From contig NZ_CP108938.1 of assembly GCF_036347135.1 (NCBI RefSeq), positions 9,920,001 through 9,984,000 on the forward strand: 64,000 nucleotides of DNA, written 5' to 3'. The number at the start of each line of letters is the position of its first letter. The stretch's first letter is position 1. The stretch is from Streptomyces sp. NBC_00775 (GTDB lineage Bacteria > Actinomycetota > Actinomycetes > Streptomycetales > Streptomycetaceae). The notes beneath the pieces are model-generated. The model saw only the letters and a program-made list of their open reading frames with translations, was not told the origin of the DNA and ran no database searches. This document shows positions 1 to 64,000 of the stretch, piece by piece. The translations under genes and the position numbers were made by a program.

Positions 1-18
1 GGCGGTCCGCGGACCGCC
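1..18. repeat. Perfect 18-bp palindrome at the window edge
   Basis: Bases 1-18 read GGCGGTCCGCGGACCGCC, identical to their own reverse complement. The site lies at the cut edge, so its context is unknown. A minus-strand reading frame starting near base 42 would run through it off the left end, but no ribosome site supports that frame. Confidence 0.35.
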
Positions 19-203
19 CACCAGGCCGCGGCTCGCGTCCATCAGCCGGCGGATGCGCCCCGGGCGGGTGCGACCTCTGCCTTGTACCGAAGTGCCGGGC
101 GAAGCTCGTGATCATGGTGGGCAACTTGGCGAGTCATTTGGCATCACCGCAGGTCAGGGATGCCCGCGTGTGCCAGCTATGGATCCTGGGCACACCTGCT
201 GGC

Positions 204-1061
204 ATGGAGGCCTTTCAGGCGGGCGACCCGGGACTCTTCGGTCCGGAGTCGGTGACCTGGCAGATGCACGGCGACCCCATGATGTGGGTCGCCGGGATCC
301 GCGCGCTCTACCTCCAGGCCCTGCACCCGCGCACGGTGCGCGGAGTCATGCAGAACTCCGACTTCCGGCGCGACGCCTGGGGCCGGCTGATGCGCACCGC
401 GAACTTCGTGGGGACGGCGACGTACGGCACCAGTGAGGCCGCGGAGAAGGCAGGGACACGCATACGAAAGATTCACCGCATGCTCACGGCGACCGACCCG
501 GACACGGGGGAGCGGTACGGCGTCGACGAGCCCGGGCTGCTGCTGTGGGTGCACTGCGCCGAGATCGACTCCTATCTGCACGTCCTGCGGCGCTCGGGGT
601 TCCCCCTCACGGACGCGCAGGCCGACCGCTACATCGGTGAACACCTGGTCAGCGCACGGCTGGTGGGGCTCGACCCCGCCGACGTACCGGAGAACCAGGC
701 GGAGTTGGCCGCCTACTTCGAGAAGATGCTGCCGGAGCTGTCGGCGGGGCCCGAGGCGTGGGACGTGGACGACTTCCTGGTGCGCCCGCCGGTCCACCCC
801 TTGCTCGTACCGGCGCGCGCCCTGCTGTGGCGGCGTGTGGCGCATCTCGCGTACGCCGCTCTGCCGCCGTACGCCCACGAGTTGTACGGCAGGGCCGCCC
901 CGCCGCCCGCCACGGTGACCCGGCGCCTGCGTTTCACGGGCACCTTGCTGCGCTGTGTTCCCGCACGTCTGCGCTGGCAACTCCCGCCCAAACACATTCT
1001 GCGCGCCATGTCTCGGCTGGGCCCCGGCTCCCGCCCCGCGCCCTGCAAAGTCGGCAGATAA
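204..1061 (+). CDS. DUF2236 / MpaB-type oxygenase family protein
   Basis: Predicted 285-residue protein of the DUF2236 family, which includes MpaB-type oxygenases and is related to haem-b latex-clearing oxygenases. Visible family landmarks are the N-terminal LFGPESVTWQMHGDPMMW block, the LQALHPRTVRGVM segment, and RTANFVGTATYGT followed by KIHRML. No signal peptide is seen, so it is probably cytoplasmic. The substrate cannot be told from sequence. The ATG at 204 was chosen because family similarity begins there; an in-frame GTG at 108 or ATG at 114 would add about 30 residues that look non-conserved, and no start has a strong ribosome site. The kinase gene follows 62 bp downstream. Confidence 0.75.
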   Translation: MEAFQAGDPGLFGPESVTWQMHGDPMMWVAGIRALYLQALHPRTVRGVMQNSDFRRDAWGRLMRTANFVGTATYGTSEAAEKAGTRIRKIHRMLTATDPDTGERYGVDEPGLLLWVHCAEIDSYLHVLRRSGFPLTDAQADRYIGEHLVSARLVGLDPADVPENQAELAAYFEKMLPELSAGPEAWDVDDFLVRPPVHPLLVPARALLWRRVAHLAYAALPPYAHELYGRAAPPPATVTRRLRFTGTLLRCVPARLRWQLPPKHILRAMSRLGPGSRPAPCKVGR

Positions 1062-1123
1062 CTCGCCATACTGGACGGGCCAGGGGAGGGCGCGGCGAGC
1101 AGCGACGGGGGCGATCGCACGAG

Positions 1124-3403
1124 ATGGCGGAGACCAGGCTGATCCAGAGCCGGTACCGGCTGCTCGATCTGATCGGGCGGGGCGGTATGGGCGAGGTGTG
1201 GCGGGCGCGGGACGAGTCGCTGGGCCGGCACGTCGCCGTCAAGTGCCTCAAGCCGCTCGGCCCGCACCACGATCAGTCCTTCACGCGCGTCCTGCGGGAG
1301 CGGTTTCGGCGCGAGGCCCGGGTGGCCGCCGCCCTGCAGCATCGCGGAGTGACCGTCGTCCATGACTTCGGGGAGTCCGACGGTGTGCTCTATCTGGTGA
1401 TGGAGCTGCTGGAGGGGCGCAACCTCAGCCAGCTCCTGGAGGACAACAAACACCATCCGCTGGCGGTCTCCGAAGTCGTCGACATCGCCGACCAGGTGGC
1501 CTCCGCGCTCGCCTACACCCATCAGCAGGGCATCGTGCACCGGGACTTGAAGCCCGCGAACATCATGCGGCTGGCCGACGGCACGGTGAAGATCTGCGAC
1601 TTCGGGATTGCCCGGCTCGGCCACGACATCGGCTTCACCTCACGGCTGACCGGCACCGGTATCGCGATGGGCACTCCGCACTACATGTCGCCGGAGCAGA
1701 TCAGCGGAGCCCACGTCGACCAGCGCAGCGATCTGTACTCCTTCGGATGTGTGCTCTATGAAATCGCCACCGGGGCACCGCCGTTCGACCTCGACGACGC
1801 CTGGGCGATTCTCGTCGGCCACCGTGACACGCCTCCCGAGCCGCCGCGCAACCACCGGGCCGAACTCCCCGAGTACGTCGAGAGGATCATCCTCGACCTG
1901 CTCGCCAAACAGCCCGAACAGCGCCCGCAGGACGCCCGCGAGCTCGGCCGCCGCATCAGCGCGGGCCGCACGACCCCGGTGTACGTGCCGACCGTGGTGA
2001 CCCCGTCATTCCGGCAACCCGCCCCGGAACAGCGGCCCTTGGCGCCCTCGACCCAGTCGCGCCCCGAACAGCCGCCCTCGCGCGAACCCCGGCTGCCGTC
2101 CTGGACCCGGGGCATGACCACCGGCCACAAGGCGACCGGCAGGGGACTGCGCTCCACCCCGCCGGACGCGGCGGCAGGCCTCACCGGCGACTGGATCGCC
2201 CGCCCGTCCACGGCCGTCGCCCGCGAGCCCGAGCGCACCGAACGGCCCACCCCCTCACCGGAGTTGATCACCACCCTGACAGGACGGCACAACGCGGGCC
2301 TGAGCCTGGGCCGGCTCGGCCGGTGGACCGAGGCCGGCGAGGTGCACCGGGCGGTCGCAGGCGAGCGCGAGCACGCCCTCGGGCCCGACCACCCCGACAC
2401 CCTCGCCAGCCGCTACGAGGTCGGCTTCACACTCAGCCGCACCGGCCGGCCCGCCGAGGCGCTGCGCGAGTACGCGCATGTCGCCCAGGTGAGGGAGCGG
2501 GTGCTCGGTGCCGAGCACCCCGACACCCTGGCCGCACGCCAGGAAATGGCATACGTGCTGGGCCAGTTGGGCCGCCACTTCGAGGCGCACCAGGCCTACA
2601 CGTCCGTGCTCGGCGCCCGCGAGCGCGCCATGGGACCCGATCATCCCGACACCCTGCGCTGCCGCCACAACCTCGCCTTCAACCTGAGCAGGCTCGGGCG
2701 CCTGGAGGACTCGTACCGGATGGCGAGCGAGGTCGCCGCCGCCCGCGCCCGGGTGCTCGGCCCGACCCACCCCGACACCCTTGTCACGCGCTATGAAGTC
2801 GCCTACGCACTCGGCCAGTTGGGGCGCTGGCCGGAGGCGCTGCACACCTACCGGGAGGTGGCCGAGGCCCGCGCGCAGGCCCTCGGCCCCGACCACCCGG
2901 ACACCCTCGCCGCCCGCTACGAGGTCGGTATCAGCCTCGGTCGGCTCGGCCGCAGCGCGCAGGCCCTGGAGCTGTACCGCGACCTGGTCGACGACCGCAT
3001 CCGCGTGCACGGCCCCGCGCACCCCGAAACCCTGCGCGCCCGGCACGGCCTCGGTGTGAACCTCGGCCGGATGGGCCGCTGGGAGGAGGCGCTCGCCGAG
3101 TCCCGCGACGTGTGCGCGATCCGTGAGCGCGTCCTCGGCGCCGACCACCCGGACACCCTCGTCAGCCGCCGCGAGGTCGCCGTCGGCCTCGGCTGGCTCG
3201 GCCGCTGGGCCGACGCCCTCGCCGAGTACCGCCGCGTCGCCATCGCCCGCGAGCACGTTCTCGGCGCCGACCACCCCGACGCCCTCGCCAGCCGCAACGA
3301 CGAGGCCCACTGCCTGGAACAGCTGGGGCGCGGCCAGGAGGCGGTGGAGCTGTACCGGAGGGTGGCGGCGTTACGGCAGCAGCGGGCGGCCGGAGGACAC
3401 TGA
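1124..3403 (+). CDS. Soluble Ser/Thr protein kinase with C-terminal tetratricopeptide repeats
   Basis: 759 residues. The kinase domain covers about residues 10-280: glycine loop GRGGMGEV (18-25), Lys40 in VAVK, catalytic HRDLKPAN with Asp141, DFG at 159-161, and GTPHYMSPEQ. All catalytic residues are present, so an active PknB-like (Hanks-type) kinase is expected. A Pro-rich linker (about 285-370) leads to TPR-like repeats of 42 residues, each carrying an HPDTL-type motif (eight copies counted). No transmembrane segment or PASTA domain is visible, so this is a cytosolic kinase, unlike PknB. The ATG at 1124 immediately precedes the kinase homology; the open frame extends upstream to 758 but that part overlaps the preceding gene. 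Confidence 0.9.
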   Translation: MAETRLIQSRYRLLDLIGRGGMGEVWRARDESLGRHVAVKCLKPLGPHHDQSFTRVLRERFRREARVAAALQHRGVTVVHDFGESDGVLYLVMELLEGRNLSQLLEDNKHHPLAVSEVVDIADQVASALAYTHQQGIVHRDLKPANIMRLADGTVKICDFGIARLGHDIGFTSRLTGTGIAMGTPHYMSPEQISGAHVDQRSDLYSFGCVLYEIATGAPPFDLDDAWAILVGHRDTPPEPPRNHRAELPEYVERIILDLLAKQPEQRPQDARELGRRISAGRTTPVYVPTVVTPSFRQPAPEQRPLAPSTQSRPEQPPSREPRLPSWTRGMTTGHKATGRGLRSTPPDAAAGLTGDWIARPSTAVAREPERTERPTPSPELITTLTGRHNAGLSLGRLGRWTEAGEVHRAVAGEREHALGPDHPDTLASRYEVGFTLSRTGRPAEALREYAHVAQVRERVLGAEHPDTLAARQEMAYVLGQLGRHFEAHQAYTSVLGARERAMGPDHPDTLRCRHNLAFNLSRLGRLEDSYRMASEVAAARARVLGPTHPDTLVTRYEVAYALGQLGRWPEALHTYREVAEARAQALGPDHPDTLAARYEVGISLGRLGRSAQALELYRDLVDDRIRVHGPAHPETLRARHGLGVNLGRMGRWEEALAESRDVCAIRERVLGADHPDTLVSRREVAVGLGWLGRWADALAEYRRVAIAREHVLGADHPDALASRNDEAHCLEQLGRGQEAVELYRRVAALRQQRAAGGH

Positions 3404-3513
3404 CCGTCCGCCGAGCCGGCAGTGTCCTCGTCGTCCTCACCATCCCCATCCGGTCGCCCGCCGCTTGCCGCGCACCCCTGGCCGACGTAGATCATCACGT
3501 GCTACGAAGAAGC

Positions 3514-5088
3514 ATGCCTGCACACGAGGGATACGACGTCGTGATCGTCGGCGGGGGCCACAACGGACTGGTCGCCGCCGCCTACCTGGCCCGGGCCGGG
3601 CGGTCCGTGCTGGTGCTGGAGCGCCTCGGGAACACCGGGGGCGCCGCCGTGTCCACCCGGCCGTTCGCCGGAGTCGACGCGCGTCTGTCGCGCTATTCGT
3701 ACCTGGTGAGCCTGCTGCCCCGGAAGATCGTGCGGGATCTCGGCCTCGACTTCCGCGTCCGCGGGCGCACCATTTCCTCGTACACGCCCGTCGAACGCGA
3801 CGGACGGTCCACCGGGCTGCTCGTCGGCGGCGGCGAGCGGCGCACCCGTGAGGCGTTCGCACGGCTGACCGGCTCGGACCGCGAGTACGCGGCGTGGCAG
3901 CGCTTCTACGCCATGACGGGCCGTGTCGCGCAGCGGGTGTTCCCCACGCTCACCGAACCGCTGCCCACCCGGGACGAACTGCGCGGCCGCGTCGACGACG
4001 AGGACGCCTGGCGGATGCTCTTCGAGGAGCCGGTCGGCACGGCCGTCGAGGAGAACTTCGCCGACGACCTCGTCCGCGGTGTCGTCCTCACCGACGCCCT
4101 CATCGGAACCTTCGCCGACGCCCACGACCCCTCGCTGCGGCAGAACTGCTGCTTCCTCTACCACGTGATCGGCGGCGGCACCGGAGCCTGGGACGTGCCG
4201 GTCGGCGGTATGGGCGCCCTCACCGACGCGATCGCCGCGGCGGCACGGAGCGCGGGCGCCGTGATCGCCACCGGTCACGAGGTGCTGCGGATCGAGACGG
4301 ACGGGGAGGCCGCCGAGGTCACCTACCGGACCCCGGACGGGGAGGGCGTCGTCGCGGCCCGGCACGTCCTCGTGAACGCCTCGCCGCAGGAGCTCGCGCA
4401 CCTCACCGGCGACGAGCCGCCCACCCCGGCCGAGGGCGCCCAGCTCAAGGTGAACATGCTGCTCACGCGGCTGCCCAGGCTGCGCGACACCTCCGTCGAC
4501 CCGCGCGAGGCGTTCTCCGGGACCTTCCACATCGCCGAGGGGTACGAGCAGTTGGCGACCGCTCACGCGCAGGCCGTGTCCGGCGAGCTGCCCACCGCGC
4601 CGCCCTCCGAGATCTACTGCCACTCGCTCACCGACCCGAGCATCCTCGGCGACGACCTCGTCGAGCAGGGCTACCAGACCCTCACCCTGTTCGGCCTGCA
4701 CACCCCCGCCCGGCTGTTCGAGCGCGACAACGACGCCGTACGGGACGAGCTGCTGAAGTCGACCCTGGCCCAGCTGGACGCCCACCTCGCCGAGCCGCTC
4801 GCCGACTGCCTCGCCACCGACGCGGACGGCCGCCCCTGCATCGAGGCGAAGACCCCGCTCGACCTGGAGCGCGACCTGCGGCTGCCCGGCGGCAACATCT
4901 TCCACCGCGACCTCGCCTTCCCCTACGCGCAGGAGGGCACGGGCCGCTGGGGCGTGGAGACCCGGCACGCGAACGTCCTGCTGTGCGGGGCGGGCGCGGT
5001 GCGCGGCGGCGGGGTGAGCGGGGTCCCCGGGCACAACGCGGCCATGGCGGTCCTGGAGGAGGGGGCCGGGGGACGCGACACCCCCTAG
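3514..5088 (+). CDS. FAD-dependent oxidoreductase of the phytoene-desaturase / PYROXD2-like family
   Basis: 524 residues. It has an N-terminal Rossmann FAD fold with VVIVGGGHNGLVAAAYLARAG (GGGHNG at about 13-18) and a C-terminal flavin-contact block GAGAVRGGGVSGVPGHNAA. The layout is that of phytoene desaturase-like amine oxidoreductases and human PYROXD2. No carotenoid genes are adjacent, so a carotenoid role is not supported. No signal peptide is seen. Start choice is weak: the ATG at 3514 sits just after an A/G-rich GAAGAAG, and a GTG at 3499 is an alternative. It is convergent with the serine hydrolase gene, with 39 bp between the stops. Confidence 0.75.
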   Translation: MPAHEGYDVVIVGGGHNGLVAAAYLARAGRSVLVLERLGNTGGAAVSTRPFAGVDARLSRYSYLVSLLPRKIVRDLGLDFRVRGRTISSYTPVERDGRSTGLLVGGGERRTREAFARLTGSDREYAAWQRFYAMTGRVAQRVFPTLTEPLPTRDELRGRVDDEDAWRMLFEEPVGTAVEENFADDLVRGVVLTDALIGTFADAHDPSLRQNCCFLYHVIGGGTGAWDVPVGGMGALTDAIAAAARSAGAVIATGHEVLRIETDGEAAEVTYRTPDGEGVVAARHVLVNASPQELAHLTGDEPPTPAEGAQLKVNMLLTRLPRLRDTSVDPREAFSGTFHIAEGYEQLATAHAQAVSGELPTAPPSEIYCHSLTDPSILGDDLVEQGYQTLTLFGLHTPARLFERDNDAVRDELLKSTLAQLDAHLAEPLADCLATDADGRPCIEAKTPLDLERDLRLPGGNIFHRDLAFPYAQEGTGRWGVETRHANVLLCGAGAVRGGGVSGVPGHNAAMAVLEEGAGGRDTP

Positions 5089-5127
5089 GGCCGCTGCGAC
5101 ACGGGAACGATGAAGGTGGCTCGTCGG

Positions 5128-6948
5128 TCAGTCCTCCGACGCCACCCAGCCCACCGCTTCCATCCGCGCCGCGTCCGCCGGCCGTGCCTCGTCGAAGGCG
5201 ACCCGGTCCCCGGCCTCGACCCGCAGACCGTCCACGTACGCGCCACGCCCGACGTACAGCCGGTCGGTCGTGTACCGCCAGCGCAGCGCGACCCGCGGCG
5301 CCTGGGGCAGGTCCGCGGTGAGCCGGTGCCACACCCGCCCCGACCAGCCGGTGGCCGTACCGGCCGGATGGTCCTGGGGTTCCCCGCCAGGTGCCTCCGT
5401 CGTGAAGGGGACCGGCTGCCAGGTCGCCGCGTCGTCGGTCGAGGACTCCAGGAAGAGGAGGTCCGACTGGGGTTCGGTGTCCCACCACAGGGCGCAGCGC
5501 AGGTGCGCGGGGCCCGCGGTGGTGTCGAGCGCGGGCAGGGTCAGCGTCGCCGTCGTCGCGCTCGCCATCCCGGAGAACCAGGACGTACGGCCGCGGGCGG
5601 GCCGCACGGCGACGGCCCGCGCCAGGCTGTTCGCGGTGGCGACCCGGGGAGCGGAGCCGGAGCGCCAACCGCGCACCGGGTGAACGGAGTTGCCGAGGAC
5701 GACGAGGAAGGAGTCGGTCGTCGGGTCGAGGACGAGCGAGGTGCCGGTGAAGCCGGTGTGGCCCGCGGTGCGCGGCGTGGCCATCGCACCCATGTACCAG
5801 TGCTGGTAGAGCTCGAAACCGAGGCCGTGCTCGTCGCCCGGGAAGGCGGTGTTGAAGTCGGTGAACATCAGGTCCACCGTCTCCGGCCGCAGGATGCGCG
5901 CCCTGCCGTAGGTGCCGCCGTTCAGCAGCGTACGGCCGAGGACCGCGAGGTCCCACGCACAGGAGAAGACGCCCGCGTGGCCCGCGACACCGCCCAGGGA
6001 GTACGCGTTCTCGTCGTGCACCTCGCCCCAGACGAGCCCGCGGTCCAGTCCCGACCAGGGCGGCCGCGCGTCCTCGGTCGCGGCGATGCCCGGCTTCCAG
6101 GAGGCGGGCGGGTTGTAGCGGGTGCGGTGCATGCCGAGCGGGGCGGCGATCTCGTCGTGGAGGAGTGCGTCGAGGGTGCGGCCGGTGATCTTCTCCAGGA
6201 CCAGCTGGAGCGAGATCAGATTCAGGTCCGAGTAGAGGTACTTGGTGCCGGGTGGGTTGAGCGGTGCCTCGTCCCAGATGAGCTGGAGCTTTCCCTCGTG
6301 GGTCGGCGCGTTGTAGAGGGGGATCCAGGCCCGGAACCCCGAGGTGTGGGTGAGCAGTTGACGGATCGTGATGTCCTGCTTGCCGCCGCCCGCGAACTCC
6401 GGGAGGTAGGAGGCGACGGCGGCCTCCAGTTCCAGTGCGCCGCGCTCCATCTGCTGCACGGCGAGGATCGAGGTGAACAGCTTCGAGACGGAGGCGAGGT
6501 CGTAGACCGTGTCCTCGGCGGCCGGAATCTGCTCGTCGGCCGGGAACTCGACGCCGGTGTCCGTCGTCTCGTCGTACGCCGAGTAGCGCACCGCCATGCC
6601 GATCGGGTGATGCAGGGCCACGGTTCCGCCGCGCCCGGCGAGGAGCACGGCGCCCGCGTACCAGGGGTGCTTGGGGGAGGGGCCCAGGAACGTCTCGGCA
6701 TCGGTGACCAGTTGGCGCAGGTGCTCCGGCAGCAGACCAGCCTGCTCGGCCGATCCGTGCCGCAGGGCCGGCCGGCCGCCACCCGCCTCCGAAGCCGCCG
6801 CGGGACCTGCCGGGAAGGGAGCGATGGCCAGGGCGCCGCCTAAGGCCAGCACCCGTCTGCCCAGTTGACGGCGGGTCAGTCTGTCGCTCGCTCTGTCCGG
6901 GGCGCCCTCGGTCGTCCCCGTCGCTCTGTCCGCCGCTTCTCCGGTCAT
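5128..6948 (-). CDS. Tat-exported serine hydrolase (beta-lactamase/esterase fold) with C-terminal beta domain
   Basis: 606 residues. The N-terminus carries a twin-arginine signal (TRRQLGRRVLALGGALAIA, about 25-43), so it is exported folded. The serine-hydrolase fold follows: SVSK nucleophile motif (Ser153, Lys156), a YSD triad at about 239-241 where class C enzymes have YxN, and HTGFTG in the KTG position. From about residue 430 an additional module (WFSGMASATTATLTLPAL onward) resembles the beta-sandwich domains appended to secreted hydrolases; its role is unknown. The penicillin-binding-like fold suggests peptidoglycan peptide or ester hydrolysis. The ATG is preceded by GGGAGG. Two GAAA-TTTC palindromes lie in its promoter region. 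Confidence 0.85.
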   Translation of the reverse strand: MTGEAADRATGTTEGAPDRASDRLTRRQLGRRVLALGGALAIAPFPAGPAAASEAGGGRPALRHGSAEQAGLLPEHLRQLVTDAETFLGPSPKHPWYAGAVLLAGRGGTVALHHPIGMAVRYSAYDETTDTGVEFPADEQIPAAEDTVYDLASVSKLFTSILAVQQMERGALELEAAVASYLPEFAGGGKQDITIRQLLTHTSGFRAWIPLYNAPTHEGKLQLIWDEAPLNPPGTKYLYSDLNLISLQLVLEKITGRTLDALLHDEIAAPLGMHRTRYNPPASWKPGIAATEDARPPWSGLDRGLVWGEVHDENAYSLGGVAGHAGVFSCAWDLAVLGRTLLNGGTYGRARILRPETVDLMFTDFNTAFPGDEHGLGFELYQHWYMGAMATPRTAGHTGFTGTSLVLDPTTDSFLVVLGNSVHPVRGWRSGSAPRVATANSLARAVAVRPARGRTSWFSGMASATTATLTLPALDTTAGPAHLRCALWWDTEPQSDLLFLESSTDDAATWQPVPFTTEAPGGEPQDHPAGTATGWSGRVWHRLTADLPQAPRVALRWRYTTDRLYVGRGAYVDGLRVEAGDRVAFDEARPADAARMEAVGWVASED

Positions 6949-6973
6949 CGAGGAGCCTCCCGCCGCGCCGCCT

Positions 6974-7014
6974 GAAAGTATCTTTCCGGATTCGCCGTGC
7001 GGGGTGAAACTTTC
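6974..7014. promoter_or_regulatory. Two GAAA...TTTC palindromes upstream of the serine hydrolase
   Basis: GAAAGTATCTTTC (6974-6986; 5-bp arms) and GAAACTTTC (7006-7014; 4-bp arms) lie about 25 and 58 bp upstream of the hydrolase ATG. Spaced GAAA/TTTC palindromes are the shape of sites bound by RpiR/SIS-family sugar-phosphate regulators. That family assignment is inference only. Confidence 0.3.
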
Positions 7015-7072
7015 CTGTCAGCCGTGGGGTGTGTCAACCCTGCCCGAAACGGCGCCGAACCGTGTCCAGAAA

Positions 7073-7089
7073 TCTGACGGAGCATCAGA
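7073..7089. promoter_or_regulatory. 17-bp palindromic operator candidate upstream of the nitronate monooxygenase / acyl-CoA synthetase pair
   Basis: TCTGACGGAGCATCAGA has TCTGA arms. A 17-bp site with the same outer arms, and the same flanking AAA on the left and AAACCC on the right, is found at 31594-31610 in front of another acyl-CoA cluster. It lies 43 bp before the downstream ATG and fits a TetR-type repressor site. The regulator is not identified. Confidence 0.5.
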
Positions 7090-7131
7090 AAACCCCTTCC
7101 CTCGTCCGGAGGACTGCGGCATCCTGCGGCC

Positions 7132-8244
7132 ATGCAGACGGAGCTGAGCAAGGAACTGGGAGTCGAGCACGCCATCTTCGGCTTCACGCCGTTTCCCGCC
7201 GTCGCCGCGGCCATCAGCCGTGCGGGCGGATTCGGTGTGCTCGGCGCGGTCCGCTACACCGCACCCGACGACCTCAAGCGCGACCTCGACTGGATCGAGG
7301 CGAACGTCGACGGCAAGCCCTACGGCCTGGACGTCGTCATGCCCGCCAAGAAGGTCGAGGGCGTCAGCGAGGCCGATGTCGAGGCGATGATCCCCGAGGG
7401 GCACCGGCAGTACGTCAGGGACACCCTCGCCAAGTACGGCGTGCCCGAACTCGTCGAGGGCGAGGTGTCCGGGTGGCGTATCACGGGGTGGATGGAGCAG
7501 GTCGCCCGCACCCAGCTCGACGTCGCCTTCGACTATCCGATCGGACTGCTCGCCAACGCGCTGGGTTCACCGCCCGTCGACGTGGTGGAACGCGCCCACG
7601 AGAAGGGCGTACGGGTCGCCGCGCTCGCGGGCAGCGCCCGGCACGCGCGCAAGCACGCCGAGGCGGGCATCGACATCGTCGTGGCGCAGGGTTACGAGGC
7701 GGGCGGACACACCGGGGAGATCGCCTCGATGGTGCTCACGCCCGAAGTCGTGGACGCCGTCGACCCGCTGCCCGTCCTGGCGGCGGGCGGCATCGGCAGC
7801 GGACAGCAGGTGGCCGCCGCGCTCAGCCTCGGCGCCCAGGGAGTGTGGCTCGGCTCCCTGTGGCTGACCGTCACCGAAGCCGACATGCACTCGCCCGCCG
7901 TGACGCGGAAGCTGCTCGCCGCAGGGTCCGGGGACACCGTCCGCTCGCGCGCCCTGACCGGCAAGCCGGCGCGCCAGCTGCGTACCGAGTGGACCGATGC
8001 CTGGGACGACCCGAACGGGCCCGGCACGCTCCCCATGCCGCTCCAGGGGCTGCTCGTCGCCGAGGCGGTCTCGCGCATCCAGAAGCACGAGGTGGAGCCG
8101 CTGCTCGGCACCCCCGTCGGGCAGATCGTCGGCCGGATGAACAGCGAACGCAGCGTCCAGGCCGTCTTCGACGACCTGACCCGGGGCTTCGAGCGGGCCG
8201 TCGACCGCATCAACCGCATCGCGGGAAGGAGCGTCCAGTCGTGA
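7132..8244 (+). CDS. Nitronate monooxygenase / NAD(P)H-dependent flavin oxidoreductase
   Basis: 370 residues, a TIM-barrel FMN enzyme of the nitronate monooxygenase (2-nitropropane dioxygenase) family. Diagnostic segments are GYEAGGHTGEIASMVL (active-site His in GGHTG) and the phosphate-binding AAGGIGSGQQVAAAL near residues 220-235, followed by GAQGVWLGS. In acyl-CoA gene settings such enzymes are often annotated as enoyl reductases or nitronate oxidases; the substrate cannot be fixed here. The ATG is preceded by GGAGGACT. The stop overlaps the start of the acyl-CoA synthetase gene (GTGA), so the two are translationally coupled. The 17-bp palindrome at 7073-7089 probably controls both. Confidence 0.85.
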   Translation: MQTELSKELGVEHAIFGFTPFPAVAAAISRAGGFGVLGAVRYTAPDDLKRDLDWIEANVDGKPYGLDVVMPAKKVEGVSEADVEAMIPEGHRQYVRDTLAKYGVPELVEGEVSGWRITGWMEQVARTQLDVAFDYPIGLLANALGSPPVDVVERAHEKGVRVAALAGSARHARKHAEAGIDIVVAQGYEAGGHTGEIASMVLTPEVVDAVDPLPVLAAGGIGSGQQVAAALSLGAQGVWLGSLWLTVTEADMHSPAVTRKLLAAGSGDTVRSRALTGKPARQLRTEWTDAWDDPNGPGTLPMPLQGLLVAEAVSRIQKHEVEPLLGTPVGQIVGRMNSERSVQAVFDDLTRGFERAVDRINRIAGRSVQS

Positions 8245-9863
8245 GCACCGGTGGGAGCGACAGTGCGCGTGAAGGCGTGGGCGGGAGCAGGAGCGTGAGT
8301 GGGGGAATGGGCGGGGGCACGCCTCCGAACGGTTTCTGGGCCCAGGCCGCCGCGGACCCCGAGCGGATCGTCCTTGTCACCCCGGCCGGCGAGGAGTGGA
8401 CCGCGGGACGGCTGCACGCCTCGGCCAACCGGCTCGTCCACGGGCTGCGCGCCGCGGGCCTCGAACGCGGCGACGCCTTCGCGGTCGTGCTGCCCAACGG
8501 CGTCGAGTTCTTCGTCGCCTATCTCGCCGCCTCGCAGGCGGGCTTCTACCTCGTCCCCGTCAACCACCACCTCGTCGGCCCCGAGATCGCCTGGATCGTC
8601 TCCGACTCGGGCGCGAAGGTCCTCATCGCCCACGAACGGTTCGCGGACGCCGCCCGGCACGCCGCCGACGAGGCGAAGCTGCCAGGGGCTCAGAGGTACG
8701 CGGTCGGCGAGGTGGCGGGCTTCAGGCCGTACGTCGAACTCCTCGACGGACAGCCCGAGTCGCCGCCCGCCGAACGCACCCTCGGCTGGGTCATGAACTA
8801 CACCTCGGGCACCACGGGACGCCCGCGCGGCATCCGGCGCCCGCTGCCCGGCAAGCTCCCCGAGGAGTCGTACCTCGGCGGCTTCCTCGGCATCTTCGGC
8901 ATCAAGCCGTTCGACGGCAACGTGCACCTGGTCTGCTCGCCGCTCTACCACACCGCCGTGCTGCAGTTCGCGGGCGCGTCCCTGCACATCGGCCACCGTC
9001 TGGTGCTGATGGACAAGTGGACCCCCGAGGAGATGCTGCGTGTCATCGACACCCACACGTGCACGCACACGCATATGGTCCCGACCCAGTTCCACCGTCT
9101 GCTGGCGCTTCCCGACGAGGTGAAGGCGCGCTATGACGTCTCGTCCATGCGGCACGCCATCCATGGCGCCGCCCCCTGCCCCGACCATGTGAAACGGGCC
9201 ATGATCGAGTGGTGGGGCGACAGTGTCGAGGAGTACTACGCGGCCAGTGAGGGCGGCGGAGCCTTCGCGACCGCCGAGGACTGGCTGAAGAAGCCCGGCA
9301 CGGTCGGCAAGGCGTGGCCCATCAGCGAGCTCGCCGTCTTCGACGACGACGGCACCAGGCTGCCGCCCGGTGAGCTCGGCACCGTGTACATGAAGATGAG
9401 CACCGGCGGATTCTCGTACCACAAGGACGAGACCAAGACGAAGAAGAACCGCATCGGCGACTTCTTCACCGTCGGTGACCTCGGCTATCTCGACGAGGAC
9501 GGCTATCTCTTCCTCCGCGACCGCAAGATCGACATGATCATCTCCGGCGGGGTCAACATCTACCCGGCCGAGATAGAGGCCGCCCTGCTCACCCACCCCG
9601 CCGTCGCCGACGCGGCCGCCTTCGGCATCCCGCACGACGACTGGGGCGAGGAGGTCAAGGCCGTCGTCGAGCCCGCCCCCGGCCATGAGCCGGGGCCGGC
9701 GCTCGCCGCCGAGATCCTCGGCCACTGCGAGCGGCAGCTGGCCGGCTACAAGCGGCCCAAGAGCGTCGACTTCATCGAGGCCATGCCCCGCGATCCCAAC
9801 GGAAAGCTCTACAAGCGGAGGCTGCGGGATCCCTACTGGGAGGGCCGCACCCGGGCGGTGTGA
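8241..9863 (+). CDS. Acyl-CoA synthetase (AMP-forming)
   Basis: 540 residues, adenylate-forming ANL superfamily. AMP-binding signature YTSGTTGRPRGIRRP, mid-domain YAASEGGG, hinge DRKIDMIISGGVNIYPAEIE, and C-terminal PNGKLYKRRL holding the catalytic lysine. It should activate a carboxylic acid to its CoA thioester via the acyl-adenylate. The first 25 residues are Gly/Ser-rich and unrelated to the family. The GTG at 8241 overlaps the previous stop and is preceded by GGAAGGA at a good distance; an internal ATG at 8307 is the fallback. It is cotranscribed with the flavoprotein gene. Confidence 0.88.
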   Translation: MSTGGSDSAREGVGGSRSVSGGMGGGTPPNGFWAQAAADPERIVLVTPAGEEWTAGRLHASANRLVHGLRAAGLERGDAFAVVLPNGVEFFVAYLAASQAGFYLVPVNHHLVGPEIAWIVSDSGAKVLIAHERFADAARHAADEAKLPGAQRYAVGEVAGFRPYVELLDGQPESPPAERTLGWVMNYTSGTTGRPRGIRRPLPGKLPEESYLGGFLGIFGIKPFDGNVHLVCSPLYHTAVLQFAGASLHIGHRLVLMDKWTPEEMLRVIDTHTCTHTHMVPTQFHRLLALPDEVKARYDVSSMRHAIHGAAPCPDHVKRAMIEWWGDSVEEYYAASEGGGAFATAEDWLKKPGTVGKAWPISELAVFDDDGTRLPPGELGTVYMKMSTGGFSYHKDETKTKKNRIGDFFTVGDLGYLDEDGYLFLRDRKIDMIISGGVNIYPAEIEAALLTHPAVADAAAFGIPHDDWGEEVKAVVEPAPGHEPGPALAAEILGHCERQLAGYKRPKSVDFIEAMPRDPNGKLYKRRLRDPYWEGRTRAV

Positions 9864-9910
9864 CGCAGGTCACATTCGTGACCTGTCACGCGGAGCCGCA
9901 CTCGCCCGTC
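9860..9910 (+). promoter_or_regulatory. ECF41-type promoter plus paired GTGAC/GTCAC inverted repeats
   Basis: TGTCACG (9884-9890) and CGTC (9907-9910) are separated by 16 bp, matching the known ECF41 promoter form (TGTCACA, about 16 bp, CGTC). Just upstream are two short palindromes, GTGAC-N4-GTCAC (9860-9873) and GTGAC-N2-GTCAC (9878-9889); the second supplies the -35. This is consistent with autoregulation of the epimerase-sigma pair downstream. Confidence 0.65.
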
Positions 9911-9923
9911 CTGATGCCGAAAC

Positions 9924-9958
9924 GCCCCCGGGAACCGATCACCGGACCGCCCGGGGGC
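9924..9958 (+). promoter_or_regulatory. GC-rich hairpin in the leader before the epimerase gene
   Basis: GCCCCCGGG (9924-9932) pairs perfectly with CCCGGGGGC (9950-9958) across a 17-nt loop, 23 nt before the ATG at 9982. It may terminate readthrough from the acyl-CoA synthetase gene. If transcription begins at the ECF41 promoter, however, it lies inside the 5' leader and could affect translation. Confidence 0.45.
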
Positions 9959-9981
9959 CCGACATCAGGAGTGGGATTCTC

Positions 9982-10902
9982 ATGCGTGTACTCGTCGCCG
10001 GAGCCACCGGAGTCATCGGGCGGGCGCTCGTTCCGCTGCTCAGCTCGGTGGGACATGACGTAGTGGCACTGTCGCGCACGGCGGTCGAGGGCAGCGTCGT
10101 GGCCGACGCCCTCGACCGTTCCGCGCTGCACCGGGCCGTACGCGAAGCGGCCCCCGACGCGGTGGTCAACATGCTCACCGCCATCCCGGCCCAGATCGAC
10201 CCGCGCCACCTGGCCCGCGACTTCGCCCTCACCAACCGGCTGCGCACCGAGGGCACCCGCAATCTGTACGAGGCCGCGCACGACGCCGGGGTCAAGAAGA
10301 TCGTCGCCCAGGGACTCGCGTACGCCTACGACCCGGCCGGCCAGGGCGCGGCCGACGAGGACGCCCCGTTGTGGCAGCGTCCGCCGAAGCAGTTCGTGCC
10401 GGTGCTCGAAGCCCTGAAGGAGCTGGAGCTGCGCACCGCCGACGCGGGCGGCACGGTCCTGCGCTTCGGGCACCTGTACGGGCCCGGCACGATCTACGCC
10501 AAGGACGGCTCCTTCGTGGACCAGGTCGCCGGGGGGAAGGTGCCGCTGGTCGGCGGCGGGAACTCGGTCTTCTCCTTCACACACGCCCATGACGCGGCCA
10601 CCGCGGTGATCGCCGCACTCGACAAGCCCGCGAGCGGCCCGCTGAACATCGTCGACGACCACCCGGCGCCGCTGCACGAGTGGCTGCCCGAGCTGGCCCG
10701 GATGCTCGGCGCCCCGGCGCCCAAGAAGGCACCCGCGGCGCTCGCCCGGCTCGCGGTCGGCGGCTGGGGAGTGGCGTTCATGAACGGGCTGCGCGGCGCC
10801 GACAACGCGCGCGCCGTGCTCACCCTCGACTGGCGGCCCCGGTACGCCTCCTGGCGCGCGGGGTTCGCGGCCGAGTTGAATGGCGCGACAGCCGCACGCT
10901 GA
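9982..10902 (+). CDS. NAD(P)-dependent epimerase/dehydratase (ECF41-associated)
   Basis: 306 residues, short-chain (extended SDR) fold. N-terminal nucleotide-binding VLVAGATGVIGRALVPLL, an NxLTAIPAQ stretch, and a catalytic-region Tyr in GLAYAYDP; the canonical YxxxK is not obvious. Later RFGHLYGPGT and DWRPRYASWRAGF are typical of the family. Epimerases, oxidoreductases and carboxymuconolactone decarboxylases are the conserved gene partners of ECF41 sigma factors, and one lies directly downstream here, so this is its expected target. The ATG at 9982 starts the homology; AGGAGTGGG precedes it. The substrate is unknown. Confidence 0.85.
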   Translation: MRVLVAGATGVIGRALVPLLSSVGHDVVALSRTAVEGSVVADALDRSALHRAVREAAPDAVVNMLTAIPAQIDPRHLARDFALTNRLRTEGTRNLYEAAHDAGVKKIVAQGLAYAYDPAGQGAADEDAPLWQRPPKQFVPVLEALKELELRTADAGGTVLRFGHLYGPGTIYAKDGSFVDQVAGGKVPLVGGGNSVFSFTHAHDAATAVIAALDKPASGPLNIVDDHPAPLHEWLPELARMLGAPAPKKAPAALARLAVGGWGVAFMNGLRGADNARAVLTLDWRPRYASWRAGFAAELNGATAAR

Positions 10903-10943
10903 ACCGCTGGGAGCGGGCCGTGCGCCGCCTCGCAAAGAGCCGG

Positions 10944-11843
10944 ATGCACGCCGAACCGCAGGAAAGGACTGAGGAGTTGGAGACTCCGAAGCAGGCGACC
11001 GAGCAGTTCGAGGCCTACCGCCCCTTGCTGCTCGGCCTCGCCTACCGGCTGCTCGGCAGCATGTGGGACGCCGAGGACGTCGTCCAGGACGCCTATCTCC
11101 GCTGGACGAACACCGACCGGGCGGACATCCGCGAACCGCGCGCCTTCCTCATCACGATCGTCTCCCGGCTCGCCCTCGACCAGCTGCGCTCGGCCCGCGT
11201 CACCCGCGAGGCGTACACCGGGCCGTGGCTCCCCGAGCCCGTCGCGACGGCGGCGCTCGGCCCGCTGGACACGGCCGAGCTGCGCGACACCGTGGCCTAC
11301 GCGACCATCCATCTGATGGAGCGTCTGTCGCCGCCGGAGCGAGCGGTGTTCGTCCTGCGGGAGGCCTTCGACCTGCCGTACGACGAGATCGCGCGCATCC
11401 TGGACACGACCTCCTCGAACTGCCGCCAGATGCACAGCCGGGCGGGCCGCCGGGTCACCTCGGGACGCGACAAGTTCGCGCTCGCCGAGGACGACCACGC
11501 CAAACTGCTCGCACGTTTCCTGGAGGCCGCGCAGAGCGGCGACCTCACGGGTCTGACCGAACTGCTGACCGAGGACGTGGTCGCCTGGAACGACGGCGGC
11601 GGCAAGGTCAGGGCGGCGCTGCGCCCGATCGAGGGCCGCGCGCGTGTGGTCGCGTTCATCGCGGGTCTGGTCACCCGCTATCCGTTCGGCGACGCCCGCG
11701 TCGTCACGGCGAACGGGCTGCCCGCCCTGGCACTCACCGTCGACGGCATCGAGCAGGTCGTCACCATCTCCGTGCACGAGGGACGCATCGACGGGGTCTA
11801 CGCGGTCCTCAACCCCGACAAGCTGGGCCACATGGAGCTGTGA
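10944..11843 (+). CDS. ECF41-family RNA polymerase sigma factor with fused SnoaL-like domain
   Basis: 299 residues. Sigma region 2 (about 25-85, VVQDAYLRW) and region 4 (about 125-180, LSPPERAVFVLREAF) are followed by a C-terminal SnoaL-like domain. The three hallmarks of ECF41 are all present: WLPEP in the linker (95-99), DGGGKV (217-222) and NPDKL (290-294). In this group the fused domain replaces an anti-sigma factor, and the sigma recognises TGTCACA/CGTC promoters; a match lies upstream of the neighbouring epimerase gene. The start is uncertain: the ATG at 10944 has a weak ribosome site, while a TTG at 10977 is preceded by GGAAAGGACTGAGGAG. Confidence 0.92.
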   Translation: MHAEPQERTEELETPKQATEQFEAYRPLLLGLAYRLLGSMWDAEDVVQDAYLRWTNTDRADIREPRAFLITIVSRLALDQLRSARVTREAYTGPWLPEPVATAALGPLDTAELRDTVAYATIHLMERLSPPERAVFVLREAFDLPYDEIARILDTTSSNCRQMHSRAGRRVTSGRDKFALAEDDHAKLLARFLEAAQSGDLTGLTELLTEDVVAWNDGGGKVRAALRPIEGRARVVAFIAGLVTRYPFGDARVVTANGLPALALTVDGIEQVVTISVHEGRIDGVYAVLNPDKLGHMEL

Positions 11844-11867
11844 CGCGCGGGGCGCCGGCCCGCGGCA

Positions 11868-11901
11868 CTGTGGTCCCGCCCCATAGAGGACGGGACCACA
11901 G
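11868..11901. terminator. Bidirectional terminator between the ECF41 gene and the acylase gene
   Basis: CTGTGGTCCCG (11868-11878) pairs perfectly with CGGGACCACAG (11891-11901) over a 12-nt loop, between two convergent genes. Confidence 0.8.
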
Positions 11902-11909
11902 CACTGTTG

Positions 11910-14342
11910 TCAGCGGTGGTCGCTCACCCGCACCACCCGCAACCCCGGCGACGACAGGATGTCCTTCTCGCAGAAGCGCGAGGTGACCCACTTCTCACCC
12001 GAGAACAGCCGCGTCTGGTCGCTGTAGTGCGGCGAGTTCGGATTCGACGACTGGGAGTACGTCAGCAGCGTGCGGGCGACCGGGCAGCGGCTCCCGTCCC
12101 AGCCGACGGCCTGGATGTACGAGGACCCGGTGGTGACCTCGGTGTATCCGCCGGCCGCCGGATTCCACACCGGCTCGACCTTGTTCCACACGCCGAGCGA
12201 CTCCGTGCCGCCCGGCACGGGGATGCGCTGTCCGTCGCGTACGACGAACTGGTTCGCGCCGAGCTTCGCGTCCAGCGCGATGCCCGCCGTACGCAGCTCC
12301 GTCACCGTGTCGGCGAGGGCCGTGGTGAAGCCCGGCGCCTCGGTGTTGAGCGTGTTCGGGGTACGGACCGGGTCCGCCGCCGAGAACGGCACCTTCCAGA
12401 GCTGCGCGGCCGGGACCGCGACCGCCAGCTTCCGCCAGAACCGGTCGAAGAGCAGCGCGCCCCGGCTGCCGGTGTTCATGGAGTGGTCCCACGCCCCCAG
12501 CACACCGCAGGCCTCGGACACGTCAACAGCCTTGCCGTCACTGCCTGTCGCCGTGCCACCCGGCAGCGCGGCACACGCGCGCGCCGCGTCGTCCGCGACG
12601 AGATCACCCGCGGGCACCCGGTTCGCGAACTGCTGCGCCTGAAGATCCCGAACGCTCAGCCGGCCCTTGGCGGCCATCGCCGCCACGTCCTCGGCCGCCC
12701 CGCGCGTACGCATCGTGCGCTGGGTGCCGATCGTGCCGAAGATCCGCTCGTACCCGGTCAGCGGCCGGTCCGTATTGGCCAGCCAGGCACTGTCGTTGGA
12801 GTTCTCCGCGTACGGCGCGTCCTTGAGCACCGGCATCTTCGCGGGCCCGAAGATCCCCGGCTGTACGGCGTCGGGGTCGCTGCCCAGCGCGCAGTCCCCG
12901 CGCGAGCCGTCGAGGATCGCGACACCGGCCGACGGATAGGTGACCTTGCCGAGCGGCGTCGAGCAGCGCTGCGCCAACTCGTCGGTGATGCGCGGCAGTA
13001 CCTGCGACTGCGTGAACAGCGAGTGCCCGCCCGAGTCGGCGGCGATCGTGTTCACCCAGGGCAGCCCCTGGGTGCGCTGGAGGGCCGTGAGGACATCGGC
13101 CGTGCTCCGGGCCTTGCTGAAGCCGAGCGCGGTGTCGGAGGCGCGGAGATTGGCCGCGTTCGGGTCGTTGAGCGCGTAGGCCGTCGTCGACGTCCAGGGG
13201 AGCGGCAGTTGCGCGCCGAGCGAGGTGACGACCGGGCCGTACCGGGTCCACCACTGGGTGCGCGTGACCGGCGTGCCGTCCAACACGTCGACGGTGACGG
13301 TCCGCTTCGTCATCCGCTCCGGCTTGCCGTCCACCAGATACGTCGTCGGATCGGCCGGATCGAGCGTCAGCTGATGGAGGTTGAGCGTGATGCCCGTCGC
13401 GACGGTATGGCTCCACGCCACATGCGCGGTGTGCCCGATGGACACCGTCGCCGAGCCGAGCAGCGCGCCGCCCTCGACGTTCAGCTCGCCGGGGATCGTC
13501 TGCTGCATCTGCCAGAAGCGGCGGCCGCCCTGCCAGGGATAGTGCGGATTGCCGAGCAGCAGACCGCGGCCGTTCGCCGTCGTGGCGCCGCTGAAGGCGA
13601 CCGCGTTGGACCCCATGTCGGCGGTGTCGAAGAGCTCCCGCGCGGCTTCGGCGGTGCTCTTCGCGTCAAGGGTGGCGGCGCTCGACCCGGCGGGCGTACT
13701 CGTCACGGTGGACGTCGTCGTCGGCGGCTGGGCTGCCGTGATGCCCTCGACCCCGCGCCCCTGGCCGCCGAGGACGGCCAGCGCGAAGTTGCGCGCGGCC
13801 ACGTCCACGGGAGTCACCGGGCGGACCCAGTCGGCGCCCTGGCAGGCCGGGTCGGTGATCCGGTTCTGGGCGAGCCAGGCGTTGTAGCCGGCCGCCCAGC
13901 CGCGCATCAGGTCCTTGACGTCGCGGCCCGGCCCGAGCGGCGCGGGCTCGGCGAGTAGCTTCTCCACCGTGCCCGTCTCCCGCACACCGCGGAAGTACAG
14001 GTCGCTGGAGAGGTTCTTGGTCGCCGAGGACAGCGAACCGTCGGGCGCCGCGTCGGGCCCGAAGAAGCGGGACCGCTCGCCGCGCACGGTCACGAAGCCG
14101 TCGGCCAGGGTGCACACCTGGTCGGCGGCCTGCGCCCAGCCGGTGCCGAAGCCCAGGTTGGCGTAGTCCTTCGCGACGATGTGCGGTATGCCGTACTCGG
14201 TGTAGCGGATCACGGCCGACAGGCCGCCGTGCGAGGGATGTTCCTGACGGTCTTGTTGCTGGGCCGCGGCCGCGGGCAGTGCGGTCGTGGCGGTGAGCAG
14301 GGCGACGGCCGTGATGACGAGCCGTCTCAGGCGGGTGCGCAT
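11910..14342 (-). CDS. Secreted penicillin acylase family protein (Ntn hydrolase)
   Basis: 810 residues. A cleavable signal peptide is evident at residues 1-27 (RLRRLVITAVALLTATTALPAAAA). This is the precursor layout of penicillin/cephalosporin/AHL acylases: an N-terminal alpha chain and linker, then an autocatalytic site before Ser245 in MGSNAVAFSG, which becomes the beta-chain N-terminal nucleophile. GNPHYPW follows, as in family members. The likely reaction is amide hydrolysis of N-acyl substrates such as acyl-homoserine lactones, beta-lactams or acyl peptides; sequence alone cannot choose. The ATG at 14342 has GGGAGG just upstream. The gene stands alone, convergent with the sigma factor gene. 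Confidence 0.9.
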   Translation of the reverse strand: MRTRLRRLVITAVALLTATTALPAAAAQQQDRQEHPSHGGLSAVIRYTEYGIPHIVAKDYANLGFGTGWAQAADQVCTLADGFVTVRGERSRFFGPDAAPDGSLSSATKNLSSDLYFRGVRETGTVEKLLAEPAPLGPGRDVKDLMRGWAAGYNAWLAQNRITDPACQGADWVRPVTPVDVAARNFALAVLGGQGRGVEGITAAQPPTTTSTVTSTPAGSSAATLDAKSTAEAARELFDTADMGSNAVAFSGATTANGRGLLLGNPHYPWQGGRRFWQMQQTIPGELNVEGGALLGSATVSIGHTAHVAWSHTVATGITLNLHQLTLDPADPTTYLVDGKPERMTKRTVTVDVLDGTPVTRTQWWTRYGPVVTSLGAQLPLPWTSTTAYALNDPNAANLRASDTALGFSKARSTADVLTALQRTQGLPWVNTIAADSGGHSLFTQSQVLPRITDELAQRCSTPLGKVTYPSAGVAILDGSRGDCALGSDPDAVQPGIFGPAKMPVLKDAPYAENSNDSAWLANTDRPLTGYERIFGTIGTQRTMRTRGAAEDVAAMAAKGRLSVRDLQAQQFANRVPAGDLVADDAARACAALPGGTATGSDGKAVDVSEACGVLGAWDHSMNTGSRGALLFDRFWRKLAVAVPAAQLWKVPFSAADPVRTPNTLNTEAPGFTTALADTVTELRTAGIALDAKLGANQFVVRDGQRIPVPGGTESLGVWNKVEPVWNPAAGGYTEVTTGSSYIQAVGWDGSRCPVARTLLTYSQSSNPNSPHYSDQTRLFSGEKWVTSRFCEKDILSSPGLRVVRVSDHR

Positions 14343-14472
14343 CGTGCCTCCCAACGTCATTGAGGGAAGGGGCGGTTGAGCGTACCAACGGGTATGTGCG
14401 GTGTTGGCGTATCTGTTCGACCTCCGTGCGTTGACTTGACCTCCCTGAGACGCGGACCGAGGATCATGTGTC

Positions 14473-15969
14473 ATGACGCCTGGACACGGCAGCACGGTGG
14501 ACGGGGTGCTGCGGCGCAGCGCCCGGCGCACCCCGGCGCGCGTCGCGGTCGACTACCGCGAGCGCTCCTGGACCTACGCGGAACTCGACGAGGCCGTCTC
14601 CCGCGCGGCGAGCGTCCTCCTCGACCAGGGGCTCGCGCCGGGCGACCGGGTCGGTGCCTACGGCCACAACTCGGACGCATACCTGATCGGCTTCCTCGCC
14701 TGCGCCCGCGCGGGGCTCGTGCACGTGCCGGTCAACCAGAACCTCACCGGCGACGACCTCGCGTACATCGTCGGCCAGTCCGGGAGCGCGCTGGTCCTGG
14801 CCGACCCGGACCTCGCCGGGCAACTCCCGGACGGCGTACGGACCTTGCCGCTGCGCGACGCCGACGACTCGCTGCTCGCGCGGCTGGACACGGCACCCGC
14901 GTACGAGGGTGCCGAGCCGCGCGGCGACACCCTCGTGCAGTTGCTCTACACCTCCGGGACCACCGCCCTGCCCAAGGGCGCGATGATGACGCACCGCGCC
15001 CTGGTGCACGAGTACCTGAGCGCGATCACCGCCCTCGACCTGAGCGCGGGGGACCGGCCGGTGCACTCGCTGCCGCTCTACCACTCGGCGCAGATGCATG
15101 TGTTCCTGCTGCCGTATCTCGCGATCGGCGCGTCGAACGTCATCCTCGACTCGCCCGACGCCGATCAGCTCTTCGACCTGATCGAGACCGGCCGCGCGGA
15201 CAGCCTGTTCGCCCCGCCCACCGTGTGGATCGGCCTGTCGAACCGCCCCGACTTCGCGACCCGGGACCTCAGCGGGCTGCGCAAGGCCTACTACGGGGCG
15301 TCGATCATGCCGGTCCCCGTCCTGGAACGGCTGCGCGAGCGGCTGCCGAAGCTGGCCTTCTACAACTGCTTCGGTCAGAGCGAGATCGGCCCCCTGGCCA
15401 CCGTCCTCGGCCCCGACGAGCACAAGGGCCGGATGGACTCCTGCGGCCGCCCGGTCCTCTTCGTCGACGCGCGCGTGGTCGACGAGAACGGCAAGGACGT
15501 ACCCGACGGAACACCGGGTGAAGTCGTCTACCGTTCACCGCAGTTGTGCGAAGGGTACTGGGACAAGCCGGAGGAGACCGCCGAGGCCTTCCGCGACGGC
15601 TGGTTCCACTCGGGCGACCTCGCCGTGCGGGACGCCCACGGATACTTCACCGTCGTCGACCGGGTGAAGGACGTCATCAACTCCGGTGGCGTACTGGTCG
15701 CTTCACGCCAGGTCGAGGACGCCCTCTACACGCACGAACAGGTCGCGGAGGTGGCGGTGATCGGCCTCCCCGACGAGCGCTGGATCGAGGCCGTCACCGC
15801 CGTAGTCGTCCCCCGCGGCGAGGTGACCGAATCCGAACTCCTCGCCCACGCCCGCGAGAAGCTCGCCCACTTCAAGGCCCCCAAACGAATCCTGTTCGTG
15901 GACGAACTGCCCCGCAACGCCAGCGGGAAGATCCTCAAACGGGAGCTGCGGGACCGGTTCAGCCAGTGA
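14473..15969 (+). CDS. Acyl-CoA synthetase (long-chain FadD-like)
   Basis: 498 residues, ANL superfamily. AMP-binding motif LLYTSGTTALPKGAMMTHRA, FGQSEIGP in the core, hinge DRVKDVINSGGVLVASRQVE, and C-terminal NASGKILKRELRD with the catalytic Lys. It begins directly with the VDGVLRRSARRTPARVAVDY segment typical of fatty-acid CoA ligases. It is distinct from the ligases at 8241 and 29869 and lacks their upstream 17-bp palindrome, so it is probably controlled separately. It is divergent from the acylase gene with a 130-bp gap. The substrate is unknown. Confidence 0.88.
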   Translation: MTPGHGSTVDGVLRRSARRTPARVAVDYRERSWTYAELDEAVSRAASVLLDQGLAPGDRVGAYGHNSDAYLIGFLACARAGLVHVPVNQNLTGDDLAYIVGQSGSALVLADPDLAGQLPDGVRTLPLRDADDSLLARLDTAPAYEGAEPRGDTLVQLLYTSGTTALPKGAMMTHRALVHEYLSAITALDLSAGDRPVHSLPLYHSAQMHVFLLPYLAIGASNVILDSPDADQLFDLIETGRADSLFAPPTVWIGLSNRPDFATRDLSGLRKAYYGASIMPVPVLERLRERLPKLAFYNCFGQSEIGPLATVLGPDEHKGRMDSCGRPVLFVDARVVDENGKDVPDGTPGEVVYRSPQLCEGYWDKPEETAEAFRDGWFHSGDLAVRDAHGYFTVVDRVKDVINSGGVLVASRQVEDALYTHEQVAEVAVIGLPDERWIEAVTAVVVPRGEVTESELLAHAREKLAHFKAPKRILFVDELPRNASGKILKRELRDRFSQ

Positions 15970-16002
15970 CCGACCCGCAGCCGTACGCCGCATAATGGGT
16001 CG

Positions 16003-16461
16003 GTGGATCTTCGACCGGAGCTGTTGCCCCCACCCGTCACGGAGGTTCGCCTGCGGGCGCTCGCTGACGAGATCGAGCGGATCGAGACTCTCGTGTTCGG
16101 CGATGGTGCGGCGGAAGCGGACGAGGCGATCACCGCGTTCAACAACGCGACCGGTCACACGTATGACTCAGCCGATTTCACCGGATACGCCGGATGGCGT
16201 GACCTGGAGGATTTCACGCTGGAGGCCGCCCGGCCGGCGTACCCGAGGGTGCCCGACGTCGCGCGCGAGGAACTCGTCGAGATCGTGCGCAGGATTCTGG
16301 ACGGAGACCCGGAGGACGAGTTCTACCTGCGGGTACTGGAAGCCAACGTCACGAACCCACGAGCCTCCGACCTGATCCACCATCCGCCGGCCGGCCTTGA
16401 GGATGCCTCGCCCGAGCGGATCGTGGACGAGATCTTGGCCTATCGCCCGATCGCTCTCTGA
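16003..16461 (+). CDS. Unrecognised 152-residue acidic protein
   Basis: I do not recognise the family. The protein is acidic, soluble and apparently helical (ADEIERIETLVFGDGAAEADEAI), with a conserved-looking tail of NPRASDLIHHPPAGLEDASP then RIVDEILAYRP. Small acidic proteins of this kind sometimes act as immunity proteins, but no toxin gene is adjacent. A CATAAT hexamer at 15991-15996 ends 6 nt before the GTG at 16003, so the mRNA may be leaderless. It begins 33 bp after the acyl-CoA synthetase stop. Confidence 0.6.
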   Translation: MDLRPELLPPPVTEVRLRALADEIERIETLVFGDGAAEADEAITAFNNATGHTYDSADFTGYAGWRDLEDFTLEAARPAYPRVPDVAREELVEIVRRILDGDPEDEFYLRVLEANVTNPRASDLIHHPPAGLEDASPERIVDEILAYRPIAL

Positions 16462-16485
16462 CGGTGCCGGCAGCCGGGCCACCGG

Positions 16486-17829
16486 CTAGCGCACCAGGCA
16501 GGGCCGCTTCGCGTCGAACTCCCAGTCGGGGACGAGGTACCGCATCCCGATCGCGTCGTCGCGCGCGTCCAGCGCCTTCTGCTGGTAGAGCTCGTGGGCC
16601 GTGAGGAGGCGGTCCATGTCGAGCTGGATGCCCAGGCCGGGGGCGTCGGGGACGGCGATCTCGCCGTCGACGATGCGGGGCGGGGCGGTGGTGAGGCGTT
16701 CCAGGCCCTCCTGCCAGATCCAGTGGGTGTCCAGGGCGTTGTACGCGCCCGGGGCCGCGGCTCCGCAGTGGGTCACCATGGCCAGTGAGATGTCGAAGTG
16801 GTTGTTCGAGTGGCAGCCCCAGGTCAGGCCCATCGCGTTGCACAGCTGGGCCACCCGCACCGAGCCCTGCATCGTCCAGAAGTGCGGGTCGGCCAGCGGG
16901 ATGGAGACTGACTGCAGGGCCAGCGCGTGGGTCAGTTGCCGCCAGTCGGTGGCGATCATGTTGGTCGCGGTCGGCAGGCCCGTGGCGCGGCGGAACTCGG
17001 CCAGGATCTCGCGCCCGGAGTAGCCGCCCTCGGCCCCGCAGGGGTCCTCGGCGTAGGCGAGCGTACCCACCAGGGGCTCGCACAGCTCGATCGCCTCGCG
17101 CAGCGACCACGCGCCGTTCGGGTCGAGGGTGATCCGCGCCTCGGGGAAACGGTCCTTGAGCGCGCGGACGGCCTTCACCTCCTCGGCACCTGCCAGGACA
17201 CCGCCCTTGAGCTTGAAGTCCCTGAAGCCGTACAGGTCGTAGGCCGCCTCGGCCTGCCGGACGATGGCCTCCGGCGTGAGGGCCTCCTCGTGCCGGATCC
17301 GGTACCAGTCGACGGCGGAGTCGGGTTCGCGGACGTACTCCAGGTCCGTGCGATCAGGGTCACCGACGTAGAAGAGATAGCCCAGCACCCGTACGGATTC
17401 CCGCTGTTGTCCGTCACCGAGCAGCGCCGCGACCGGCACGTCCAGGTGCTGCCCCAGCAGGTCGAGGAGCGCCGACTCGACCGCGGTCACCGCGTGGACG
17501 GTCGTACGCAGGTCGAAGGTCTGGGCGCCGCGCCCGCCGGCGTCGCGGTCGGCGAAGCGGTCCCCGATCTCGTGCAGGACACGCTTGTAGTCGCCCACCC
17601 TCGCGCCGACGACCAGCGACTCTGCGTCCCGCAGAGTCCGGGTGATCTTCTCCCCGCCGGGGACCTCGCCGAGACCGGTACGGCCCTCGGAGTCCTTGAG
17701 GACGAGGACGTTGCGGGTGAAGTAGGGGCCGTGCGCGCCGGAGAGGTTCAGCTCCATGCAGTCCCGGCCGGCGACGGGGTAGACGGAGAACTCGGTGACG
17801 GTCGGCTGCTTGTTCATGCTCGTACTCAT
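16486..17829 (-). CDS. gudD: Glucarate dehydratase
   Basis: 447 residues, enolase superfamily. It dehydrates D-glucarate to 5-dehydro-4-deoxy-D-glucarate. Key residues align with the E. coli enzyme at an offset of one: KLK motif (Lys206, Lys208), metal ligands Asp236 in DPNG and Glu267 in CGAEGGY, Asn290 in TNMIATDW, and His340 in GCHSNNHFD. Last gene of a minus-strand operon after the permease (56-bp gap). Three in-frame ATGs are clustered at 17847, 17829 and 17817; 17829 was chosen because AGGAAG precedes it at 6 nt. Cytoplasmic. Confidence 0.93.
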
Positions 17830-17885
17830 ACTCGTCTTCCTGCTCATCAAAGTTCTTGTGTACGGGGGTGTCGCGGGGGCGGTGT

Positions 17886-19223
17886 TCAGAGGCTGAGGAC
17901 GTCGAGGGCCCATTCGACGGCCAGGACGCCACCCAGGCCGAGGATCGCGAGCACTGTCGTATAGCTGGTGCGGACCTTGATCGCGTCGATGACTGAGAGG
18001 TTGAAGTACTCCTTGAACAGCCAGAATCCGGGATCGTTGACGTGCGAGAAGGCGATGGAGCCGCAGGAGACGGCGAGCACCATCATCTCCGGATGGACCC
18101 CGCTGCCCGCCAGTAGCGGCAGCACCACGCCGGAGGCTGTGACCACGGCGACCGTCGCCGAGCCGAGCGCGACGCGGAGGATGACCGCGATGAGCCAGGC
18201 GAGGATGATCGGCGAGATGGACCAGCTGTCCGTGGCGTCCTTGATGTAGTCGGAGATCCCGCCTTCGACGAGGACGTTCTTGAAGGCGCCCCCGGCCCCG
18301 ATCACCAGGAGGATCATCGCCATCGCCTGGGCCGCCGAGGTGCACGAGGCGCTGACCTCGGCGAGGCTCCGGCCGACCCGCGGTCCGAACGCCCAGACCG
18401 CCAGAAGCAGGGTCAGCAGCAGGGCGATCGGTGCCGAACCGATGAAGGCGACGAAGTGCAGGAACGGGGTCTCGGCGGAGGTGGCCAGATCGGTCACCGC
18501 GGCGCCGGCGATCAGGACGACGGGGAAGAGGGCCACGCCCAGCGACCAGCCCAGTCCCGGCATCTCCTCGTCGGTGAACTCGCGCTCGCTGACCAGCCCC
18601 TTGGGGATGGCGGGGTTCATCACCTTGATGAACGGCAGACGCGGCCACACGAGCGCGATGAGCGCACCGACCGGGACAGCGATGAACAGGCCGTAGAACA
18701 GGGTCAGTCCGATGGATGCGTGGAAGGTCGAGGCCACGGCGGTGGGGCCAGGGTGCGGCGGCAGGAAGCTGTGCATGGTGGACAGGGCGATCGACATCGG
18801 CAGCCCGACCCAGAGCAGCCTCGCCCCGGTGACCCGCACCAGGGTGAACGCAATGGGCACGATGATGATGAAGGCGACCTCGTAGAACATGGTGACGCCG
18901 ATGAGCATGGACGTGACCACCATGGCCACCTGGACCCAGCGGGGTCCGAAGGCGTCCAGGAGCTTGCCGGCTATGCGCTGCGCGGCGCCGGAGTCGCCCA
19001 TGACACGGCCGACCATGGCGCCGAGCCCGATGGTCAGCATCGTGTCGCCGATCTGGCCGCCGATGCCCTCCGAGAGGACGTCCGGGATCTTCTCCAGCGG
19101 AATGCCGCGGACGACGCCGACGCCGACCGCCACGAGGAGGAGGGCGGCGAAGCCGTTCAGTCTCAGCTTGGTCATGAGGAGGAGAAGAGTCAGAACGCTG
19201 ATTCCGACTACGAGCAGAGGCAA
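17886..19223 (-). CDS. GntP-family gluconate/glucarate:H+ symporter
   Basis: 445 residues, very hydrophobic with 12 or more predicted membrane spans, GntP family. Characteristic features are [17 protein letters not shown] near the N-terminus, the [10 protein letters not shown] loop, and [22 protein letters not shown] near the C-terminus. Being between kdgD and gudD it most likely imports D-glucarate, though gluconate cannot be excluded. The frame has no ATG/GTG start near the family N-terminus. A TTG at 19223 preceded by AAAGGGGAA aligns with the MPLVIV-type start of the family and is taken as the start. Four 32-bp tandem repeats begin 35 bp upstream. Confidence 0.9.
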
Positions 19224-19257
19224 GGCAGTTCCCCTTTGAACTGTGACGCTTCTGGGC

Positions 19258-19385
19258 GCGGGTGTTTCGAGGTGCGGACGCCTCGGGGTACGGGTGTTTC
19301 GAGGTGCGGACGCCTCGGGGCACGGGTGTTTCGAGGTGCGGACGCCTCGGGGCACGGATGCTTCGAGGTGCTGACGCTTCGGGCT
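19258..19385. repeat. Four tandem 32-bp repeats, each able to fold into a hairpin
   Basis: Units 19258-19289, 19290-19321, 19322-19353 and 19354-19385. Units 1-3 are nearly identical and unit 4 has several changes; a half-unit follows toward the gntP start (19243-19257). Each contains CGAGGTG-CGGA-CGCCTCG, a 7-bp stem with a tetraloop and one G-T pair. In unit 4 the changes keep plus-strand pairing through G-U. The array lies between kdgD and the permease gene inside the operon. Confidence 0.85.
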
Positions 19386-19411
19386 GCGGATCAAGCGGCC
19401 GGAGGATCCGC
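19386..19411 (-). terminator. Hairpin just after kdgD
   Basis: GCGGATC (19386-19392) pairs perfectly with GATCCGC (19405-19411), 8 bp beyond the kdgD stop. It may partially terminate transcription or protect the mRNA between kdgD and the downstream permease gene. Confidence 0.45.
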
Positions 19412-19419
19412 CGGGCTCA

Positions 19420-20379
19420 TCAGGCCGGCCGGCGTACCGCTCCGACCAGGGCCAGCCCGTGGTCGAGGATCTTCTCCAGCTCGGCGAGGTCGTCCGGACG
19501 GGGGTCGGTGAGCGGGGCGCGTACCGGGCCGACCGGAAGGCCGCGCAGCCGGGCGGCGGCCTTGACCAGAGAGACGGCGTAGCCCGGCACGCGGTCGCGC
19601 AGCTCGACGAGGGGGACGTAGAACTCGGCCAGGAGCTTGTTCACGGTGGCGTCGTCGCCGTCCCCCAGGGCGGTGAAGCAGGCGTCCGCGATCTCGGGCG
19701 CGAAGGCGTGGACGGCCGACGAGTAGGCGGGGACGCCGACGGTGGCGTACGCGCGGGCCTGGATCTCGGCGGTGGCGGCGCCGTTGAAGAAGAGGAAACC
19801 GTCGGGGGCGGCGAGCGTGAGGCGCTGGAGCCGGTCGAGGTCGCTGTGCCCGTCCTTGAGGCCGACGACCGTGGGGATCTCCGCGATCCGGCGCAGGCCG
19901 TCGGGGGTGAAGGCGACAGGGCCGCGCTGGTAGGCGATGAGCGGCAGCCGGGTGCCGGCGGCGATCCGGCGCAGCTGCTCGACCAGGCCGTCTTGCGGGG
20001 CCTCGACCAGATAGTGGGGCAGCACCAACGCGGCGTCCGCGCCCGCTTCTTCGGCGATCCGGGCGAACCGCACCGCCTGCGCCCAGCCGTAGCCGATGCC
20101 GGCGACCACGGGCAGCCGACCGCCCGCGATCTCGACCGTGGCCTCGACGACCGCGCGGTACTCGTCCTCGTCCAACGCGCTGAACTCGCCGGTTCCACAG
20201 GCGGGGAACACCGCACCCGGCTCGGTGGCCAACTGGGCTGTCAGGTAGGCCCGGTAGGACTCCAGGTCGAGTTCGCCGTCCTCCCGGAAGCTCGTGAGCG
20301 GGAAGGACAGCACCCCACCCGCCATGCCGTCCCGCAGCCGCTGGACCACGCCCTCGACCTCCGCGCTGAACCCTGTCAT
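19420..20379 (-). CDS. kdgD: 5-dehydro-4-deoxyglucarate dehydratase
   Basis: 319 residues, DHDPS/NAL aldolase-type TIM barrel. It converts 5-dehydro-4-deoxyglucarate to 2,5-dioxopentanoate with loss of water and CO2, the step after gudD. The Schiff-base Lys175 lies in VVGLKDGHSD, the catalytic Tyr150 in LIAYQRG, and FPACGTGEF is the substrate-loop motif. First gene of the kdgD-gntP-gudD operon. The dehydrogenase that would make 2-oxoglutarate is not in the window. The ATG at 20379 has GGATGAG upstream; an in-frame ATG at 20388 is less well placed. A divergent IclR regulator gene lies 107 bp away. Confidence 0.92.
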   Translation of the reverse strand: MTGFSAEVEGVVQRLRDGMAGGVLSFPLTSFREDGELDLESYRAYLTAQLATEPGAVFPACGTGEFSALDEDEYRAVVEATVEIAGGRLPVVAGIGYGWAQAVRFARIAEEAGADAALVLPHYLVEAPQDGLVEQLRRIAAGTRLPLIAYQRGPVAFTPDGLRRIAEIPTVVGLKDGHSDLDRLQRLTLAAPDGFLFFNGAATAEIQARAYATVGVPAYSSAVHAFAPEIADACFTALGDGDDATVNKLLAEFYVPLVELRDRVPGYAVSLVKAAARLRGLPVGPVRAPLTDPRPDDLAELEKILDHGLALVGAVRRPA

Positions 20380-20394
20380 GAATCTCATCCCTAT

Positions 20395-20415
20395 ATGCAG
20401 ATGGCGTCTATGTAT
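20395..20415. promoter_or_regulatory. Near-palindromic operator candidate at the kdgD transcription start
   Basis: A 21-bp imperfect palindrome of form ATnCAnA-N7-TnTGnAT lies just downstream of the predicted kdgD -10 box. That is a repressor-like position for the divergent IclR regulator. Confidence 0.4.
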
Positions 20416-20423
20416 GAGAATGG

Positions 20424-20453
20424 AGGGTAGGTTCGTGAACCCTGCGAGGTCAA
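20424..20453 (-). promoter_or_regulatory. Predicted kdgD operon promoter with an internal palindrome
   Basis: Reading the minus strand, TTGACC (20453-20448) and TACCCT (20429-20424) are separated by 18 bp and form a good -35/-10 pair. GGTTC-GT-GAACC (20430-20441) occupies the spacer, a natural site for the IclR regulator encoded alongside. Confidence 0.5.
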
Positions 20454-20486
20454 TGGGTGCGACGGCGCGCATTTACGATGGGGCCC

Positions 20487-21275
20487 ATGCCGGAGAGCCC
20501 AGGGGTCCGTGGAGTGAAGTCGGCGGCCCGTACCGTCGCGCTGCTGGAACTGCTCGCCGACCGCGGCGACCGTCCCTCGCGCCTGGACGAACTCGCCGAG
20601 GAGCTGAGCGTGCCGCGCAGCAGCATGTACCAGCTGCTGCAGACCCTCGTCGACTGCGGCTGGGTCCGCTCCGACACCACCGGCTCCCTCTACGGCATCG
20701 GAATCCGCGCGCTGCTCACGGGCACCAGCTACCTCGACAGCGACCGGTACGTACGGATGGTCCGCCCGTATCTCGACGAGGCCTCGGACGCGCTGGGCGA
20801 GACGATCCACATGGCGCGGCTCGACGGCTCGGACGTCGTCTACCTCGCGACCCGCGAGTCTCACGAATACCCGCGCACCCTCAGCCGTGTCGGCCGCCGG
20901 ATTCCGGCCCACGCCGGCGCCCTCGGAAAGGCACTCCTCGCCGAGCGCCCCGACGACGGGCTCCCGCTCCCCGCCGAGCCGCTCGCCGCCCTCACCGAGA
21001 ACACGCACACCGGTCGTGCCACCCTGCTCGCCGACCTCGCCGCGGTGCGCGACCGCGGCTACTCCGTCGACCGCGAGGAGACCGTGCCCGGCATCGCGGG
21101 CTTCGGCTTCGCCCTGCGCTACGACACTCCGGCCACCGACGCCATCAGCTGCTCGGTGCCGGTGGCCCGGCTCACCGAGGAACACGAAGCCCGCATCGTC
21201 GGCGTCATGCGGGAGACACGTACGAAGATCGAAACTTTCCTGTCACCCGCCTCGGGCATGCCCGACTGGCGGTGA
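20487..21275 (+). CDS. IclR-family transcriptional regulator, probable regulator of glucarate use
   Basis: 262 residues. Winged helix-turn-helix at about 10-75 (KSAARTVALLELLADRGDRP, ELSVPRSSMYQLLQTLVDCGW), then the IclR effector domain (GETIHMARLDGSDVVYLATR, HAGALGKALLA, TVPGIAGFGFALRYD). Its position divergent from kdgD-gntP-gudD makes it the likely local regulator, with glucarate or a breakdown product as effector (inference). The start is ambiguous: in-frame ATGs at 20478 and 20487 and a GTG at 20514 are all possible; 20487 keeps a normal N-terminal arm before the wHTH. Confidence 0.88.
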   Translation: MPESPGVRGVKSAARTVALLELLADRGDRPSRLDELAEELSVPRSSMYQLLQTLVDCGWVRSDTTGSLYGIGIRALLTGTSYLDSDRYVRMVRPYLDEASDALGETIHMARLDGSDVVYLATRESHEYPRTLSRVGRRIPAHAGALGKALLAERPDDGLPLPAEPLAALTENTHTGRATLLADLAAVRDRGYSVDREETVPGIAGFGFALRYDTPATDAISCSVPVARLTEEHEARIVGVMRETRTKIETFLSPASGMPDWR

Positions 21276-21364
21276 CCGTCACTCGGCTCGGGCGCGGCCG
21301 ACCGGCGTGACCGGGCGCGGTCGGGTCCGCGGCCGTGGGGCCGCGGACGCCGGATCGCGGGTGG

Positions 21365-23335
21365 TCAGGGCGTCGAGGCCGTCGCCGACGAGTCGGGATG
21401 CGGACCGTATGCCGTCATGAAGCGGTCGCGGAAGGTGTCCATGCGCCACTCCGGCGCGTCCTTGGCGGGCTTGAGACCGTCCGTCCAGCCCCAGTCGGAA
21501 ATCCTGTCCAGCACCTTCTGGTCGTGCGCGACGATCGTGATGGGCACGTCCCGGCTCGTGCTGCCGGCGGTGACGGTCGGAACGGGCTGGTGGTCGCCCA
21601 GGAAGACGAGCACCGTGTTCTCGTCGCCGTACTTCTCGACGTACTCGGTGAGGCTGTGCAGCGAGTACTCGATGGCGCGCCGGTACTCGGTGCGCACGCT
21701 CTCCGGGTTCTTCCAGACCTGCTTGGGGTCCTTGCCCTCCTTCTTGATCTGGTCGAAGACCGAGCCGTCGCCGAGGTCGTTCCAGTCGATCATGTGGGCG
21801 ATGGGCGCCCAGGGGTTGTGGCTGGAGGCCAGGATGATCTCGGCCATCATCGGCTTGTGGTCCTTCTTGCCGTGTTCCAGGCGTTCGAAGGCCTCCAGGC
21901 TGAACTGGTCGGGCACCGGCGTCCAGCTGAAGTACGGGCCGTTGTAGCCGAGGTGCTCGGAGTCGTAGATGTGGTCGAGGCCGAAGAACTTGCCCTCCGG
22001 CCAGGCCCGGCGGACACCCGGCACGATGCCGACCGTGCGCCAGGCACCGGTCTTCTGGAAGTAGCTGGTGAGCGTGGAGCGGTCGCTGGTGGTGAGACTC
22101 CGGTAGCGCTGCTGGTTCTTGATCCACAGGCCGGACAGGAAGGTGGAGTGGGCCAGCCAGCTCCCGGCGCCCGTGACAGGGGAGCGCAGCCAGGCGCTGC
22201 GCGAGGAGAACCCGGCCGCCTTCAGCGAACTGGTCCCCTCCGAGAGAACCGAGTCGATCTGCTCGGACATCGCCGGGTCGTCGATCGCCGTACGGCCGTA
22301 ACTCTCGATGAAGGTGAACAGGACGTCCTTGCCGCGCAGTCCGGTCAGCAACTGGTCGGGCGGGGTGTCGGCGAAGGCGTCGACGGCGGCCTCCTTGGCG
22401 AACACCTTCCCGTCGCGCAGGCCCGCCTGCACCTGGTGCACCCGGTTCTGGACGAGCTCGGCGTTGATCTGCGAGGCCACCGGTACGTCGGTGAACTGCA
22501 CGCCGACCGTCACACAGGTGATCCAGGCGGTGCCGAGGACCAGCGTGGTCCGGGTGGCGACGGGCCGGTGGCGGACCATGAGGTCGGTCAGCCGCACGAC
22601 CGCGAGGGTGATGAGGACGAGCAGGGCGATGACGAGCGCGATGACCGCGATCACGGCGATCACCTCGCCGGTCCGGCCGAACGACTCCTTCACCCACTCC
22701 GCGGCGTCGTCCAGCAGGATCCAGTCCAGCACCAGGTCGAACGGCCGGGCCAGCACCGAGTAGAAGCCCATGTCGACGAACTTCAGGATGGTCAGCAGGC
22801 CGAGCAGCACACCGACGACGACCGCCGTGATCCGCCGCGGCTTCGGCGGCAGCGCCAACAGCAGGGCGGCGAGGAGGACTCCCTCCGCCGGGATGCGGAG
22901 GAAGGCGTCGAAGGAGAGGCGGTCGAGCTGGTTCGGCACGAGGAGGGCGAAGAGCACCAGGGCACCGGCGAGGACCGAGGTCCCGACGGTCACGACCCGT
23001 GCGGCACGCGGGTACTTGACCCGCCAGCCCCACCAGCCTCGCCGCCCACCACCGGCGCCGGCTATGTCAGAGGTGTCGCCGCCCTCATCCGCATCCGCAT
23101 CGGCCTCCGCGCCCGGATCGGCCTCTTCATCCGCGTCGGTCTCCGCAAGCGTGTCGGCTTCCGCGTCCGCCTTCGCACTTCCAGGCGTGTCGATATCCGC
23201 ATCCGTTGGCGTATCAGCTTCCGCAGCTGTGTCGGTATCCGCGTCCGCGGTCGTTGCGGCAGCCGTGTCGGCGTCCGAATGCGGCTCCGTCTCCGGTTGT
23301 TCCGGTAGTTGACGAGAGCGCGTGAAGTGCGACAC
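21365..23335 (-). CDS. LTA-synthase-like / sulfatase-fold membrane enzyme with acidic N-terminal tail
   Basis: 656 residues. Residues of about 15-95 form a low-complexity Ala/Asp/Glu tail made of AD-rich repeats. Four to five membrane spans follow (VVTVGTSVLAGALVLFALLV and others). Then comes an extracellular alkaline-phosphatase-superfamily domain with FTFIESYGRTA (nucleophile Thr region), WLRSPVTGAGSW and the metal-binding FLGDHQPVP near the C-terminus. The plan is that of LtaS-type polyglycerolphosphate or sulfatase-like transferases acting on envelope polymers or lipids; the exact substrate is not determined. The GTG at 23335 is preceded by GGAAGGA at 8 nt, better than any upstream start. 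Confidence 0.85.
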   Translation of the reverse strand: MSHFTRSRQLPEQPETEPHSDADTAAATTADADTDTAAEADTPTDADIDTPGSAKADAEADTLAETDADEEADPGAEADADADEGGDTSDIAGAGGGRRGWWGWRVKYPRAARVVTVGTSVLAGALVLFALLVPNQLDRLSFDAFLRIPAEGVLLAALLLALPPKPRRITAVVVGVLLGLLTILKFVDMGFYSVLARPFDLVLDWILLDDAAEWVKESFGRTGEVIAVIAVIALVIALLVLITLAVVRLTDLMVRHRPVATRTTLVLGTAWITCVTVGVQFTDVPVASQINAELVQNRVHQVQAGLRDGKVFAKEAAVDAFADTPPDQLLTGLRGKDVLFTFIESYGRTAIDDPAMSEQIDSVLSEGTSSLKAAGFSSRSAWLRSPVTGAGSWLAHSTFLSGLWIKNQQRYRSLTTSDRSTLTSYFQKTGAWRTVGIVPGVRRAWPEGKFFGLDHIYDSEHLGYNGPYFSWTPVPDQFSLEAFERLEHGKKDHKPMMAEIILASSHNPWAPIAHMIDWNDLGDGSVFDQIKKEGKDPKQVWKNPESVRTEYRRAIEYSLHSLTEYVEKYGDENTVLVFLGDHQPVPTVTAGSTSRDVPITIVAHDQKVLDRISDWGWTDGLKPAKDAPEWRMDTFRDRFMTAYGPHPDSSATASTP

Positions 23336-23716
23336 GCCGATGGTCCTTCCGTGCGAAGCCCCGTGCTGACACCGCGGACACGCCCCGGGGCAGGGCGGCG
23401 GCGTCATCATCCGTACGGTCGGCCTTCGCCTCCCGTTCAACCGGGAAGGTCAACAGCGCGCAAAGAGTACGCCGCAGGATGGGCGCCCGGGTCAGTCGGC
23501 TGCGTTCGCCGCGACCGACCTGGCCCACCGATAGTCCGCCTTGCCGCTCGGCGAGCGCTGAATGGTGTCCGACTGGCGTTGACTCGGCGGGCCCGGCCGA
23601 CGCCGCAGAAACTCGTCCTGCGCGCGATGTGCGTCGACAAGGGGCCCTGTCCGCACGGTGGTTGCTAGCCTTGAGTACGCGCCCGGAGGCCCCGGGCCGA
23701 GGCTTTCGGGGGGAAC
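23336..23716. other. Intergenic region holding the island's left boundary
   Basis: 381 bp without a complete gene. It contains, in order, the upstream region of the LTA-synthase-like gene, the orphan acyl-CoA synthetase tail at 23492-23571, and about 145 bp leading to the first island gene. No convincing -35/-10 pair was found for the island operon; TAGCCT at 23667-23672 is the only -10-like hexamer noted. Confidence 0.6.
23492..23571 (-). pseudogene. Orphan 3' end of an acyl-CoA synthetase gene (left direct repeat)
   Basis: On the minus strand these bases encode IQRSPSGKADYRWARSVAA plus a few residues and a stop, in the same frame as the C-terminus of the intact acyl-CoA synthetase ending at 29869. 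The two 80-bp copies (23492-23571 and 29869-29948) differ at about 11 positions by hand alignment and share an identical 23-bp run (23532-23554 and 29909-29931). Several differences are synonymous. Homology stops abruptly at the right edge, so only the tail exists. It is read here as the displaced original 3' end, or one att-like flank, of the inserted segment. Confidence 0.8.
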
Positions 23717-23938
23717 ATGAAGCCTCGTCTGATGCTCGAATCCTGGAACCGGCACGGTCTCGGCGTCGGTCGGCCGCGGATGGAGAGAGCTATCCGGTCC
23801 GGCCATCTCTCCACGCCGCCCGTCACCAGACCCGTGGGCTCGGACAGCGTCCGGGTGCGCCCCGAGGTTCAGTGCCTCGCGCAGCCCACGGCCGCGGGTC
23901 CCGTGGTCGAGGCGATCGAGACGGCCACCCGACGATGA
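23717..23938 (+). CDS. Small unknown protein, first gene of the conflict-system operon
   Basis: 73 residues, basic N-terminal half, no recognised domain, no signal or membrane segment, and no FxSxx C-terminus, so it is not an FxsA-type precursor peptide. Evidence that it is real: a strong ribosome site (GGGGGGAAC immediately before ATG) and a four-base ATGA overlap with the next gene, indicating translational coupling. Related systems often carry a small constant component near the effector genes, but I cannot assign this protein to any such family. Confidence 0.6.
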   Translation: MKPRLMLESWNRHGLGVGRPRMERAIRSGHLSTPPVTRPVGSDSVRVRPEVQCLAQPTAAGPVVEAIETATRR

Positions 23939-25992
23939 AGACACCGACTCCCCGCCGACATGTCCTCGTCGTCGCGCCGCAGTGCCTGGATCTGGGACCG
24001 CTCGACGAACTGGATGAGGTGGCGGAGTCCTTGCACGGGTTGCTCGTGGACCAGAGGCGGGGGGCGTGCCGGGAGAGTTCTGGCAGCGAACCCTCACTTC
24101 TGTACGGTCCGTCCCTTCGCCCGGTACAGATCGAGACCGCGATCCGGGGTGCGGCGGAGCGGGCCGGGCGGGCGGGGGCCGTGCTCGTCCTCGTCCTGCT
24201 CGGGTACGGCATCACGCCCGGCCGCGACTCCCCCCTCTACCTGATGGCGGGCAACTCCCAGGCCGACAAGATCGATACCGCGGTGAACGTCGGCGCACTG
24301 CTGACCCAGGTGCTGAGAACACCGGGACTTCCCGGAGTGTTCGCCCTCGTCAACACCTGTCGACCCGACGGCGCGGGCCCAGGCCCCGGAGGGACGGACG
24401 GCGGGGTCTGCAAGGGTTCGGCCCGACTCTCCATGATCATGTGCGAGGGGGTCGCGTGGAAGGCCTCCCCGCTGACCTTCTCCAAGACTGTCGTCCACTT
24501 GCTCACGGAGGGCATCGTCGGAGCGGGCGAGTTCCTGCGCTCCGATGCCGTGGTCGGTGCCGTATGCAATGCGCTGCCCAGGACGGTCCCGCACGAGGTG
24601 GAGCACGTCGGTACCCAGGGGTGCGAGCGGCTCTGGCTGGCGCGCAACGCGAGCCGTCCGCCGCGGTCCGTATCGGTGCTGGGGCCCGTGGCGACCGAGT
24701 CGCTGGATCAGGCACTGGCCCCCTTGGGGTGCTCGGCGCTGCTGACGACGGCGGTCACCGGCGCCGAGGCGCTGGAGGGGTTGCTGGACATCCTGCCGGA
24801 GCGCTCGTCGGGCCTCGGGTTCGAGCTGGACTGGTGCCTGGGCGTCGTACGCGGGCTGCTGGACTGCCTGTGCACCATCAAGCTGCTGACCACCTCCTGG
24901 CCGGGGCAGCGGCTGACCTCCGAGCGGCTGCAGAGAGCCCTGTGGGCCGCAGCGGGCCGATCCGCGGAACGGCTCCCGGAGACCTCCGGGAGCGCGCTGC
25001 TCAGGGATGCGGTCGAGTTCCTGCGCCTGCGTGTCCCGTCCGTCGATCCGGGTGCCAGGGGGATGAGTGCCGCCCCTCTGGCGGACTTCGTCGCGACACT
25101 CGCCGTCGAGGACCAACTGTCCAAGGACTGTGCCGAGTTGACCGCCTGGGCGGACGAGGTGGGCGCCGTCGAACTCGGTGATGCCTTCGAGCGGGTGGAG
25201 CGCAGAAGCGCCGGGATGAGGCTTCGGCTCGTCGTCAGCCTGGGGGCGGCTGTCGCGGACGAATGGCCCGAGACCCTCGACGCGTGGCTGCTGGACCACG
25301 GGGAGATGCACACGCACCAGGAGTTCGACTGTCTGCCCAGCCAGGCAGGGGTCGAGGAGCGCCTGGCGGACGTGGTGGACTGGGCGTCCACGCAGGCGAG
25401 GAAGCTCGGCGTAGAGCTCCGGCGGGTCGAGATCGCCGCTTCCGCGGGGCTGCTGCTGCGGTGGCGGCCCGAGGAGACCGACTACGGGGAGCGGTTGGGC
25501 GACTGGCACGATGTCGTACTGCGCTGGAGCGAGCGCATCTGTCCGCCGTCCCACCTGCGATGGATCAACCCTCGTGCCAGACGTCAACTGGCCAAGATGA
25601 GCGGGTGTGAAGCGGGACACGCGCCCGTCGACTGGTTCGGCGCACGGGAGACGGAACGGGCCGAGGAACTCAGAAAGAGGCTGGGGCGCGGGCCGTACGC
25701 GCGGGCGGTCGCTCTGAAACACCGGCCCCAGAGGTTCGAGCAGATCATGGAGCTGCTGCTCGCGTACGCCCCGATCGTGCTCTGGCCGGGGGCCGAGGGC
25801 TGTGTTCCGGACCAGTTCAAGGAGAGCCTCGACCGGTTCTGGCATCTCCTTCCCGACGAGTTCAGCGAGGCCTACCGCCGTAGCCGGGAAGAGGGGACGC
25901 GGGCCGAACTCGACGGCTGGGAGCACCTGGCCCAATGGCGGACGGTCTGGCACGACGACGAATGGCTCGACTTCTGCGACTGGTTCGCGTAG
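23935..25992 (+). CDS. Caspase-like / VMAP-C domain protein of a vWA-MoxR-associated conflict system
   Basis: 685 residues. The N-terminal part resembles a caspase-fold peptidase: LVLVLLGYGITPG (83-96) followed by LYLMAG corresponds to the usual GHG strand, and GVFALVNTCRPDG (134-146) to the catalytic-Cys strand. Cys142 is kept, but the His position is Tyr91 (GYG instead of GHG), so peptidase activity is doubtful. After a helical middle, the C-terminal third (about 425-680: RRVEIAASAGLLLRW, GPYARAVALKHRP, YAPIVLWP) fits the VMAP-C module that links effectors to MoxR and vWA partners. The ATG overlaps the preceding stop; a GAGGGGGAG-led AAA gene follows. Confidence 0.7.
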   Translation: MKTPTPRRHVLVVAPQCLDLGPLDELDEVAESLHGLLVDQRRGACRESSGSEPSLLYGPSLRPVQIETAIRGAAERAGRAGAVLVLVLLGYGITPGRDSPLYLMAGNSQADKIDTAVNVGALLTQVLRTPGLPGVFALVNTCRPDGAGPGPGGTDGGVCKGSARLSMIMCEGVAWKASPLTFSKTVVHLLTEGIVGAGEFLRSDAVVGAVCNALPRTVPHEVEHVGTQGCERLWLARNASRPPRSVSVLGPVATESLDQALAPLGCSALLTTAVTGAEALEGLLDILPERSSGLGFELDWCLGVVRGLLDCLCTIKLLTTSWPGQRLTSERLQRALWAAAGRSAERLPETSGSALLRDAVEFLRLRVPSVDPGARGMSAAPLADFVATLAVEDQLSKDCAELTAWADEVGAVELGDAFERVERRSAGMRLRLVVSLGAAVADEWPETLDAWLLDHGEMHTHQEFDCLPSQAGVEERLADVVDWASTQARKLGVELRRVEIAASAGLLLRWRPEETDYGERLGDWHDVVLRWSERICPPSHLRWINPRARRQLAKMSGCEAGHAPVDWFGARETERAEELRKRLGRGPYARAVALKHRPQRFEQIMELLLAYAPIVLWPGAEGCVPDQFKESLDRFWHLLPDEFSEAYRRSREEGTRAELDGWEHLAQWRTVWHDDEWLDFCDWFA

Positions 25993-26018
25993 TCCACTAG
26001 CGAGGGGGAGAACTCCGA

Positions 26019-26969
26019 ATGACCTGGCAGCCCTTCTACGTCGGGGACGGCACGCCCCGGGATGTGGATCTCGGCGATCCGCCTCCCTGGCGCAGCTTCC
26101 CCCGGCAGGCTCTCCACCAGCAGTTTCGACCGCCGCCCGGCCTGGTCAAGGCCGTCAATGCCGCGCTCGTGCTGCGCCGGCCGCTGCTGCTCACCGGGGC
26201 GGCGGGCTCGGGCAAGTCCACGGTGGTCGAGCAGGTGGCGGCGGAGCTCAAGCTCGGCGACGTACTGCGCTGGCACATCACCTCGGGCAGCACGCTCAAG
26301 GAAGCGTTGTACCGGTACGACGCCCTGGGGCGCATTCACGCGCAACGTCTCGGCGGCGCGGATGACATCGCACCGTTCCTGCAGCTGGGCCCGCTGGGTA
26401 CGGCTCTGCTGCCCGTCCAGCATCCGCGAGCCCTGCTGATCGACGAGATCGACAAGAGTGACCTGGACCTGCCTAGCGATCTCCTCGATGTACTGGAGCG
26501 GGGTGAGTTCGAGATCCCCGAACTCACCCGGTACAGCACCGGCAACCTCCAGGCCGCCGTAGAGGTGCGCGAGTGGGGCAGTGACCCGCGCGATCCCGTT
26601 CTCAGTCCCATCAAGGGGGGATTCGTGCAATGCGACAGCTTCCCCTTCATCGTGATGACGAGCAATGGTGAACGCGACTTTCCGGCCGCCTTCCTGCGGC
26701 GCTGCATCCGGTTCACCATGCCGAAGCCCTCGGTCGACGAACTGCGCAGGGTGGTGGAGGCACACCTGCGGATCGGCACGGGCACGAAACGGGCCACGGC
26801 GGCCGACACGCTGATCGAGGACTTCCACCAGCGCCTCACGGCGGGCGAGAGCCTGGCCATCGACCAACTGCTGAACGCCGTCCACCTGTTGATCGGCAGC
26901 GGCACCCTCGCAGGGGCGGAGAAGCGCGAAGTCATGGACCTCGTCCTGCGCGAGCTGTCCCGTGCCTGA
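26019..26969 (+). CDS. MoxR-type AAA+ ATPase
   Basis: 316 residues. Single AAA+ module: Walker A GAAGSGKS (60-67), Walker B ALLIDEIDKSD (138-148), sensor 1 IVMTSNGERD, and arginine-finger region FLRRC (225-229). MoxR-family ATPases work with a von Willebrand factor A protein, as the next gene supplies. In ternary vWA-MoxR-VMAP systems the ATPase is thought to remodel or gate the effector complex. Ribosome site GAGGGGGAG sits 8 nt before the ATG. Its last 8 bases overlap the downstream GTG start, so these two proteins are probably made in fixed ratio. Confidence 0.88.
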   Translation: MTWQPFYVGDGTPRDVDLGDPPPWRSFPRQALHQQFRPPPGLVKAVNAALVLRRPLLLTGAAGSGKSTVVEQVAAELKLGDVLRWHITSGSTLKEALYRYDALGRIHAQRLGGADDIAPFLQLGPLGTALLPVQHPRALLIDEIDKSDLDLPSDLLDVLERGEFEIPELTRYSTGNLQAAVEVREWGSDPRDPVLSPIKGGFVQCDSFPFIVMTSNGERDFPAAFLRRCIRFTMPKPSVDELRRVVEAHLRIGTGTKRATAADTLIEDFHQRLTAGESLAIDQLLNAVHLLIGSGTLAGAEKREVMDLVLRELSRA

Positions 26970-29829
26970 TCAGGGTCACCCGGACCAGGACGGGATCGCA
27001 CGGTCGGTGGCCGCGCTGAGCGGCCTGATGCCCGGGCTCGACGGCACGGCGCTGGCCGACCTGCTCTGGCTCGCCTCGCGCATGGACGGGGACAAGGAGG
27101 ACGAATCCGCCGCACGGTCGTCGCCGCAGTCGGCCGGCGCGCCACCCGCCGCCGATGCCGCGACGCGGGACGTGGCTCCGCCTCCCACCAGTACGGAACG
27201 AGCGCTGCATGAACGGCTCGGCGGAGCGAACTCGCGGGTCCGGGGCGACCCGGTGGCGACAGCGCGCGCCTCCGGCCTGCCGTCGCCGCTGGAGGTGACC
27301 CGAGCCCTGCGGCCCTGGAAGCGTCGGTGGCGGCAGGGCCGCAGGCCGGCCCTGGACATCGACGCGACGGTCGACGACTACGCCCGCAGCGGCGAACTGC
27401 TCCCCGTGTTCACGCCCGCCCCCGAGCGATGGTTCGACCTCGTCCTGGTGGTCGACCGCTCTCTCGCGATGCAGGTGTGGCGGGAGAGCGTCGCCGACTT
27501 CACGGCCGTCCTGGACCGGCTGGGCGCGTTCCGGACACTCCAGGTGCGCAGTCTCGGGTTCGCGGCGGACGGCCGCCCCGAACTCCGCGACGGCCAGGGC
27601 AGGTTGATGAGCCCAGGTCAGCTGAAGTCCCCCGACGCCCGCCGGTTGCTGGTGACCGTGTCCGACTGCGCCTCACCGGGCTGGCACGAGGCTGCGGTGT
27701 GGCGGCAGTTGTACCAGTGGGCTGCGTCGACGCCCGTCGCCCTGCTCAATCCGCTGCCGACCAAGCTGTGGCGCAGAACAGGGCTGGATCTGCCGACCGT
27801 CCGGGTCTCGAACGGGGTCCCCGGCTCGGTCAATTCCCGGCTGGACTTCGACCGGCCACCGCTGCTGCCCCGGGAGGGGGACGACGAGAAGGAGGGCGAC
27901 TGGCTGCCCATTCCCGTGTTGTCTATGTCGCCCCATGCGCTGGACCGCTGGTCACGAACGCTCATGCGTACGGACCCCGAAGGCTGCGGCGCGGTGCTGG
28001 TGCCCCGCAAGGGACGGCCCGAGGGGAGTGCGCGCAGGCCCCAGGGTTCCGTGACCGCGGAGAGGTTCCTGCGCACGGCGTCGCCCCCGGCGGCACGGCT
28101 GGCGGTCCTGTGCTCCACCTTCGACCGTCTGAGCATGCGTCTGCTACACCTCATCCGTCAGGAACTCGTGCCCGAATCGACGGTGGCCGATGTCGCCGAA
28201 CTGCTCACCAGTGGACTCTTCTCACTCGATGCGGACGAGCTGGGCACGGTCGAACTGAGCCTTCCGGAAACCGCGCGGCGCCGGTTGAGGCAGGATCTCG
28301 CGGAGCACGACGTCTGGCGGATCCACCGGGGGCTGAGCCGCCGGATGGCGGCTCGGGAGAACCGGAGCGGACAACTGCTCGCGGTGGCACACGACCCGGA
28401 CGGCGGGGTCGGCCTTCCTGCGGAACTCCAGGAGTTCGGCAGCGCGTCCCTGCGGACGCTGGAGCTGCTGGGGTTGTCGGCGGAGGGCGGTGCGGGGTCC
28501 GGTCGACGGCGCCAGGAACCCGCGAAGTCCCGGTTGGTGGCCGCGACCGAGTCGACGCCGGACCGTCGGCCGTATTTCTTCCTGAGCTACGCCCACACGC
28601 CGGCCTGGGGGCCCGGCGGCGGCGATCCGGATCACTGGGTGCACGTCCTCTTCACGGATCTGTGCGACCACATCATGGCGCTCACGGACCTTCCGGCGGG
28701 CACGCCCGCGGGTTTCATGGACCAGGAGCTGCGCTCGGGGGAGGGGTGGCCGGAAAAGCTCAGTGAGAATCTGGCGAGCTGCCGGGTGTTCGTTCCGTTG
28801 TTGTCGCCGCGCTACTTCACGAGTGAGAGTTGCGGCCGGGAATGGTTCGCCTTCAACGAACGTGTTCTACAGGCGAGGACCGCAGGTGCCGGTTCGGTGT
28901 CGGCCTTCGTGCCCGCTCTGTGGACGCATGTAGAAGTCGCTCAACTCCCCGACTCCGTACGGCATATACATGTGGATCAGGCCGCGTTCGGTGCACGTTA
29001 CGCGGCCAACGGCATCTATGGTCTGATCAAGCTCAAACGGCTTCGCGACGAGTACGAGGAGGTGGTACTCGGACTGGCCCAGCGGATCGTGCAGGTGGCC
29101 CGGGAGTCGCCGCTGCCGCCCGGCCAGCCCCGCGACTACGCTCGTACGCCGGTTGCCTTCCGGCCGCGCAGCGAGGGCCCACGGTACATCCGTCTGACCG
29201 TGGTGGCGCCCACCCGGCACAGCATCCCCGAGCACCGCGACCCCCGGTCGTATGGCGAGGACGCAGAGGACTGGAATCCTTACCACGCGGCGTCGACGCG
29301 TCCGTTGGCCTCGCTCGCGGAGGACCTGATCCGGTCGCTCGACTACCGGGTCACCGTCTCCTCGTTCGATGACGACGAGATCGCTGACGAGACCCTCGAC
29401 GAGGCGGGCAGGGTGCCGACGCCCGAGATCCTCCTCATCGACCGGTGGGCGCTCACCGACGAGGAGCGGCGGCGCAGGCTCGCGGCGTTCGACGCGAGCG
29501 CCCGGCCCTGGGTCAGCGCGATCGTCCCCTGGAACCGGTCCGACATGCAGTGCCACGGCGAGGAGGGCCGCAAGCTGGCGGCGGACCTGGAGCGGACGCT
29601 GCCGTCGATCCTGGACCGGGGCCGGCGCACCGACTGCCAGCTCGCCGTCAACGGCGTACCCACCCTGAAGGCGTTCACGGACATCCTCCCGGCCGTCGTC
29701 GCGCACGTGACCCGGCAGTACCTCAAGCAATTGGGGGTGACCCCACCCTCAATGCCCCGCCCTCGTCTGCGGGGCCCCGCCCCCCAGTCGTACCCCGAGG
29801 CCGGACCCGACGGTGAAGAGGAAACCTGA
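26962..29829 (+). CDS. SAV_2336-type vWA protein fused to a TIR / FxsC-like C-terminal region
   Basis: 955 residues. The N-terminal SAV_2336-like region leads to a vWA-like domain (about 157-275) with MIDAS-type DRSLAM (Asp165, Ser167) and a later acidic position in VTVSDCASPGW. A helical middle follows. A TIR domain occupies about 537-712: YFFLSYAHTP start, GFMDQELRSGEGW, then LLSPRYFTSESCGREWFAF. There Glu627, in the CxxE position of the usual WCxxE, is the residue needed for NADase activity in active TIRs. The last 240 residues (YIRLTVVAPTRHSIPEHRDP onward) match the FxsC C-terminal type known from FxSxx-COOH RiPP clusters; no FxsA or FxsB gene is present. Starts at GTG inside the end of the ATPase gene. 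Confidence 0.8.
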   Translation: MPDQGHPDQDGIARSVAALSGLMPGLDGTALADLLWLASRMDGDKEDESAARSSPQSAGAPPAADAATRDVAPPPTSTERALHERLGGANSRVRGDPVATARASGLPSPLEVTRALRPWKRRWRQGRRPALDIDATVDDYARSGELLPVFTPAPERWFDLVLVVDRSLAMQVWRESVADFTAVLDRLGAFRTLQVRSLGFAADGRPELRDGQGRLMSPGQLKSPDARRLLVTVSDCASPGWHEAAVWRQLYQWAASTPVALLNPLPTKLWRRTGLDLPTVRVSNGVPGSVNSRLDFDRPPLLPREGDDEKEGDWLPIPVLSMSPHALDRWSRTLMRTDPEGCGAVLVPRKGRPEGSARRPQGSVTAERFLRTASPPAARLAVLCSTFDRLSMRLLHLIRQELVPESTVADVAELLTSGLFSLDADELGTVELSLPETARRRLRQDLAEHDVWRIHRGLSRRMAARENRSGQLLAVAHDPDGGVGLPAELQEFGSASLRTLELLGLSAEGGAGSGRRRQEPAKSRLVAATESTPDRRPYFFLSYAHTPAWGPGGGDPDHWVHVLFTDLCDHIMALTDLPAGTPAGFMDQELRSGEGWPEKLSENLASCRVFVPLLSPRYFTSESCGREWFAFNERVLQARTAGAGSVSAFVPALWTHVEVAQLPDSVRHIHVDQAAFGARYAANGIYGLIKLKRLRDEYEEVVLGLAQRIVQVARESPLPPGQPRDYARTPVAFRPRSEGPRYIRLTVVAPTRHSIPEHRDPRSYGEDAEDWNPYHAASTRPLASLAEDLIRSLDYRVTVSSFDDDEIADETLDEAGRVPTPEILLIDRWALTDEERRRRLAAFDASARPWVSAIVPWNRSDMQCHGEEGRKLAADLERTLPSILDRGRRTDCQLAVNGVPTLKAFTDILPAVVAHVTRQYLKQLGVTPPSMPRPRLRGPAPQSYPEAGPDGEEET

Positions 29830-29868
29830 CCATAGAGAGGGAGTAGTGGCTCTCGGACACTCGAACTC

Positions 29869-29948
29869 TCAGTGCGCTGCCTCCGCGGCCACCGACCGCG
29901 CCCACCGGTAGTCCGCCTTGCCGCTCGGCGACCGCTGAATGGTCTCCG
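29869..29948. repeat. Right direct repeat (att-like), 3' end of the intact acyl-CoA synthetase gene
   Basis: Counterpart of 23492-23571, with the same order and spacing from the stop codon. The identical 23-bp run is 29909-29931, followed one mismatch later by 11 more identical bases. Confidence 0.75.
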
Positions 29949-31488
29949 TGACGACGAGCTGGCGGGGGATCTTGTAGCCCGCGAGGTGGGAGCGGCAGTG
30001 CGTCTGGATGTCCTCCAGGGACGGGTGGTTCGCGCCCTCGCGGAGCTGGACGACCGCCGCCACATGGTTGCCCCACTTCTCGTCGGGCACGCCGGCGACC
30101 AGGGCGTCGTACACGTCCGGATGCGATTTGAGGGCCTGTTCGACCTCCTCCGGATAGACCTTCTCGCCACCGGTGTTGATGCACTGGGAGCCGCGGCCGA
30201 GGACGGTGACGATGCCGTCCTCGTCGACCGTGGCCATGTCGCCCAGGAGCACCCACCGCTCGTCGCCCTTCTGGAAGAAGGTCTCGGCGGTTTTCTTGGG
30301 GTCGTTGTAGTAGCCGAGGGGTACATGGCCGCGCTGCGCCACCCGCCCCGGTTCACCGGCCGCGACCGGCTCGTGCGTGACGGGATCCACCACCTGCGTA
30401 CGGGAGTTGACGCGGATCCGGAAGCCGCGCTCCGGGCCCGAGTCCGCCGTCGCGGTGCCGTTGAAGCCGGACTCCGACGAACCGAAGTTGTTCAGCAGCA
30501 TCACGTTCGGGACGAGTGCCTGGAACTGCTCGCGCACCGTGTCCGACATGATCGCGCCGGAGGACGACACGCTGAACATGGAGGAACAGTCCGTGCCCTT
30601 CAGGGGCCCGCTCAACGCGTCGATCAGCGGTCGCAGCATCGCGTCGCCGACCAGCGACATGCTGGTGACCTTCTCCTTCTCGATCGTCCGCAGGACTTCC
30701 TCGGGCACGAACTTGCGGTGGATCACGATCCGTTGGCCGAAGTTGAAGCCGATGAAGGCGGTGAGCGTCGAGGTGCCGTGCATCAGTGGGGGAGTGGGGA
30801 AGAAGGTGATGCCCTCGCCGCCCGCCGCGACGCGCTCGGCGAGTTCCTCCGGCTGCTTGACCGGCTCGCCCGTCGGAGCGCCACCGCCGAGGCCGGAGAA
30901 GAACAGGTCCTCCTGCCGCCACATCACACCCTTGGGCATGCCCGTCGTGCCACCGGTGTAGATGATGAACTGGTCGTCCGCCGAACGCGCCGGGAAACCC
31001 CGCTCGGGGGATCCGGCCGCCTCGGCGTCCGCGAAGTCCACCGCGTCCAACGCGACCGCGTCGGGCGCGGGAATCCCCACCCGCACGAGATGGCGCAGTG
31101 CCGAGGCATGCGGCAGCGCCGCCGCCACCCGGTCCGTGAACTCCGCGTCGAAGACCAGGGCCGCCAGATCGGCGTCGCGGTAGAGGTAGACCAACTCCTC
31201 TTCCACATAGCGGTAGTTGACGTTGACCGGCACGATCCGTGCCTTCAGGCAGCCCAGCACGGTCTGCAGGTACTCGACACCGTTGTAGAGGTGGAGCCCG
31301 AGGTGCTCGCCGGGGCGGATGCCGCTGTCGATCAGGTGGTGCGCGACACGGTTCGCGGCCGCGTCCAGCTGCGCGTACGTCAGCCGGCGCTCCGCACCCG
31401 TGCCGGGGTGGTCGATGTACACGAGCGCCTCGCGGCCCGGGACCACGTCGACGACCGACTCGAACAGGTCGGCAAGGTTGTACTCCAC
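29869..31488 (-). CDS. Acyl-CoA synthetase (intact; island insertion target)
   Basis: 539 residues, ANL superfamily, with IYTGGTTGMPKGVMWRQED (P-loop), mid-domain FGSSESG and C-terminal IQRSPSGKADYRWARS holding the catalytic Lys. It should activate a fatty, steroid side-chain or aromatic acid as the entry step of the divergent cluster that follows (crotonase, DUF35, thiolases). The GTG at 31488 is preceded by AGGAGG; the open frame reaches 31548 but lacks a better start. Its last 80 bp form the right-hand direct repeat matching the orphan tail at 23492, so its 3' end may have been supplied by the inserted segment. Confidence 0.9.
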   Translation of the reverse strand: MEYNLADLFESVVDVVPGREALVYIDHPGTGAERRLTYAQLDAAANRVAHHLIDSGIRPGEHLGLHLYNGVEYLQTVLGCLKARIVPVNVNYRYVEEELVYLYRDADLAALVFDAEFTDRVAAALPHASALRHLVRVGIPAPDAVALDAVDFADAEAAGSPERGFPARSADDQFIIYTGGTTGMPKGVMWRQEDLFFSGLGGGAPTGEPVKQPEELAERVAAGGEGITFFPTPPLMHGTSTLTAFIGFNFGQRIVIHRKFVPEEVLRTIEKEKVTSMSLVGDAMLRPLIDALSGPLKGTDCSSMFSVSSSGAIMSDTVREQFQALVPNVMLLNNFGSSESGFNGTATADSGPERGFRIRVNSRTQVVDPVTHEPVAAGEPGRVAQRGHVPLGYYNDPKKTAETFFQKGDERWVLLGDMATVDEDGIVTVLGRGSQCINTGGEKVYPEEVEQALKSHPDVYDALVAGVPDEKWGNHVAAVVQLREGANHPSLEDIQTHCRSHLAGYKIPRQLVVTETIQRSPSGKADYRWARSVAAEAAH

Positions 31489-31593
31489 CGCTCCTCCTGA
31501 CCCCGAACGTCCATGGCTGCCCCGACAGGGCCTGGGCTCGACGGTCATCAGAGCAAAGCCCGACCCAACTGTGAAGGGTCCCGGCAGAAGAAA

Positions 31594-31610
31594 TCTGACT
31601 GTCTGTCAGA
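31594..31610. promoter_or_regulatory. 17-bp palindromic operator candidate in the divergent acyl-CoA promoter
   Basis: TCTGACTGTCTGTCAGA has perfect 6-bp arms (TCTGAC/GTCAGA). It lies between the divergent acyl-CoA synthetase (start 31488) and crotonase (start 31675) genes and could control both. It shares outer arms, length and flanking AAA/AAACCC with the site at 7073-7089. Confidence 0.55.
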
Positions 31611-31674
31611 AAACCCTTGTACTGGCTCGACGCCTCCTGCAACCTGTTCTCGCATCCGAGACGGGAGGACGGCA

Positions 31675-32475
31675 ATGGGTGGGACGGAACACCTCACCGT
31701 GCAGCGCGAAGGCGCCACACTGGTGCTCACACTCAACAGGCCCGAGGCCAGGAACGCGCTCTCGCTGCCGATGCTGGTCGGTCTGTACGACGGCTGGGTC
31801 GAGGCCGACGAGGACGACGCGATCCGCTCGATCGTGCTCACCGGCGCGGGGGGTGCCTTCTGCGCCGGGATGGACCTCAAGGCGCTGGCCGGAAAGGGCA
31901 TGGAGGGCGAGCAGTACCGGGACCGGCTGAAAGCCGACCCCGATCTGCACTGGAAGGCGATGCTGCGCCACCACCGCCCCCGCAAACCGGTGATCGCCGC
32001 CGTCGAGGGGTACTGCGTCGCGGGCGGCACGGAGATCCTCCAGGGCACCGACATCCGCGTCGCCGGCGAGTCGGCGACCTTCGGGCTCTTCGAGGTAAAG
32101 CGCGGCCTGTTCCCCATCGGCGGGTCCACGGTCCGGCTGCAACGCCAGATCCCGCGCACCCACGCCCTCGAAATGCTGCTCACCGGACGCCCGTACTCGG
32201 CCCGGGAGGCCGCCGGCATCGGCCTGATCGGCCATGTCGTGCCCGACGGCACCGCGTTGGACAAGGCCCTCGCCGTCGCCGAGCAGATCAACGCCTGCGG
32301 CCCGCTCGCCGTCGAGGCCGTCAAGGCGTCCGTGTACGAGACCGCCGAGATGACCGAGACCGACGGCCTCGCGGCCGAACTGGGGCGCGGCTGGCCGATC
32401 TTCGACACCGCCGACGCCAAGGAGGGCTCCCGGGCCTTCGCCGAGAAGCGCCCGCCCGTCTACCGGCGCGCCTGA
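31675..32475 (+). CDS. Enoyl-CoA hydratase/isomerase (crotonase) family protein
   Basis: 266 residues, crotonase fold. N-terminal LVLTLNRPEARNALS; first oxyanion-hole segment GAGGAFCAGMDLKAL; second oxyanion segment EGYCVAGGTEILQGTDIRVA. One of the usual catalytic Glu positions falls in FEVKRGLFPIGGSTVRL. Role: hydration or isomerisation of an enoyl-CoA made by the neighbouring ligase and a dehydrogenase encoded elsewhere. ATG at 31675 with GGGAGGA upstream. First gene of a tight four-gene plus-strand operon; the DUF35 gene follows at 48 bp. Confidence 0.88.
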   Translation: MGGTEHLTVQREGATLVLTLNRPEARNALSLPMLVGLYDGWVEADEDDAIRSIVLTGAGGAFCAGMDLKALAGKGMEGEQYRDRLKADPDLHWKAMLRHHRPRKPVIAAVEGYCVAGGTEILQGTDIRVAGESATFGLFEVKRGLFPIGGSTVRLQRQIPRTHALEMLLTGRPYSAREAAGIGLIGHVVPDGTALDKALAVAEQINACGPLAVEAVKASVYETAEMTETDGLAAELGRGWPIFDTADAKEGSRAFAEKRPPVYRRA

Positions 32476-32523
32476 CCTCCCACGGAGGCATGGCCCATCC
32501 GACCTCCGAAGGAGACATCCGGG

Positions 32524-33465
32524 ATGCCCGAAGTCCTCAAAGCCCCCCTCGTCGTCGAATTCCCCTTCACCCGCTCGCTCGGCCCCGTCCAGAGCGCCTT
32601 CCTCACCGGCCTGCGCGAGCGCGTCGTCCTCGGCGTGCGCACCTCCGACGGCCGCACCCTCGTCCCGCCCGTCGAGTACGACCCCGTCACCGCCGAGGAG
32701 ATACACGACCTCGTCGAGGTCGCCCCCACCGGCACCGTCACCACCTGGGCCTGGAACCACGAACCCCGCAGGGGCCAGCCCCTCGGCACCCCCTTCGCCT
32801 GGGTCCTGGTGCGACTCGACGGTGCCGACACCGCCCTCCTGCACGCCCTCGACGCCCCGGGCCCCGACGCCGTACGCACCGGCATGCGCGTCCGGATCCG
32901 CTGGGCGAAGGAGCGTTCCGGCGGGATCACGGACATCGCCTGCTTCGAACCGTACGAGGGGACGGCGGAGCAACTCACCGGCCACGACGGCCGGTTCGAG
33001 GACATGGTGACCGGCATCGTCGCCCCCGCCCGCCTCGACTACGTCTACTCACCCGGCCGCGCCCAGTCCGGCTACATCAACGCCCTCTCCGGCCGGCGCA
33101 ACGTCGGCGAACGCTGCCCGTCCTGCCGCAAGGTGTACGTCCCGCCGAGGGGTGCCTGCCCCACGTGTGGCGTCGCCACGGCCGAACAGGTCGAGGTGGG
33201 TCCGCGCGGCACCGTCACGACGTACTGCATCGTCAACATCAAGGCGAGGAACCTCGACATCGAAGTGCCGTACGTCTACGCGCACATCGCCCTCGACGGC
33301 GCCGACCTCGCGCTGCACGGCCGGATCGGCGGCATCCCCTACGACGAGGTGCGGATGGGCCTGCGTGTGGAGCCGGTGTGGACGGACGGTGGCGGCTATC
33401 CCGACCACTACCGGCCCACCGGCGAGCCGGACGCGGACTACGAGACGTACAAGGAGCTGGTGTAG
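32524..33465 (+). CDS. Tandem DUF35 OB-fold protein with zinc ribbon (thiolase/aldolase partner)
   Basis: 313 residues with two DUF35-like OB-fold halves. The C-terminal half carries a rubredoxin-like zinc ribbon, CPSC and CPTC (Cys198, Cys201, Cys212, Cys215), before its OB fold (GTVTTYCIVNI). The N-terminal half has an OB fold (GTVTTWAWNH) but no cysteines in the ribbon position. DUF35 proteins bind acyl-CoA and pair with Ltp-type thiolases, as in the ChsH2-Ltp2 retro-aldolase of steroid side-chain degradation. The stop abuts the next start (TAGATG), supporting a complex with that thiolase. GAAGGAG precedes the ATG. Confidence 0.85.
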   Translation: MPEVLKAPLVVEFPFTRSLGPVQSAFLTGLRERVVLGVRTSDGRTLVPPVEYDPVTAEEIHDLVEVAPTGTVTTWAWNHEPRRGQPLGTPFAWVLVRLDGADTALLHALDAPGPDAVRTGMRVRIRWAKERSGGITDIACFEPYEGTAEQLTGHDGRFEDMVTGIVAPARLDYVYSPGRAQSGYINALSGRRNVGERCPSCRKVYVPPRGACPTCGVATAEQVEVGPRGTVTTYCIVNIKARNLDIEVPYVYAHIALDGADLALHGRIGGIPYDEVRMGLRVEPVWTDGGGYPDHYRPTGEPDADYETYKELV

Positions 33466-34521
33466 ATGCCGCCCATCAGGGACATCGCCGTCGTCGCCTT
33501 CGCGCAGACCGACCATCGGCGCACCAGTGACGAGCTCTCCGAGGTGGAGATGCTCATCCCGGTCCTGCACGATGTCCTCGACCGGACCGGCCTGAAGACC
33601 AGCGACATCGGATTCACCTGCTCCGGCTCCACCGACTATCTCGCGGGCCGCGCCTTCTCCTTCACGATGGCGCTCGACGGGGTGGGCGCCTGGCCGCCGA
33701 TCTCCGAGTCGCACGTCGAGATGGACGGGGCGTGGGCGCTGTACGAGGCGTGGACGAAACTGCTGACCGGCGACGCCGACACCGCGCTCGTGTACGCGTA
33801 CGGCAAGTCGTCGCCCGGCTCCGTACGGGACGTCCTGAGCCGGCAGCTCGACCCGTACTACGTGGCCCCCCTGTGGCCGGATTCCGTCGCGCTCGCCGCG
33901 CTTCAGGCGCAGGCGCTCATCGACGCGGGCGACACCGACGAGCCCGCGCTCGCCGGAGTTGCCGCCCGCAGCCGTTCGTCGGCGGCCACCAACTCCCACG
34001 CGCAGGTGAGGGGTTCGAGGGCTCAGGGCGAATACCTCGTACGTCCCCTGCGCACCGGCGACTGCCCGCCCATCGGCGACGGTGCCGCCGCCGTGATCCT
34101 CGCCGCGGGCGAGCGGGCCCGTGAACTGTGCGAACGGCCCGCCTGGATCCGGGGCATCGACCACCGCATCGAGGCACACAGCCTCGGCGTACGCGATCTG
34201 ACCGACTCGCCGTCGACCCGCCTTGCCGCCGAGCGGGCCGGAGCCTTCGAACGGCCCGTGGACACCGCCGAGTTGCACGCCCCCTTCACCTCCCAGGAAG
34301 TGGTCCTGCGCAAGGCGCTCCGGCTTGACGACGGCGTGGACGTCAACCCCTCCGGGGGAGCGCTCGCCGCCAATCCGGTGATGGCGGCCGGGCTCATCCG
34401 TATCGGTGAGGCCGCCGCCCGCATCCACCGCGGCGAGTCCGACCGGGCGCTCGCCCACGCCACGTCGGGCCCCTGCCTCCAACAGAACCTGGTCGCCGTA
34501 CTCGAAGGGGATGCCCGATGA
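33466..34521 (+). CDS. Thiolase-fold lipid-transfer (Ltp-like) protein
   Basis: 351 residues, thiolase superfamily of the Ltp/SCP-x type. Features seen: FTCSGSTDYLAG (region of the N-terminal nucleophile loop), CPPIGDGAAAVILAAGERA, NPSGGALAANPVMAAGLIRI, and ATSGPCLQQN near the C-terminus. It lacks the full Cys/His set of degradative thiolases, as Ltp aldolases do. Predicted to cleave or form a C-C bond on an acyl-CoA together with the DUF35 protein encoded immediately upstream. The start directly follows the previous stop; the end overlaps the next gene by ATGA. Confidence 0.82.
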   Translation: MPPIRDIAVVAFAQTDHRRTSDELSEVEMLIPVLHDVLDRTGLKTSDIGFTCSGSTDYLAGRAFSFTMALDGVGAWPPISESHVEMDGAWALYEAWTKLLTGDADTALVYAYGKSSPGSVRDVLSRQLDPYYVAPLWPDSVALAALQAQALIDAGDTDEPALAGVAARSRSSAATNSHAQVRGSRAQGEYLVRPLRTGDCPPIGDGAAAVILAAGERARELCERPAWIRGIDHRIEAHSLGVRDLTDSPSTRLAAERAGAFERPVDTAELHAPFTSQEVVLRKALRLDDGVDVNPSGGALAANPVMAAGLIRIGEAAARIHRGESDRALAHATSGPCLQQNLVAVLEGDAR

Positions 34522-35684
34522 GCAAGGAGCCCGTGGCCGTCGTAGGCATCGGCCAGACCAAGCACGTGGCGGCACGGCGGGACGTGTCCATCGCGGGACT
34601 GGTCCGCGAGGCGGCCGGGCGGGCCCTGGAGGACGCCGAGTTGACGTGGGCCGACATCGACGCCGTCGTCATCGGCAAGGCGCCCGACTTCTTCGAGGGC
34701 GTCATGATGCCGGAGCTGTATCTCGCGGACGCGCTCGGCGCCGTCGGCAAGCCGATGCTGCGGGTGCACACGGCGGGCTCCGTCGGCGGATCGACGGCCC
34801 TGGTCGCCACGAACCTCATCGCGGGGCGCGTCCACGGAACCGTCCTGACCCTGGCGTACGAGAAGCAGTCCGAGTCGAACGCCATGTGGGGCCTGTCGCT
34901 GCCGATCCCCTTCCAGCAGCCGCTGCTCGCCGGGGCCGGCGGATTCTTCGCACCCCACGTGCGCGCGTACATGCGGCGCACCGGCGCGCCCGACACGGTC
35001 GGCTCGCTCGTCGCGTACAAGGATCGCCGCAACGCGCTGAAGAACCCGTACGCGCATCTCCACGAGCACGACATCACGCTGGAGAAGGTCCAGGCCTCGC
35101 CGATGCTGTGGGACCCGATCCGCTACTCGGAGACCTGCCCGTCCTCGGACGGGGCCTGCGCGATGATCCTCACCGACCGGGCGGGGGCGGCCCGTTCGCC
35201 CCGGCCGCCCGCCTGGATGCACGGCGGCGCCATGCGCAGTGAGCCCACTCTCTTCGCGGGCAAGGACTTCGTGTCCCCGCAGGCGGGCAAGGACTGCGCG
35301 GCCGATGTGTACCGGCAGGCGGGTATCGCGGACCCGCGCCGGGACATCGACGCCGTCGAGATGTACGTGCCGTTCTCCTGGTACGAGCCGATGTGGCTGG
35401 AGAACCTGGGTTTCGCCGAGGAGGGCGAGGGCTGGAAACTCACCGAGTCCGGGGTCACGGAGCTGGACGGGGACCTTCCCGTCAACATGTCGGGCGGTGT
35501 CCTGTCCACCAATCCGATCGGCGCCTCCGGCATGATCCGCTTCGCCGAAGCGGCACTTCAGGTGCGCGGTCAGGCCGGAGATCACCAGGTCGACGGGGCT
35601 CGCAGGGTGCTGGGGCACGCCTACGGCGGCGGATCCCAGTTCTTCTCGATGTGGCTGGTCGGCGCCGCGCCGCCCGCCTCCTGA
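34518..35684 (+). CDS. Thiolase domain protein (second Ltp-like/acetyl-CoA acetyltransferase-like)
   Basis: 388 residues, same superfamily as the preceding protein but of a different subtype: HTAGSVGGSTALVATNLI, SSDGACAMILTDRAG, SGGVLSTNPIGASGMIRF, and C-terminal GHAYGGGSQFFSMWLVG. Pairs of Ltp-type thiolases next to a DUF35 protein are usual in actinobacterial CoA-catabolism clusters and may form hetero-oligomers (family knowledge). The ATGA overlap with the upstream gene indicates translational coupling. Last gene of the operon. Confidence 0.82.
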   Translation: MSKEPVAVVGIGQTKHVAARRDVSIAGLVREAAGRALEDAELTWADIDAVVIGKAPDFFEGVMMPELYLADALGAVGKPMLRVHTAGSVGGSTALVATNLIAGRVHGTVLTLAYEKQSESNAMWGLSLPIPFQQPLLAGAGGFFAPHVRAYMRRTGAPDTVGSLVAYKDRRNALKNPYAHLHEHDITLEKVQASPMLWDPIRYSETCPSSDGACAMILTDRAGAARSPRPPAWMHGGAMRSEPTLFAGKDFVSPQAGKDCAADVYRQAGIADPRRDIDAVEMYVPFSWYEPMWLENLGFAEEGEGWKLTESGVTELDGDLPVNMSGGVLSTNPIGASGMIRFAEAALQVRGQAGDHQVDGARRVLGHAYGGGSQFFSMWLVGAAPPAS

Positions 35685-35767
35685 AACCGTCCCCCTCACG
35701 TGGCCTGTCCGCCGCCCGAACCGATCGCTAGGCTGACGGCGGACGACGAACCGGGAGGAGCACGGAC

Positions 35768-36010
35768 GTGGCCGAAAGCACCATTGAGCAGCACCCGCTC
35801 GCGGGCTGGGACAAGCCGGAGCTGGACCTGAGCAACGCGGAGTGGCAGTCCAGCAGCCGAGGGCGGGGAGACGTCCAGATCGCTTTTGTCGAGGGCTTCA
35901 TCGCGATGCGCAACAGTGGTCGGCCCGAGAGCCCTTCTCTGATCTTCACACCCGCGGAATGGGGCGCGTTCGTATCGGGGGCGCGCGAGGGCGAGTTCGA
36001 TCTGACCTGA
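35768..36010 (+). CDS. DUF397 domain protein, without an adjacent HTH gene
   Basis: 80 residues. The DUF397 signature is clear: AEWQSSSRG, then VQIAFVEGFIAMRNS, and a C-terminal LIFTPAEWGAFVSGAREGEF. DUF397 proteins are normally encoded next to an XRE-family DNA-binding protein and act as the partner in BldB/AbaA-like or toxin-antitoxin-like pairs. Here the neighbours are the thiolase gene and a CGNR regulator gene, so the usual partner is missing. GTG start with GGGAGGAGC upstream. Confidence 0.85.
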   Translation: MAESTIEQHPLAGWDKPELDLSNAEWQSSSRGRGDVQIAFVEGFIAMRNSGRPESPSLIFTPAEWGAFVSGAREGEFDLT

Positions 36011-36026
36011 GCTGACAGCGGTCGGG

Positions 36027-36061
36027 GCCGCCCCGCCACCTGCGTACAGGGGAGGGGCGGC
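36027..36061 (+). terminator. Strong terminator after the DUF397 gene
   Basis: GCCGCCCC (36027-36034) pairs with GGGGCGGC (36054-36061), with an inner CCTG-CGTA-CAGG hairpin (36039-36050) in the loop. Confidence 0.75.
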
Positions 36062-36101
36062 TGCCTCGGCTGCGGCCCGGGACTGAGGGCCTCTCCGCCG
36101 T

Positions 36102-36136
36102 GCGCTAATGGAAGCCGCTGGATCTATCATTAGCGC
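36102..36136. promoter_or_regulatory. 9-bp-arm inverted repeat spanning the CGNR gene promoter
   Basis: GCGCTAATG (36102-36110) and CATTAGCGC (36128-36136) are perfect complements 17 bp apart. A -10-like TATCAT (36125-36130) lies partly inside the right arm, and the ATG at 36138 follows one base after the repeat. The gene may therefore be leaderless and autorepressed. Confidence 0.6.
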
Positions 36137-36137
36137 C

Positions 36138-36737
36138 ATGGACGACTCGATCAGCGGGGACGCCAGGCTCGCCCTGGACCTCGCGCTGACCATTCGGCAC
36201 GACGGTCACGGCGGTGTCGCCGACGATCTCACCGATCCCGCCGGGCTGACGGCCTGGGTCCAGGCGCACCCCGACGCCCTGCCGGGAGCCGGCCGGTTCG
36301 TCGCCGATCCGGTGACGCTCACCGCCGTACGCGACGTGCGCGCCGCCGTCCGCGCCCTCTTCGCGCGCGCCGTACGCCCCGGCGAGCCGAGCCCGGCCGA
36401 CGCCGCCCGGCTGCTGCCCGTACCGCAGGCCGTGGAGTGCCTGAACACGGCGGCGGCGCTCGTCCCGACCGTCCCCGTCCTCGGCTGGGCCGAGGACGCC
36501 GATCCCGTCGTACGGCAGGAAGCCGTGGGCGCGGACGCACCCCTGCCCGCCCTGCTCGCCCGAGCCGCCGTCGCCTTCCTCGCGAGCCCCGACCGGCAAC
36601 GCCTGCGCGCCTGCCACGCGCCGCGCTGCGTGCGGTACTTCATCAAGGAACACCCACGCCAGGAGTGGTGCAAACCGTCGTGCGGAAACCGCGCCAGGGT
36701 CGCCCGGCACCACGAGCGGCACAAGAAGTCCGCATAG
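36138..36737 (+). CDS. CGNR zinc-finger (ABATE-type) transcriptional regulator
   Basis: 199 residues. The N-terminal two-thirds fit the ABATE (putative stress-induced regulator) region; the C-terminus is a CGNR zinc finger with Cys159, Cys164, Cys178 and Cys182 (CGNR at 182-185), followed by the basic RARVARHHERHKK tail expected to contact DNA. The ATG at 36138 was chosen over an in-frame ATG at 36108 because a -10-like TATCAT lies just upstream and family homology starts here. The perfect inverted repeat overlapping the promoter suggests self-regulation. No target gene is evident. Confidence 0.82.
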   Translation: MDDSISGDARLALDLALTIRHDGHGGVADDLTDPAGLTAWVQAHPDALPGAGRFVADPVTLTAVRDVRAAVRALFARAVRPGEPSPADAARLLPVPQAVECLNTAAALVPTVPVLGWAEDADPVVRQEAVGADAPLPALLARAAVAFLASPDRQRLRACHAPRCVRYFIKEHPRQEWCKPSCGNRARVARHHERHKKSA

Positions 36738-36882
36738 GCCGAAGGCCGTTGGCCGACGGTTCCGGTCAGTAGTCGTCGTATGGGCGCGGCCGGGCCGCTC
36801 CGGGCGTACGCTGAGCTGCCTGTAGGTCACGGTGCGCACCTGCTCCCCGCGCCGGCTGCACCACCGTGGCAGGGGGTGCCCC

Positions 36883-39786
36883 ATGGGACAGCGCAGCGTA
36901 CGGAGCCGTCGGACGCTTTTCGAGCGTGAGAGTGAACTCGCCGCCGCCGAAGAGGCGTTGAGCGAGCTCACCGGAGTGCGCAGGGACGGTGGTGAGCCAC
37001 CGGAGCGTCCTCGCGGCGCGCTCCTCGCCTTCGCCGGACGCGCGGGCATCGGCAAGACGACCCTCCTCGCCGAAGTACGGCGGCGCGCCGCCGCCAAGGG
37101 CTGCACCGTGCTGTCCGCGCGCGGCGGCGACCAGGAGCAGGGCGTCGCCTTCCATGTCGCCCGCCAGCTCCTGCAACCCCAGCTCGCCGGGTCGTCGGAG
37201 TCCGAACTCCGGGCCTCGCTGGGGAGTTGGTACGCGATCGTCGGCCCCGCGCTCGGCCTGTGCGCGCCGGCCGAGGGCGCCCCGCCCGACCAGCAGGGCC
37301 TGCGCGACGGCCTCGACTGGGTACTCACGCACCTCGCGGTGCAGCGCGCCCCGATGGTGCTCGTCCTCGACGACGCGCACTGGGCCGACCCGGAGTCACT
37401 GAGCTGGCTCGCCGGATTCGCGCCGCGCGCCGAGGAACTCCCACTGCTGCTCGCCGTCGCCTACCGGCCCGACGAACTCCCCGACCACGCCGAGGCGTTC
37501 AGGGGACTGCCGGGACGCGCCGGGCAGCGCCCCATCGACCTCGAACCGCTCAGCGCGGCGGCCGTCGCCCGTCTCGTACGGGAGGATCTGGGCACCCAGG
37601 CCGACGACGCGTTCTGCCGCGAGTGCTGGGCGGTCACCGCGGGCAACCCCTTCGAGGCGGTCGAGCTGACCGCCAAGGTCCGCGACCGCGGACTGACCCC
37701 CACGGAGGCGGGGGCGCATCTGCTGCGCGACCTCGCCGCCGCCGTCAAGGGCAGCGGCCTGATCGCCCGCCTCGAACGCCTCGGCACCTCCACCGTGCGC
37801 TTCGCCTGGGCCTGCGCGGTGCTCGGCACCGAGATCCAGCCGACGCTCGCCGCCGCCGTCGCCGGCCTCGGCTCCGAGGAGGCCGCCGACGCCGCGGACG
37901 CCCTGCGCGGCGCCCGCATCCTCACCGGCCCGGTGACTGCCGGGGGCACGCTCGAATTCGTCCACCCGCTCATCGCCACCGCCGTCTACCGCGCCATTCC
38001 CGGCGGCGTCCGCGTCGCCCTGCACGGTCAGGCCGCCTGGTGCGTCATCGACGAGGGCCTCGGCCCGTCCGCCGCCGCCCGCCACCTCCTGGAGACCCAC
38101 CCCGACGGCGACACCTGGGTCGTCCAGCAGCTGCGCGCCGCCGCCCGCGAGACCCTCCGCGCCGGAGCCCCCGACGCCGCCCGCCGCTGTCTGGCCCGCG
38201 CCCTGCGCGAACCGCCGCCCTTCGAGGACCGGGCCGCCGTCCTGTACGAGCTGGGCTGCGCCTCCCTGCTCACCGAACCGGCGACCACGGTCAACCATCT
38301 GCGCGCCGCCCTCGAAGAACCCATCACCGATCCGGAGCTGCGCCACCACATCGTCTACCGGCTCTCCCAGGTCCTCGCCCACAGCGACCGCCTCGGTGAG
38401 GCCTCCGACACCCTCGCCCGTGAGATCCGCGTGACCGGCGACGCCCGGGTGCGGCTGCGCATGCAGTCCGAGCAGTTCATGTGGGACGCGTTCCGTTCCG
38501 ACGAACCCGACTCGCCCGCCCGCTCCCGCCGCCTGACCCGTCTCGCCGACCGGCTCACCGGCCGCGAGCTCACCGAGCGGTACGTCATCGGGCTGCGCGC
38601 CTGGGACGCCACCCTGCGCGGCGAACCCGCCCACATCGCCCTCCACCACGCCGAACGCGCCCTCGCCGGAGGGCTCGGCTGGGCCGAGGCCGACCGTGGC
38701 TTCGAGGTGCCCGTCCTGGTCGCCCTCACGTTCATGTACGCGGACCGGCCCGGGCGCACGGAGGAGCTGTTCGCCACCGGAATCGCCGACTTCGAGGCCC
38801 AGGGCTGGCACGGCGCCCACCTCTCCTTCGGCTACACCATCCTCGGGTACGTCCGCTACCGCCGCGGCCGGCTCGCAGAGGCCGAGGACTTCGTCCGCGC
38901 GGGCCTCCGGCTCGCCGAGCGGGTCGGGCCCGGCACCCCCGTCCACTGGTACGCCGTCGGCACTCTCATCGAGGTCCTGCTCGCCCGCGGCCGGACAACC
39001 GAGGCCGCACGGACCGCCGAGGACTACGCGTTCGAGGCGCCCTTCCCGGCCGCCGTGACCTTTCCCGACGCCCAGACCGTGCACGGCGAGCTGCTGCTCG
39101 CCCGCGGCCTCACCAAGGACGCCGCCGCCGAGCTCGCGGCCGCCGGCCGCCGGCTCGACCCACGCGGCATGCGCAACCCCGCCTGGTGCCCCTGGCAGCT
39201 CCACCTCGCCCGCGCCGAGAGCCACGACGCCCCGGAACGCGCCGTCACCACGGCACTCGAAGCGGTGAACCGCGCCCGCCAGTACGGCACCCCCTCCGCG
39301 ATCGGCCAGGCACTGCGCGCCGCCGCCGAGGTCTCCTCCGGCTCGGCCCGCGTCAAGTTCCTCGAAGAGTCCGTAGGCCACCTGGAGCGCTCCCCGGCCG
39401 CGTACGAGCTCGCCTGCGCCCTGGTCGCCCTCGGCACCGAGCTGCGCCGTGTCGGCCGCCCCAAGGAAGCCGCCGAACACCTCTACCGGGGGCTCGACGC
39501 GGCTGTCCAGTGCGGAGCCGACGGGCTGGTCGAGGAGGCCCGTGACGAGCTGGCGGCCGCCGGTCTGCGGCCGCGGCGCCTGCACAGCACCGAGACGGAC
39601 ACGCTCACCGCCCGTGAACGGGCCGCCGCCGCACTCACCGTCCGTGGCCTCGACACGGCCCGGATCGCCGAGGAACTGCACACCGACGAGCAGGCCGTCG
39701 TACGCATGCTGTCGGCGGTCTACCGGAAGGTCGGCACGGACCGTACGGGACTCGCCGCCGCACTGGGCGAACAACCGGCGCCGTAA
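36883..39786 (+). CDS. Large LuxR-family regulator with AAA ATPase domain (LAL type)
   Basis: 967 residues. N-terminal NTPase: Walker A GRAGIGKT (52-59) and Walker B MVLVLDDAHWAD (158-169). A long helical, TPR-like middle follows. The C-terminus (about 905-965) is a LuxR/GerE-type helix-turn-helix, LTARERAAAALTVRGLDTARIAEEL, somewhat divergent in the recognition helix (DEQAVVRMLSAVYRKVG). LAL regulators usually activate nearby catabolic or secondary-metabolism genes in response to a ligand sensed by the middle domain; no such target is adjacent. The ATG at 36883 lies just before the family start; the upstream extension looks non-conserved. Confidence 0.88.
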   Translation: MGQRSVRSRRTLFERESELAAAEEALSELTGVRRDGGEPPERPRGALLAFAGRAGIGKTTLLAEVRRRAAAKGCTVLSARGGDQEQGVAFHVARQLLQPQLAGSSESELRASLGSWYAIVGPALGLCAPAEGAPPDQQGLRDGLDWVLTHLAVQRAPMVLVLDDAHWADPESLSWLAGFAPRAEELPLLLAVAYRPDELPDHAEAFRGLPGRAGQRPIDLEPLSAAAVARLVREDLGTQADDAFCRECWAVTAGNPFEAVELTAKVRDRGLTPTEAGAHLLRDLAAAVKGSGLIARLERLGTSTVRFAWACAVLGTEIQPTLAAAVAGLGSEEAADAADALRGARILTGPVTAGGTLEFVHPLIATAVYRAIPGGVRVALHGQAAWCVIDEGLGPSAAARHLLETHPDGDTWVVQQLRAAARETLRAGAPDAARRCLARALREPPPFEDRAAVLYELGCASLLTEPATTVNHLRAALEEPITDPELRHHIVYRLSQVLAHSDRLGEASDTLAREIRVTGDARVRLRMQSEQFMWDAFRSDEPDSPARSRRLTRLADRLTGRELTERYVIGLRAWDATLRGEPAHIALHHAERALAGGLGWAEADRGFEVPVLVALTFMYADRPGRTEELFATGIADFEAQGWHGAHLSFGYTILGYVRYRRGRLAEAEDFVRAGLRLAERVGPGTPVHWYAVGTLIEVLLARGRTTEAARTAEDYAFEAPFPAAVTFPDAQTVHGELLLARGLTKDAAAELAAAGRRLDPRGMRNPAWCPWQLHLARAESHDAPERAVTTALEAVNRARQYGTPSAIGQALRAAAEVSSGSARVKFLEESVGHLERSPAAYELACALVALGTELRRVGRPKEAAEHLYRGLDAAVQCGADGLVEEARDELAAAGLRPRRLHSTETDTLTARERAAAALTVRGLDTARIAEELHTDEQAVVRMLSAVYRKVGTDRTGLAAALGEQPAP

Positions 39787-39795
39787 CCGGGTACC

Positions 39796-39820
39796 GCTGT
39801 CCCCAACACCGGGGAACAGC
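39796..39820 (+). terminator. Terminator after the LuxR gene
   Basis: GCTGT-CCCC and GGGGA-ACAGC pair with a single bulge over a 6-nt loop, 10 bp past the stop. Confidence 0.7.
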
Positions 39821-39888
39821 CATCTCCCTGGCCGCTCACAGGGGCGCCCCCGGGGCCCGCTTCACGCCCGTGCACGTACCATTGCGGC

Positions 39889-40386
39889 ATGTCCTTCCTC
39901 CGCCGCCGCAGCGCCACTCCCGCCGGGCCCGACTTCGACGTTCTGGCCATGGACCCGGGCGACTGGCCGGGCAATCTCGGTGCCGGCCTGCTGCCCGCGC
40001 CCGACGGCAGCTGCCAGGGCGTCTTCCTGCGCTACGACCTCTTCGGCGGCCGTGGTCCCGCGATGATCATCGGCAATCTGCCGGAGGGCTCCCCGGCCCG
40101 TGACATCGCCGAGGACGAGGTCCCCTTCGAGGTGGCCCAGCTCTTGATCGCGCTGGAGAACGAGGAGGAGGTCACCGTCACCGGCACCGAGGACATGCCG
40201 GTGATGCAGGGCGACAACCTCCTGATCGTGCGCCGCCTCAAGCTCTCCGAGACCCGCATCTCCTGCGTGCAGTTCGACCGCAGCGACAACGTACTGGTGA
40301 CCATTGCGGCCTGGGACCGCCCCATCACCGACGACCTGTACGCCCTGCTGAAGCCGCTGCCGGCGGAGCTGTTCCAGCAGAGCTGA
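39889..40386 (+). CDS. Conserved-looking hypothetical protein, 165 residues
   Basis: I do not recognise the family. It is an acidic, soluble protein with a short basic N-terminus (MSFLRRRS) and alternating strands (AMIIGNLPEG, EEVTVTGTEDMPVMQGDNLL, RRLKLSETRISCVQFDRSDNVLVTIAAWD). No signal peptide or membrane segment. It is a single gene between the LuxR gene and the convergent phosphatase gene, with its own terminator. The start ATG has no striking ribosome site. Confidence 0.6.
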   Translation: MSFLRRRSATPAGPDFDVLAMDPGDWPGNLGAGLLPAPDGSCQGVFLRYDLFGGRGPAMIIGNLPEGSPARDIAEDEVPFEVAQLLIALENEEEVTVTGTEDMPVMQGDNLLIVRRLKLSETRISCVQFDRSDNVLVTIAAWDRPITDDLYALLKPLPAELFQQS

Positions 40387-40397
40387 ACGTGACCGCC

Positions 40398-40446
40398 GGG
40401 CAAGGCCGGGATCCCGGGTGAACAGCCCAAGCCCTCGGCCTTGCCC
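40398..40446. terminator. Bidirectional terminator between convergent genes
   Basis: GGGCAAGGCCG (40398-40408) and CGGCCTTGCCC (40436-40446) are perfect complements. A second palindrome, CCGGGATCCCGG, overlaps the left arm and the loop. Confidence 0.75.
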
Positions 40447-40456
40447 ACCCGTTGCC

Positions 40457-42775
40457 TCACAGCCTGAGCGTGAACCAGGTGGTCTTGCCCTCGTCCGTGG
40501 GGCGCACACCCCAGTCGTCGGCGAGAGCGCGGACGAGGATCAGGCCCCGGCCCGACTCCTCGTCCTCGGCCGCCGGACGGGGCTGGGGCAGATGGGGACT
40601 GCTGTCGCTGATCTCGACGGTCAGATCGGTGGTGGTCCGGCACACGTGCAGGCCGATCGGCCCCTGGGCGTGCTGGACGGCGTTGGTCAGTACCTCGGAG
40701 AGAAGAAGCCGGGCGTCGTCCGCGGTGGTCGCGCAGTCCCATGAGGTGAGGGCCTTGCTGAGGAAGGCACGGCCTTCGGGCACGGACTCGGCAACGGCGG
40801 GCAGGTCCGTCGTGACGGACGACAGAGGCCCGTCGGGCAGCCGGGTGAACAGCAGGGTGACGTCGTCGTTATGACCCTCGGCGTCGGGCAGCAGGGCGGC
40901 CAGCACTTGGTCGGCGGCGTCCTCCAGGTCCGGGACAGTGACGAAGAGGGCCCCCAGGGTCGCGGTGAGCTTGGAGAGCTGGTCCTCGATGTCGGAGCCC
41001 GGCGTTTCGATGAGACCGTCGGTGTAGAGGACGAGCGTGGCACCGGGCGGCATGACCGCGGTGGACTGCTGATAGAGGACGTCGCCGACACCGAGAGGCG
41101 CGTTCACGGGCGCCGGGAGAGACCGGGCGCCGTCGCCGGGAGTGGCCACCAGCACCGGCAGGTGCCCCGCGGAGCAGACCGTCACCTCCCCCGCGTCGGC
41201 GGCGATGATGAGATAGCAGCACGTGACCAGCTGGTCGGGCACGTCCAGGTCCCCGACGACCGCCTCCAGGGCCTGCATGAGCTGGCGGGGCTGCATACCG
41301 GTCTTGGCCAGGGCATGCGCGGCGGACCGCAGCTGCCCCATCACGGCGGCGGCATCCAGACCGCGGCCCATCACGTCGCCGATCAGCACCCCGACCCGGC
41401 CGGCCCCCAGGGGGATCAGGTCGAACCAGTCACCGCCCACCCCGGCCCCCTGGGTGGCGGGCCGGTAGCGGCTCGCCGTGGAGAGACCGGGGATGGCGGG
41501 CGGCGTGCCCATCAGGCTGCGCTGCAGGGTGAGGGCGATATGCCGCTGCTGCTCGTAGAGGAAGGTCAGCTCCGCCTCGGCCCGCTTGCGGTCGCTGATG
41601 TCACGGACGATGGCGCAGGCCCCGATGATCGCGCCGTCCGGGGCACGGGTGGGCCACAGGGTGATGTCGACGTCCAGCAGGCCACCGCAGCGGGTGAGCC
41701 GCAGTGTCTCGAAGTGCTCGACCTTCTCCCCGTTGCGCAGCCGGTCCAGGAGTACGTCTATCTCGTCCCGGCGCTCCGACGGCGCCAGAAGCGACACGTG
41801 CCGGCCCACGACCTCGGCCCGCGAATATCCGTACAGCCGCTCGGCCGCCGCGTTCCAGTAAGTGATGTCGCCGTTCAGGGTCTTGGCGAGGATCGCGTCC
41901 TGGGACGATTCCACCAGTCCGGCCAGCTCGTTGATACGGGCTTCGGCGCGCTTGCGGTCGCTGACGTCGCGGACGGCGGCGGAGACGAGGAGGCCGTCGG
42001 TGGTTTCGAGGGGGCTGAGGCTGATTTCGACGGGGAATTCGGTGCCGTCCTTGCGGAGGCCGTGGAGTTGGAGTCCGGCGCCCATGGGGCGTACTTGGCG
42101 GTTGTTGGTGTAGCCGTCGCGGTGGTGGGTGTGGTGGGCGCGGAAACGGCCGGGGACCAGGAGTTCGACGGGGTGGCCGAGGAGTTCTTCGCGTTGGTAT
42201 CCGAAGAGGGCTTCGGTCTGGGCGTTGACGAGTTTGATGGTGCCGGTGTCGTCGACGATGACCATGGCGTCGGGCGCCGCTTCGAGCAGTCCCCGAAACC
42301 TTTCCTCCGCCGCCTTGCGGTCGCTGACGTCGCGGACGGCGGCGGAGACGAGGAGGCCGTCGGTGGTTTCGAGGGGGCTGAGGCTGATTTCGACGGGGAA
42401 TTCGGTGCCGTCCTTGCGGAGGCCGTGGAGTTCGAGTCCGGCGCCCATGGGGCGTACTTGGCGGTTGTTGGCGTAGCCGTCGCGGTGGAAGGTGTGGTGG
42501 GCGCGGAAACGGCCGGGAACGAGGAGTTCGACGGGGTGGCCGAGGAGTTCTTCGCGTTGGTATCCGAAGAGGGCTTCGGTCTGGGCGTTGACGAGTTTGA
42601 TGGTGCCGGTGTCGTCGACGATGACCATGGCGTCGGGCGCCGCTTCGAGCAGCCCGCGAAACCTCTCCTCCGCGCCTCCTGGACCCGCCCTGTGCTGCTC
42701 GATGTCGTACCGACAGTGGTGAGGGCCTGCCGCATCGGCGGGCCGAGTTGAAGTCTCTCCGACAAAGTCGCCCAT
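40457..42775 (-). CDS. PAS(x3)-SpoIIE-type PP2C phosphatase with HATPase kinase domain
   Basis: 772 residues. Three PAS domains (about 36-155, 157-276, 280-400) are followed by a SpoIIE/RsbU-type PP2C phosphatase (GGDWFDLIPLGAGRVGVLIG, SAGHLPVLV, LVLYTDGLIE) and a C-terminal RsbW-like HATPase (LSEVLTNAVQHA, SGRGLILVRALADDWG). Such proteins act in sigma-factor partner switching, dephosphorylating or phosphorylating anti-sigma antagonists in response to the PAS signal. PAS1 and PAS2 are near-identical 121-residue copies. The start is uncertain: ATG 42775 was taken; an upstream ATG at 42883 preceded by GGAAG would add 36 residues. Confidence 0.87.
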   Translation of the reverse strand: MGDFVGETSTRPADAAGPHHCRYDIEQHRAGPGGAEERFRGLLEAAPDAMVIVDDTGTIKLVNAQTEALFGYQREELLGHPVELLVPGRFRAHHTFHRDGYANNRQVRPMGAGLELHGLRKDGTEFPVEISLSPLETTDGLLVSAAVRDVSDRKAAEERFRGLLEAAPDAMVIVDDTGTIKLVNAQTEALFGYQREELLGHPVELLVPGRFRAHHTHHRDGYTNNRQVRPMGAGLQLHGLRKDGTEFPVEISLSPLETTDGLLVSAAVRDVSDRKRAEARINELAGLVESSQDAILAKTLNGDITYWNAAAERLYGYSRAEVVGRHVSLLAPSERRDEIDVLLDRLRNGEKVEHFETLRLTRCGGLLDVDITLWPTRAPDGAIIGACAIVRDISDRKRAEAELTFLYEQQRHIALTLQRSLMGTPPAIPGLSTASRYRPATQGAGVGGDWFDLIPLGAGRVGVLIGDVMGRGLDAAAVMGQLRSAAHALAKTGMQPRQLMQALEAVVGDLDVPDQLVTCCYLIIAADAGEVTVCSAGHLPVLVATPGDGARSLPAPVNAPLGVGDVLYQQSTAVMPPGATLVLYTDGLIETPGSDIEDQLSKLTATLGALFVTVPDLEDAADQVLAALLPDAEGHNDDVTLLFTRLPDGPLSSVTTDLPAVAESVPEGRAFLSKALTSWDCATTADDARLLLSEVLTNAVQHAQGPIGLHVCRTTTDLTVEISDSSPHLPQPRPAAEDEESGRGLILVRALADDWGVRPTDEGKTTWFTLRL
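41951..42676. repeat. Tandem 363-bp duplication encoding two PAS domains
   Basis: Copies 41951-42313 and 42314-42676 are adjacent and in frame, with few base differences. The encoded 121-residue units differ at about four residues (for example HTF/HTH and YANN/YTNN), which suggests recent duplication or ongoing gene conversion. Confidence 0.85.
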
Positions 42776-42983
42776 GCCCGCCCCAGGTGTGCCGCTTACC
42801 GTGATTCGGGCATCCCATCTCACATGGACTGCGGGTGCGGTTACATGTCGCTTACTGGCCCGAGCACGGCCGAAGCTGTCCATCGACAGCGCTTCCGGTG
42901 ACCGGATGTCATTGCCTTCGCCACCGGCAATTGCCGCTTCGGGACCACCGGCCGGATCGGCGGCCCGGCCGGAGCGACGGACA

Positions 42984-43014
42984 GGGCCGGGCCCGCGGCA
43001 AGCGGACCCGGCCC
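42984..43014 (-). terminator. Terminator of the amidase gene
   Basis: Thirteen-base arms at 42984-42996 and 43002-43014, with one G-U pair in the minus-strand RNA and a 5-nt loop, lie 22 bp beyond the amidase stop. Confidence 0.7.
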
Positions 43015-43036
43015 CGGCCGTCAACCGGTCAAGCCG

Positions 43037-45016
43037 TCACGAGTGCGACGGAATCACCTCCACGTCCGCAGCCCGCACGAACGCCACCCGGTGGCCGAAC
43101 TGGATCTCGTAGTACATGTCCGTGCCGATCACGACCGTGTGCCCTGCCGTGTCGAAGGTCGGCGCGTAGAAGTACTCGCCCGGCACCTTGTCACCGACCG
43201 CGTACCGCTGGCCTTCGAGCAGCTTGTACGGCAGCGGCGAGACGGCCTGGACGGGGACGCCCGTCGGGTACGCCTCCTTCTCCGGGTAGGCGCGCCCGTA
43301 GACGGGGATCTCCGTGAGGCCGTCCTTGGGCGTGACGACCAGCCCTGACGCGTTCACCGCCGTCGGCTGCTTTTGCGGGTTCTTGAACCAGGCCTTCTGG
43401 CCCAGGTACCAGATCGCCATCCAGTCGCCGTCACGGCCGGCGACCGCGTACCGCTGCCCGGTGGAGACACGCGAGGCGACGTCGTTCACACCGGTGGTCG
43501 AGGCGTCGCCTTTGGGATAGAGCCCGATGTCCTTGATCAGGGGCGCGTTCTCGTCCGCCGCGCTGTAGAGGCGCACCTCACTGGAGCCGTGCGCCGCGCA
43601 GGGCACGCCCTTGGTGACGCAGCCCGTGTACACCGGCTGGTTGTCGGTGAAGTCCGGCAGTACGGTCACCAGCCCGCCGCCGTGCTTCGATGTGCGGTGG
43701 AAGGGGTGCCCCAGCAGCGTGAAGTAGTGCTGCCAGTCCCAGTACGGGCCCGGGTCGGTGTGCATACCCGGGACGGTGGCGGTCGTCGGGCCCGGCACGT
43801 TGTCGTGCCCCAGGATGTGCTGCCGGTCCAGCGGGATGTCGTACTTCTTGGAGAGGTACTTCACCAGCCGCGCCGAGGCCCGGTACATCTCCTCCGTGTA
43901 CCAGGCGTCCGGCGAGGCCAGGAAGCCCTCGTGCTCCAGTCCGATCGACTTGGCGTTGACGTACCAGTTGCCCGCGTGCCAGGCCACGTCCTTGGCCTGC
44001 ACATGCTGGGCGATGTGACCGTCGGTCGAGCGCAGGGTGTAGTTCCACGACACATAGGTCGGGTCCTGGACCAGCTTCAGGACGCCGTCCCAGGTGCCTT
44101 CCGTGTCATGGATGACGATGTACTTGATGCTCTGCGACGCGGGCCGGTCGCCGAGATCGTGGTTGCCGTAGTCACCCTCGCCGAACTCCGCGTACGGGGC
44201 CGGGATCCACTCGCAGGACACCTTCTTGGGGCACTCCGTGCCATCTGCGGAGACCGTACGCAGCCCCGTCCGCCCGAGTTGTGCCGTGTCGGGGCTCAGC
44301 TCGGGCTGGGCGGCGAGCGCCATCTGCTGACCGGCGTCCGTGGTGCGCTCCTCGCCGCCGCGCATCACCTCGTAGACGTCATCGGCGTACGTCGCCGCCG
44401 TCGCCGTGTCGTCCGCGCCCGAGAAACGTGCCACCGCCCCGTACCAGGCGGCCGCGTCGTCGCTCAGCGGCTCGCCGAGGTCCTGCTGCGCGGCGGCGAG
44501 GAGCGCGGCGCCGCCCTCGACGTTCGCGGCGGCGTCCGTACGCAGCTGCTCCGCCGGGAGGCCGGTGAGCTCGGCCGCCTTCGTCAACGTCTTGAGCCGG
44601 GCCGGGAGTTCGGAGTTCTCCGGCACCTTGGTGTCGGGGAGGAGGGCAGCGCGCGAGCTGTCGCCGCGGGCGTCCTCCGTGCCCTCGCTGTGGTGCGGTG
44701 CCTCGGCGATCGCCGTACGGGCGTCGGTGAGGTGCATCGGGCCGTAGCCGCCGCTGACGCTCGGGGCACCGGCGTGCGCGTCCCAGCGGGACTGCAGATA
44801 GGAGACGGCGAGCAGGACGCTCTGCGGCACGTGGTACTCGGCGGCCGCGGCGCCGAAGGCCCTCTGCAACTGTGCGGAGGAGACCTGCTCGGTGGTGCCG
44901 GACGGGGCCGCGCCGAGCAGCGGCAGCAGCAGCGCCGCCGAGGCGACGGCGCCCGCGGTCCTGCGCGTGCGTCTGTGCCCGGCGGTGGCCTTGGGGCCGG
45001 GGGCGGATCCTCGCAA
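43037..45016 (-). CDS. Secreted N-acetylmuramoyl-L-alanine amidase (Amidase_2)
   Basis: 659 residues. The N-terminus RRTRRTAGAVASAALLLPLLGAA is a signal sequence, then an extracellular region of about 200 residues (VPQSVLLAVSYLQSRWDAHAG). The zinc Amidase_2 domain follows: YIVIHDTEGTW (first His ligand), IGLEHEGF, and ILGHDNVPGPTTATVPGMHTDPG. The C-terminal part has beta repeats (YAVAGRDGDWMAIWYLGQKAWF) of SH3-like appearance. It should cleave the bond between MurNAc and the stem peptide. No ATG/GTG exists near the signal peptide; the TTG at 45016 preceded by AGGAGG at 5 nt is taken as the start. An ATG at 45100 is possible but lacks a ribosome site. Confidence 0.87.
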   Translation of the reverse strand: MRGSAPGPKATAGHRRTRRTAGAVASAALLLPLLGAAPSGTTEQVSSAQLQRAFGAAAAEYHVPQSVLLAVSYLQSRWDAHAGAPSVSGGYGPMHLTDARTAIAEAPHHSEGTEDARGDSSRAALLPDTKVPENSELPARLKTLTKAAELTGLPAEQLRTDAAANVEGGAALLAAAQQDLGEPLSDDAAAWYGAVARFSGADDTATAATYADDVYEVMRGGEERTTDAGQQMALAAQPELSPDTAQLGRTGLRTVSADGTECPKKVSCEWIPAPYAEFGEGDYGNHDLGDRPASQSIKYIVIHDTEGTWDGVLKLVQDPTYVSWNYTLRSTDGHIAQHVQAKDVAWHAGNWYVNAKSIGLEHEGFLASPDAWYTEEMYRASARLVKYLSKKYDIPLDRQHILGHDNVPGPTTATVPGMHTDPGPYWDWQHYFTLLGHPFHRTSKHGGGLVTVLPDFTDNQPVYTGCVTKGVPCAAHGSSEVRLYSAADENAPLIKDIGLYPKGDASTTGVNDVASRVSTGQRYAVAGRDGDWMAIWYLGQKAWFKNPQKQPTAVNASGLVVTPKDGLTEIPVYGRAYPEKEAYPTGVPVQAVSPLPYKLLEGQRYAVGDKVPGEYFYAPTFDTAGHTVVIGTDMYYEIQFGHRVAFVRAADVEVIPSHS

Positions 45017-45329
45017 AGCAGCCTCCTGGGACGGTCGGGCGCGGTGGGGCGTGCGGGGGCCGAACGCGTCAGTGGTATCGGCTCTCCGACGATCCGTCAA
45101 TCATGCCCAGAGGCAGGCGATTTCCCATGTCAACGGCGGGTGTGGCGGGTTTCGTGGCGGCGGTGACCCGGCCTGCGGGGCGTCAGTGGAGTGGACCAAT
45201 AACCCGAACGGGGGACACCTGGAAACAGGGACCGCGGAAACGGGGACGCCAGATGGCGGGCAACACCCGGACATGACGAAGGCCCGCGGTGCGCCGCTGT
45301 CCAGGCGCAACCGCGGACCTCCGTCCCCG
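45017..45329. other. Intergenic region between the amidase and phosphotransferase genes
   Basis: 313 bp. It holds the amidase promoter region (not resolved into clear -35/-10 boxes) and the phosphotransferase terminator at 45281-45319. The short frames here look like shadows, and no gene is supported. Confidence 0.6.
45281..45319 (-). terminator. Terminator of the phosphotransferase gene
   Basis: Arms 45281-45295 and 45304-45319 pair over 15 positions with one bulged base and a G-U pair, 11 bp past the minus-strand stop. Confidence 0.75.
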
Positions 45330-46472
45330 TCAGCGAGTGCCGACCGCCGCTCGGACGGCCCGTCGGGCCAACTGGCAGTCGTCGTGCAGCCGCCTCAGCA
45401 GCAGCCGCTGTTCCTCGCCGGACGGCGCAGCACCCGGGTGGGCCGGTCCCGGTGCCGCCGGGGTCGTGTCGTGCATCGAGCGCTGCACGGCCGTCTCGTA
45501 CGTACGGATCTCACGGGTCAGTACCAGCATCAGGTTCACCAGGAAGGCGTCCCGTGCCGCCGGACCGGCCGACTGCGCGAGCTGACTGATCTGACGGCGC
45601 GCCACGGGAGCGTCCCCGAGCACCGCCCACAGCGTCGCCAGGTCGTATCCCGGCAAGTACCAGCCCGCATGCTCCCAGTCCACCAGCACTGGACCGGCCG
45701 GTGAGAGGAGAACGTTGGACAGGAGGGCGTCGCCGTGACAGAACTGGCCCATGCCCTGCCGGCCCGCCGAGTGGGCGATGCCGTGCACGAGCTTCTGCAG
45801 ATCGCCCATGTCCCGGTCCGTGAGCAGACCCAGCTCATGGAAACGGGAGATCCGCTCCGCGTAGTCCAGCGGGGCGTCGAACGTTCCCGCCGGTGGCCGC
45901 CACGCGTTCAGCCGGCAGATCGCGCCCAGTGCCGCCCGGATGTCCGCGCGGGGCGGAGCCTCGGCCGGATGGCGCTGGAGAGCGGCCACCCGGCCCGGCA
46001 TCCGCTCGATCACCAAGGTGCAGTTGTCCGGATCCGCCGCGATCAGCCGGGGCACCCGGACCGGTGGCCGGTGCCGCACGAACGAGCGGTAGGCCGCTAT
46101 TTCATGCCGGACCCGCTCGGCCCAGACGGGGGAGTGGTCCAGTAAACACTTGGCGACGGCCGTGCTGCGCCCGGTCGTGCCGACCAGGAGCACGGAGCGT
46201 CCGCTGCGGCGCAGCACCTGGACCGGAGCGAACTCCGGGCAGATCCGGTGCACCGACGCGATCGCCGTGCGCAGCTGCGCGCCCTGAGGGCCGGACAAGT
46301 CGATTCTCCCGCTGAGCGGTTGGGTGCCGAGCCCCGGAACGCGCCGCGTCCTGCCGGCGCCGAGTACGGGAGCCGCCGCCGGGCGCGCGGGGTCGAGGTA
46401 GGGGCCGCTGCCCGCCGGGCGGGGGTGCAGCGACCGGGGCGGAGCGGACACGGAGGACGATGCTGTGTACAT
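45330..46472 (-). CDS. APH-family phosphotransferase
   Basis: 380 residues, aminoglycoside/choline kinase-like fold. Catalytic loop [12 protein letters not shown] (HGD, metal Asn) and metal-binding VDWEHAGW. The N-terminal lobe is less clear, but [14 protein letters not shown] supplies a candidate ATP-contact Lys. The first 55 residues are Pro/Ser-rich and unstructured-looking. The substrate could be an antibiotic, choline-like molecule or sugar; sequence does not decide. The ATG at 46472 has AAGGGA upstream at a longish 11 nt. Divergent from the TPR regulator gene. Confidence 0.8.
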
Positions 46473-46659
46473 GGGCGAAACAGATCCCTTCGTGTGCCTG
46501 CAAGTTGCCGCGCTACCCGCCCCGGCCGCCCTGGTGCACCCTGGGGAATGTCCCTGAGGCAACCGGGTCGGGGTGGCGCGTTCCTACCTGACACCCGATG
46601 CCGAGTGGCACACCATCTGGCGCACCCTGGCGAACCCTGGCGAATAGTCGCTCAGCAAC

Positions 46660-46678
46660 TGACAGGCGGTTACTGTCA
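46660..46678. promoter_or_regulatory. TGACAG-N7-CTGTCA palindrome before the TPR regulator gene
   Basis: A perfect 6-bp-arm inverted repeat 27 bp upstream of the GTG at 46706, overlapping a -10-like TACTGT (46671-46676). Three ctggcga-type direct repeats lie just upstream (46618-46643). Confidence 0.4.
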
Positions 46679-46705
46679 AATCAGCCGAGAACCTGGGGGC
46701 TTGAC

Positions 46706-48205
46706 GTGAACGGACAACCCAACACCCGCCTTTCGGACCTGTTCGGCCTCGTCGGCTGGTCCAAGGGCGAACTCGCGAGAATGGTCAACCGGCAGGCGGC
46801 GGCCATGGGCCACCCCCAACTGGCGACCGACACCTCACGGGTGCGGCGTTGGATCGACACGGGAGAGATCCCGCGCGATCCCGTACCGCGGGTGCTGGCG
46901 GCCCTGTTCACCGAGCATCTCGGCCGTGTCGTGACCATCGAGGACCTCGGTCTGGTCCGGCACGGGCGCGCGGGGAAACGGCAAGGCGGCGGGAGTGTGG
47001 ATCATCCCGACGGAGTGCCCTGGGCGCCCGAGCGGACTGCTGCGGTCCTCACCGAATTCACGGGAATGGACCTCATGCTCAACCGACGCGGCTTGGTGGG
47101 CGCGGGTGCCGCGCTCGCCGCGGGATCCGCACTCAGCACTGCTATGCACGACTGGCTGCACACCGATCCGACGCTGTCCGCCGACGCTCCCCGATTCGAC
47201 GATCCCCTGCACGCCGACCCCGCTGGGTTCGACCGCTACGAGGCCGCCCCCATCGGGTCGCAGGAGATCGAGGAACTGGAGCGCTCGGTCGAGGTGTTCC
47301 GGGCCTGGGACGCCGCCCGCGGCGGCGGTCTCCAGCGCAAGGCTGTGGTGGGCCAGCTCAACGAAGTGGGAGGCATGCTCTCCTACCGGCACCCCGACCA
47401 TCTCCAGCGGCGCCTGTGGGGCGTCGCCGCCAACCTCGCCGTCCTCGCGGGCTGGATGTCGCACGACGTCGGCCTGGAGCCCACGGCTCAGAAGTACTTC
47501 GTCATCGCCGCCCACGCGGCCCGTGAGGGCGGTGACCGGCCCCGCGCCGGGGAGGCGCTCTCCCGAGCGGCTCGCCAGATGGTGCACCTGGGCCGGCCCG
47601 ACGACGCACTCGATCTCATGAAACTCGCCAAGTCCGGTTCCGGCGAGGAGACCCTGCCCCGCACCCAGGCCATGCTCTACACCATCGAAGCCTGGGCACA
47701 GGCCTCCATGGGCAAGGGCCAGGCCATGCGGCGCACCCTGGGCCGGGCGGAGGACCTGTTCGTCTCCGACCGGGGTGACGTACCACCGCCGAGCTGGATG
47801 CAGCTGTTCGACGAGGCCGACATGCACGGCATGCAGGCGCTCGCCTACCGCACCCTCGCCGAACACGAGCCGGCCGCGGCGGCCACCGCCCAGCGTCATG
47901 CCAAGGAGGCACTGAAGCTGCGCGAGTCGGGGCGGGAGCGGTCGAAGATCTTCGACCACATCTCCCTGGCGTCGGCCTGCTTCATCGCCGACGATCCCGA
48001 ACAGGCCGACCGGTACGCGCGACTGGCCCTGACGTCGATGGGATCCAACTCATCCCACCGCACCTGGGACCGGCTGCGCGAGATGTACCGGCTCACCGGG
48101 GAGTACTCCAGCTATCCGAAGATCCACGATCTGCGGGAGGAGATCAAACTCGCCCTGCCCAACGGCTCGTTGAAGCCACGGGGCGGCGGCAGCGCGCGGG
48201 CGTAA
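46706..48205 (+). CDS. TPR-containing regulator, NsdA-like (tentative)
   Basis: 499 residues. The N-terminal segment (LFGLVGWSKGELARMVNRQA, DTSRVRRWIDTGEIPRDP) looks like a helix-turn-helix module of Streptomyces regulators. A short hydrophobic stretch follows (RRGLVGAGAALAAGSALS), then an all-helical TPR-like region with TAQKYFVIAAHAAREGGD, QAMLYTIEAWAQASMG and QADRYARLALTSMG. Length and plan resemble NsdA, a negative regulator of sporulation and antibiotic production; that identification is from memory and unverified. The GTG at 46706 follows a G-rich ribosome site; the frame upstream has no homology. A terminator follows at 48211. Confidence 0.75.
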   Translation: MNGQPNTRLSDLFGLVGWSKGELARMVNRQAAAMGHPQLATDTSRVRRWIDTGEIPRDPVPRVLAALFTEHLGRVVTIEDLGLVRHGRAGKRQGGGSVDHPDGVPWAPERTAAVLTEFTGMDLMLNRRGLVGAGAALAAGSALSTAMHDWLHTDPTLSADAPRFDDPLHADPAGFDRYEAAPIGSQEIEELERSVEVFRAWDAARGGGLQRKAVVGQLNEVGGMLSYRHPDHLQRRLWGVAANLAVLAGWMSHDVGLEPTAQKYFVIAAHAAREGGDRPRAGEALSRAARQMVHLGRPDDALDLMKLAKSGSGEETLPRTQAMLYTIEAWAQASMGKGQAMRRTLGRAEDLFVSDRGDVPPPSWMQLFDEADMHGMQALAYRTLAEHEPAAAATAQRHAKEALKLRESGRERSKIFDHISLASACFIADDPEQADRYARLALTSMGSNSSHRTWDRLREMYRLTGEYSSYPKIHDLREEIKLALPNGSLKPRGGGSARA

Positions 48206-48210
48206 GGGGG

Positions 48211-48229
48211 CCCGTGTCGGCAACACGGG
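48211..48229. terminator. Terminator between convergent genes
   Basis: CCCGTGT (48211-48217) and ACACGGG (48223-48229) pair over a 5-nt loop, 5 bp past the regulator stop. Confidence 0.75.
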
Positions 48230-48235
48230 TTGGCT

Positions 48236-49702
48236 TCAGGAGCCGACCCGGGCGATGAGCACGCAGGCGTCGTCCTCGCGCTCGGTCTCGCCGAATTCCT
48301 CGACAACCATCCGTACACAGTCCTGGGCCGTGCGGGTCCCGTCGAAGCGCGGGGCCAGGTCGAGCAGCCTCTGGACGGCCGCCGCTCCTCCTCCGCTCTC
48401 GGCAGCTCCCGAGCGGGGGGACCCCGATCGCCACGGCACCAGTCCGTCGGTGTGCAGGAGCAGCAGGTCGCCCTCTTCGAGTGGCTCTTCGGCCTGCCCG
48501 TAGACGGCACCCGTGGTCGCCCCGAGCAGCACACCGTCCGGTGCCGGCAGCGCGCGCCCCGTCCCGTTGCGGAACAGCAGCGGGGCGGGGTGTCCTGCCT
48601 GCGCCCAGCTGAGGGTGCGGGTCTCGGGCCGGTAGCGGCAGCAGACGGCGCTGCCCAGAGCCGGCTGGACGGAGGCGTCGAGCAACTGGTTGAGCCAGGA
48701 CAGGAGTTGGCCCGGCCGGGTGCCTGTCACGGCCATACCGCGCAGGGCGCCGAGCAGCATCGCCATGCCCGAGGTCGCGGCGACTCCGTGGCCGGTGAGG
48801 TCACCGACGCTCAACAGGGTGTCCCCGTCGGGGAGTTCGAGGGCGTCGTACCAGTCGCCGCCGATCAGTGCGCTGGTCGACGACGGGAGATAGTGCGCGG
48901 CGAGGTCCAGGGTCCCGGGACCCCCCTGCGGGAACCGCAGGGAACCGCGCCACGGCGGCAGTACGGCCTCCTGCAGTTCGACCGCGAGCCGGTGCTCGGT
49001 CTGCGCGATGTGCCGCTCGCGCTGCAGCGAGTCACGGGTCTCGCTCACCGTCCGCTGGCTGCGGCGCAGTTCGCTGACGTCGCGCAGCACGGCCCACATC
49101 GAGGCGGTGCTGCCGTCGGCGTCGAGCACGGGCTCGCCCATCATGTGTACGGTCCGCACCCCGCCGTCGGGGCGCATGATGCGGAACTCCCCGTCGATGG
49201 GCTTGGCGTCGATGAGGCACTCCGTGACCATCGCCGTCAGCATCCGCCGGTCCTCGTCGAGCACCAGCGACGGAAGTTCGTCGAGCGTCAGCGGGGGAGC
49301 GGCGGGATCGCGGCCCAGGATCTGATAGAGCTCACCGGACCAACTGGCCTCGTCCGTCAGCAGGTTCCACTCGGCGCTGCCGACCCGGCTCAGCAGCGAG
49401 CCGCGCCGGGATGCGGCCGGCACGGCTCGGGCGGCGGGGACGGCTGCGGGTTGGACGGGCACAGGCGGTGGTCCGTCCCGCAACTGGCCCAAGTGCTCGT
49501 CGAGATCGTTCAGTTGATGCATCGCCAGATTGCACAGCGCACGCTGCCAGCGTCCCTGCGGATCCTCGCCGTCGGCGGGCGCGTCACGCCGTACGGCGTC
49601 CACCTCGCCGCGCAGCCGCCGCGTCTGCGAAATGAGCGCGTCGACCGTGCCGCGCTGGGGCGGCTGAGCGGCTGGGCGGTCCGCAGAGAGATGGGAGGGC
49701 AT
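48236..49702 (-). CDS. PAS-SpoIIE-type PP2C phosphatase
   Basis: 488 residues. A PAS domain (GSAEWNLLTDEASWSGELYQ to FRIMRPDGGVRTVHMMGEP) is followed by a SpoIIE/RsbU PP2C phosphatase (IGGDWYDALELPDGDTLLSV, QAGHPAPLLFRNG, LLLLHTDGLVPWR) with the metal-binding Asp residues present. No HATPase domain follows, unlike the other phosphatase at 40457. Likely role: dephosphorylation of an anti-anti-sigma factor under a PAS-sensed cue. The ATG at 49702 is preceded by CGGAG at 8 nt; the upstream frame to 49840 lacks homology. Confidence 0.87.
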   Translation of the reverse strand: MPSHLSADRPAAQPPQRGTVDALISQTRRLRGEVDAVRRDAPADGEDPQGRWQRALCNLAMHQLNDLDEHLGQLRDGPPPVPVQPAAVPAARAVPAASRRGSLLSRVGSAEWNLLTDEASWSGELYQILGRDPAAPPLTLDELPSLVLDEDRRMLTAMVTECLIDAKPIDGEFRIMRPDGGVRTVHMMGEPVLDADGSTASMWAVLRDVSELRRSQRTVSETRDSLQRERHIAQTEHRLAVELQEAVLPPWRGSLRFPQGGPGTLDLAAHYLPSSTSALIGGDWYDALELPDGDTLLSVGDLTGHGVAATSGMAMLLGALRGMAVTGTRPGQLLSWLNQLLDASVQPALGSAVCCRYRPETRTLSWAQAGHPAPLLFRNGTGRALPAPDGVLLGATTGAVYGQAEEPLEEGDLLLLHTDGLVPWRSGSPRSGAAESGGGAAAVQRLLDLAPRFDGTRTAQDCVRMVVEEFGETEREDDACVLIARVGS

Positions 49703-50021
49703 TGCGTACTCCGATGCGGGGACGGTACGACCAAGGCTGACGGAAGGACCGTTACGACTGTTGCACAGCCCGCGACGCGCTGTAAGGGATTTGGCAACAC
49801 CCGATACGGTGGTGCTTCTGGCATATGCCGCAGTCCTCACGGACCGGCTGCGTGGGACCGATTCGGTACGCGTCCGGCATGGTCAAGTCGTAGATGGCGT
49901 ACGTGACTTGATGGTCTGCCGGGTGCGCGTGCCCGCCCTTCATTCTTCTGTTCGAGGGGCATATGTGCGAAGCCTGCTCCGTTGTGGGATCCGTCAAACG
50001 CGGATCAGGCCGAGCCGGGGC
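49703..50021. other. Intergenic stretch, no supported gene
   Basis: 319 bp, less GC-rich than its surroundings. A minus-strand 81-codon frame (49752-49997) contains several Cys, but its ribosome site is poor and I see no homology. The segment must include the promoter of the phosphatase gene and the end of the TetR gene. Confidence 0.5.
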
Positions 50022-50702
50022 TCAGAGCGAGCGCACGAAGTCCTTCACCTCGGTCTCGTAGAGAGTGGCCGGGTCGATGCCCATCGAGCTGAAGTTGCCC
50101 TCGATCTCCAGGCTCACCAGGCCGTGCAGATGGGCCCACAGCATGGTGGTTCGCGCGGCGACCGCCTCCGGCACGTCCTCGATTCCGTGCCGTTTCATCC
50201 ACTCCCGGAACTGGGCTGCCGGGCCCTCCGGAACCGCCGTGTCCGGCTTCGCGAGGGCGCCCACCACCTCCAGTACGACGGTCATGGCGGGCTGGGAGGC
50301 CTCGACCAGGTTCGTGGACTGTGCGTCGTAGCCCTGGAGGGGTGCCCGGAACAGGAGCCGGTAGCGGTGTGGCTCGGTCAGCGCCCAGGTGCGAAAGGCC
50401 CGGACGACCGCGGTCAGACGGGCGACCGCGTCCGTCGCGCCGGCGTCGGCCGCGCGGGCGAGTGCGGACGCCAGGTCCCCGTAGGCGTCGATCACCAGCT
50501 CGGTCAGCAGGCTGTCCCGGTTGGTGAAGTAGCGGTAGAGCGCGGGCCCCGTCATGCCCACCTGCTTGGCGATGGCGTTGAGCGACAGCGCCTCCGGGCC
50601 TCCCTCGGCCAGCTGTCGCAGTGCCGCGGTCTTGACCTCCTGCCGTACCTGCGCGCGGAACCGATCGCGCAGGCCGGGCTCCGTGCGGTTCTCTGCCGCC
50701 AT
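50022..50702 (-). CDS. TetR/AcrR-family transcriptional regulator
   Basis: 226 residues. N-terminal TetR helix-turn-helix (VKTAALRQLAEGGPEALSLN, IAKQVGMTGPALYRYFTNRD), then a WHG-type ligand-binding domain (LLFRAPLQGYD, MLWAHLHGLVSLEIEGNF). Divergent from the reductase gene with a 116-bp gap that holds an inverted repeat, so it very probably controls that gene and itself. The inducer is unknown. ATG start at the end of the shared promoter region. Confidence 0.88.
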   Translation of the reverse strand: MAAENRTEPGLRDRFRAQVRQEVKTAALRQLAEGGPEALSLNAIAKQVGMTGPALYRYFTNRDSLLTELVIDAYGDLASALARAADAGATDAVARLTAVVRAFRTWALTEPHRYRLLFRAPLQGYDAQSTNLVEASQPAMTVVLEVVGALAKPDTAVPEGPAAQFREWMKRHGIEDVPEAVAARTTMLWAHLHGLVSLEIEGNFSSMGIDPATLYETEVKDFVRSL

Positions 50703-50762
50703 GTCGTCGCCTTCTTCGTCTTCTCGGGTGGCCCTTGACTTACGGAATATAGAGGAGCAAGC

Positions 50763-50791
50763 TCTCGTTAGAACCTATCACGAACACGAGA
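50763..50791. promoter_or_regulatory. Operator candidate in the TetR/reductase divergent promoter
   Basis: TCTCGT (50763-50768) and ACGAGA (50786-50791) are inverted arms 17 bp apart in an unusually AT-rich stretch. TATAAC (50795-50800) and GAAGGAG (50801-50807) lie just before the reductase ATG. Confidence 0.4.
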
Positions 50792-50818
50792 AGTTATAAC
50801 GAAGGAGCTCTGACCGTC

Positions 50819-51889
50819 ATGGACACGGAGACTGTGGCCGATGTGGTGACCGAAGTCGTCCTCCCGGGAGTCGTGGAGCCCTCGGGCCTCGAGATCCGTG
50901 TGCGTCCCGCGACGCAGCCCACCGCAGGTGAGGTCGTCCTCGCCCTGGAGGCCTCCGGAGTGTCGTTCGCCGAGCAGCAGATGCGCCGCGGCAAGTACTA
51001 CGACCAGCCGCCGTTCCCCTTCGTGCCGGGCTACGACCTGGTCGGCGTCGTGGTCCGGGTCGGCGCGGGGGTGGACGCGTCACTGGTCGGCCGGCGCTTC
51101 GCCGCTCTGACCAAGGTCGGCGGCTGGGCCAGCCGGGTCGTACTGCCCGTCACCGATCTCGTCGAGGTCCCCGGCACACTGGATCCCGGCGACGCCGAGA
51201 CGGTGGTCGTCAACGGCATCACCGCCTGGCAGATGCTGCACCGTATCGCCAGGGTCCGCGCGGGCCAGACCGTACTGGTGCACGGGGCGAACGGCGGCGT
51301 GGGCTCCACGCTGGTGCAGCTCGCCACCCACGCCGGCATCCGCGTCATCGGCACCGCCTCGCCCCGGCATCACGACGCGGTGCGCGCGCTCGGCGCCACC
51401 CCGGTCGACTACCGCGCGCCCGATCTGCCCGCCAGGGTGCGGGAGTTGGCGCCGGGCGGCGTCGACGCCGTCTTCGACCACGTAGGAGGCGAGGGCATCG
51501 TCGACTCCTTCGGTCTGCTGGCCCGGGGCGGCACGCTCGTCTCGTACGGCAGCGCGGCCACCCGGGACATCGCCGGATCCTCCAAGCTGCCGATCCTCAA
51601 GCTCATCGGACGGCTGCTCCTCTGGAAGTTCCTGCCCAACGGCCGACGTACGCACTTCTACAACATCTGGGCCGGCAAGCGCCGTTCGGCCGCCTTCCAT
51701 GAGCGCCTGCGTACCGACCTCGGCCAGGTCTTCGCCCTGCTCGCCGACGGCGCCATCACCGCGCAGGTCGCGGCCCGCATCCCGCTCGGCCGGGCCGCGG
51801 AAGCCATGCGGCTGGCCGAGTCCGGCACCGTCACCGGCAAGGTGATCCTCGTCCCCGACCCGGACCGGGACGCGCCCCACGCCCCGTGA
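50819..51889 (+). CDS. Medium-chain zinc-type/quinone oxidoreductase family reductase
   Basis: 356 residues, MDR superfamily. GroES-like N-terminal half (FPFVPGYDLVGVVVRVGAGV) and a Rossmann NADP-binding half with VLVHGANGGVGSTLVQLATH. The structural- and catalytic-zinc Cys/His sets of alcohol dehydrogenases are not seen, so a quinone reductase or enoyl reductase activity is more likely than zinc ADH. Controlled, by context, by the divergent TetR regulator. GAAGGAG precedes the ATG at 11 nt. Confidence 0.85.
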   Translation: MDTETVADVVTEVVLPGVVEPSGLEIRVRPATQPTAGEVVLALEASGVSFAEQQMRRGKYYDQPPFPFVPGYDLVGVVVRVGAGVDASLVGRRFAALTKVGGWASRVVLPVTDLVEVPGTLDPGDAETVVVNGITAWQMLHRIARVRAGQTVLVHGANGGVGSTLVQLATHAGIRVIGTASPRHHDAVRALGATPVDYRAPDLPARVRELAPGGVDAVFDHVGGEGIVDSFGLLARGGTLVSYGSAATRDIAGSSKLPILKLIGRLLLWKFLPNGRRTHFYNIWAGKRRSAAFHERLRTDLGQVFALLADGAITAQVAARIPLGRAAEAMRLAESGTVTGKVILVPDPDRDAPHAP

Positions 51890-52014
51890 CATCCCTGCGG
51901 ACCTTCCGACCGCGGCCTGACGCGGTGTCACGGGCGGACTCGCGCCGGATCGTGCTCGCGGTGCCGTGCCGGGCAGCAAGGCCGCAGACGCGTCGGATCC
52001 GTCCACTCGGCGAG

Positions 52015-52047
52015 GTTCGACCGCTGTTCACCCGCGCCTCACCACAC
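52015..52047 (+). promoter_or_regulatory. PHO box (PhoP direct repeats) upstream of phospholipase C
   Basis: Three 11-bp units in direct repeat: GTTCGACCGCT, GTTCACCCGCG and CCTCACCACAC. This matches the PhoP direct-repeat pattern of Streptomyces (GTTCACC plus 4 bp). It lies 81 bp before the ATG. Confidence 0.6.
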
Positions 52048-52127
52048 AGGTATGGACCTTGACGATCACCCCGTGCACGCTTGCGCGCGGTGTGCCGCAG
52101 GGGCACTCCAGTGACGAGGGCGGGCGA

Positions 52128-54158
52128 ATGACACCGATCAGCCGAAGGGGCTTTGTGGGGCTCGGCGCATCCGTGGCGGCAGGCGCCGCGATGGGCGTCG
52201 GCTCGCGTCCGGCGGCGGCCGCCGACACCGCGGCAACGGCGACCGGCACGATCTCGGACGTACAGCACGTCGTCATCCTCATGCAGGAAAACCGCAGCTT
52301 CGACCACTACTTCGGCCGCCTCAAGGGCGTCCGCGGCTTCGACGACCGCAGCGGCATCACCCTGTCCGGCGGCAACTCCGTCTTCAACCAGCCGAACGGC
52401 AGCGGCAGACAGTACCCGTGGAAGCTCAGCTCCACGCCCGCCGCGGGCGGCAAGGACGGCGAGACCCTCGCCCAGTGCAACGGCGACCTCCCGCACTCGT
52501 GGTCCTCGCAGCACTCCGCCTGGAACAAGGGGCGGCTCGACAACTGGGTTTCGGGCGTCGGCAACGTACGCTCGCTCGGCTACCTCGACCGCTCCGACAT
52601 CCCGTTCCACTACGCGCTCGCCGACAACTACACCATCTGCGACGCCTACTTCTGCTCTTCGCTCAGCGCCACCGGCCCCAACCGTACGTACCTGTGGAGC
52701 GGCAAGGTCGACGGTTCCAGCTACGACGGGGGCGACGAGTCCGGACTGACCTGGCAGAACTACGCGGAGGCGCTGCAAGCGGCCGGGGTGACCTGGAAGG
52801 TCTACCAGAACGCGCAGGACAACTACGGCGACAACGGTTGCGCCTACTTCAAGAAGTTCGCCTCGGCCAAGGCAGGCGACCCGCTGTACGACCGCGGCAT
52901 GGCCTCCGTGCCGAAGGTCACCGGCTCCACGCCCGACGACATCGCCGCCGCCATCAAGGCCGACGTCCTCGCGGGCACCCTGCCCCAGGTCTCCTGGGTG
53001 GTCGCCAACCAGGCCTTCTCGGAGCATCCGTACGCCCCGCCCGGCGACGGCGCCCACTTCGTCGACCTGGTCTACAAGGCGCTCGCCGCGGACGCGAACG
53101 TCTTCGACTCGACCGTCCTGTTCCTCAACTACGACGAGAACGACGGCTTCTTCGACCACGTCCCACCCCCGGCGCCGCCCGCCGGCACCGCGGGGGAGTT
53201 CCTGAACGGCGTCCCGTACGGCCTCGGCTTCCGCGTCCCCATGCTGGTCATCTCGCCCTGGACACGCGGTGGTTGGGTCTCCTCGGAGGTCTTCGACCAC
53301 ACCTCCGTCCTGCGCTTCCTGGAGACCTGGACCAGCGCCCTCGGCAAGCCCGCCGCGTGCCCCAACATCAGCGCCTGGCGCCGCAAGGTCACCGGCGACC
53401 TGGCCGGCGTCTTCGACTTCGCGCATCCGGTGTACGGCGCCGCCTCGCTGCCCGCGACGAGCGTCATCGGGTACGACACCTGCGGCCCGCTGCCCAACCC
53501 GGTGCCTACCACCAACGCGCTGCCCGCCCAGGAGTCCGGCACCCGGCCCGCCCGCGCCCTGCCGTATCAGCCGGGCGGCCACCTGGACCACCTGGAGTTC
53601 GGCGCGAGCGGCAAGATCCTCGCCTGGTTCACCATGGCCAACCAGGGCACCCCCGCCAAGAGCGCCGCGCACTTCTCGGTCCACCCCAACGCCTACCGCG
53701 ACACCACGCCGTGGCAGTACACGGTCGACGCGGGCGGCACCGCCTCCGACTACTTCAGCATCGGCTCGGGGTACGGCGACGGCAAGTACGACATCTCCAT
53801 GGCCGGCCCCAACCGCTTCCTGCGCCGCTTCAAGGGCGACGCGACGCTGGCGGGCAAGTCGGCCGAGGTGAGCACCCGTTACGCGACCGAACCCGGCACC
53901 GGGAAGACCGCCATCTACTTCAAGATGGCCAACTCCTCCGCGTCCTCGGTGAAGTTCACGATCACTTCGAACCACTACCGCGGCGACGGGCCCTGGACAT
54001 ACACCGTCGCCGCGGGCGGTTCGACGGAGGACTTCTTCAACGCGGTGGCGTACCAGGACGGTTGGTACGACTTCACGATCACCGTCGACTCCGACGCGAG
54101 CTGGTCGCGCCGGTTCACCGGGCACATCGAGTCGGGCGCGGCGAGCGTCAGCGGCTGA
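52128..54158 (+). CDS. Tat-exported phospholipase C (phosphocholine-specific type)
   Basis: 676 residues. Twin-arginine signal [16 protein letters not shown] (5-20). Phosphoesterase domain of the bacterial phospholipase C/acid phosphatase family starts with [17 protein letters not shown] (47-63, metal ligand region) and includes [13 protein letters not shown]. Two C-terminal DUF756 beta domains follow (about 480-565 and 580-670; AWFTMANQG and IYFKMANSS). It should release phosphate-bearing head groups from phospholipids outside the cell. The upstream PHO box points to induction under phosphate starvation. Its 3' end overlaps the convergent dehydrogenase gene by 11 bp. Confidence 0.92.
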
Positions 54159-55173
54159 TAAACGCGTAGAGGTCCGGGCGCGGGGCGAGTTCGACGGTCA
54201 CCCGGCCGCCGCTCTCCAGCGCCCGGACCCCCGCCTCGGCGACGGCGGACGCCGCGTACCCGTCCCAGGCGCTGGGCCCGGTGACCCGGCCCGCCCGGGT
54301 GGCGTCCACCCACGCCTGCACCTCGCGGTCGTAGGCGTCGGCGAACCGTACGAGATAGTCCTGCGCCACCTCCTCGTACGCACCGGCCGCCGACGTCACC
54401 ACCATCGTGTGCCCCTCCCCGATCCGGGCGCTCCCCGACTCGCAGACCGCCTCGCACCGCACCTGGTAGCCGAAGCCGCAGTTGACGAAGACCTCGACGT
54501 CGACCAGGGCGCCGTCCGCGGTCTCGAACAGTACGAACTGAGGATCGATGAGGCCCGCCGGGGCATGCGAGGACGGTCGCGGGCGCAGCACGCTCACCGC
54601 CGTGAGCTCCTGGCCCAGCAGCCAGCGGGCCGCGTCGATCTCGTGCGACACGGAGCTGTTGACCAGCATCGCCGAGGTGAAGTCCGGCGGCGACGAGACA
54701 TTGCGGTGCGTGCAGTGGAGCATCAGCGGACGGCCCAGCCGCCCGCTGTCCAGCAGGGACTTGAGGCGCTGATACTCGGCGTCGTACCGGCGCATGAACC
54801 CGACCTGGGTCAGCCGCCGGCCGAGCCGCGCCTCGGCCTCCACCACCCGCAGCGCGCCCGCGGACTCCGGCACCAGCGGCTTCTCGCACAGCACCGGCAG
54901 GCCGCGCTCGAAGGCGGCGAGCAGGGCTTCCTCGTGCGCGGGTCCGGGGGAGGCGATCAGCACCGCCTGTACGCCGGGTGTGTCGAGCGCCGCCGACACC
55001 TCGGCATGGACCGCGACACCGTCGATCCCGGCCACGGCGTCCTTGGCCCGGCCGGTCTCGGGATCCGCCACCGCGGCGACCCGAGCACCACTCACCACAC
55101 GGTCGATCCGACGTATATGGTCGGCTCCCATGTGTCCGGCACCCAGGACCGCCACACCCAACAGTTCACTCAC
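54148..55173 (-). CDS. Gfo/Idh/MocA-family oxidoreductase (inositol dehydrogenase-like)
   Basis: 341 residues. N-terminal Rossmann fold [17 protein letters not shown], the family EKPL motif in [12 protein letters not shown], and [17 protein letters not shown] carrying the catalytic His-Asp pair. Resembles myo-inositol 2-dehydrogenases, but no other inositol catabolism gene is nearby, so the substrate stays open. GTG start with GGAG close upstream. Convergent with, and overlapping, phospholipase C. Confidence 0.82.
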
Positions 55174-55242
55174 GCGCTCCGCACCTCTCCGCCGACAGCT
55201 CGGTCCATGTGATCCATGTGGTCCGATTGTCGGCCGGAGAGA

Positions 55243-56337
55243 TCAGTAGCGCAGTACCCCGGCGATGCCTTTCGCGTCCCCGAGGCTGCCGTCGGGGACG
55301 AAGCGGACGTCGGCGCCGGTCTCCAGGCACTGTTCGACGATCTCGTCGACGATGTCCTCGCGGGCGTCCAGGTCACCGCTCTCGGCCGGGACGAGATGGT
55401 CGCCGCCGTCGCGCACCGTCACACGGTAGTTCTCCTCGACGGCGAGCAGCCGGATCCGGCCCTCGGTCGCGTTCTGCCACACCTCGTCGACTCCGGCGGC
55501 GAACTCCTTGCGTCCGCGGGCCGTTACGAGTTCCCGCGCCACATCGTCGGTGTGCTTTTTCACGTCGGCGGTGACCAGTGGACGTACCGCCTGCCATACG
55601 GCCTGGGGAGTCCCGTGCGCGAGGCCGCCGTGCGGGATGTGCGCCGCGTCCTTGGTGACGGTGCCGATCTCGTCGAGGGCGGAGAGCGCGGCGGTCTCAC
55701 CGGTGACGTACAGCGGTCGCGGCTGCTCGCGCAGGACGGCGCTCATGGCGGTGTCGGCGTCGCGCAGGAAGCGCCGGATCCCCTCGTCGCGGAAGGTGCT
55801 CGGCATGTCGCCGATCTGTTCCTGGCGCTCGGCGTCGAAGTTCTCGCGGTCCCGGCTCAGCGGAAAGCCGCCGGAGTCGTCCGCGACGACATGATCCGCG
55901 CCGCCGTTCCACAGCGTGACCCGGTCGGCGGAGACCGCGAGCACCCAGAACGGCCGCTCCGAGGCCTGCGCGGCGACGAGGTTGCGGGTCAGGAAGGTGT
56001 CCGAGAGCACCACGCGTTCGGGCACGGTGCGGGCCAGCGACCAGACCTGGTGCTCGCCCGGCGCCGCGAAGATCGCGAGGCCGTCCTCGGCGTGCGCCAG
56101 ATCGACCTCCCTCAGGGCCCGCTCAAGCTGCTCGACGACATCCGTACGCCGTTCGCGGGTGACCGAGGGATCGGCTTCCAGCTGCTTCTTGGCCTCGGCC
56201 ACCACATTGCGCAGCCGGACCGGATCCTGAGCGTTGTCCGGTTCACGGCGGTGTGTCGGCGTCAGCACGGACACCGCCGGATAGGGCCGCGGCCTGCGCA
56301 GCTCGGTGAGGGTCGCGGGGCTGAGTGCGTGCTCCAT
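55243..56337 (-). CDS. baeRF3-domain protein (bacterial eRF1-like family 3)
   Basis: 364 residues, soluble. It fits the baeRF family 3 plan: PYPAVSVLTPTHRREPDNAQDPVRL at the start, GLAIFAAPGEH, PFWVLAVSADRVTLWNG (central RNase H/L7Ae-like core) and a C-terminal AVEENYRVTVRDGGDHL and CLETGADVRFVPDGSL as in eRF1/pelota domain 3. These proteins are thought to act at ribosomes, perhaps in rescue or hibernation, but function is unproven. Divergent from the arginine antiporter gene. ATG start at 56337. Confidence 0.75.
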   Translation of the reverse strand: MEHALSPATLTELRRPRPYPAVSVLTPTHRREPDNAQDPVRLRNVVAEAKKQLEADPSVTRERRTDVVEQLERALREVDLAHAEDGLAIFAAPGEHQVWSLARTVPERVVLSDTFLTRNLVAAQASERPFWVLAVSADRVTLWNGGADHVVADDSGGFPLSRDRENFDAERQEQIGDMPSTFRDEGIRRFLRDADTAMSAVLREQPRPLYVTGETAALSALDEIGTVTKDAAHIPHGGLAHGTPQAVWQAVRPLVTADVKKHTDDVARELVTARGRKEFAAGVDEVWQNATEGRIRLLAVEENYRVTVRDGGDHLVPAESGDLDAREDIVDEIVEQCLETGADVRFVPDGSLGDAKGIAGVLRY

Positions 56338-56468
56338 ACCAGAACCATAGAACCGATTCGCTTATCGGGCATTTGGAGCATTTGGTTGTTAGTGTCGCTC
56401 GCGTCGCCAGATGACGTTCCCCCGCATCGTGGTCGCCGTACGACGATGCCCGTCTCCGTAGGACGCCC

Positions 56469-57887
56469 ATGACGCAGGTCGACACGGAAACGCGGACGCC
56501 GCCGGCCGCCAAACTGACGCTGCTGACCCTCACCATGATGGTCGTCGGCTCGATGGTCGGGGCCGGGGTCTTCTCCCTGCCGAGCCGATTCGCCCAGGAG
56601 ACGGGCGTGGCCGGTGCCCTGATCGCCTGGGCCGTCGCGGGTACCGGCATGCTGATGCTCGCCTTCGTCTTCCAGCGGCTGGCGATCCGCAGACCCGACC
56701 TCGACGCGGGTGTCTACGCGTACGCGAAGGCGGGCTTCGGGGAGTACCTGGGTTTCTTCTCGGCCTTCGGCTACTGGGCCAGCGCCTGCGTCGGCAACGT
56801 GACGTACTGGGTGCTCATCATGTCGACCATCGGCGCGATCGCGCCGGCACTGGGAGACGGCGACACGGTCCTCGCCGTCGTCCTTTCCTCGGTGGGCCTG
56901 TGGTCGTTCTTCCTCCTCATCCGCAGAGGGGTGAAGGAGGCCGCGGCCATCAACCGGATCGTCACCGTGGCCAAGGTCGTGCCGATCCTTGTCTTCGTCA
57001 TCCTGGCGCTCTTCTACCTGGATCCCCATGTCTTCGCCGAGAACTTCGGCGGCGCCGACTACGCCGGATCACTCTTCCAGCAGGTCAAAGGCACCATGCT
57101 GGCCACGGTCTTCGTGTTCCTCGGCGTGGAGGGCGCGAGCGTGTACTCGCGGCACGCCAAACGCCGTGAGGATGTGGGCCGGGCCACCGTTCTCGGCTTC
57201 CTGAGCGTCTTCGCCGTCTTCGCCTCGGTCACCATCGTGTCGTACGGGATCATGCCGATGGGCGAGATCGCCGAGCTGCGGCAGCCGTCCATGGCAGGGG
57301 TCCTGGAGCACGCCGTCGGCACCTGGGGCCAGGTCTTCGTCAGCGTGGGCCTGATCGTCTCGGTGCTCGGCGCCTATCTCGCCTGGACCCTGATGTCCGC
57401 CGAGGTGCTGTTCGTCGCCGCCAAGGACGAGGACATGCCCCGCTTCCTCGGCCGGTCCACCGCCGCGGACGTGCCCGTCCCCGCGCTGGTGATGACGACC
57501 CTGCTGACCCAAGTCGTGCTGGTCGTCACGCTGTTCTCGGACGACGCGTTCAACTTCGCGCTGGATCTGACCAGTGCGCTGACGCTGATCCCGTTCCTGC
57601 TGGCGGCGGCCTTCGCCGTGAAGATCGCGCGACGAGGTCTCGGCGGCGACCTCGTCATCCCCGCACTCGCCACCGTCTACACCGCGTTCCTGCTCTACGC
57701 GGCCGGGCTGAAGTTCATCCTCGTCTCCTTCATCATCTACGCGCCCGCCACGGTCCTGTTCGTGATGGCCCGGCGCGAGCAGGGCAGGCGGCTGTTCTCG
57801 CCCCGTGAACTCGTCATCCTCGCCGTCTCGATCGCCGGCGCGATCCTCGGGATCGTCGCCCTGGCAGTGGGCTGGATCAGCCTCTGA
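56469..57887 (+). CDS. arcD: Arginine:ornithine antiporter-like APC permease
   Basis: 472 residues with 12 predicted membrane spans, APC superfamily. ArcD-like features: LTMMVVGSMVGAGVFSLPS in the first span, FGYWASACVGNVTYWVL, and FVFLGVEGASVYSRHAKRR. With arginine deiminase 33 bp downstream the likely role is exchange of external arginine for ornithine or citrulline. The upstream region holds a 9-bp-period direct repeat (GCATTTGG twice, 56369-56385). ATG start; ribosome site is weak. Confidence 0.85.
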   Translation: MTQVDTETRTPPAAKLTLLTLTMMVVGSMVGAGVFSLPSRFAQETGVAGALIAWAVAGTGMLMLAFVFQRLAIRRPDLDAGVYAYAKAGFGEYLGFFSAFGYWASACVGNVTYWVLIMSTIGAIAPALGDGDTVLAVVLSSVGLWSFFLLIRRGVKEAAAINRIVTVAKVVPILVFVILALFYLDPHVFAENFGGADYAGSLFQQVKGTMLATVFVFLGVEGASVYSRHAKRREDVGRATVLGFLSVFAVFASVTIVSYGIMPMGEIAELRQPSMAGVLEHAVGTWGQVFVSVGLIVSVLGAYLAWTLMSAEVLFVAAKDEDMPRFLGRSTAADVPVPALVMTTLLTQVVLVVTLFSDDAFNFALDLTSALTLIPFLLAAAFAVKIARRGLGGDLVIPALATVYTAFLLYAAGLKFILVSFIIYAPATVLFVMARREQGRRLFSPRELVILAVSIAGAILGIVALAVGWISL

Positions 57888-57920
57888 CCCGTCCGTCTCC
57901 GACCTGGAGAAAGGCCTACT

Positions 57921-59183
57921 GTGACCAGTCAAGACACCACGAGCCGTGCGGCGTACGGCGTCCACTCCGAGGTCGGCAGACTGCGCAAGGTGCTGGTGTG
58001 CGCGCCCGGACTCGCGCACCGCCGGCTCACCCCCACCAACTCCGACGACCTGCTCTTCGACGACGTCATGTGGGTGGAGAACGCGCAGCGCGACCACGCC
58101 GACTTCGTCAACAAGCTGCGCGAGCGCGGCGTGGACGTCGTGGAACTGCACGACCTGCTCGCCCAGACGATGGCGCTTCCCGTGGCCAGGGACTGGCTCC
58201 TGGACCGGAAGATCATCGCGAACCAGGTCGGACTCGGCCTGATCGAGGACACCCGGGCCTTCCTGGAGTCCCTCGAACCCGCCCGGCTCGCCGAGTACTT
58301 GATCGGCGGTCTGGCCACCGCCGATCTGCCGGACGACTTCCGCTCCGGCTATCTCGCGCTGGCCCGCGAGTCGACCGGCGTACGCGAATATCTGATGCCG
58401 CCGCTGCCCAACACGCTCTACACCCGCGACACGACGTGCTGGCTGTACGGCGGCCTCACGCTCAACCCGCTGTACTGGCCTGCCCGGCACGACGAGACGC
58501 TCCTGATGAAGGCGATCTACACCTTCCATCCGGACTTCGCGGGCTCCACCGTGTGGTGGGGCGACCCCGAACTGGACTGGGGCCAGGCCACGTTCGAGGG
58601 CGGTGACATCATGCCGGTCGGCAACGGCATCGTGCTCATGGGCATGAGTGAGCGGACCTCGCGCCAGGCCATCACCCAGGTCGCGGCCGCGCTGTTCCAG
58701 AACGGGGCGGCCGAGCACGTCATCGTCGCCGGCATGCCGAAGCTGCGCGCCGCGATGCACCTCGACACCGTCTTCACCTTCGCCGACCGCGACCTGGTCA
58801 CCCTCTACCCGACCATCATGGACGCGGTCCACACCTTCTCCCTCCGCCCGAGCGACAAGGCCCCAGGCGTCGAACTCACCGACGAGGGCTCGCGCCCCTT
58901 CACCGACGTCGTCGCGAAGGCGCTCGGCCTGTCCGAGCTGCGGGTCGTCGAGACCGGCGGAGACGTGTACGCCTCCGAGCGGCAGCAGTGGGACAGCGGC
59001 AACAACGCGGTCGCTCTGGAGCCCGGCGTGGTGTTCACCTATGACCGCAATACCCAGACCAACACGCTGCTGCGGAAGGCCGGGATCGAGGTCATCACCA
59101 TCGTCGGCGCCGAACTGGGGCGGGGGAGGGGCGGCGGCCACTGCATGACCTGCCCCATCGTGCGGGACGCCGTCGAGTTCTGA
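57921..59183 (+). CDS. arcA: Arginine deiminase
   Basis: 420 residues, guanidino-group-modifying enzyme fold. It hydrolyses L-arginine to citrulline and ammonia. Catalytic Cys408 lies in GGGHCMTCP; other active-site segments seen are [27 protein letters not shown] and [13 protein letters not shown] (His/Asp). Cytoplasmic. Forms an operon with the arcD-like gene. The other ADI-pathway genes (ornithine carbamoyltransferase, carbamate kinase) are not nearby. GTG start with GGAGAAAGG upstream. Confidence 0.95.
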
Positions 59184-59220
59184 AGCCCCGGTCGCGCAAC
59201 GCCCAGAATGCCCAGCGCAT

Positions 59221-59259
59221 TCAACACGTTCAACACGTTCAACACGTTCAGAACGTGTC
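59221..59259. repeat. 9-bp tandem repeats ending in a palindrome between convergent genes
   Basis: TTCAACACG occurs three times (59221-59247), then a variant. ACACGTTC-A-GAACGTGT (59243-59259) is an 8-bp-arm inverted repeat that includes the stop codon of the minus-strand gene and may act as a terminator. Confidence 0.7.
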
Positions 59260-60843
59260 CGGATGCGCCGCCGCCCAGTCCGCGGACCAGGACGCCGGCG
59301 GTTCGGCGAGCAGGACGCCGGGCGCGAGCCACTCGTAGAGCTCCGCATACGACCGTACGGTCGTCGGGTCCGTACGCCGCAGCAGGCGGTGCGGTGTGAG
59401 GTCGCCCGGATCCCGTACCCCCATGGCGGCCATGATCTGGCTCGCGCTGCGCACGGTCGCCCGCTGGTAGCGGTGGACGCGCTCGGACTTGTCGGCCACG
59501 TCCAGGGCGCGGACCCGGCGCGGATCCTGCGTCGCGACGCCCGCCGGGCAGGTGTTGGTGTGGCAGCGCTGGGCCTGGAGGCAGCCGACGGCGAACATCA
59601 TCGCGCGGGCCGCGTTCGTGTAGTCCGCGCCCTGCACCAGGCGCTTGACGATGTCGGAGCCGGTGGCGACCTTGCCGCTCGCGCCGATCCTCATACGGTC
59701 GCGCAGCCCGGTGCCCACGAGCGCGTTGTGCACCGTGATCAGCCCCTCGGTGAGCGGCGTACCGATGTTGTCGGCGAACTCCAGCGGAGCCGCCCCCGTT
59801 CCGCCCTCCGAGCCGTCGACCACGATGAAGTCGGGCGTGACGCCTTCCGCGATCATCGCCTTGCAGACCGCGAGAAACTGGCGGCGCGAGCCGACACAGA
59901 GCTTGAGGCCGGTTGGCTTGCCGCCCGCCAACTCCCGCATACGGGCGACGAATCGCACGAGTTCGCGTGGGGTCGAGAACACCTGGTGATACGGCGGTGA
60001 GATCACCGTCTCACCCTCCGGAACGTCGCGCGCCCGGGCGATCTCGGCGTTCACCTTGGCGCCGGGCAGCACCCCGCCGATGCCCGGCTTCGCGCCCTGG
60101 GAGAGCTTCAGCGAGACGCACTTGACCTCGGGCAGTGCCGCCTTGTCGGCGAACTCCCGTGCCTCGAAGCCCCCTCCGGGGGTGCGGCAGCCGAAGTACG
60201 CCGTGCCGATCTCCCAGATCAGGTCGCCGCCACCCCGCAAGTGGTGCTCCGACAGGCCGCCCTCACCGGTGTCGTGCGCGAAACGGCCCAGCGCCGCGCC
60301 CCTGTTGAGCGCCAGGATCGCGTTCGAGGACAGCGCCCCGAAGCTCATCGCGGAGACATTGAGCAGGGCCATGTCGTACGGCTGGGTGCAGTCAGGGCCT
60401 CCGACGCGGACCACCGGCGGCTCGTCCGGCACGTCGACCGGGCGCATCGACGGTTCCAGGTACTCGTACCCGTCCACGTACACATCACGCTCGGTGCCGA
60501 ACGGCTCCTCGGCCTCGATGCCCTTGGCGCGCGCGTACACGATGCCGCGTACCTCGCGGTCGTACGGACGTCCGTCGAAGTTCCGCTCGACGAAGTACTG
60601 CTGCAACTCCGGCCGCAGCGCCTCCATCAGGAAGCGGAGATGGCCGAGCAGGGGATAGTTCCGCAGTACCGCGTGGCGGCGCTGCACCAGGTCCCACACG
60701 CCGAGCCCGGTCAGGGCCAGCAGGGGGCCCGCCGCGCACCACCACCACGGCGAGACGGCGCACACGAGGACCAGCGCCCCGGCCGCACCGAGGGCGACGA
60801 GCAGCAGCAAGAGCATCCGGCGCACACCATGAGTCAAATCCAT
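59248..60843 (-). CDS. FMN-binding glutamate synthase family protein, membrane-anchored
   Basis: 531 residues. The N-terminus has two hydrophobic spans (MLLLLLVALGAAGALVLVCA, WWWCAAGPLLALTGLGVW). The rest is the FMN/FeS barrel of the glutamate synthase large subunit: NVSAMSFGALSSNAI, SLKLSQGAKPGIGGVLPG, VVDGSEGGTGAAPLEF, and the RCHTNTCPAGVATQDP cluster-binding loop. The amidotransferase domain of true GltB is absent, so its reaction is uncertain despite the family name. ATG at 60843; ribosome site weak, and an ATG at 60816 is possible. Confidence 0.88.
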   Translation of the reverse strand: MDLTHGVRRMLLLLLVALGAAGALVLVCAVSPWWWCAAGPLLALTGLGVWDLVQRRHAVLRNYPLLGHLRFLMEALRPELQQYFVERNFDGRPYDREVRGIVYARAKGIEAEEPFGTERDVYVDGYEYLEPSMRPVDVPDEPPVVRVGGPDCTQPYDMALLNVSAMSFGALSSNAILALNRGAALGRFAHDTGEGGLSEHHLRGGGDLIWEIGTAYFGCRTPGGGFEAREFADKAALPEVKCVSLKLSQGAKPGIGGVLPGAKVNAEIARARDVPEGETVISPPYHQVFSTPRELVRFVARMRELAGGKPTGLKLCVGSRRQFLAVCKAMIAEGVTPDFIVVDGSEGGTGAAPLEFADNIGTPLTEGLITVHNALVGTGLRDRMRIGASGKVATGSDIVKRLVQGADYTNAARAMMFAVGCLQAQRCHTNTCPAGVATQDPRRVRALDVADKSERVHRYQRATVRSASQIMAAMGVRDPGDLTPHRLLRRTDPTTVRSYAELYEWLAPGVLLAEPPASWSADWAAAHPDTF

Positions 60844-60950
60844 GGGGAGGGATTCCGCCGTTCCGCGGGGCGTGGGACGCGGCTCCGTTGAGCCGATCAG
60901 GTGGCGGACGCCGACCCGCGGAACGGCGGCCGGGGTACTCGGGCCGACGG

Positions 60951-61466
60951 CTACCTGTTGTCGAGTGCCTTGTCCGCGGCGGCCACGGAAGGCTTCCACC
61001 ACGTCGTCAGCGGCTCCCACACCAGGACGGCGTCACCGGCGCCCAGCTCGCGCGCGGTGAAGGCGCGCCCGAACCGGGACGGGTCGGCGGACACGGTGAT
61101 CGCGTCCACCCGGCGGGCCTCCGGGTCGGCCGGGTCGGCGATCGTGCGCACGGCGGCGTACGCCGTCCTGCCCGCGCCGATCCGGTACGGCCCGCTCTCA
61201 CCCGCGGGCGCCGGCAGGGCCGCGCCGTCGAGGTCACCGAAGGTGACCGTCGGAATGCGGTCGACCGTGCAGGTGCGGGCGGAGCGGTTCGTCACGCTGA
61301 TGTGGACGATGGTGGGGTCCGCGGACTGCCCGGCCCACAGCTTGAGGACCTTCTCCGCGCACTTCGCGGGCCGCACGGGCTGCGGGGCGGCAGAGCCGCT
61401 CTGGGGCACGGCCAAGAGCAGCGCGGTGGCCGCGGTCGAAAGGGCGAGGACGGTTCGGATGCGCAT
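60951..61466 (-). CDS. Secreted DUF4232-like protein
   Basis: 171 residues. Signal peptide RIRTVLALSTAATALLLAVP. The mature part is a single beta-rich domain (VHISVTNRSARTCTVDRIPT, GPYRIGAGRTAYAAVRTI) like the DUF4232 extracellular proteins common in Streptomyces, with two Cys that could form a disulfide. Function unknown. ATG at 61466 with GGGGGAA upstream. Confidence 0.72.
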   Translation of the reverse strand: MRIRTVLALSTAATALLLAVPQSGSAAPQPVRPAKCAEKVLKLWAGQSADPTIVHISVTNRSARTCTVDRIPTVTFGDLDGAALPAPAGESGPYRIGAGRTAYAAVRTIADPADPEARRVDAITVSADPSRFGRAFTARELGAGDAVLVWEPLTTWWKPSVAAADKALDNR

Positions 61467-61632
61467 CGGTGGTGTTCCCCCTGGTGTGGTCACATACGGT
61501 GCGGCGCGCCGGGTCAGGGCGACGCCTGCCCAGTGTGACGGCCGGGGCGTACGAGAGGTTGTAGCCGACTTGTCCGTGTTACCGGTTCGCGTCCTTTCTG
61601 TCGTCTTCGGTCCCCATCCGGACTCGCGGGAC

Positions 61633-63207
61633 TCAGACGTCGTCGTCCGGCGCGCACGAGCTGCCGCTGTCCGGCAGGGAGCCGTACAGCAGGAAGTCGT
61701 CGACCTTCCGGTGCACGCACTTGGAGGACGCGTACCCGGTGTGCCCCTCGGCCCTGTTGTCGAGCACGACGGCCGACGAACCGAGCCGCTTGGCGGTCTC
61801 CAGGGTCCAGCGGTACGGGGTCGCGGGGTCGCCGCGGGTGCCGACGAGCAGCATCTTCGGGGTGTGGACGTCGCGCACCTCGTCGCGGATGTAGTCGGTG
61901 CCCTTGGGGCGGCCGTAACACATCAGCACCTGGGTGAGCCGGTACTGACCGAAGACGGGGGACGCCTCCTCGTACGAGGCGCGCATCTTGTCGATGTCCC
62001 GGGTGACCTGGCCGGCGGTGGGCCGGTCGGGGTCGTCCGCGCAGTCGATCGCCATCAGGGCGGCGGGGAGGTTGTCGATGGGGACGTCCTGCGCGTCGAC
62101 GAGTCCGCCGTCCCGCCGGACCCCCGCGAGGGCGCCGGGGAAGGCGACGCCTCCCGACAGCTGCATGAGGCCGCGGGTGTCGCCGTCCTGCACCAGTTGG
62201 TTGAGGGCCGCTTCGAGGGTGGGCCACAGCTGCTTGCTGTACAGCGCCTGGCTGATGGCGCCCACGAGATCCTGGCCGGAGAACTGCTGGCCCAAGTCCG
62301 ACGGGACGGGGTCCGCGTCGAGCGAGTCGACGAGCTGGACGACCTGCTGTCGCGCGCTGCGCGGATCCTGCCCGAAGGGACAGCCCACGTCCTTCGTGCA
62401 CCAGGTCAGGAAGTCCTCCAGGGCCATCTGCTGCCCCGCGGCGCCCACCAGGCCCTGCTCGGACAGCGATTCGGTGAGTGTGTCCACGCCGTCGAGCACC
62501 AACCGGCCGGTCTTCTTGGGGAATTGGGCCGCGTACACCGCGCCCAGCCGTGTTCCGTACGAGAAACCCAGGTAGTTGAGCTTCTTGTCGCCGAGCGCCT
62601 GGCGCATCACGTCCATGTCGCGGGAGGCGTTGACCGTGCCGATGTGCGGCAGCACCGGGCCGGAGTACTTGGCGCATTGGTCGGCGGCCTTCTTCACCTC
62701 TTGGAGAACGGCCTGAGGATCAGTGGTGTCGACGGTGCCGCTGGTCGCGGCGGAAGCCTCGTCGGCGCCCTCGCCGCAGCTGACGGGCGAGGACTGGCCG
62801 ACACCGCGGGGATCGAAGGTCACCACGTCGTAGCCGTTCGTCAGGCCCATGAATTCCTTGCCCCCGAGGGCGAGTTCACTGATTCCCGCGCCTCCGGGGC
62901 CACCGAAGTTCAACAGCACGGAACCCCTCGACCTGCCCGTCGCCCGGTAGCGGGCCATCGCCACGTCGAGCGTCCCGCCACCCGGGTTCGCGTAGTCCAG
63001 CGGGACGGTCACCTTCCCGCACTGCAGGTCCTTGGGCATGCTCTCGCCCTCGCAGGCCGCCCACCTGATCTTCTGGCGGTAGAAACGGGACAGGTCCGGA
63101 CCGCCGGCGGCCGTCGCCACCGAGGGCAGCCCGGCCGCCAGCAGGGCCAGCGTCGCGGTCGCGGCTCCGGCGAACGCGCAGCGTTGGCGTTGGTGCACGG
63201 ACAGCAT
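61633..63207 (-). CDS. Secreted alpha/beta hydrolase, tripeptidyl aminopeptidase (TAP) type
   Basis: 524 residues. Signal peptide CAFAGAATATLALLAAGLPSVATA. Alpha/beta hydrolase core: oxyanion NFGGPGGAG, FDPRGVGQSS, nucleophile Ser216 in GFSYGTRLG, acid in GTRGDPATP, and His in AEGHTGY. The C-terminal segment with CADD, CYGRP and KCVHR is the TAP-like extension. It should remove N-terminal tripeptides from extracellular peptides, as the Streptomyces Tap/SlpD/SlpE enzymes do. Six or more Cys in the mature part suit disulfides. ATG at 63207 with GGAGG at 6 nt. Confidence 0.88.
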   Translation of the reverse strand: MLSVHQRQRCAFAGAATATLALLAAGLPSVATAAGGPDLSRFYRQKIRWAACEGESMPKDLQCGKVTVPLDYANPGGGTLDVAMARYRATGRSRGSVLLNFGGPGGAGISELALGGKEFMGLTNGYDVVTFDPRGVGQSSPVSCGEGADEASAATSGTVDTTDPQAVLQEVKKAADQCAKYSGPVLPHIGTVNASRDMDVMRQALGDKKLNYLGFSYGTRLGAVYAAQFPKKTGRLVLDGVDTLTESLSEQGLVGAAGQQMALEDFLTWCTKDVGCPFGQDPRSARQQVVQLVDSLDADPVPSDLGQQFSGQDLVGAISQALYSKQLWPTLEAALNQLVQDGDTRGLMQLSGGVAFPGALAGVRRDGGLVDAQDVPIDNLPAALMAIDCADDPDRPTAGQVTRDIDKMRASYEEASPVFGQYRLTQVLMCYGRPKGTDYIRDEVRDVHTPKMLLVGTRGDPATPYRWTLETAKRLGSSAVVLDNRAEGHTGYASSKCVHRKVDDFLLYGSLPDSGSSCAPDDDV

Positions 63208-63475
63208 GCATGCCTCCAGGGACCCCCGGCGGTGGACCGGCGATACCCCCCGGATCACGATAAGCACAGGTCAGGGGCGACGCCTCTGGGCGAGCGGAAC
63301 GGGCCGGCATGCCTTACCCTGCGCGCCCACATCTTTCGTACGAACCGCTGCGCCAGTTCGATAACCATGACGCTCGATGGAGTGAAAGGCCGATAAGCCA
63401 TAACTCGGATGGTTCTTCCGCGTTTTACGCCATGCGGGCGAGTGCTCGTGACCATGTCTGGAAGGCAGGGAACCT

Positions 63476-64000
63476 ATGAAACGGGTTACCCGAAATGGAT
63501 TGATCGCCGCGGCCGCCGCTTCGGGCGCGCTGGCCGTGACCATGCCGGCGCACGCCGACTCCGCGGCGGACGGCGCAGCCGTCGGTTCACCCGGGCTGAT
63601 CTCCGGCAACACCATCCAGCTCCCGGTGCACGTTCCCGTGAACGTGTGTGGGAACACCGTGAACGTGGCCGGGCTGCTCAACCCGGCGGCGGGCAACAGC
63701 TGCGCCAACGAGAGCGAGGGCGGCGGTGCCGTCGCACCCGGTGACACGCACGGCGGTGCCGTCGCGCACGGCGGCGGAAAGGATTCTCCGGGGGTGCTCT
63801 CCGGCAACGACGTACAGCTCCCGGTGCATCTCCCGGTGAACGTCACCGGCAACTCCGTGACGGTCGTCGGCCTCGGCAACGCGTCCGTCGGCAACGAGTC
63901 CACGAACACCTCCGGAGGCCTGCCCCACCACCCCGTCGGGCCCGCCCCCAAGCCGTCCGCCCCGTCCAAGGCGCACCCGGGTCCCCCGGCGCCCCGGCAC
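63476..64000 (+). CDS. Long chaplin, two chaplin domains (partial, runs off the window)
   Basis: 175 residues are visible with no stop before the edge. Signal peptide MKRVTRNGLIAAAAASGALA to about PAHA. Chaplin domain 1 (about 38-78: GLISGNTIQLPVHVPVNVCG, NPAAGNSCANE) has the usual pair of Cys. Domain 2 (about 105-143: GVLSGNDVQLPVHLPVNVTG, NASVGNESTN) has Thr and Glu in the two Cys positions. A His/Gly linker joins them, and a Pro-rich tail follows. Two-domain chaplins (ChpA-C type) normally end in a sortase signal, which would lie beyond this window. Chaplins coat aerial hyphae as amyloid surfactants. Confidence 0.85.
   Translation, partial: MKRVTRNGLIAAAAASGALAVTMPAHADSAADGAAVGSPGLISGNTIQLPVHVPVNVCGNTVNVAGLLNPAAGNSCANESEGGGAVAPGDTHGGAVAHGGGKDSPGVLSGNDVQLPVHLPVNVTGNSVTVVGLGNASVGNESTNTSGGLPHHPVGPAPKPSAPSKAHPGPPAPRH

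Follow-up and report, generated by a model that had tools for sequence, protein, structure and literature searches.

We suggest that positions 23717–29829 of the analysed window (a 64,000-nucleotide stretch of Streptomyces sp. NBC_00775, spanning 9.92–9.98 Mb of an 11.1-Mb contig) probably encode a VMAP-MoxR-vWA ternary system without a proteolytic arm, in which the core is maintained together with a TIR effector. In related loci, the VMAP-fused caspase and an alpha/beta-hydrolase gene make up a pair upstream of this core. The first-pass annotation had described a set of four linked genes, whose combination of a degenerate caspase, a small leader protein and TIR fused to the vWA partner might be a new variant. 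The locus, its ternary assignment and the degenerate caspase stand, whereas the leader protein and the novelty of the fusion do not; the hydrolase, and hence also its joint loss with the caspase, had been overlooked.

Gene layout and domain content

The locus consists of four ORFs of 73, 685, 316 and 955 aa on one strand (Table 1). The flanking genes, named by eye and without profiles, resemble those for 5-dehydro-4-deoxyglucarate dehydratase, an IclR-type regulator, a sulfatase and a ligase. Profile searches matched the 685-aa protein to VMAP-M2 (PF19965, 153 bits versus a cut-off of 27.7), the third ORF to AAA_5/MoxR-type ATPases, and the fourth to the SAV_2336 N-terminal region, TIR and both FxsC domains; for the 73-aa ORF they returned no family. 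The window protein gave no match to VMAP-C (PF20028), which was detected in 3 of 36 members of the full-length alignment at 37–40 bits (cut-off 27). The order VMAP, MoxR, vWA is that of VMAP ternary conflict systems and, with the VMAP-M2, MoxR and vWA profile matches, bears out the assignment proposed from the sequence alone.

Table 1. Features of the locus and its left edge, in window coordinates
Feature	Position	Strand	Remarks
Acyl-CoA/AMP-ligase-like gene, 80-bp relic of 3' end; left edge	23492..23571	-	86% identity to 3' end of intact ligase-like gene at 29869
IclR-like regulator gene tail and following bases, second copy	23569..23597	+	29 bp, 90% to L006 8872-8900; intact gene ends 21275
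Former hydrolase gene: upstream region and ribosome-binding site	23635..23716	+	23635-23734 is 85% identical to L006 8974-9071
Alpha/beta-hydrolase gene relic, ATGA overlap with VMAP gene	23717..23938	+	Start, first codons and tail of ~66 codons kept
VMAP protein, 685 aa	23935..25992	+	
Pseudo-caspase domain, residues 1-196	23935..24522	+	Tyr91 for His (24205-24207), Cys142 retained (24358-24360)
VMAP-M2 helical middle region, residues 197-418	24523..25188	+	Profile match
VMAP-C-like C-terminal domain, residues 419-685	25189..25989	+	
MoxR-type AAA+ ATPase, 316 aa; Walker A and B intact	26019..26969	+	
vWA-TIR-FxsC-C protein, 955 aa, GTG start	26962..29829	+	
SAV_2336-type vWA region, residues 28-465	27043..28356	+	Profile match
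TIR effector domain, residues 537-714; putative catalytic Glu627 in CGREW	28570..29103	+	
FxsC C-terminal domain, residues 744-937	29191..29772	+	Profile match

The MoxR protein carries the N-terminal motif PsWRxa as PPWRSF, and its counterpart of WxhapG, WQPFYVG, resembles the printed motif but is one residue longer, a form shared by 9 of 57 loci. Both Walker motifs and the TIR glutamate are intact in the window, and the latter is kept in 15/15 TIR loci (window counted); we take this residue, Glu627, to be the putative catalytic glutamate of a TIR NAD+ hydrolase. PADLOC assigned no family to the small ORF, VMAP or vWA proteins, and 11 weak families to MoxR (best mad8, E 1.6e-4). Structural matches to a model of the whole VMAP protein were dominated by the caspase part. 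Residues 9–127 match the EACC1-associated caspase family NF047832 weakly (20.8 bits versus a cut-off of 140), and the protein is not a member.

Several traits are shared with the VMAP ternary systems in the passages of Kaur et al. (2020, PMC7159879) that deal with them: the gene order, VMAP-M2, a PPWR-type motif in MoxR, a TIR effector C-terminal to vWA (a position held by variable effectors in these systems), a caspase-fold VMAP N-terminus and, in the relatives of the window, an alpha/beta-hydrolase gene before VMAP. In the caspase-type systems described there, the caspase is always accompanied by the hydrolase gene; the window differs from them in the lost caspase histidine and in a hydrolase reduced to a 73-codon relic.

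The 73-codon ORF is the remnant of a hydrolase gene

The closest intact counterpart is found in Streptomyces albiflavescens (L006), at the equivalent chromosomal position, flanked by IclR-like and ligase-like genes, and with the same domains (vWA protein 74% and VMAP 72% identical, flanking genes 90–96%). It differs in having a 316-aa hydrolase with all motifs and an intact caspase (GHG/DTCH). This hydrolase starts with MKPRL and contains FVHGIGG, AHSLG, FWDRDD and VHPA. When aligned with it, the window DNA follows the upstream region, the start and the first codons, and resumes only in the final portion of the gene (951 nt versus 222 nt, an in-frame difference of 243 codons), so that the ORF comprises the start and tail of the hydrolase only and the nucleophile motif is gone. 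The supposed leader protein is thus not a component of the system but an alpha/beta-hydrolase gene with an in-frame deletion. A search with the 73-aa ORF (tblastn) gave a match directly 5' of VMAP in 40/45 loci, in all of which the matching frame is open for 253 to 797 codons upstream, and on these grounds a genuine leader was rejected; with the S. albiflavescens hydrolase as the query, a hydrolase was found at that place in 43/45 loci. The relic ORF is probably retained for no other role than that of a translated leader, coupled to VMAP through the ATGA overlap.

The S. albiflavescens hydrolase itself scores 22.6 bits against Pfam Abhydrolase_6, under the cut-off of 26.3. Its AlphaFold2 model (pLDDT 86, pTM 0.89) weakly resembles folds of the alpha/beta-hydrolase type: the best Foldseek match was the DDHD domain of Nir2 (E 4.5e-4), and the remaining matches, all at E >0.01, were mostly esterases, lipases and peptidases of such a fold.

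When the relic was used as the query in a database search restricted to proteins of 0.55–1.75 times its length, the matches were the relic itself and one further protein, P0079, of 73 aa, with 58/73 residues identical and the same junction. P0079 shares the size of its longest contig (5595 bp) with P0005, a VMAP protein known from database proteins only and 92% identical to that of the window. From the equal sizes we infer that both lie on one contig, and both losses are probably common to the window and the relative carrying P0005. A search for a sister of P0005, over 392 genomes of the genus and 296 relatives of G236, came no nearer than S. albiflavescens at 72% identity.

Caspase and hydrolase appear to be lost together

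The survey comprised 66 places, the window included; setting aside four duplicates in VMAP sequence, as well as L020 and L022, which lack the N-terminal part, leaves 59 distinct loci comparable with the window. In each of the 59, the caspase His and Cys are present together with the hydrolase Ser, Asp and His (putative catalytic residues, assigned from AHSLG-, WDRDD- and VHPA-type motifs). The window has neither the hydrolase motif set nor an intact caspase dyad, as Tyr91 replaces the histidine and Cys142 stays. The degenerate caspase noted earlier is therefore confirmed as a derived state. Among 75 VMAP proteins, the histidine is absent only from P0001 (that of the window) and P0005. Judging by these residues, both hydrolase and caspase of the window are expected to be inactive. 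Since both losses are confined to one clade, the paired loss is one evolutionary case.

Two other loci are incomplete in the same region. In Streptomyces bluensis (L022:10000-11518), VMAP lacks caspase and hydrolase and is cut near residue 206, with unrelated sequence before the cut; MoxR and vWA are present, and the VMAP remainder is 98% identical to the L027 VMAP. This locus was considered as a second paired loss and not counted, being explicable by one recent junction near residue 206, perhaps an assembly join. The reverse kind of loss is seen in Streptomyces sp. AA1529 (L049:9795-10708, in a 20.7-kb locus), where the hydrolase motifs are present, the VMAP match covers residues 8–241 only, and neither MoxR nor vWA was matched.

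Constraint on the remaining domains

Changed conserved columns were counted against five intact outgroups for the window and for S. albiflavescens. The respective counts were 21:8 in the hydrolase tail, 39:14 in the caspase, 27:14 in M2, 25:24 in VMAP-C, 20:17 in MoxR, 39:31 in vWA, 2:0 in TIR and 6:9 in FxsC-C. The window line thus has 2.6–2.8 times more changes than S. albiflavescens in the hydrolase tail and caspase, and about equal numbers in VMAP-C, MoxR and vWA. Fisher tests, several of which were made on columns that are not independent and some of which miss significance, gave p 0.0026 for tail and caspase versus the rest without M2, p 0.024 for caspase versus VMAP-C, and p 0.16 for M2 versus the rest.

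In the VMAP alignment, changes common to the window and P0005 number 25 in the caspase, 15 in M2 and 18 in VMAP-C, compared to 5, 3 and 12 common to P0006 and P0007. Window-only changes number 6, 4 and 0, and those of P0005 alone 3, 2 and 3, with no excess on the P0005 tip; at 4, 2 and 1 sites both differ. After its divergence from P0005, the window line accumulated 10 changes in 132 caspase columns (four where P0005 differs too) and one in 170 VMAP-C columns (there P0005 differs too). With the same dependence between columns and multiplicity of tests, p was 0.0014 for the window tip, 0.080 for caspase versus C after the split, 0.084 on the stem (0.032 for caspase plus M2 versus C) and 0.017 over all branches. 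Identity between the window and P0005 is 89.8% in the caspase, 90.5% in M2 and 94.8% in C, and is even in the control pair P0006-P0007 (89.1%, 86.9% and 88.4%).

Pairwise dN/dS values, rough as they come from a simple count method on GC-rich DNA, are 0.81 (tail), 0.39 (caspase), 0.32 (M2), 0.23 (C), 0.17 (MoxR), 0.26 (vWA), 0.17 (TIR) and 0.38 (FxsC-C) between the window and S. albiflavescens. Between the window and L090 they are 0.58 (tail), 0.39 (caspase), 0.40 (C) and 0.12 (TIR), compared to 0.20 (tail), 0.23 (caspase) and 0.36 (C) between S. albiflavescens and L090. MoxR, the vWA region, VMAP-C and TIR therefore combine intact motifs with ordinary constraint, and the ternary core, as far as can be read from its sequence, probably still works.

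The pseudo-caspase may still act in some way, because its dN/dS of 0.39 is far below 1 and like that of FxsC-C. This would suit a re-employment of the remains, with the pseudo-caspase now binding peptides or regulating in a dominant-negative way and the 73-aa ORF encoding a small regulator, and roles of this sort are proposed for inactive peptidases in the effector position in the relevant passages of Kaur et al. (PMC7159879). A full-length caspase is kept in P0005 and the ORF is still 73 aa long in P0079, but the open frame proves little, as stops are rare in DNA of 70% GC. Against L090, the caspase value is not above that of VMAP-C. We regard re-employment as unlikely, as the hydrolase tail is near neutral in both comparisons, the agreement of P0079 with the relic is below that of any VMAP domain between the window and P0005 (90–95%), and the database search found no further homologue of similar length.

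Alternatively, the whole system may be decaying, with hydrolase and caspase the first to go and the rest yet to break. That neighbouring genes show a deletion and the loss of an active site would fit this, as would the somewhat faster change of M2. We nevertheless find it improbable: none of the three downstream ORFs is shortened relative to S. albiflavescens, the rate of change in VMAP-C, MoxR, vWA and FxsC-C is similar to that seen there, VMAP-C is almost unchanged on the window tip, and a close vWA-TIR relative, P0081, is full length too (955 aa).

Distribution and the TIR half of the vWA protein

A search with the VMAP alignment yielded 45 loci, titled Streptomyces in 44 cases and Actinacidiphila in one, and matched two genomes of another family of the same order; 44 of the 392 sampled Streptomyces genomes match at E<=1e-3, weak and partial matches included. 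MoxR was matched in 43/45 loci and vWA in 42/45, the exceptions being L013 and L036, where the contig is short or ends, and L049, with a partial VMAP.

A TIR match was present in 14/61 distinct relative loci (one weak, L034), and public records name many of the vWA-TIR relatives 'TIR-like protein FxsC'. Kaur et al. (2020, PMC7159879), where they treat these components, describe several acquisitions of TIR domains by vWA proteins. The TIR-FxsC fusion to vWA is common and not an undescribed variant. The effector half of the window protein matches FxsC_Nterm and FxsC_Cterm, as in FxSxx-COOH systems, and differs from these in that the FxsC part is fused to vWA. When the window protein (P0003) is compared with P0081, the TIR region (residues 521–760) is far more diverged than the vWA half, with a TIR/vWA divergence ratio of 3.28 versus 0.31 to 1.41 in 15 other pairs. 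The TIR half would seem to have diverged or been exchanged faster than the vWA half, as expected of a live effector.

The left edge and other loci of the genome

Between 20457 and 23600, the system is preceded by the sulfatase-like gene (21365-23440, minus strand), the 80-bp ligase relic and the second copy of the IclR tail. The left edge in S. albiflavescens has neither the sulfatase-like gene nor the ligase relic. These remains fit a scenario in which the system inserted next to the end of a resident ligase gene, by homologous joining on the right side and illegitimate joining on the left. A recent mobile island bounded by 80-bp direct repeats was also considered and rejected, since S. albiflavescens carries the system in the corresponding place; the repeat is better explained as what such an insertion left behind. 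An empty-site search over eight regions found only one, G064, with both the regulator-like and the ligase-like flank; there, by eye, a transporter-like gene takes the place of the system.

Elsewhere in the genome, two more MoxR-vWA loci are found at ~7.40 Mb (L126) and ~3.53 Mb (L127). At ~10.84 Mb (L128:3327-8337), an alpha/beta-hydrolase gene overlaps that of a caspase-NTPase-WD40-like protein, with both sites intact by eye and no VMAP match within 18 kb. Such a pair could supply the lost activities in trans, but its hydrolase is only 33% identical to that of S. albiflavescens over the matched part, the architecture is different, and, as inferred in the part of Kaur et al. (PMC7159879) on such systems, every ternary system relies on partners of its own; we hold trans supply to be very improbable. 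The reading as a distinct variant of four genes, its small leader protein being genuine, could cite the ribosome-binding site, the ATGA overlap and the 73-aa homologue in one relative, but is hardly credible given the full-length hydrolase of relatives in the same position and the hydrolase start and tail retained in the ORF.

A possible mechanism and its implications

If the system has indeed kept its core and lost its proteolytic arm, as we favour, the roles known for the families suggest that VMAP-M/C would sense the invader, MoxR would use ATP hydrolysis to remodel the vWA protein, and the TIR fused to it, deployed by assembly, would cleave NAD+. Most likely, this deployment would need no release through VMAP proteolysis. 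Two models of firing have been put forward: the sections of Kaur et al. (PMC7159879) on VMAP systems suggest MoxR-driven rearrangement with proteolytic release of effectors, and a 2024 paper (PMC10907252) has a signal from the vWA sensor pass via MoxR to activate the VMAP N-terminal effector. Should the system of the window work, it would fit neither VMAP proteolysis nor a VMAP N-terminal effector as a necessary step, and a maintained core without the proteolytic arm speaks against VMAP proteolysis being indispensable. A bolder proposal, which we put forward tentatively and with some doubt, is that the ternary system of this clade is protease-independent, the hydrolase and caspase being one dispensable module and MoxR and vWA alone deploying TIR. 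In the literature searched, we found no caspase-type VMAP system described as having lost both dyad and hydrolase, although inactive VMAP caspases may be listed in the supplements of Kaur et al.

If true, protease independence would contradict both VMAP proteolysis as a required step of effector release and the VMAP peptidase as the terminal effector. The joint loss also lends evolutionary support to the conjecture that the caspase acts in a pair with the hydrolase. With peptidase and partner hydrolase apparently lost, and core and TIR under constraint, the window may serve as a natural knock-out that separates the two firing models, for which the intact sister locus of S. albiflavescens offers a ready comparison.
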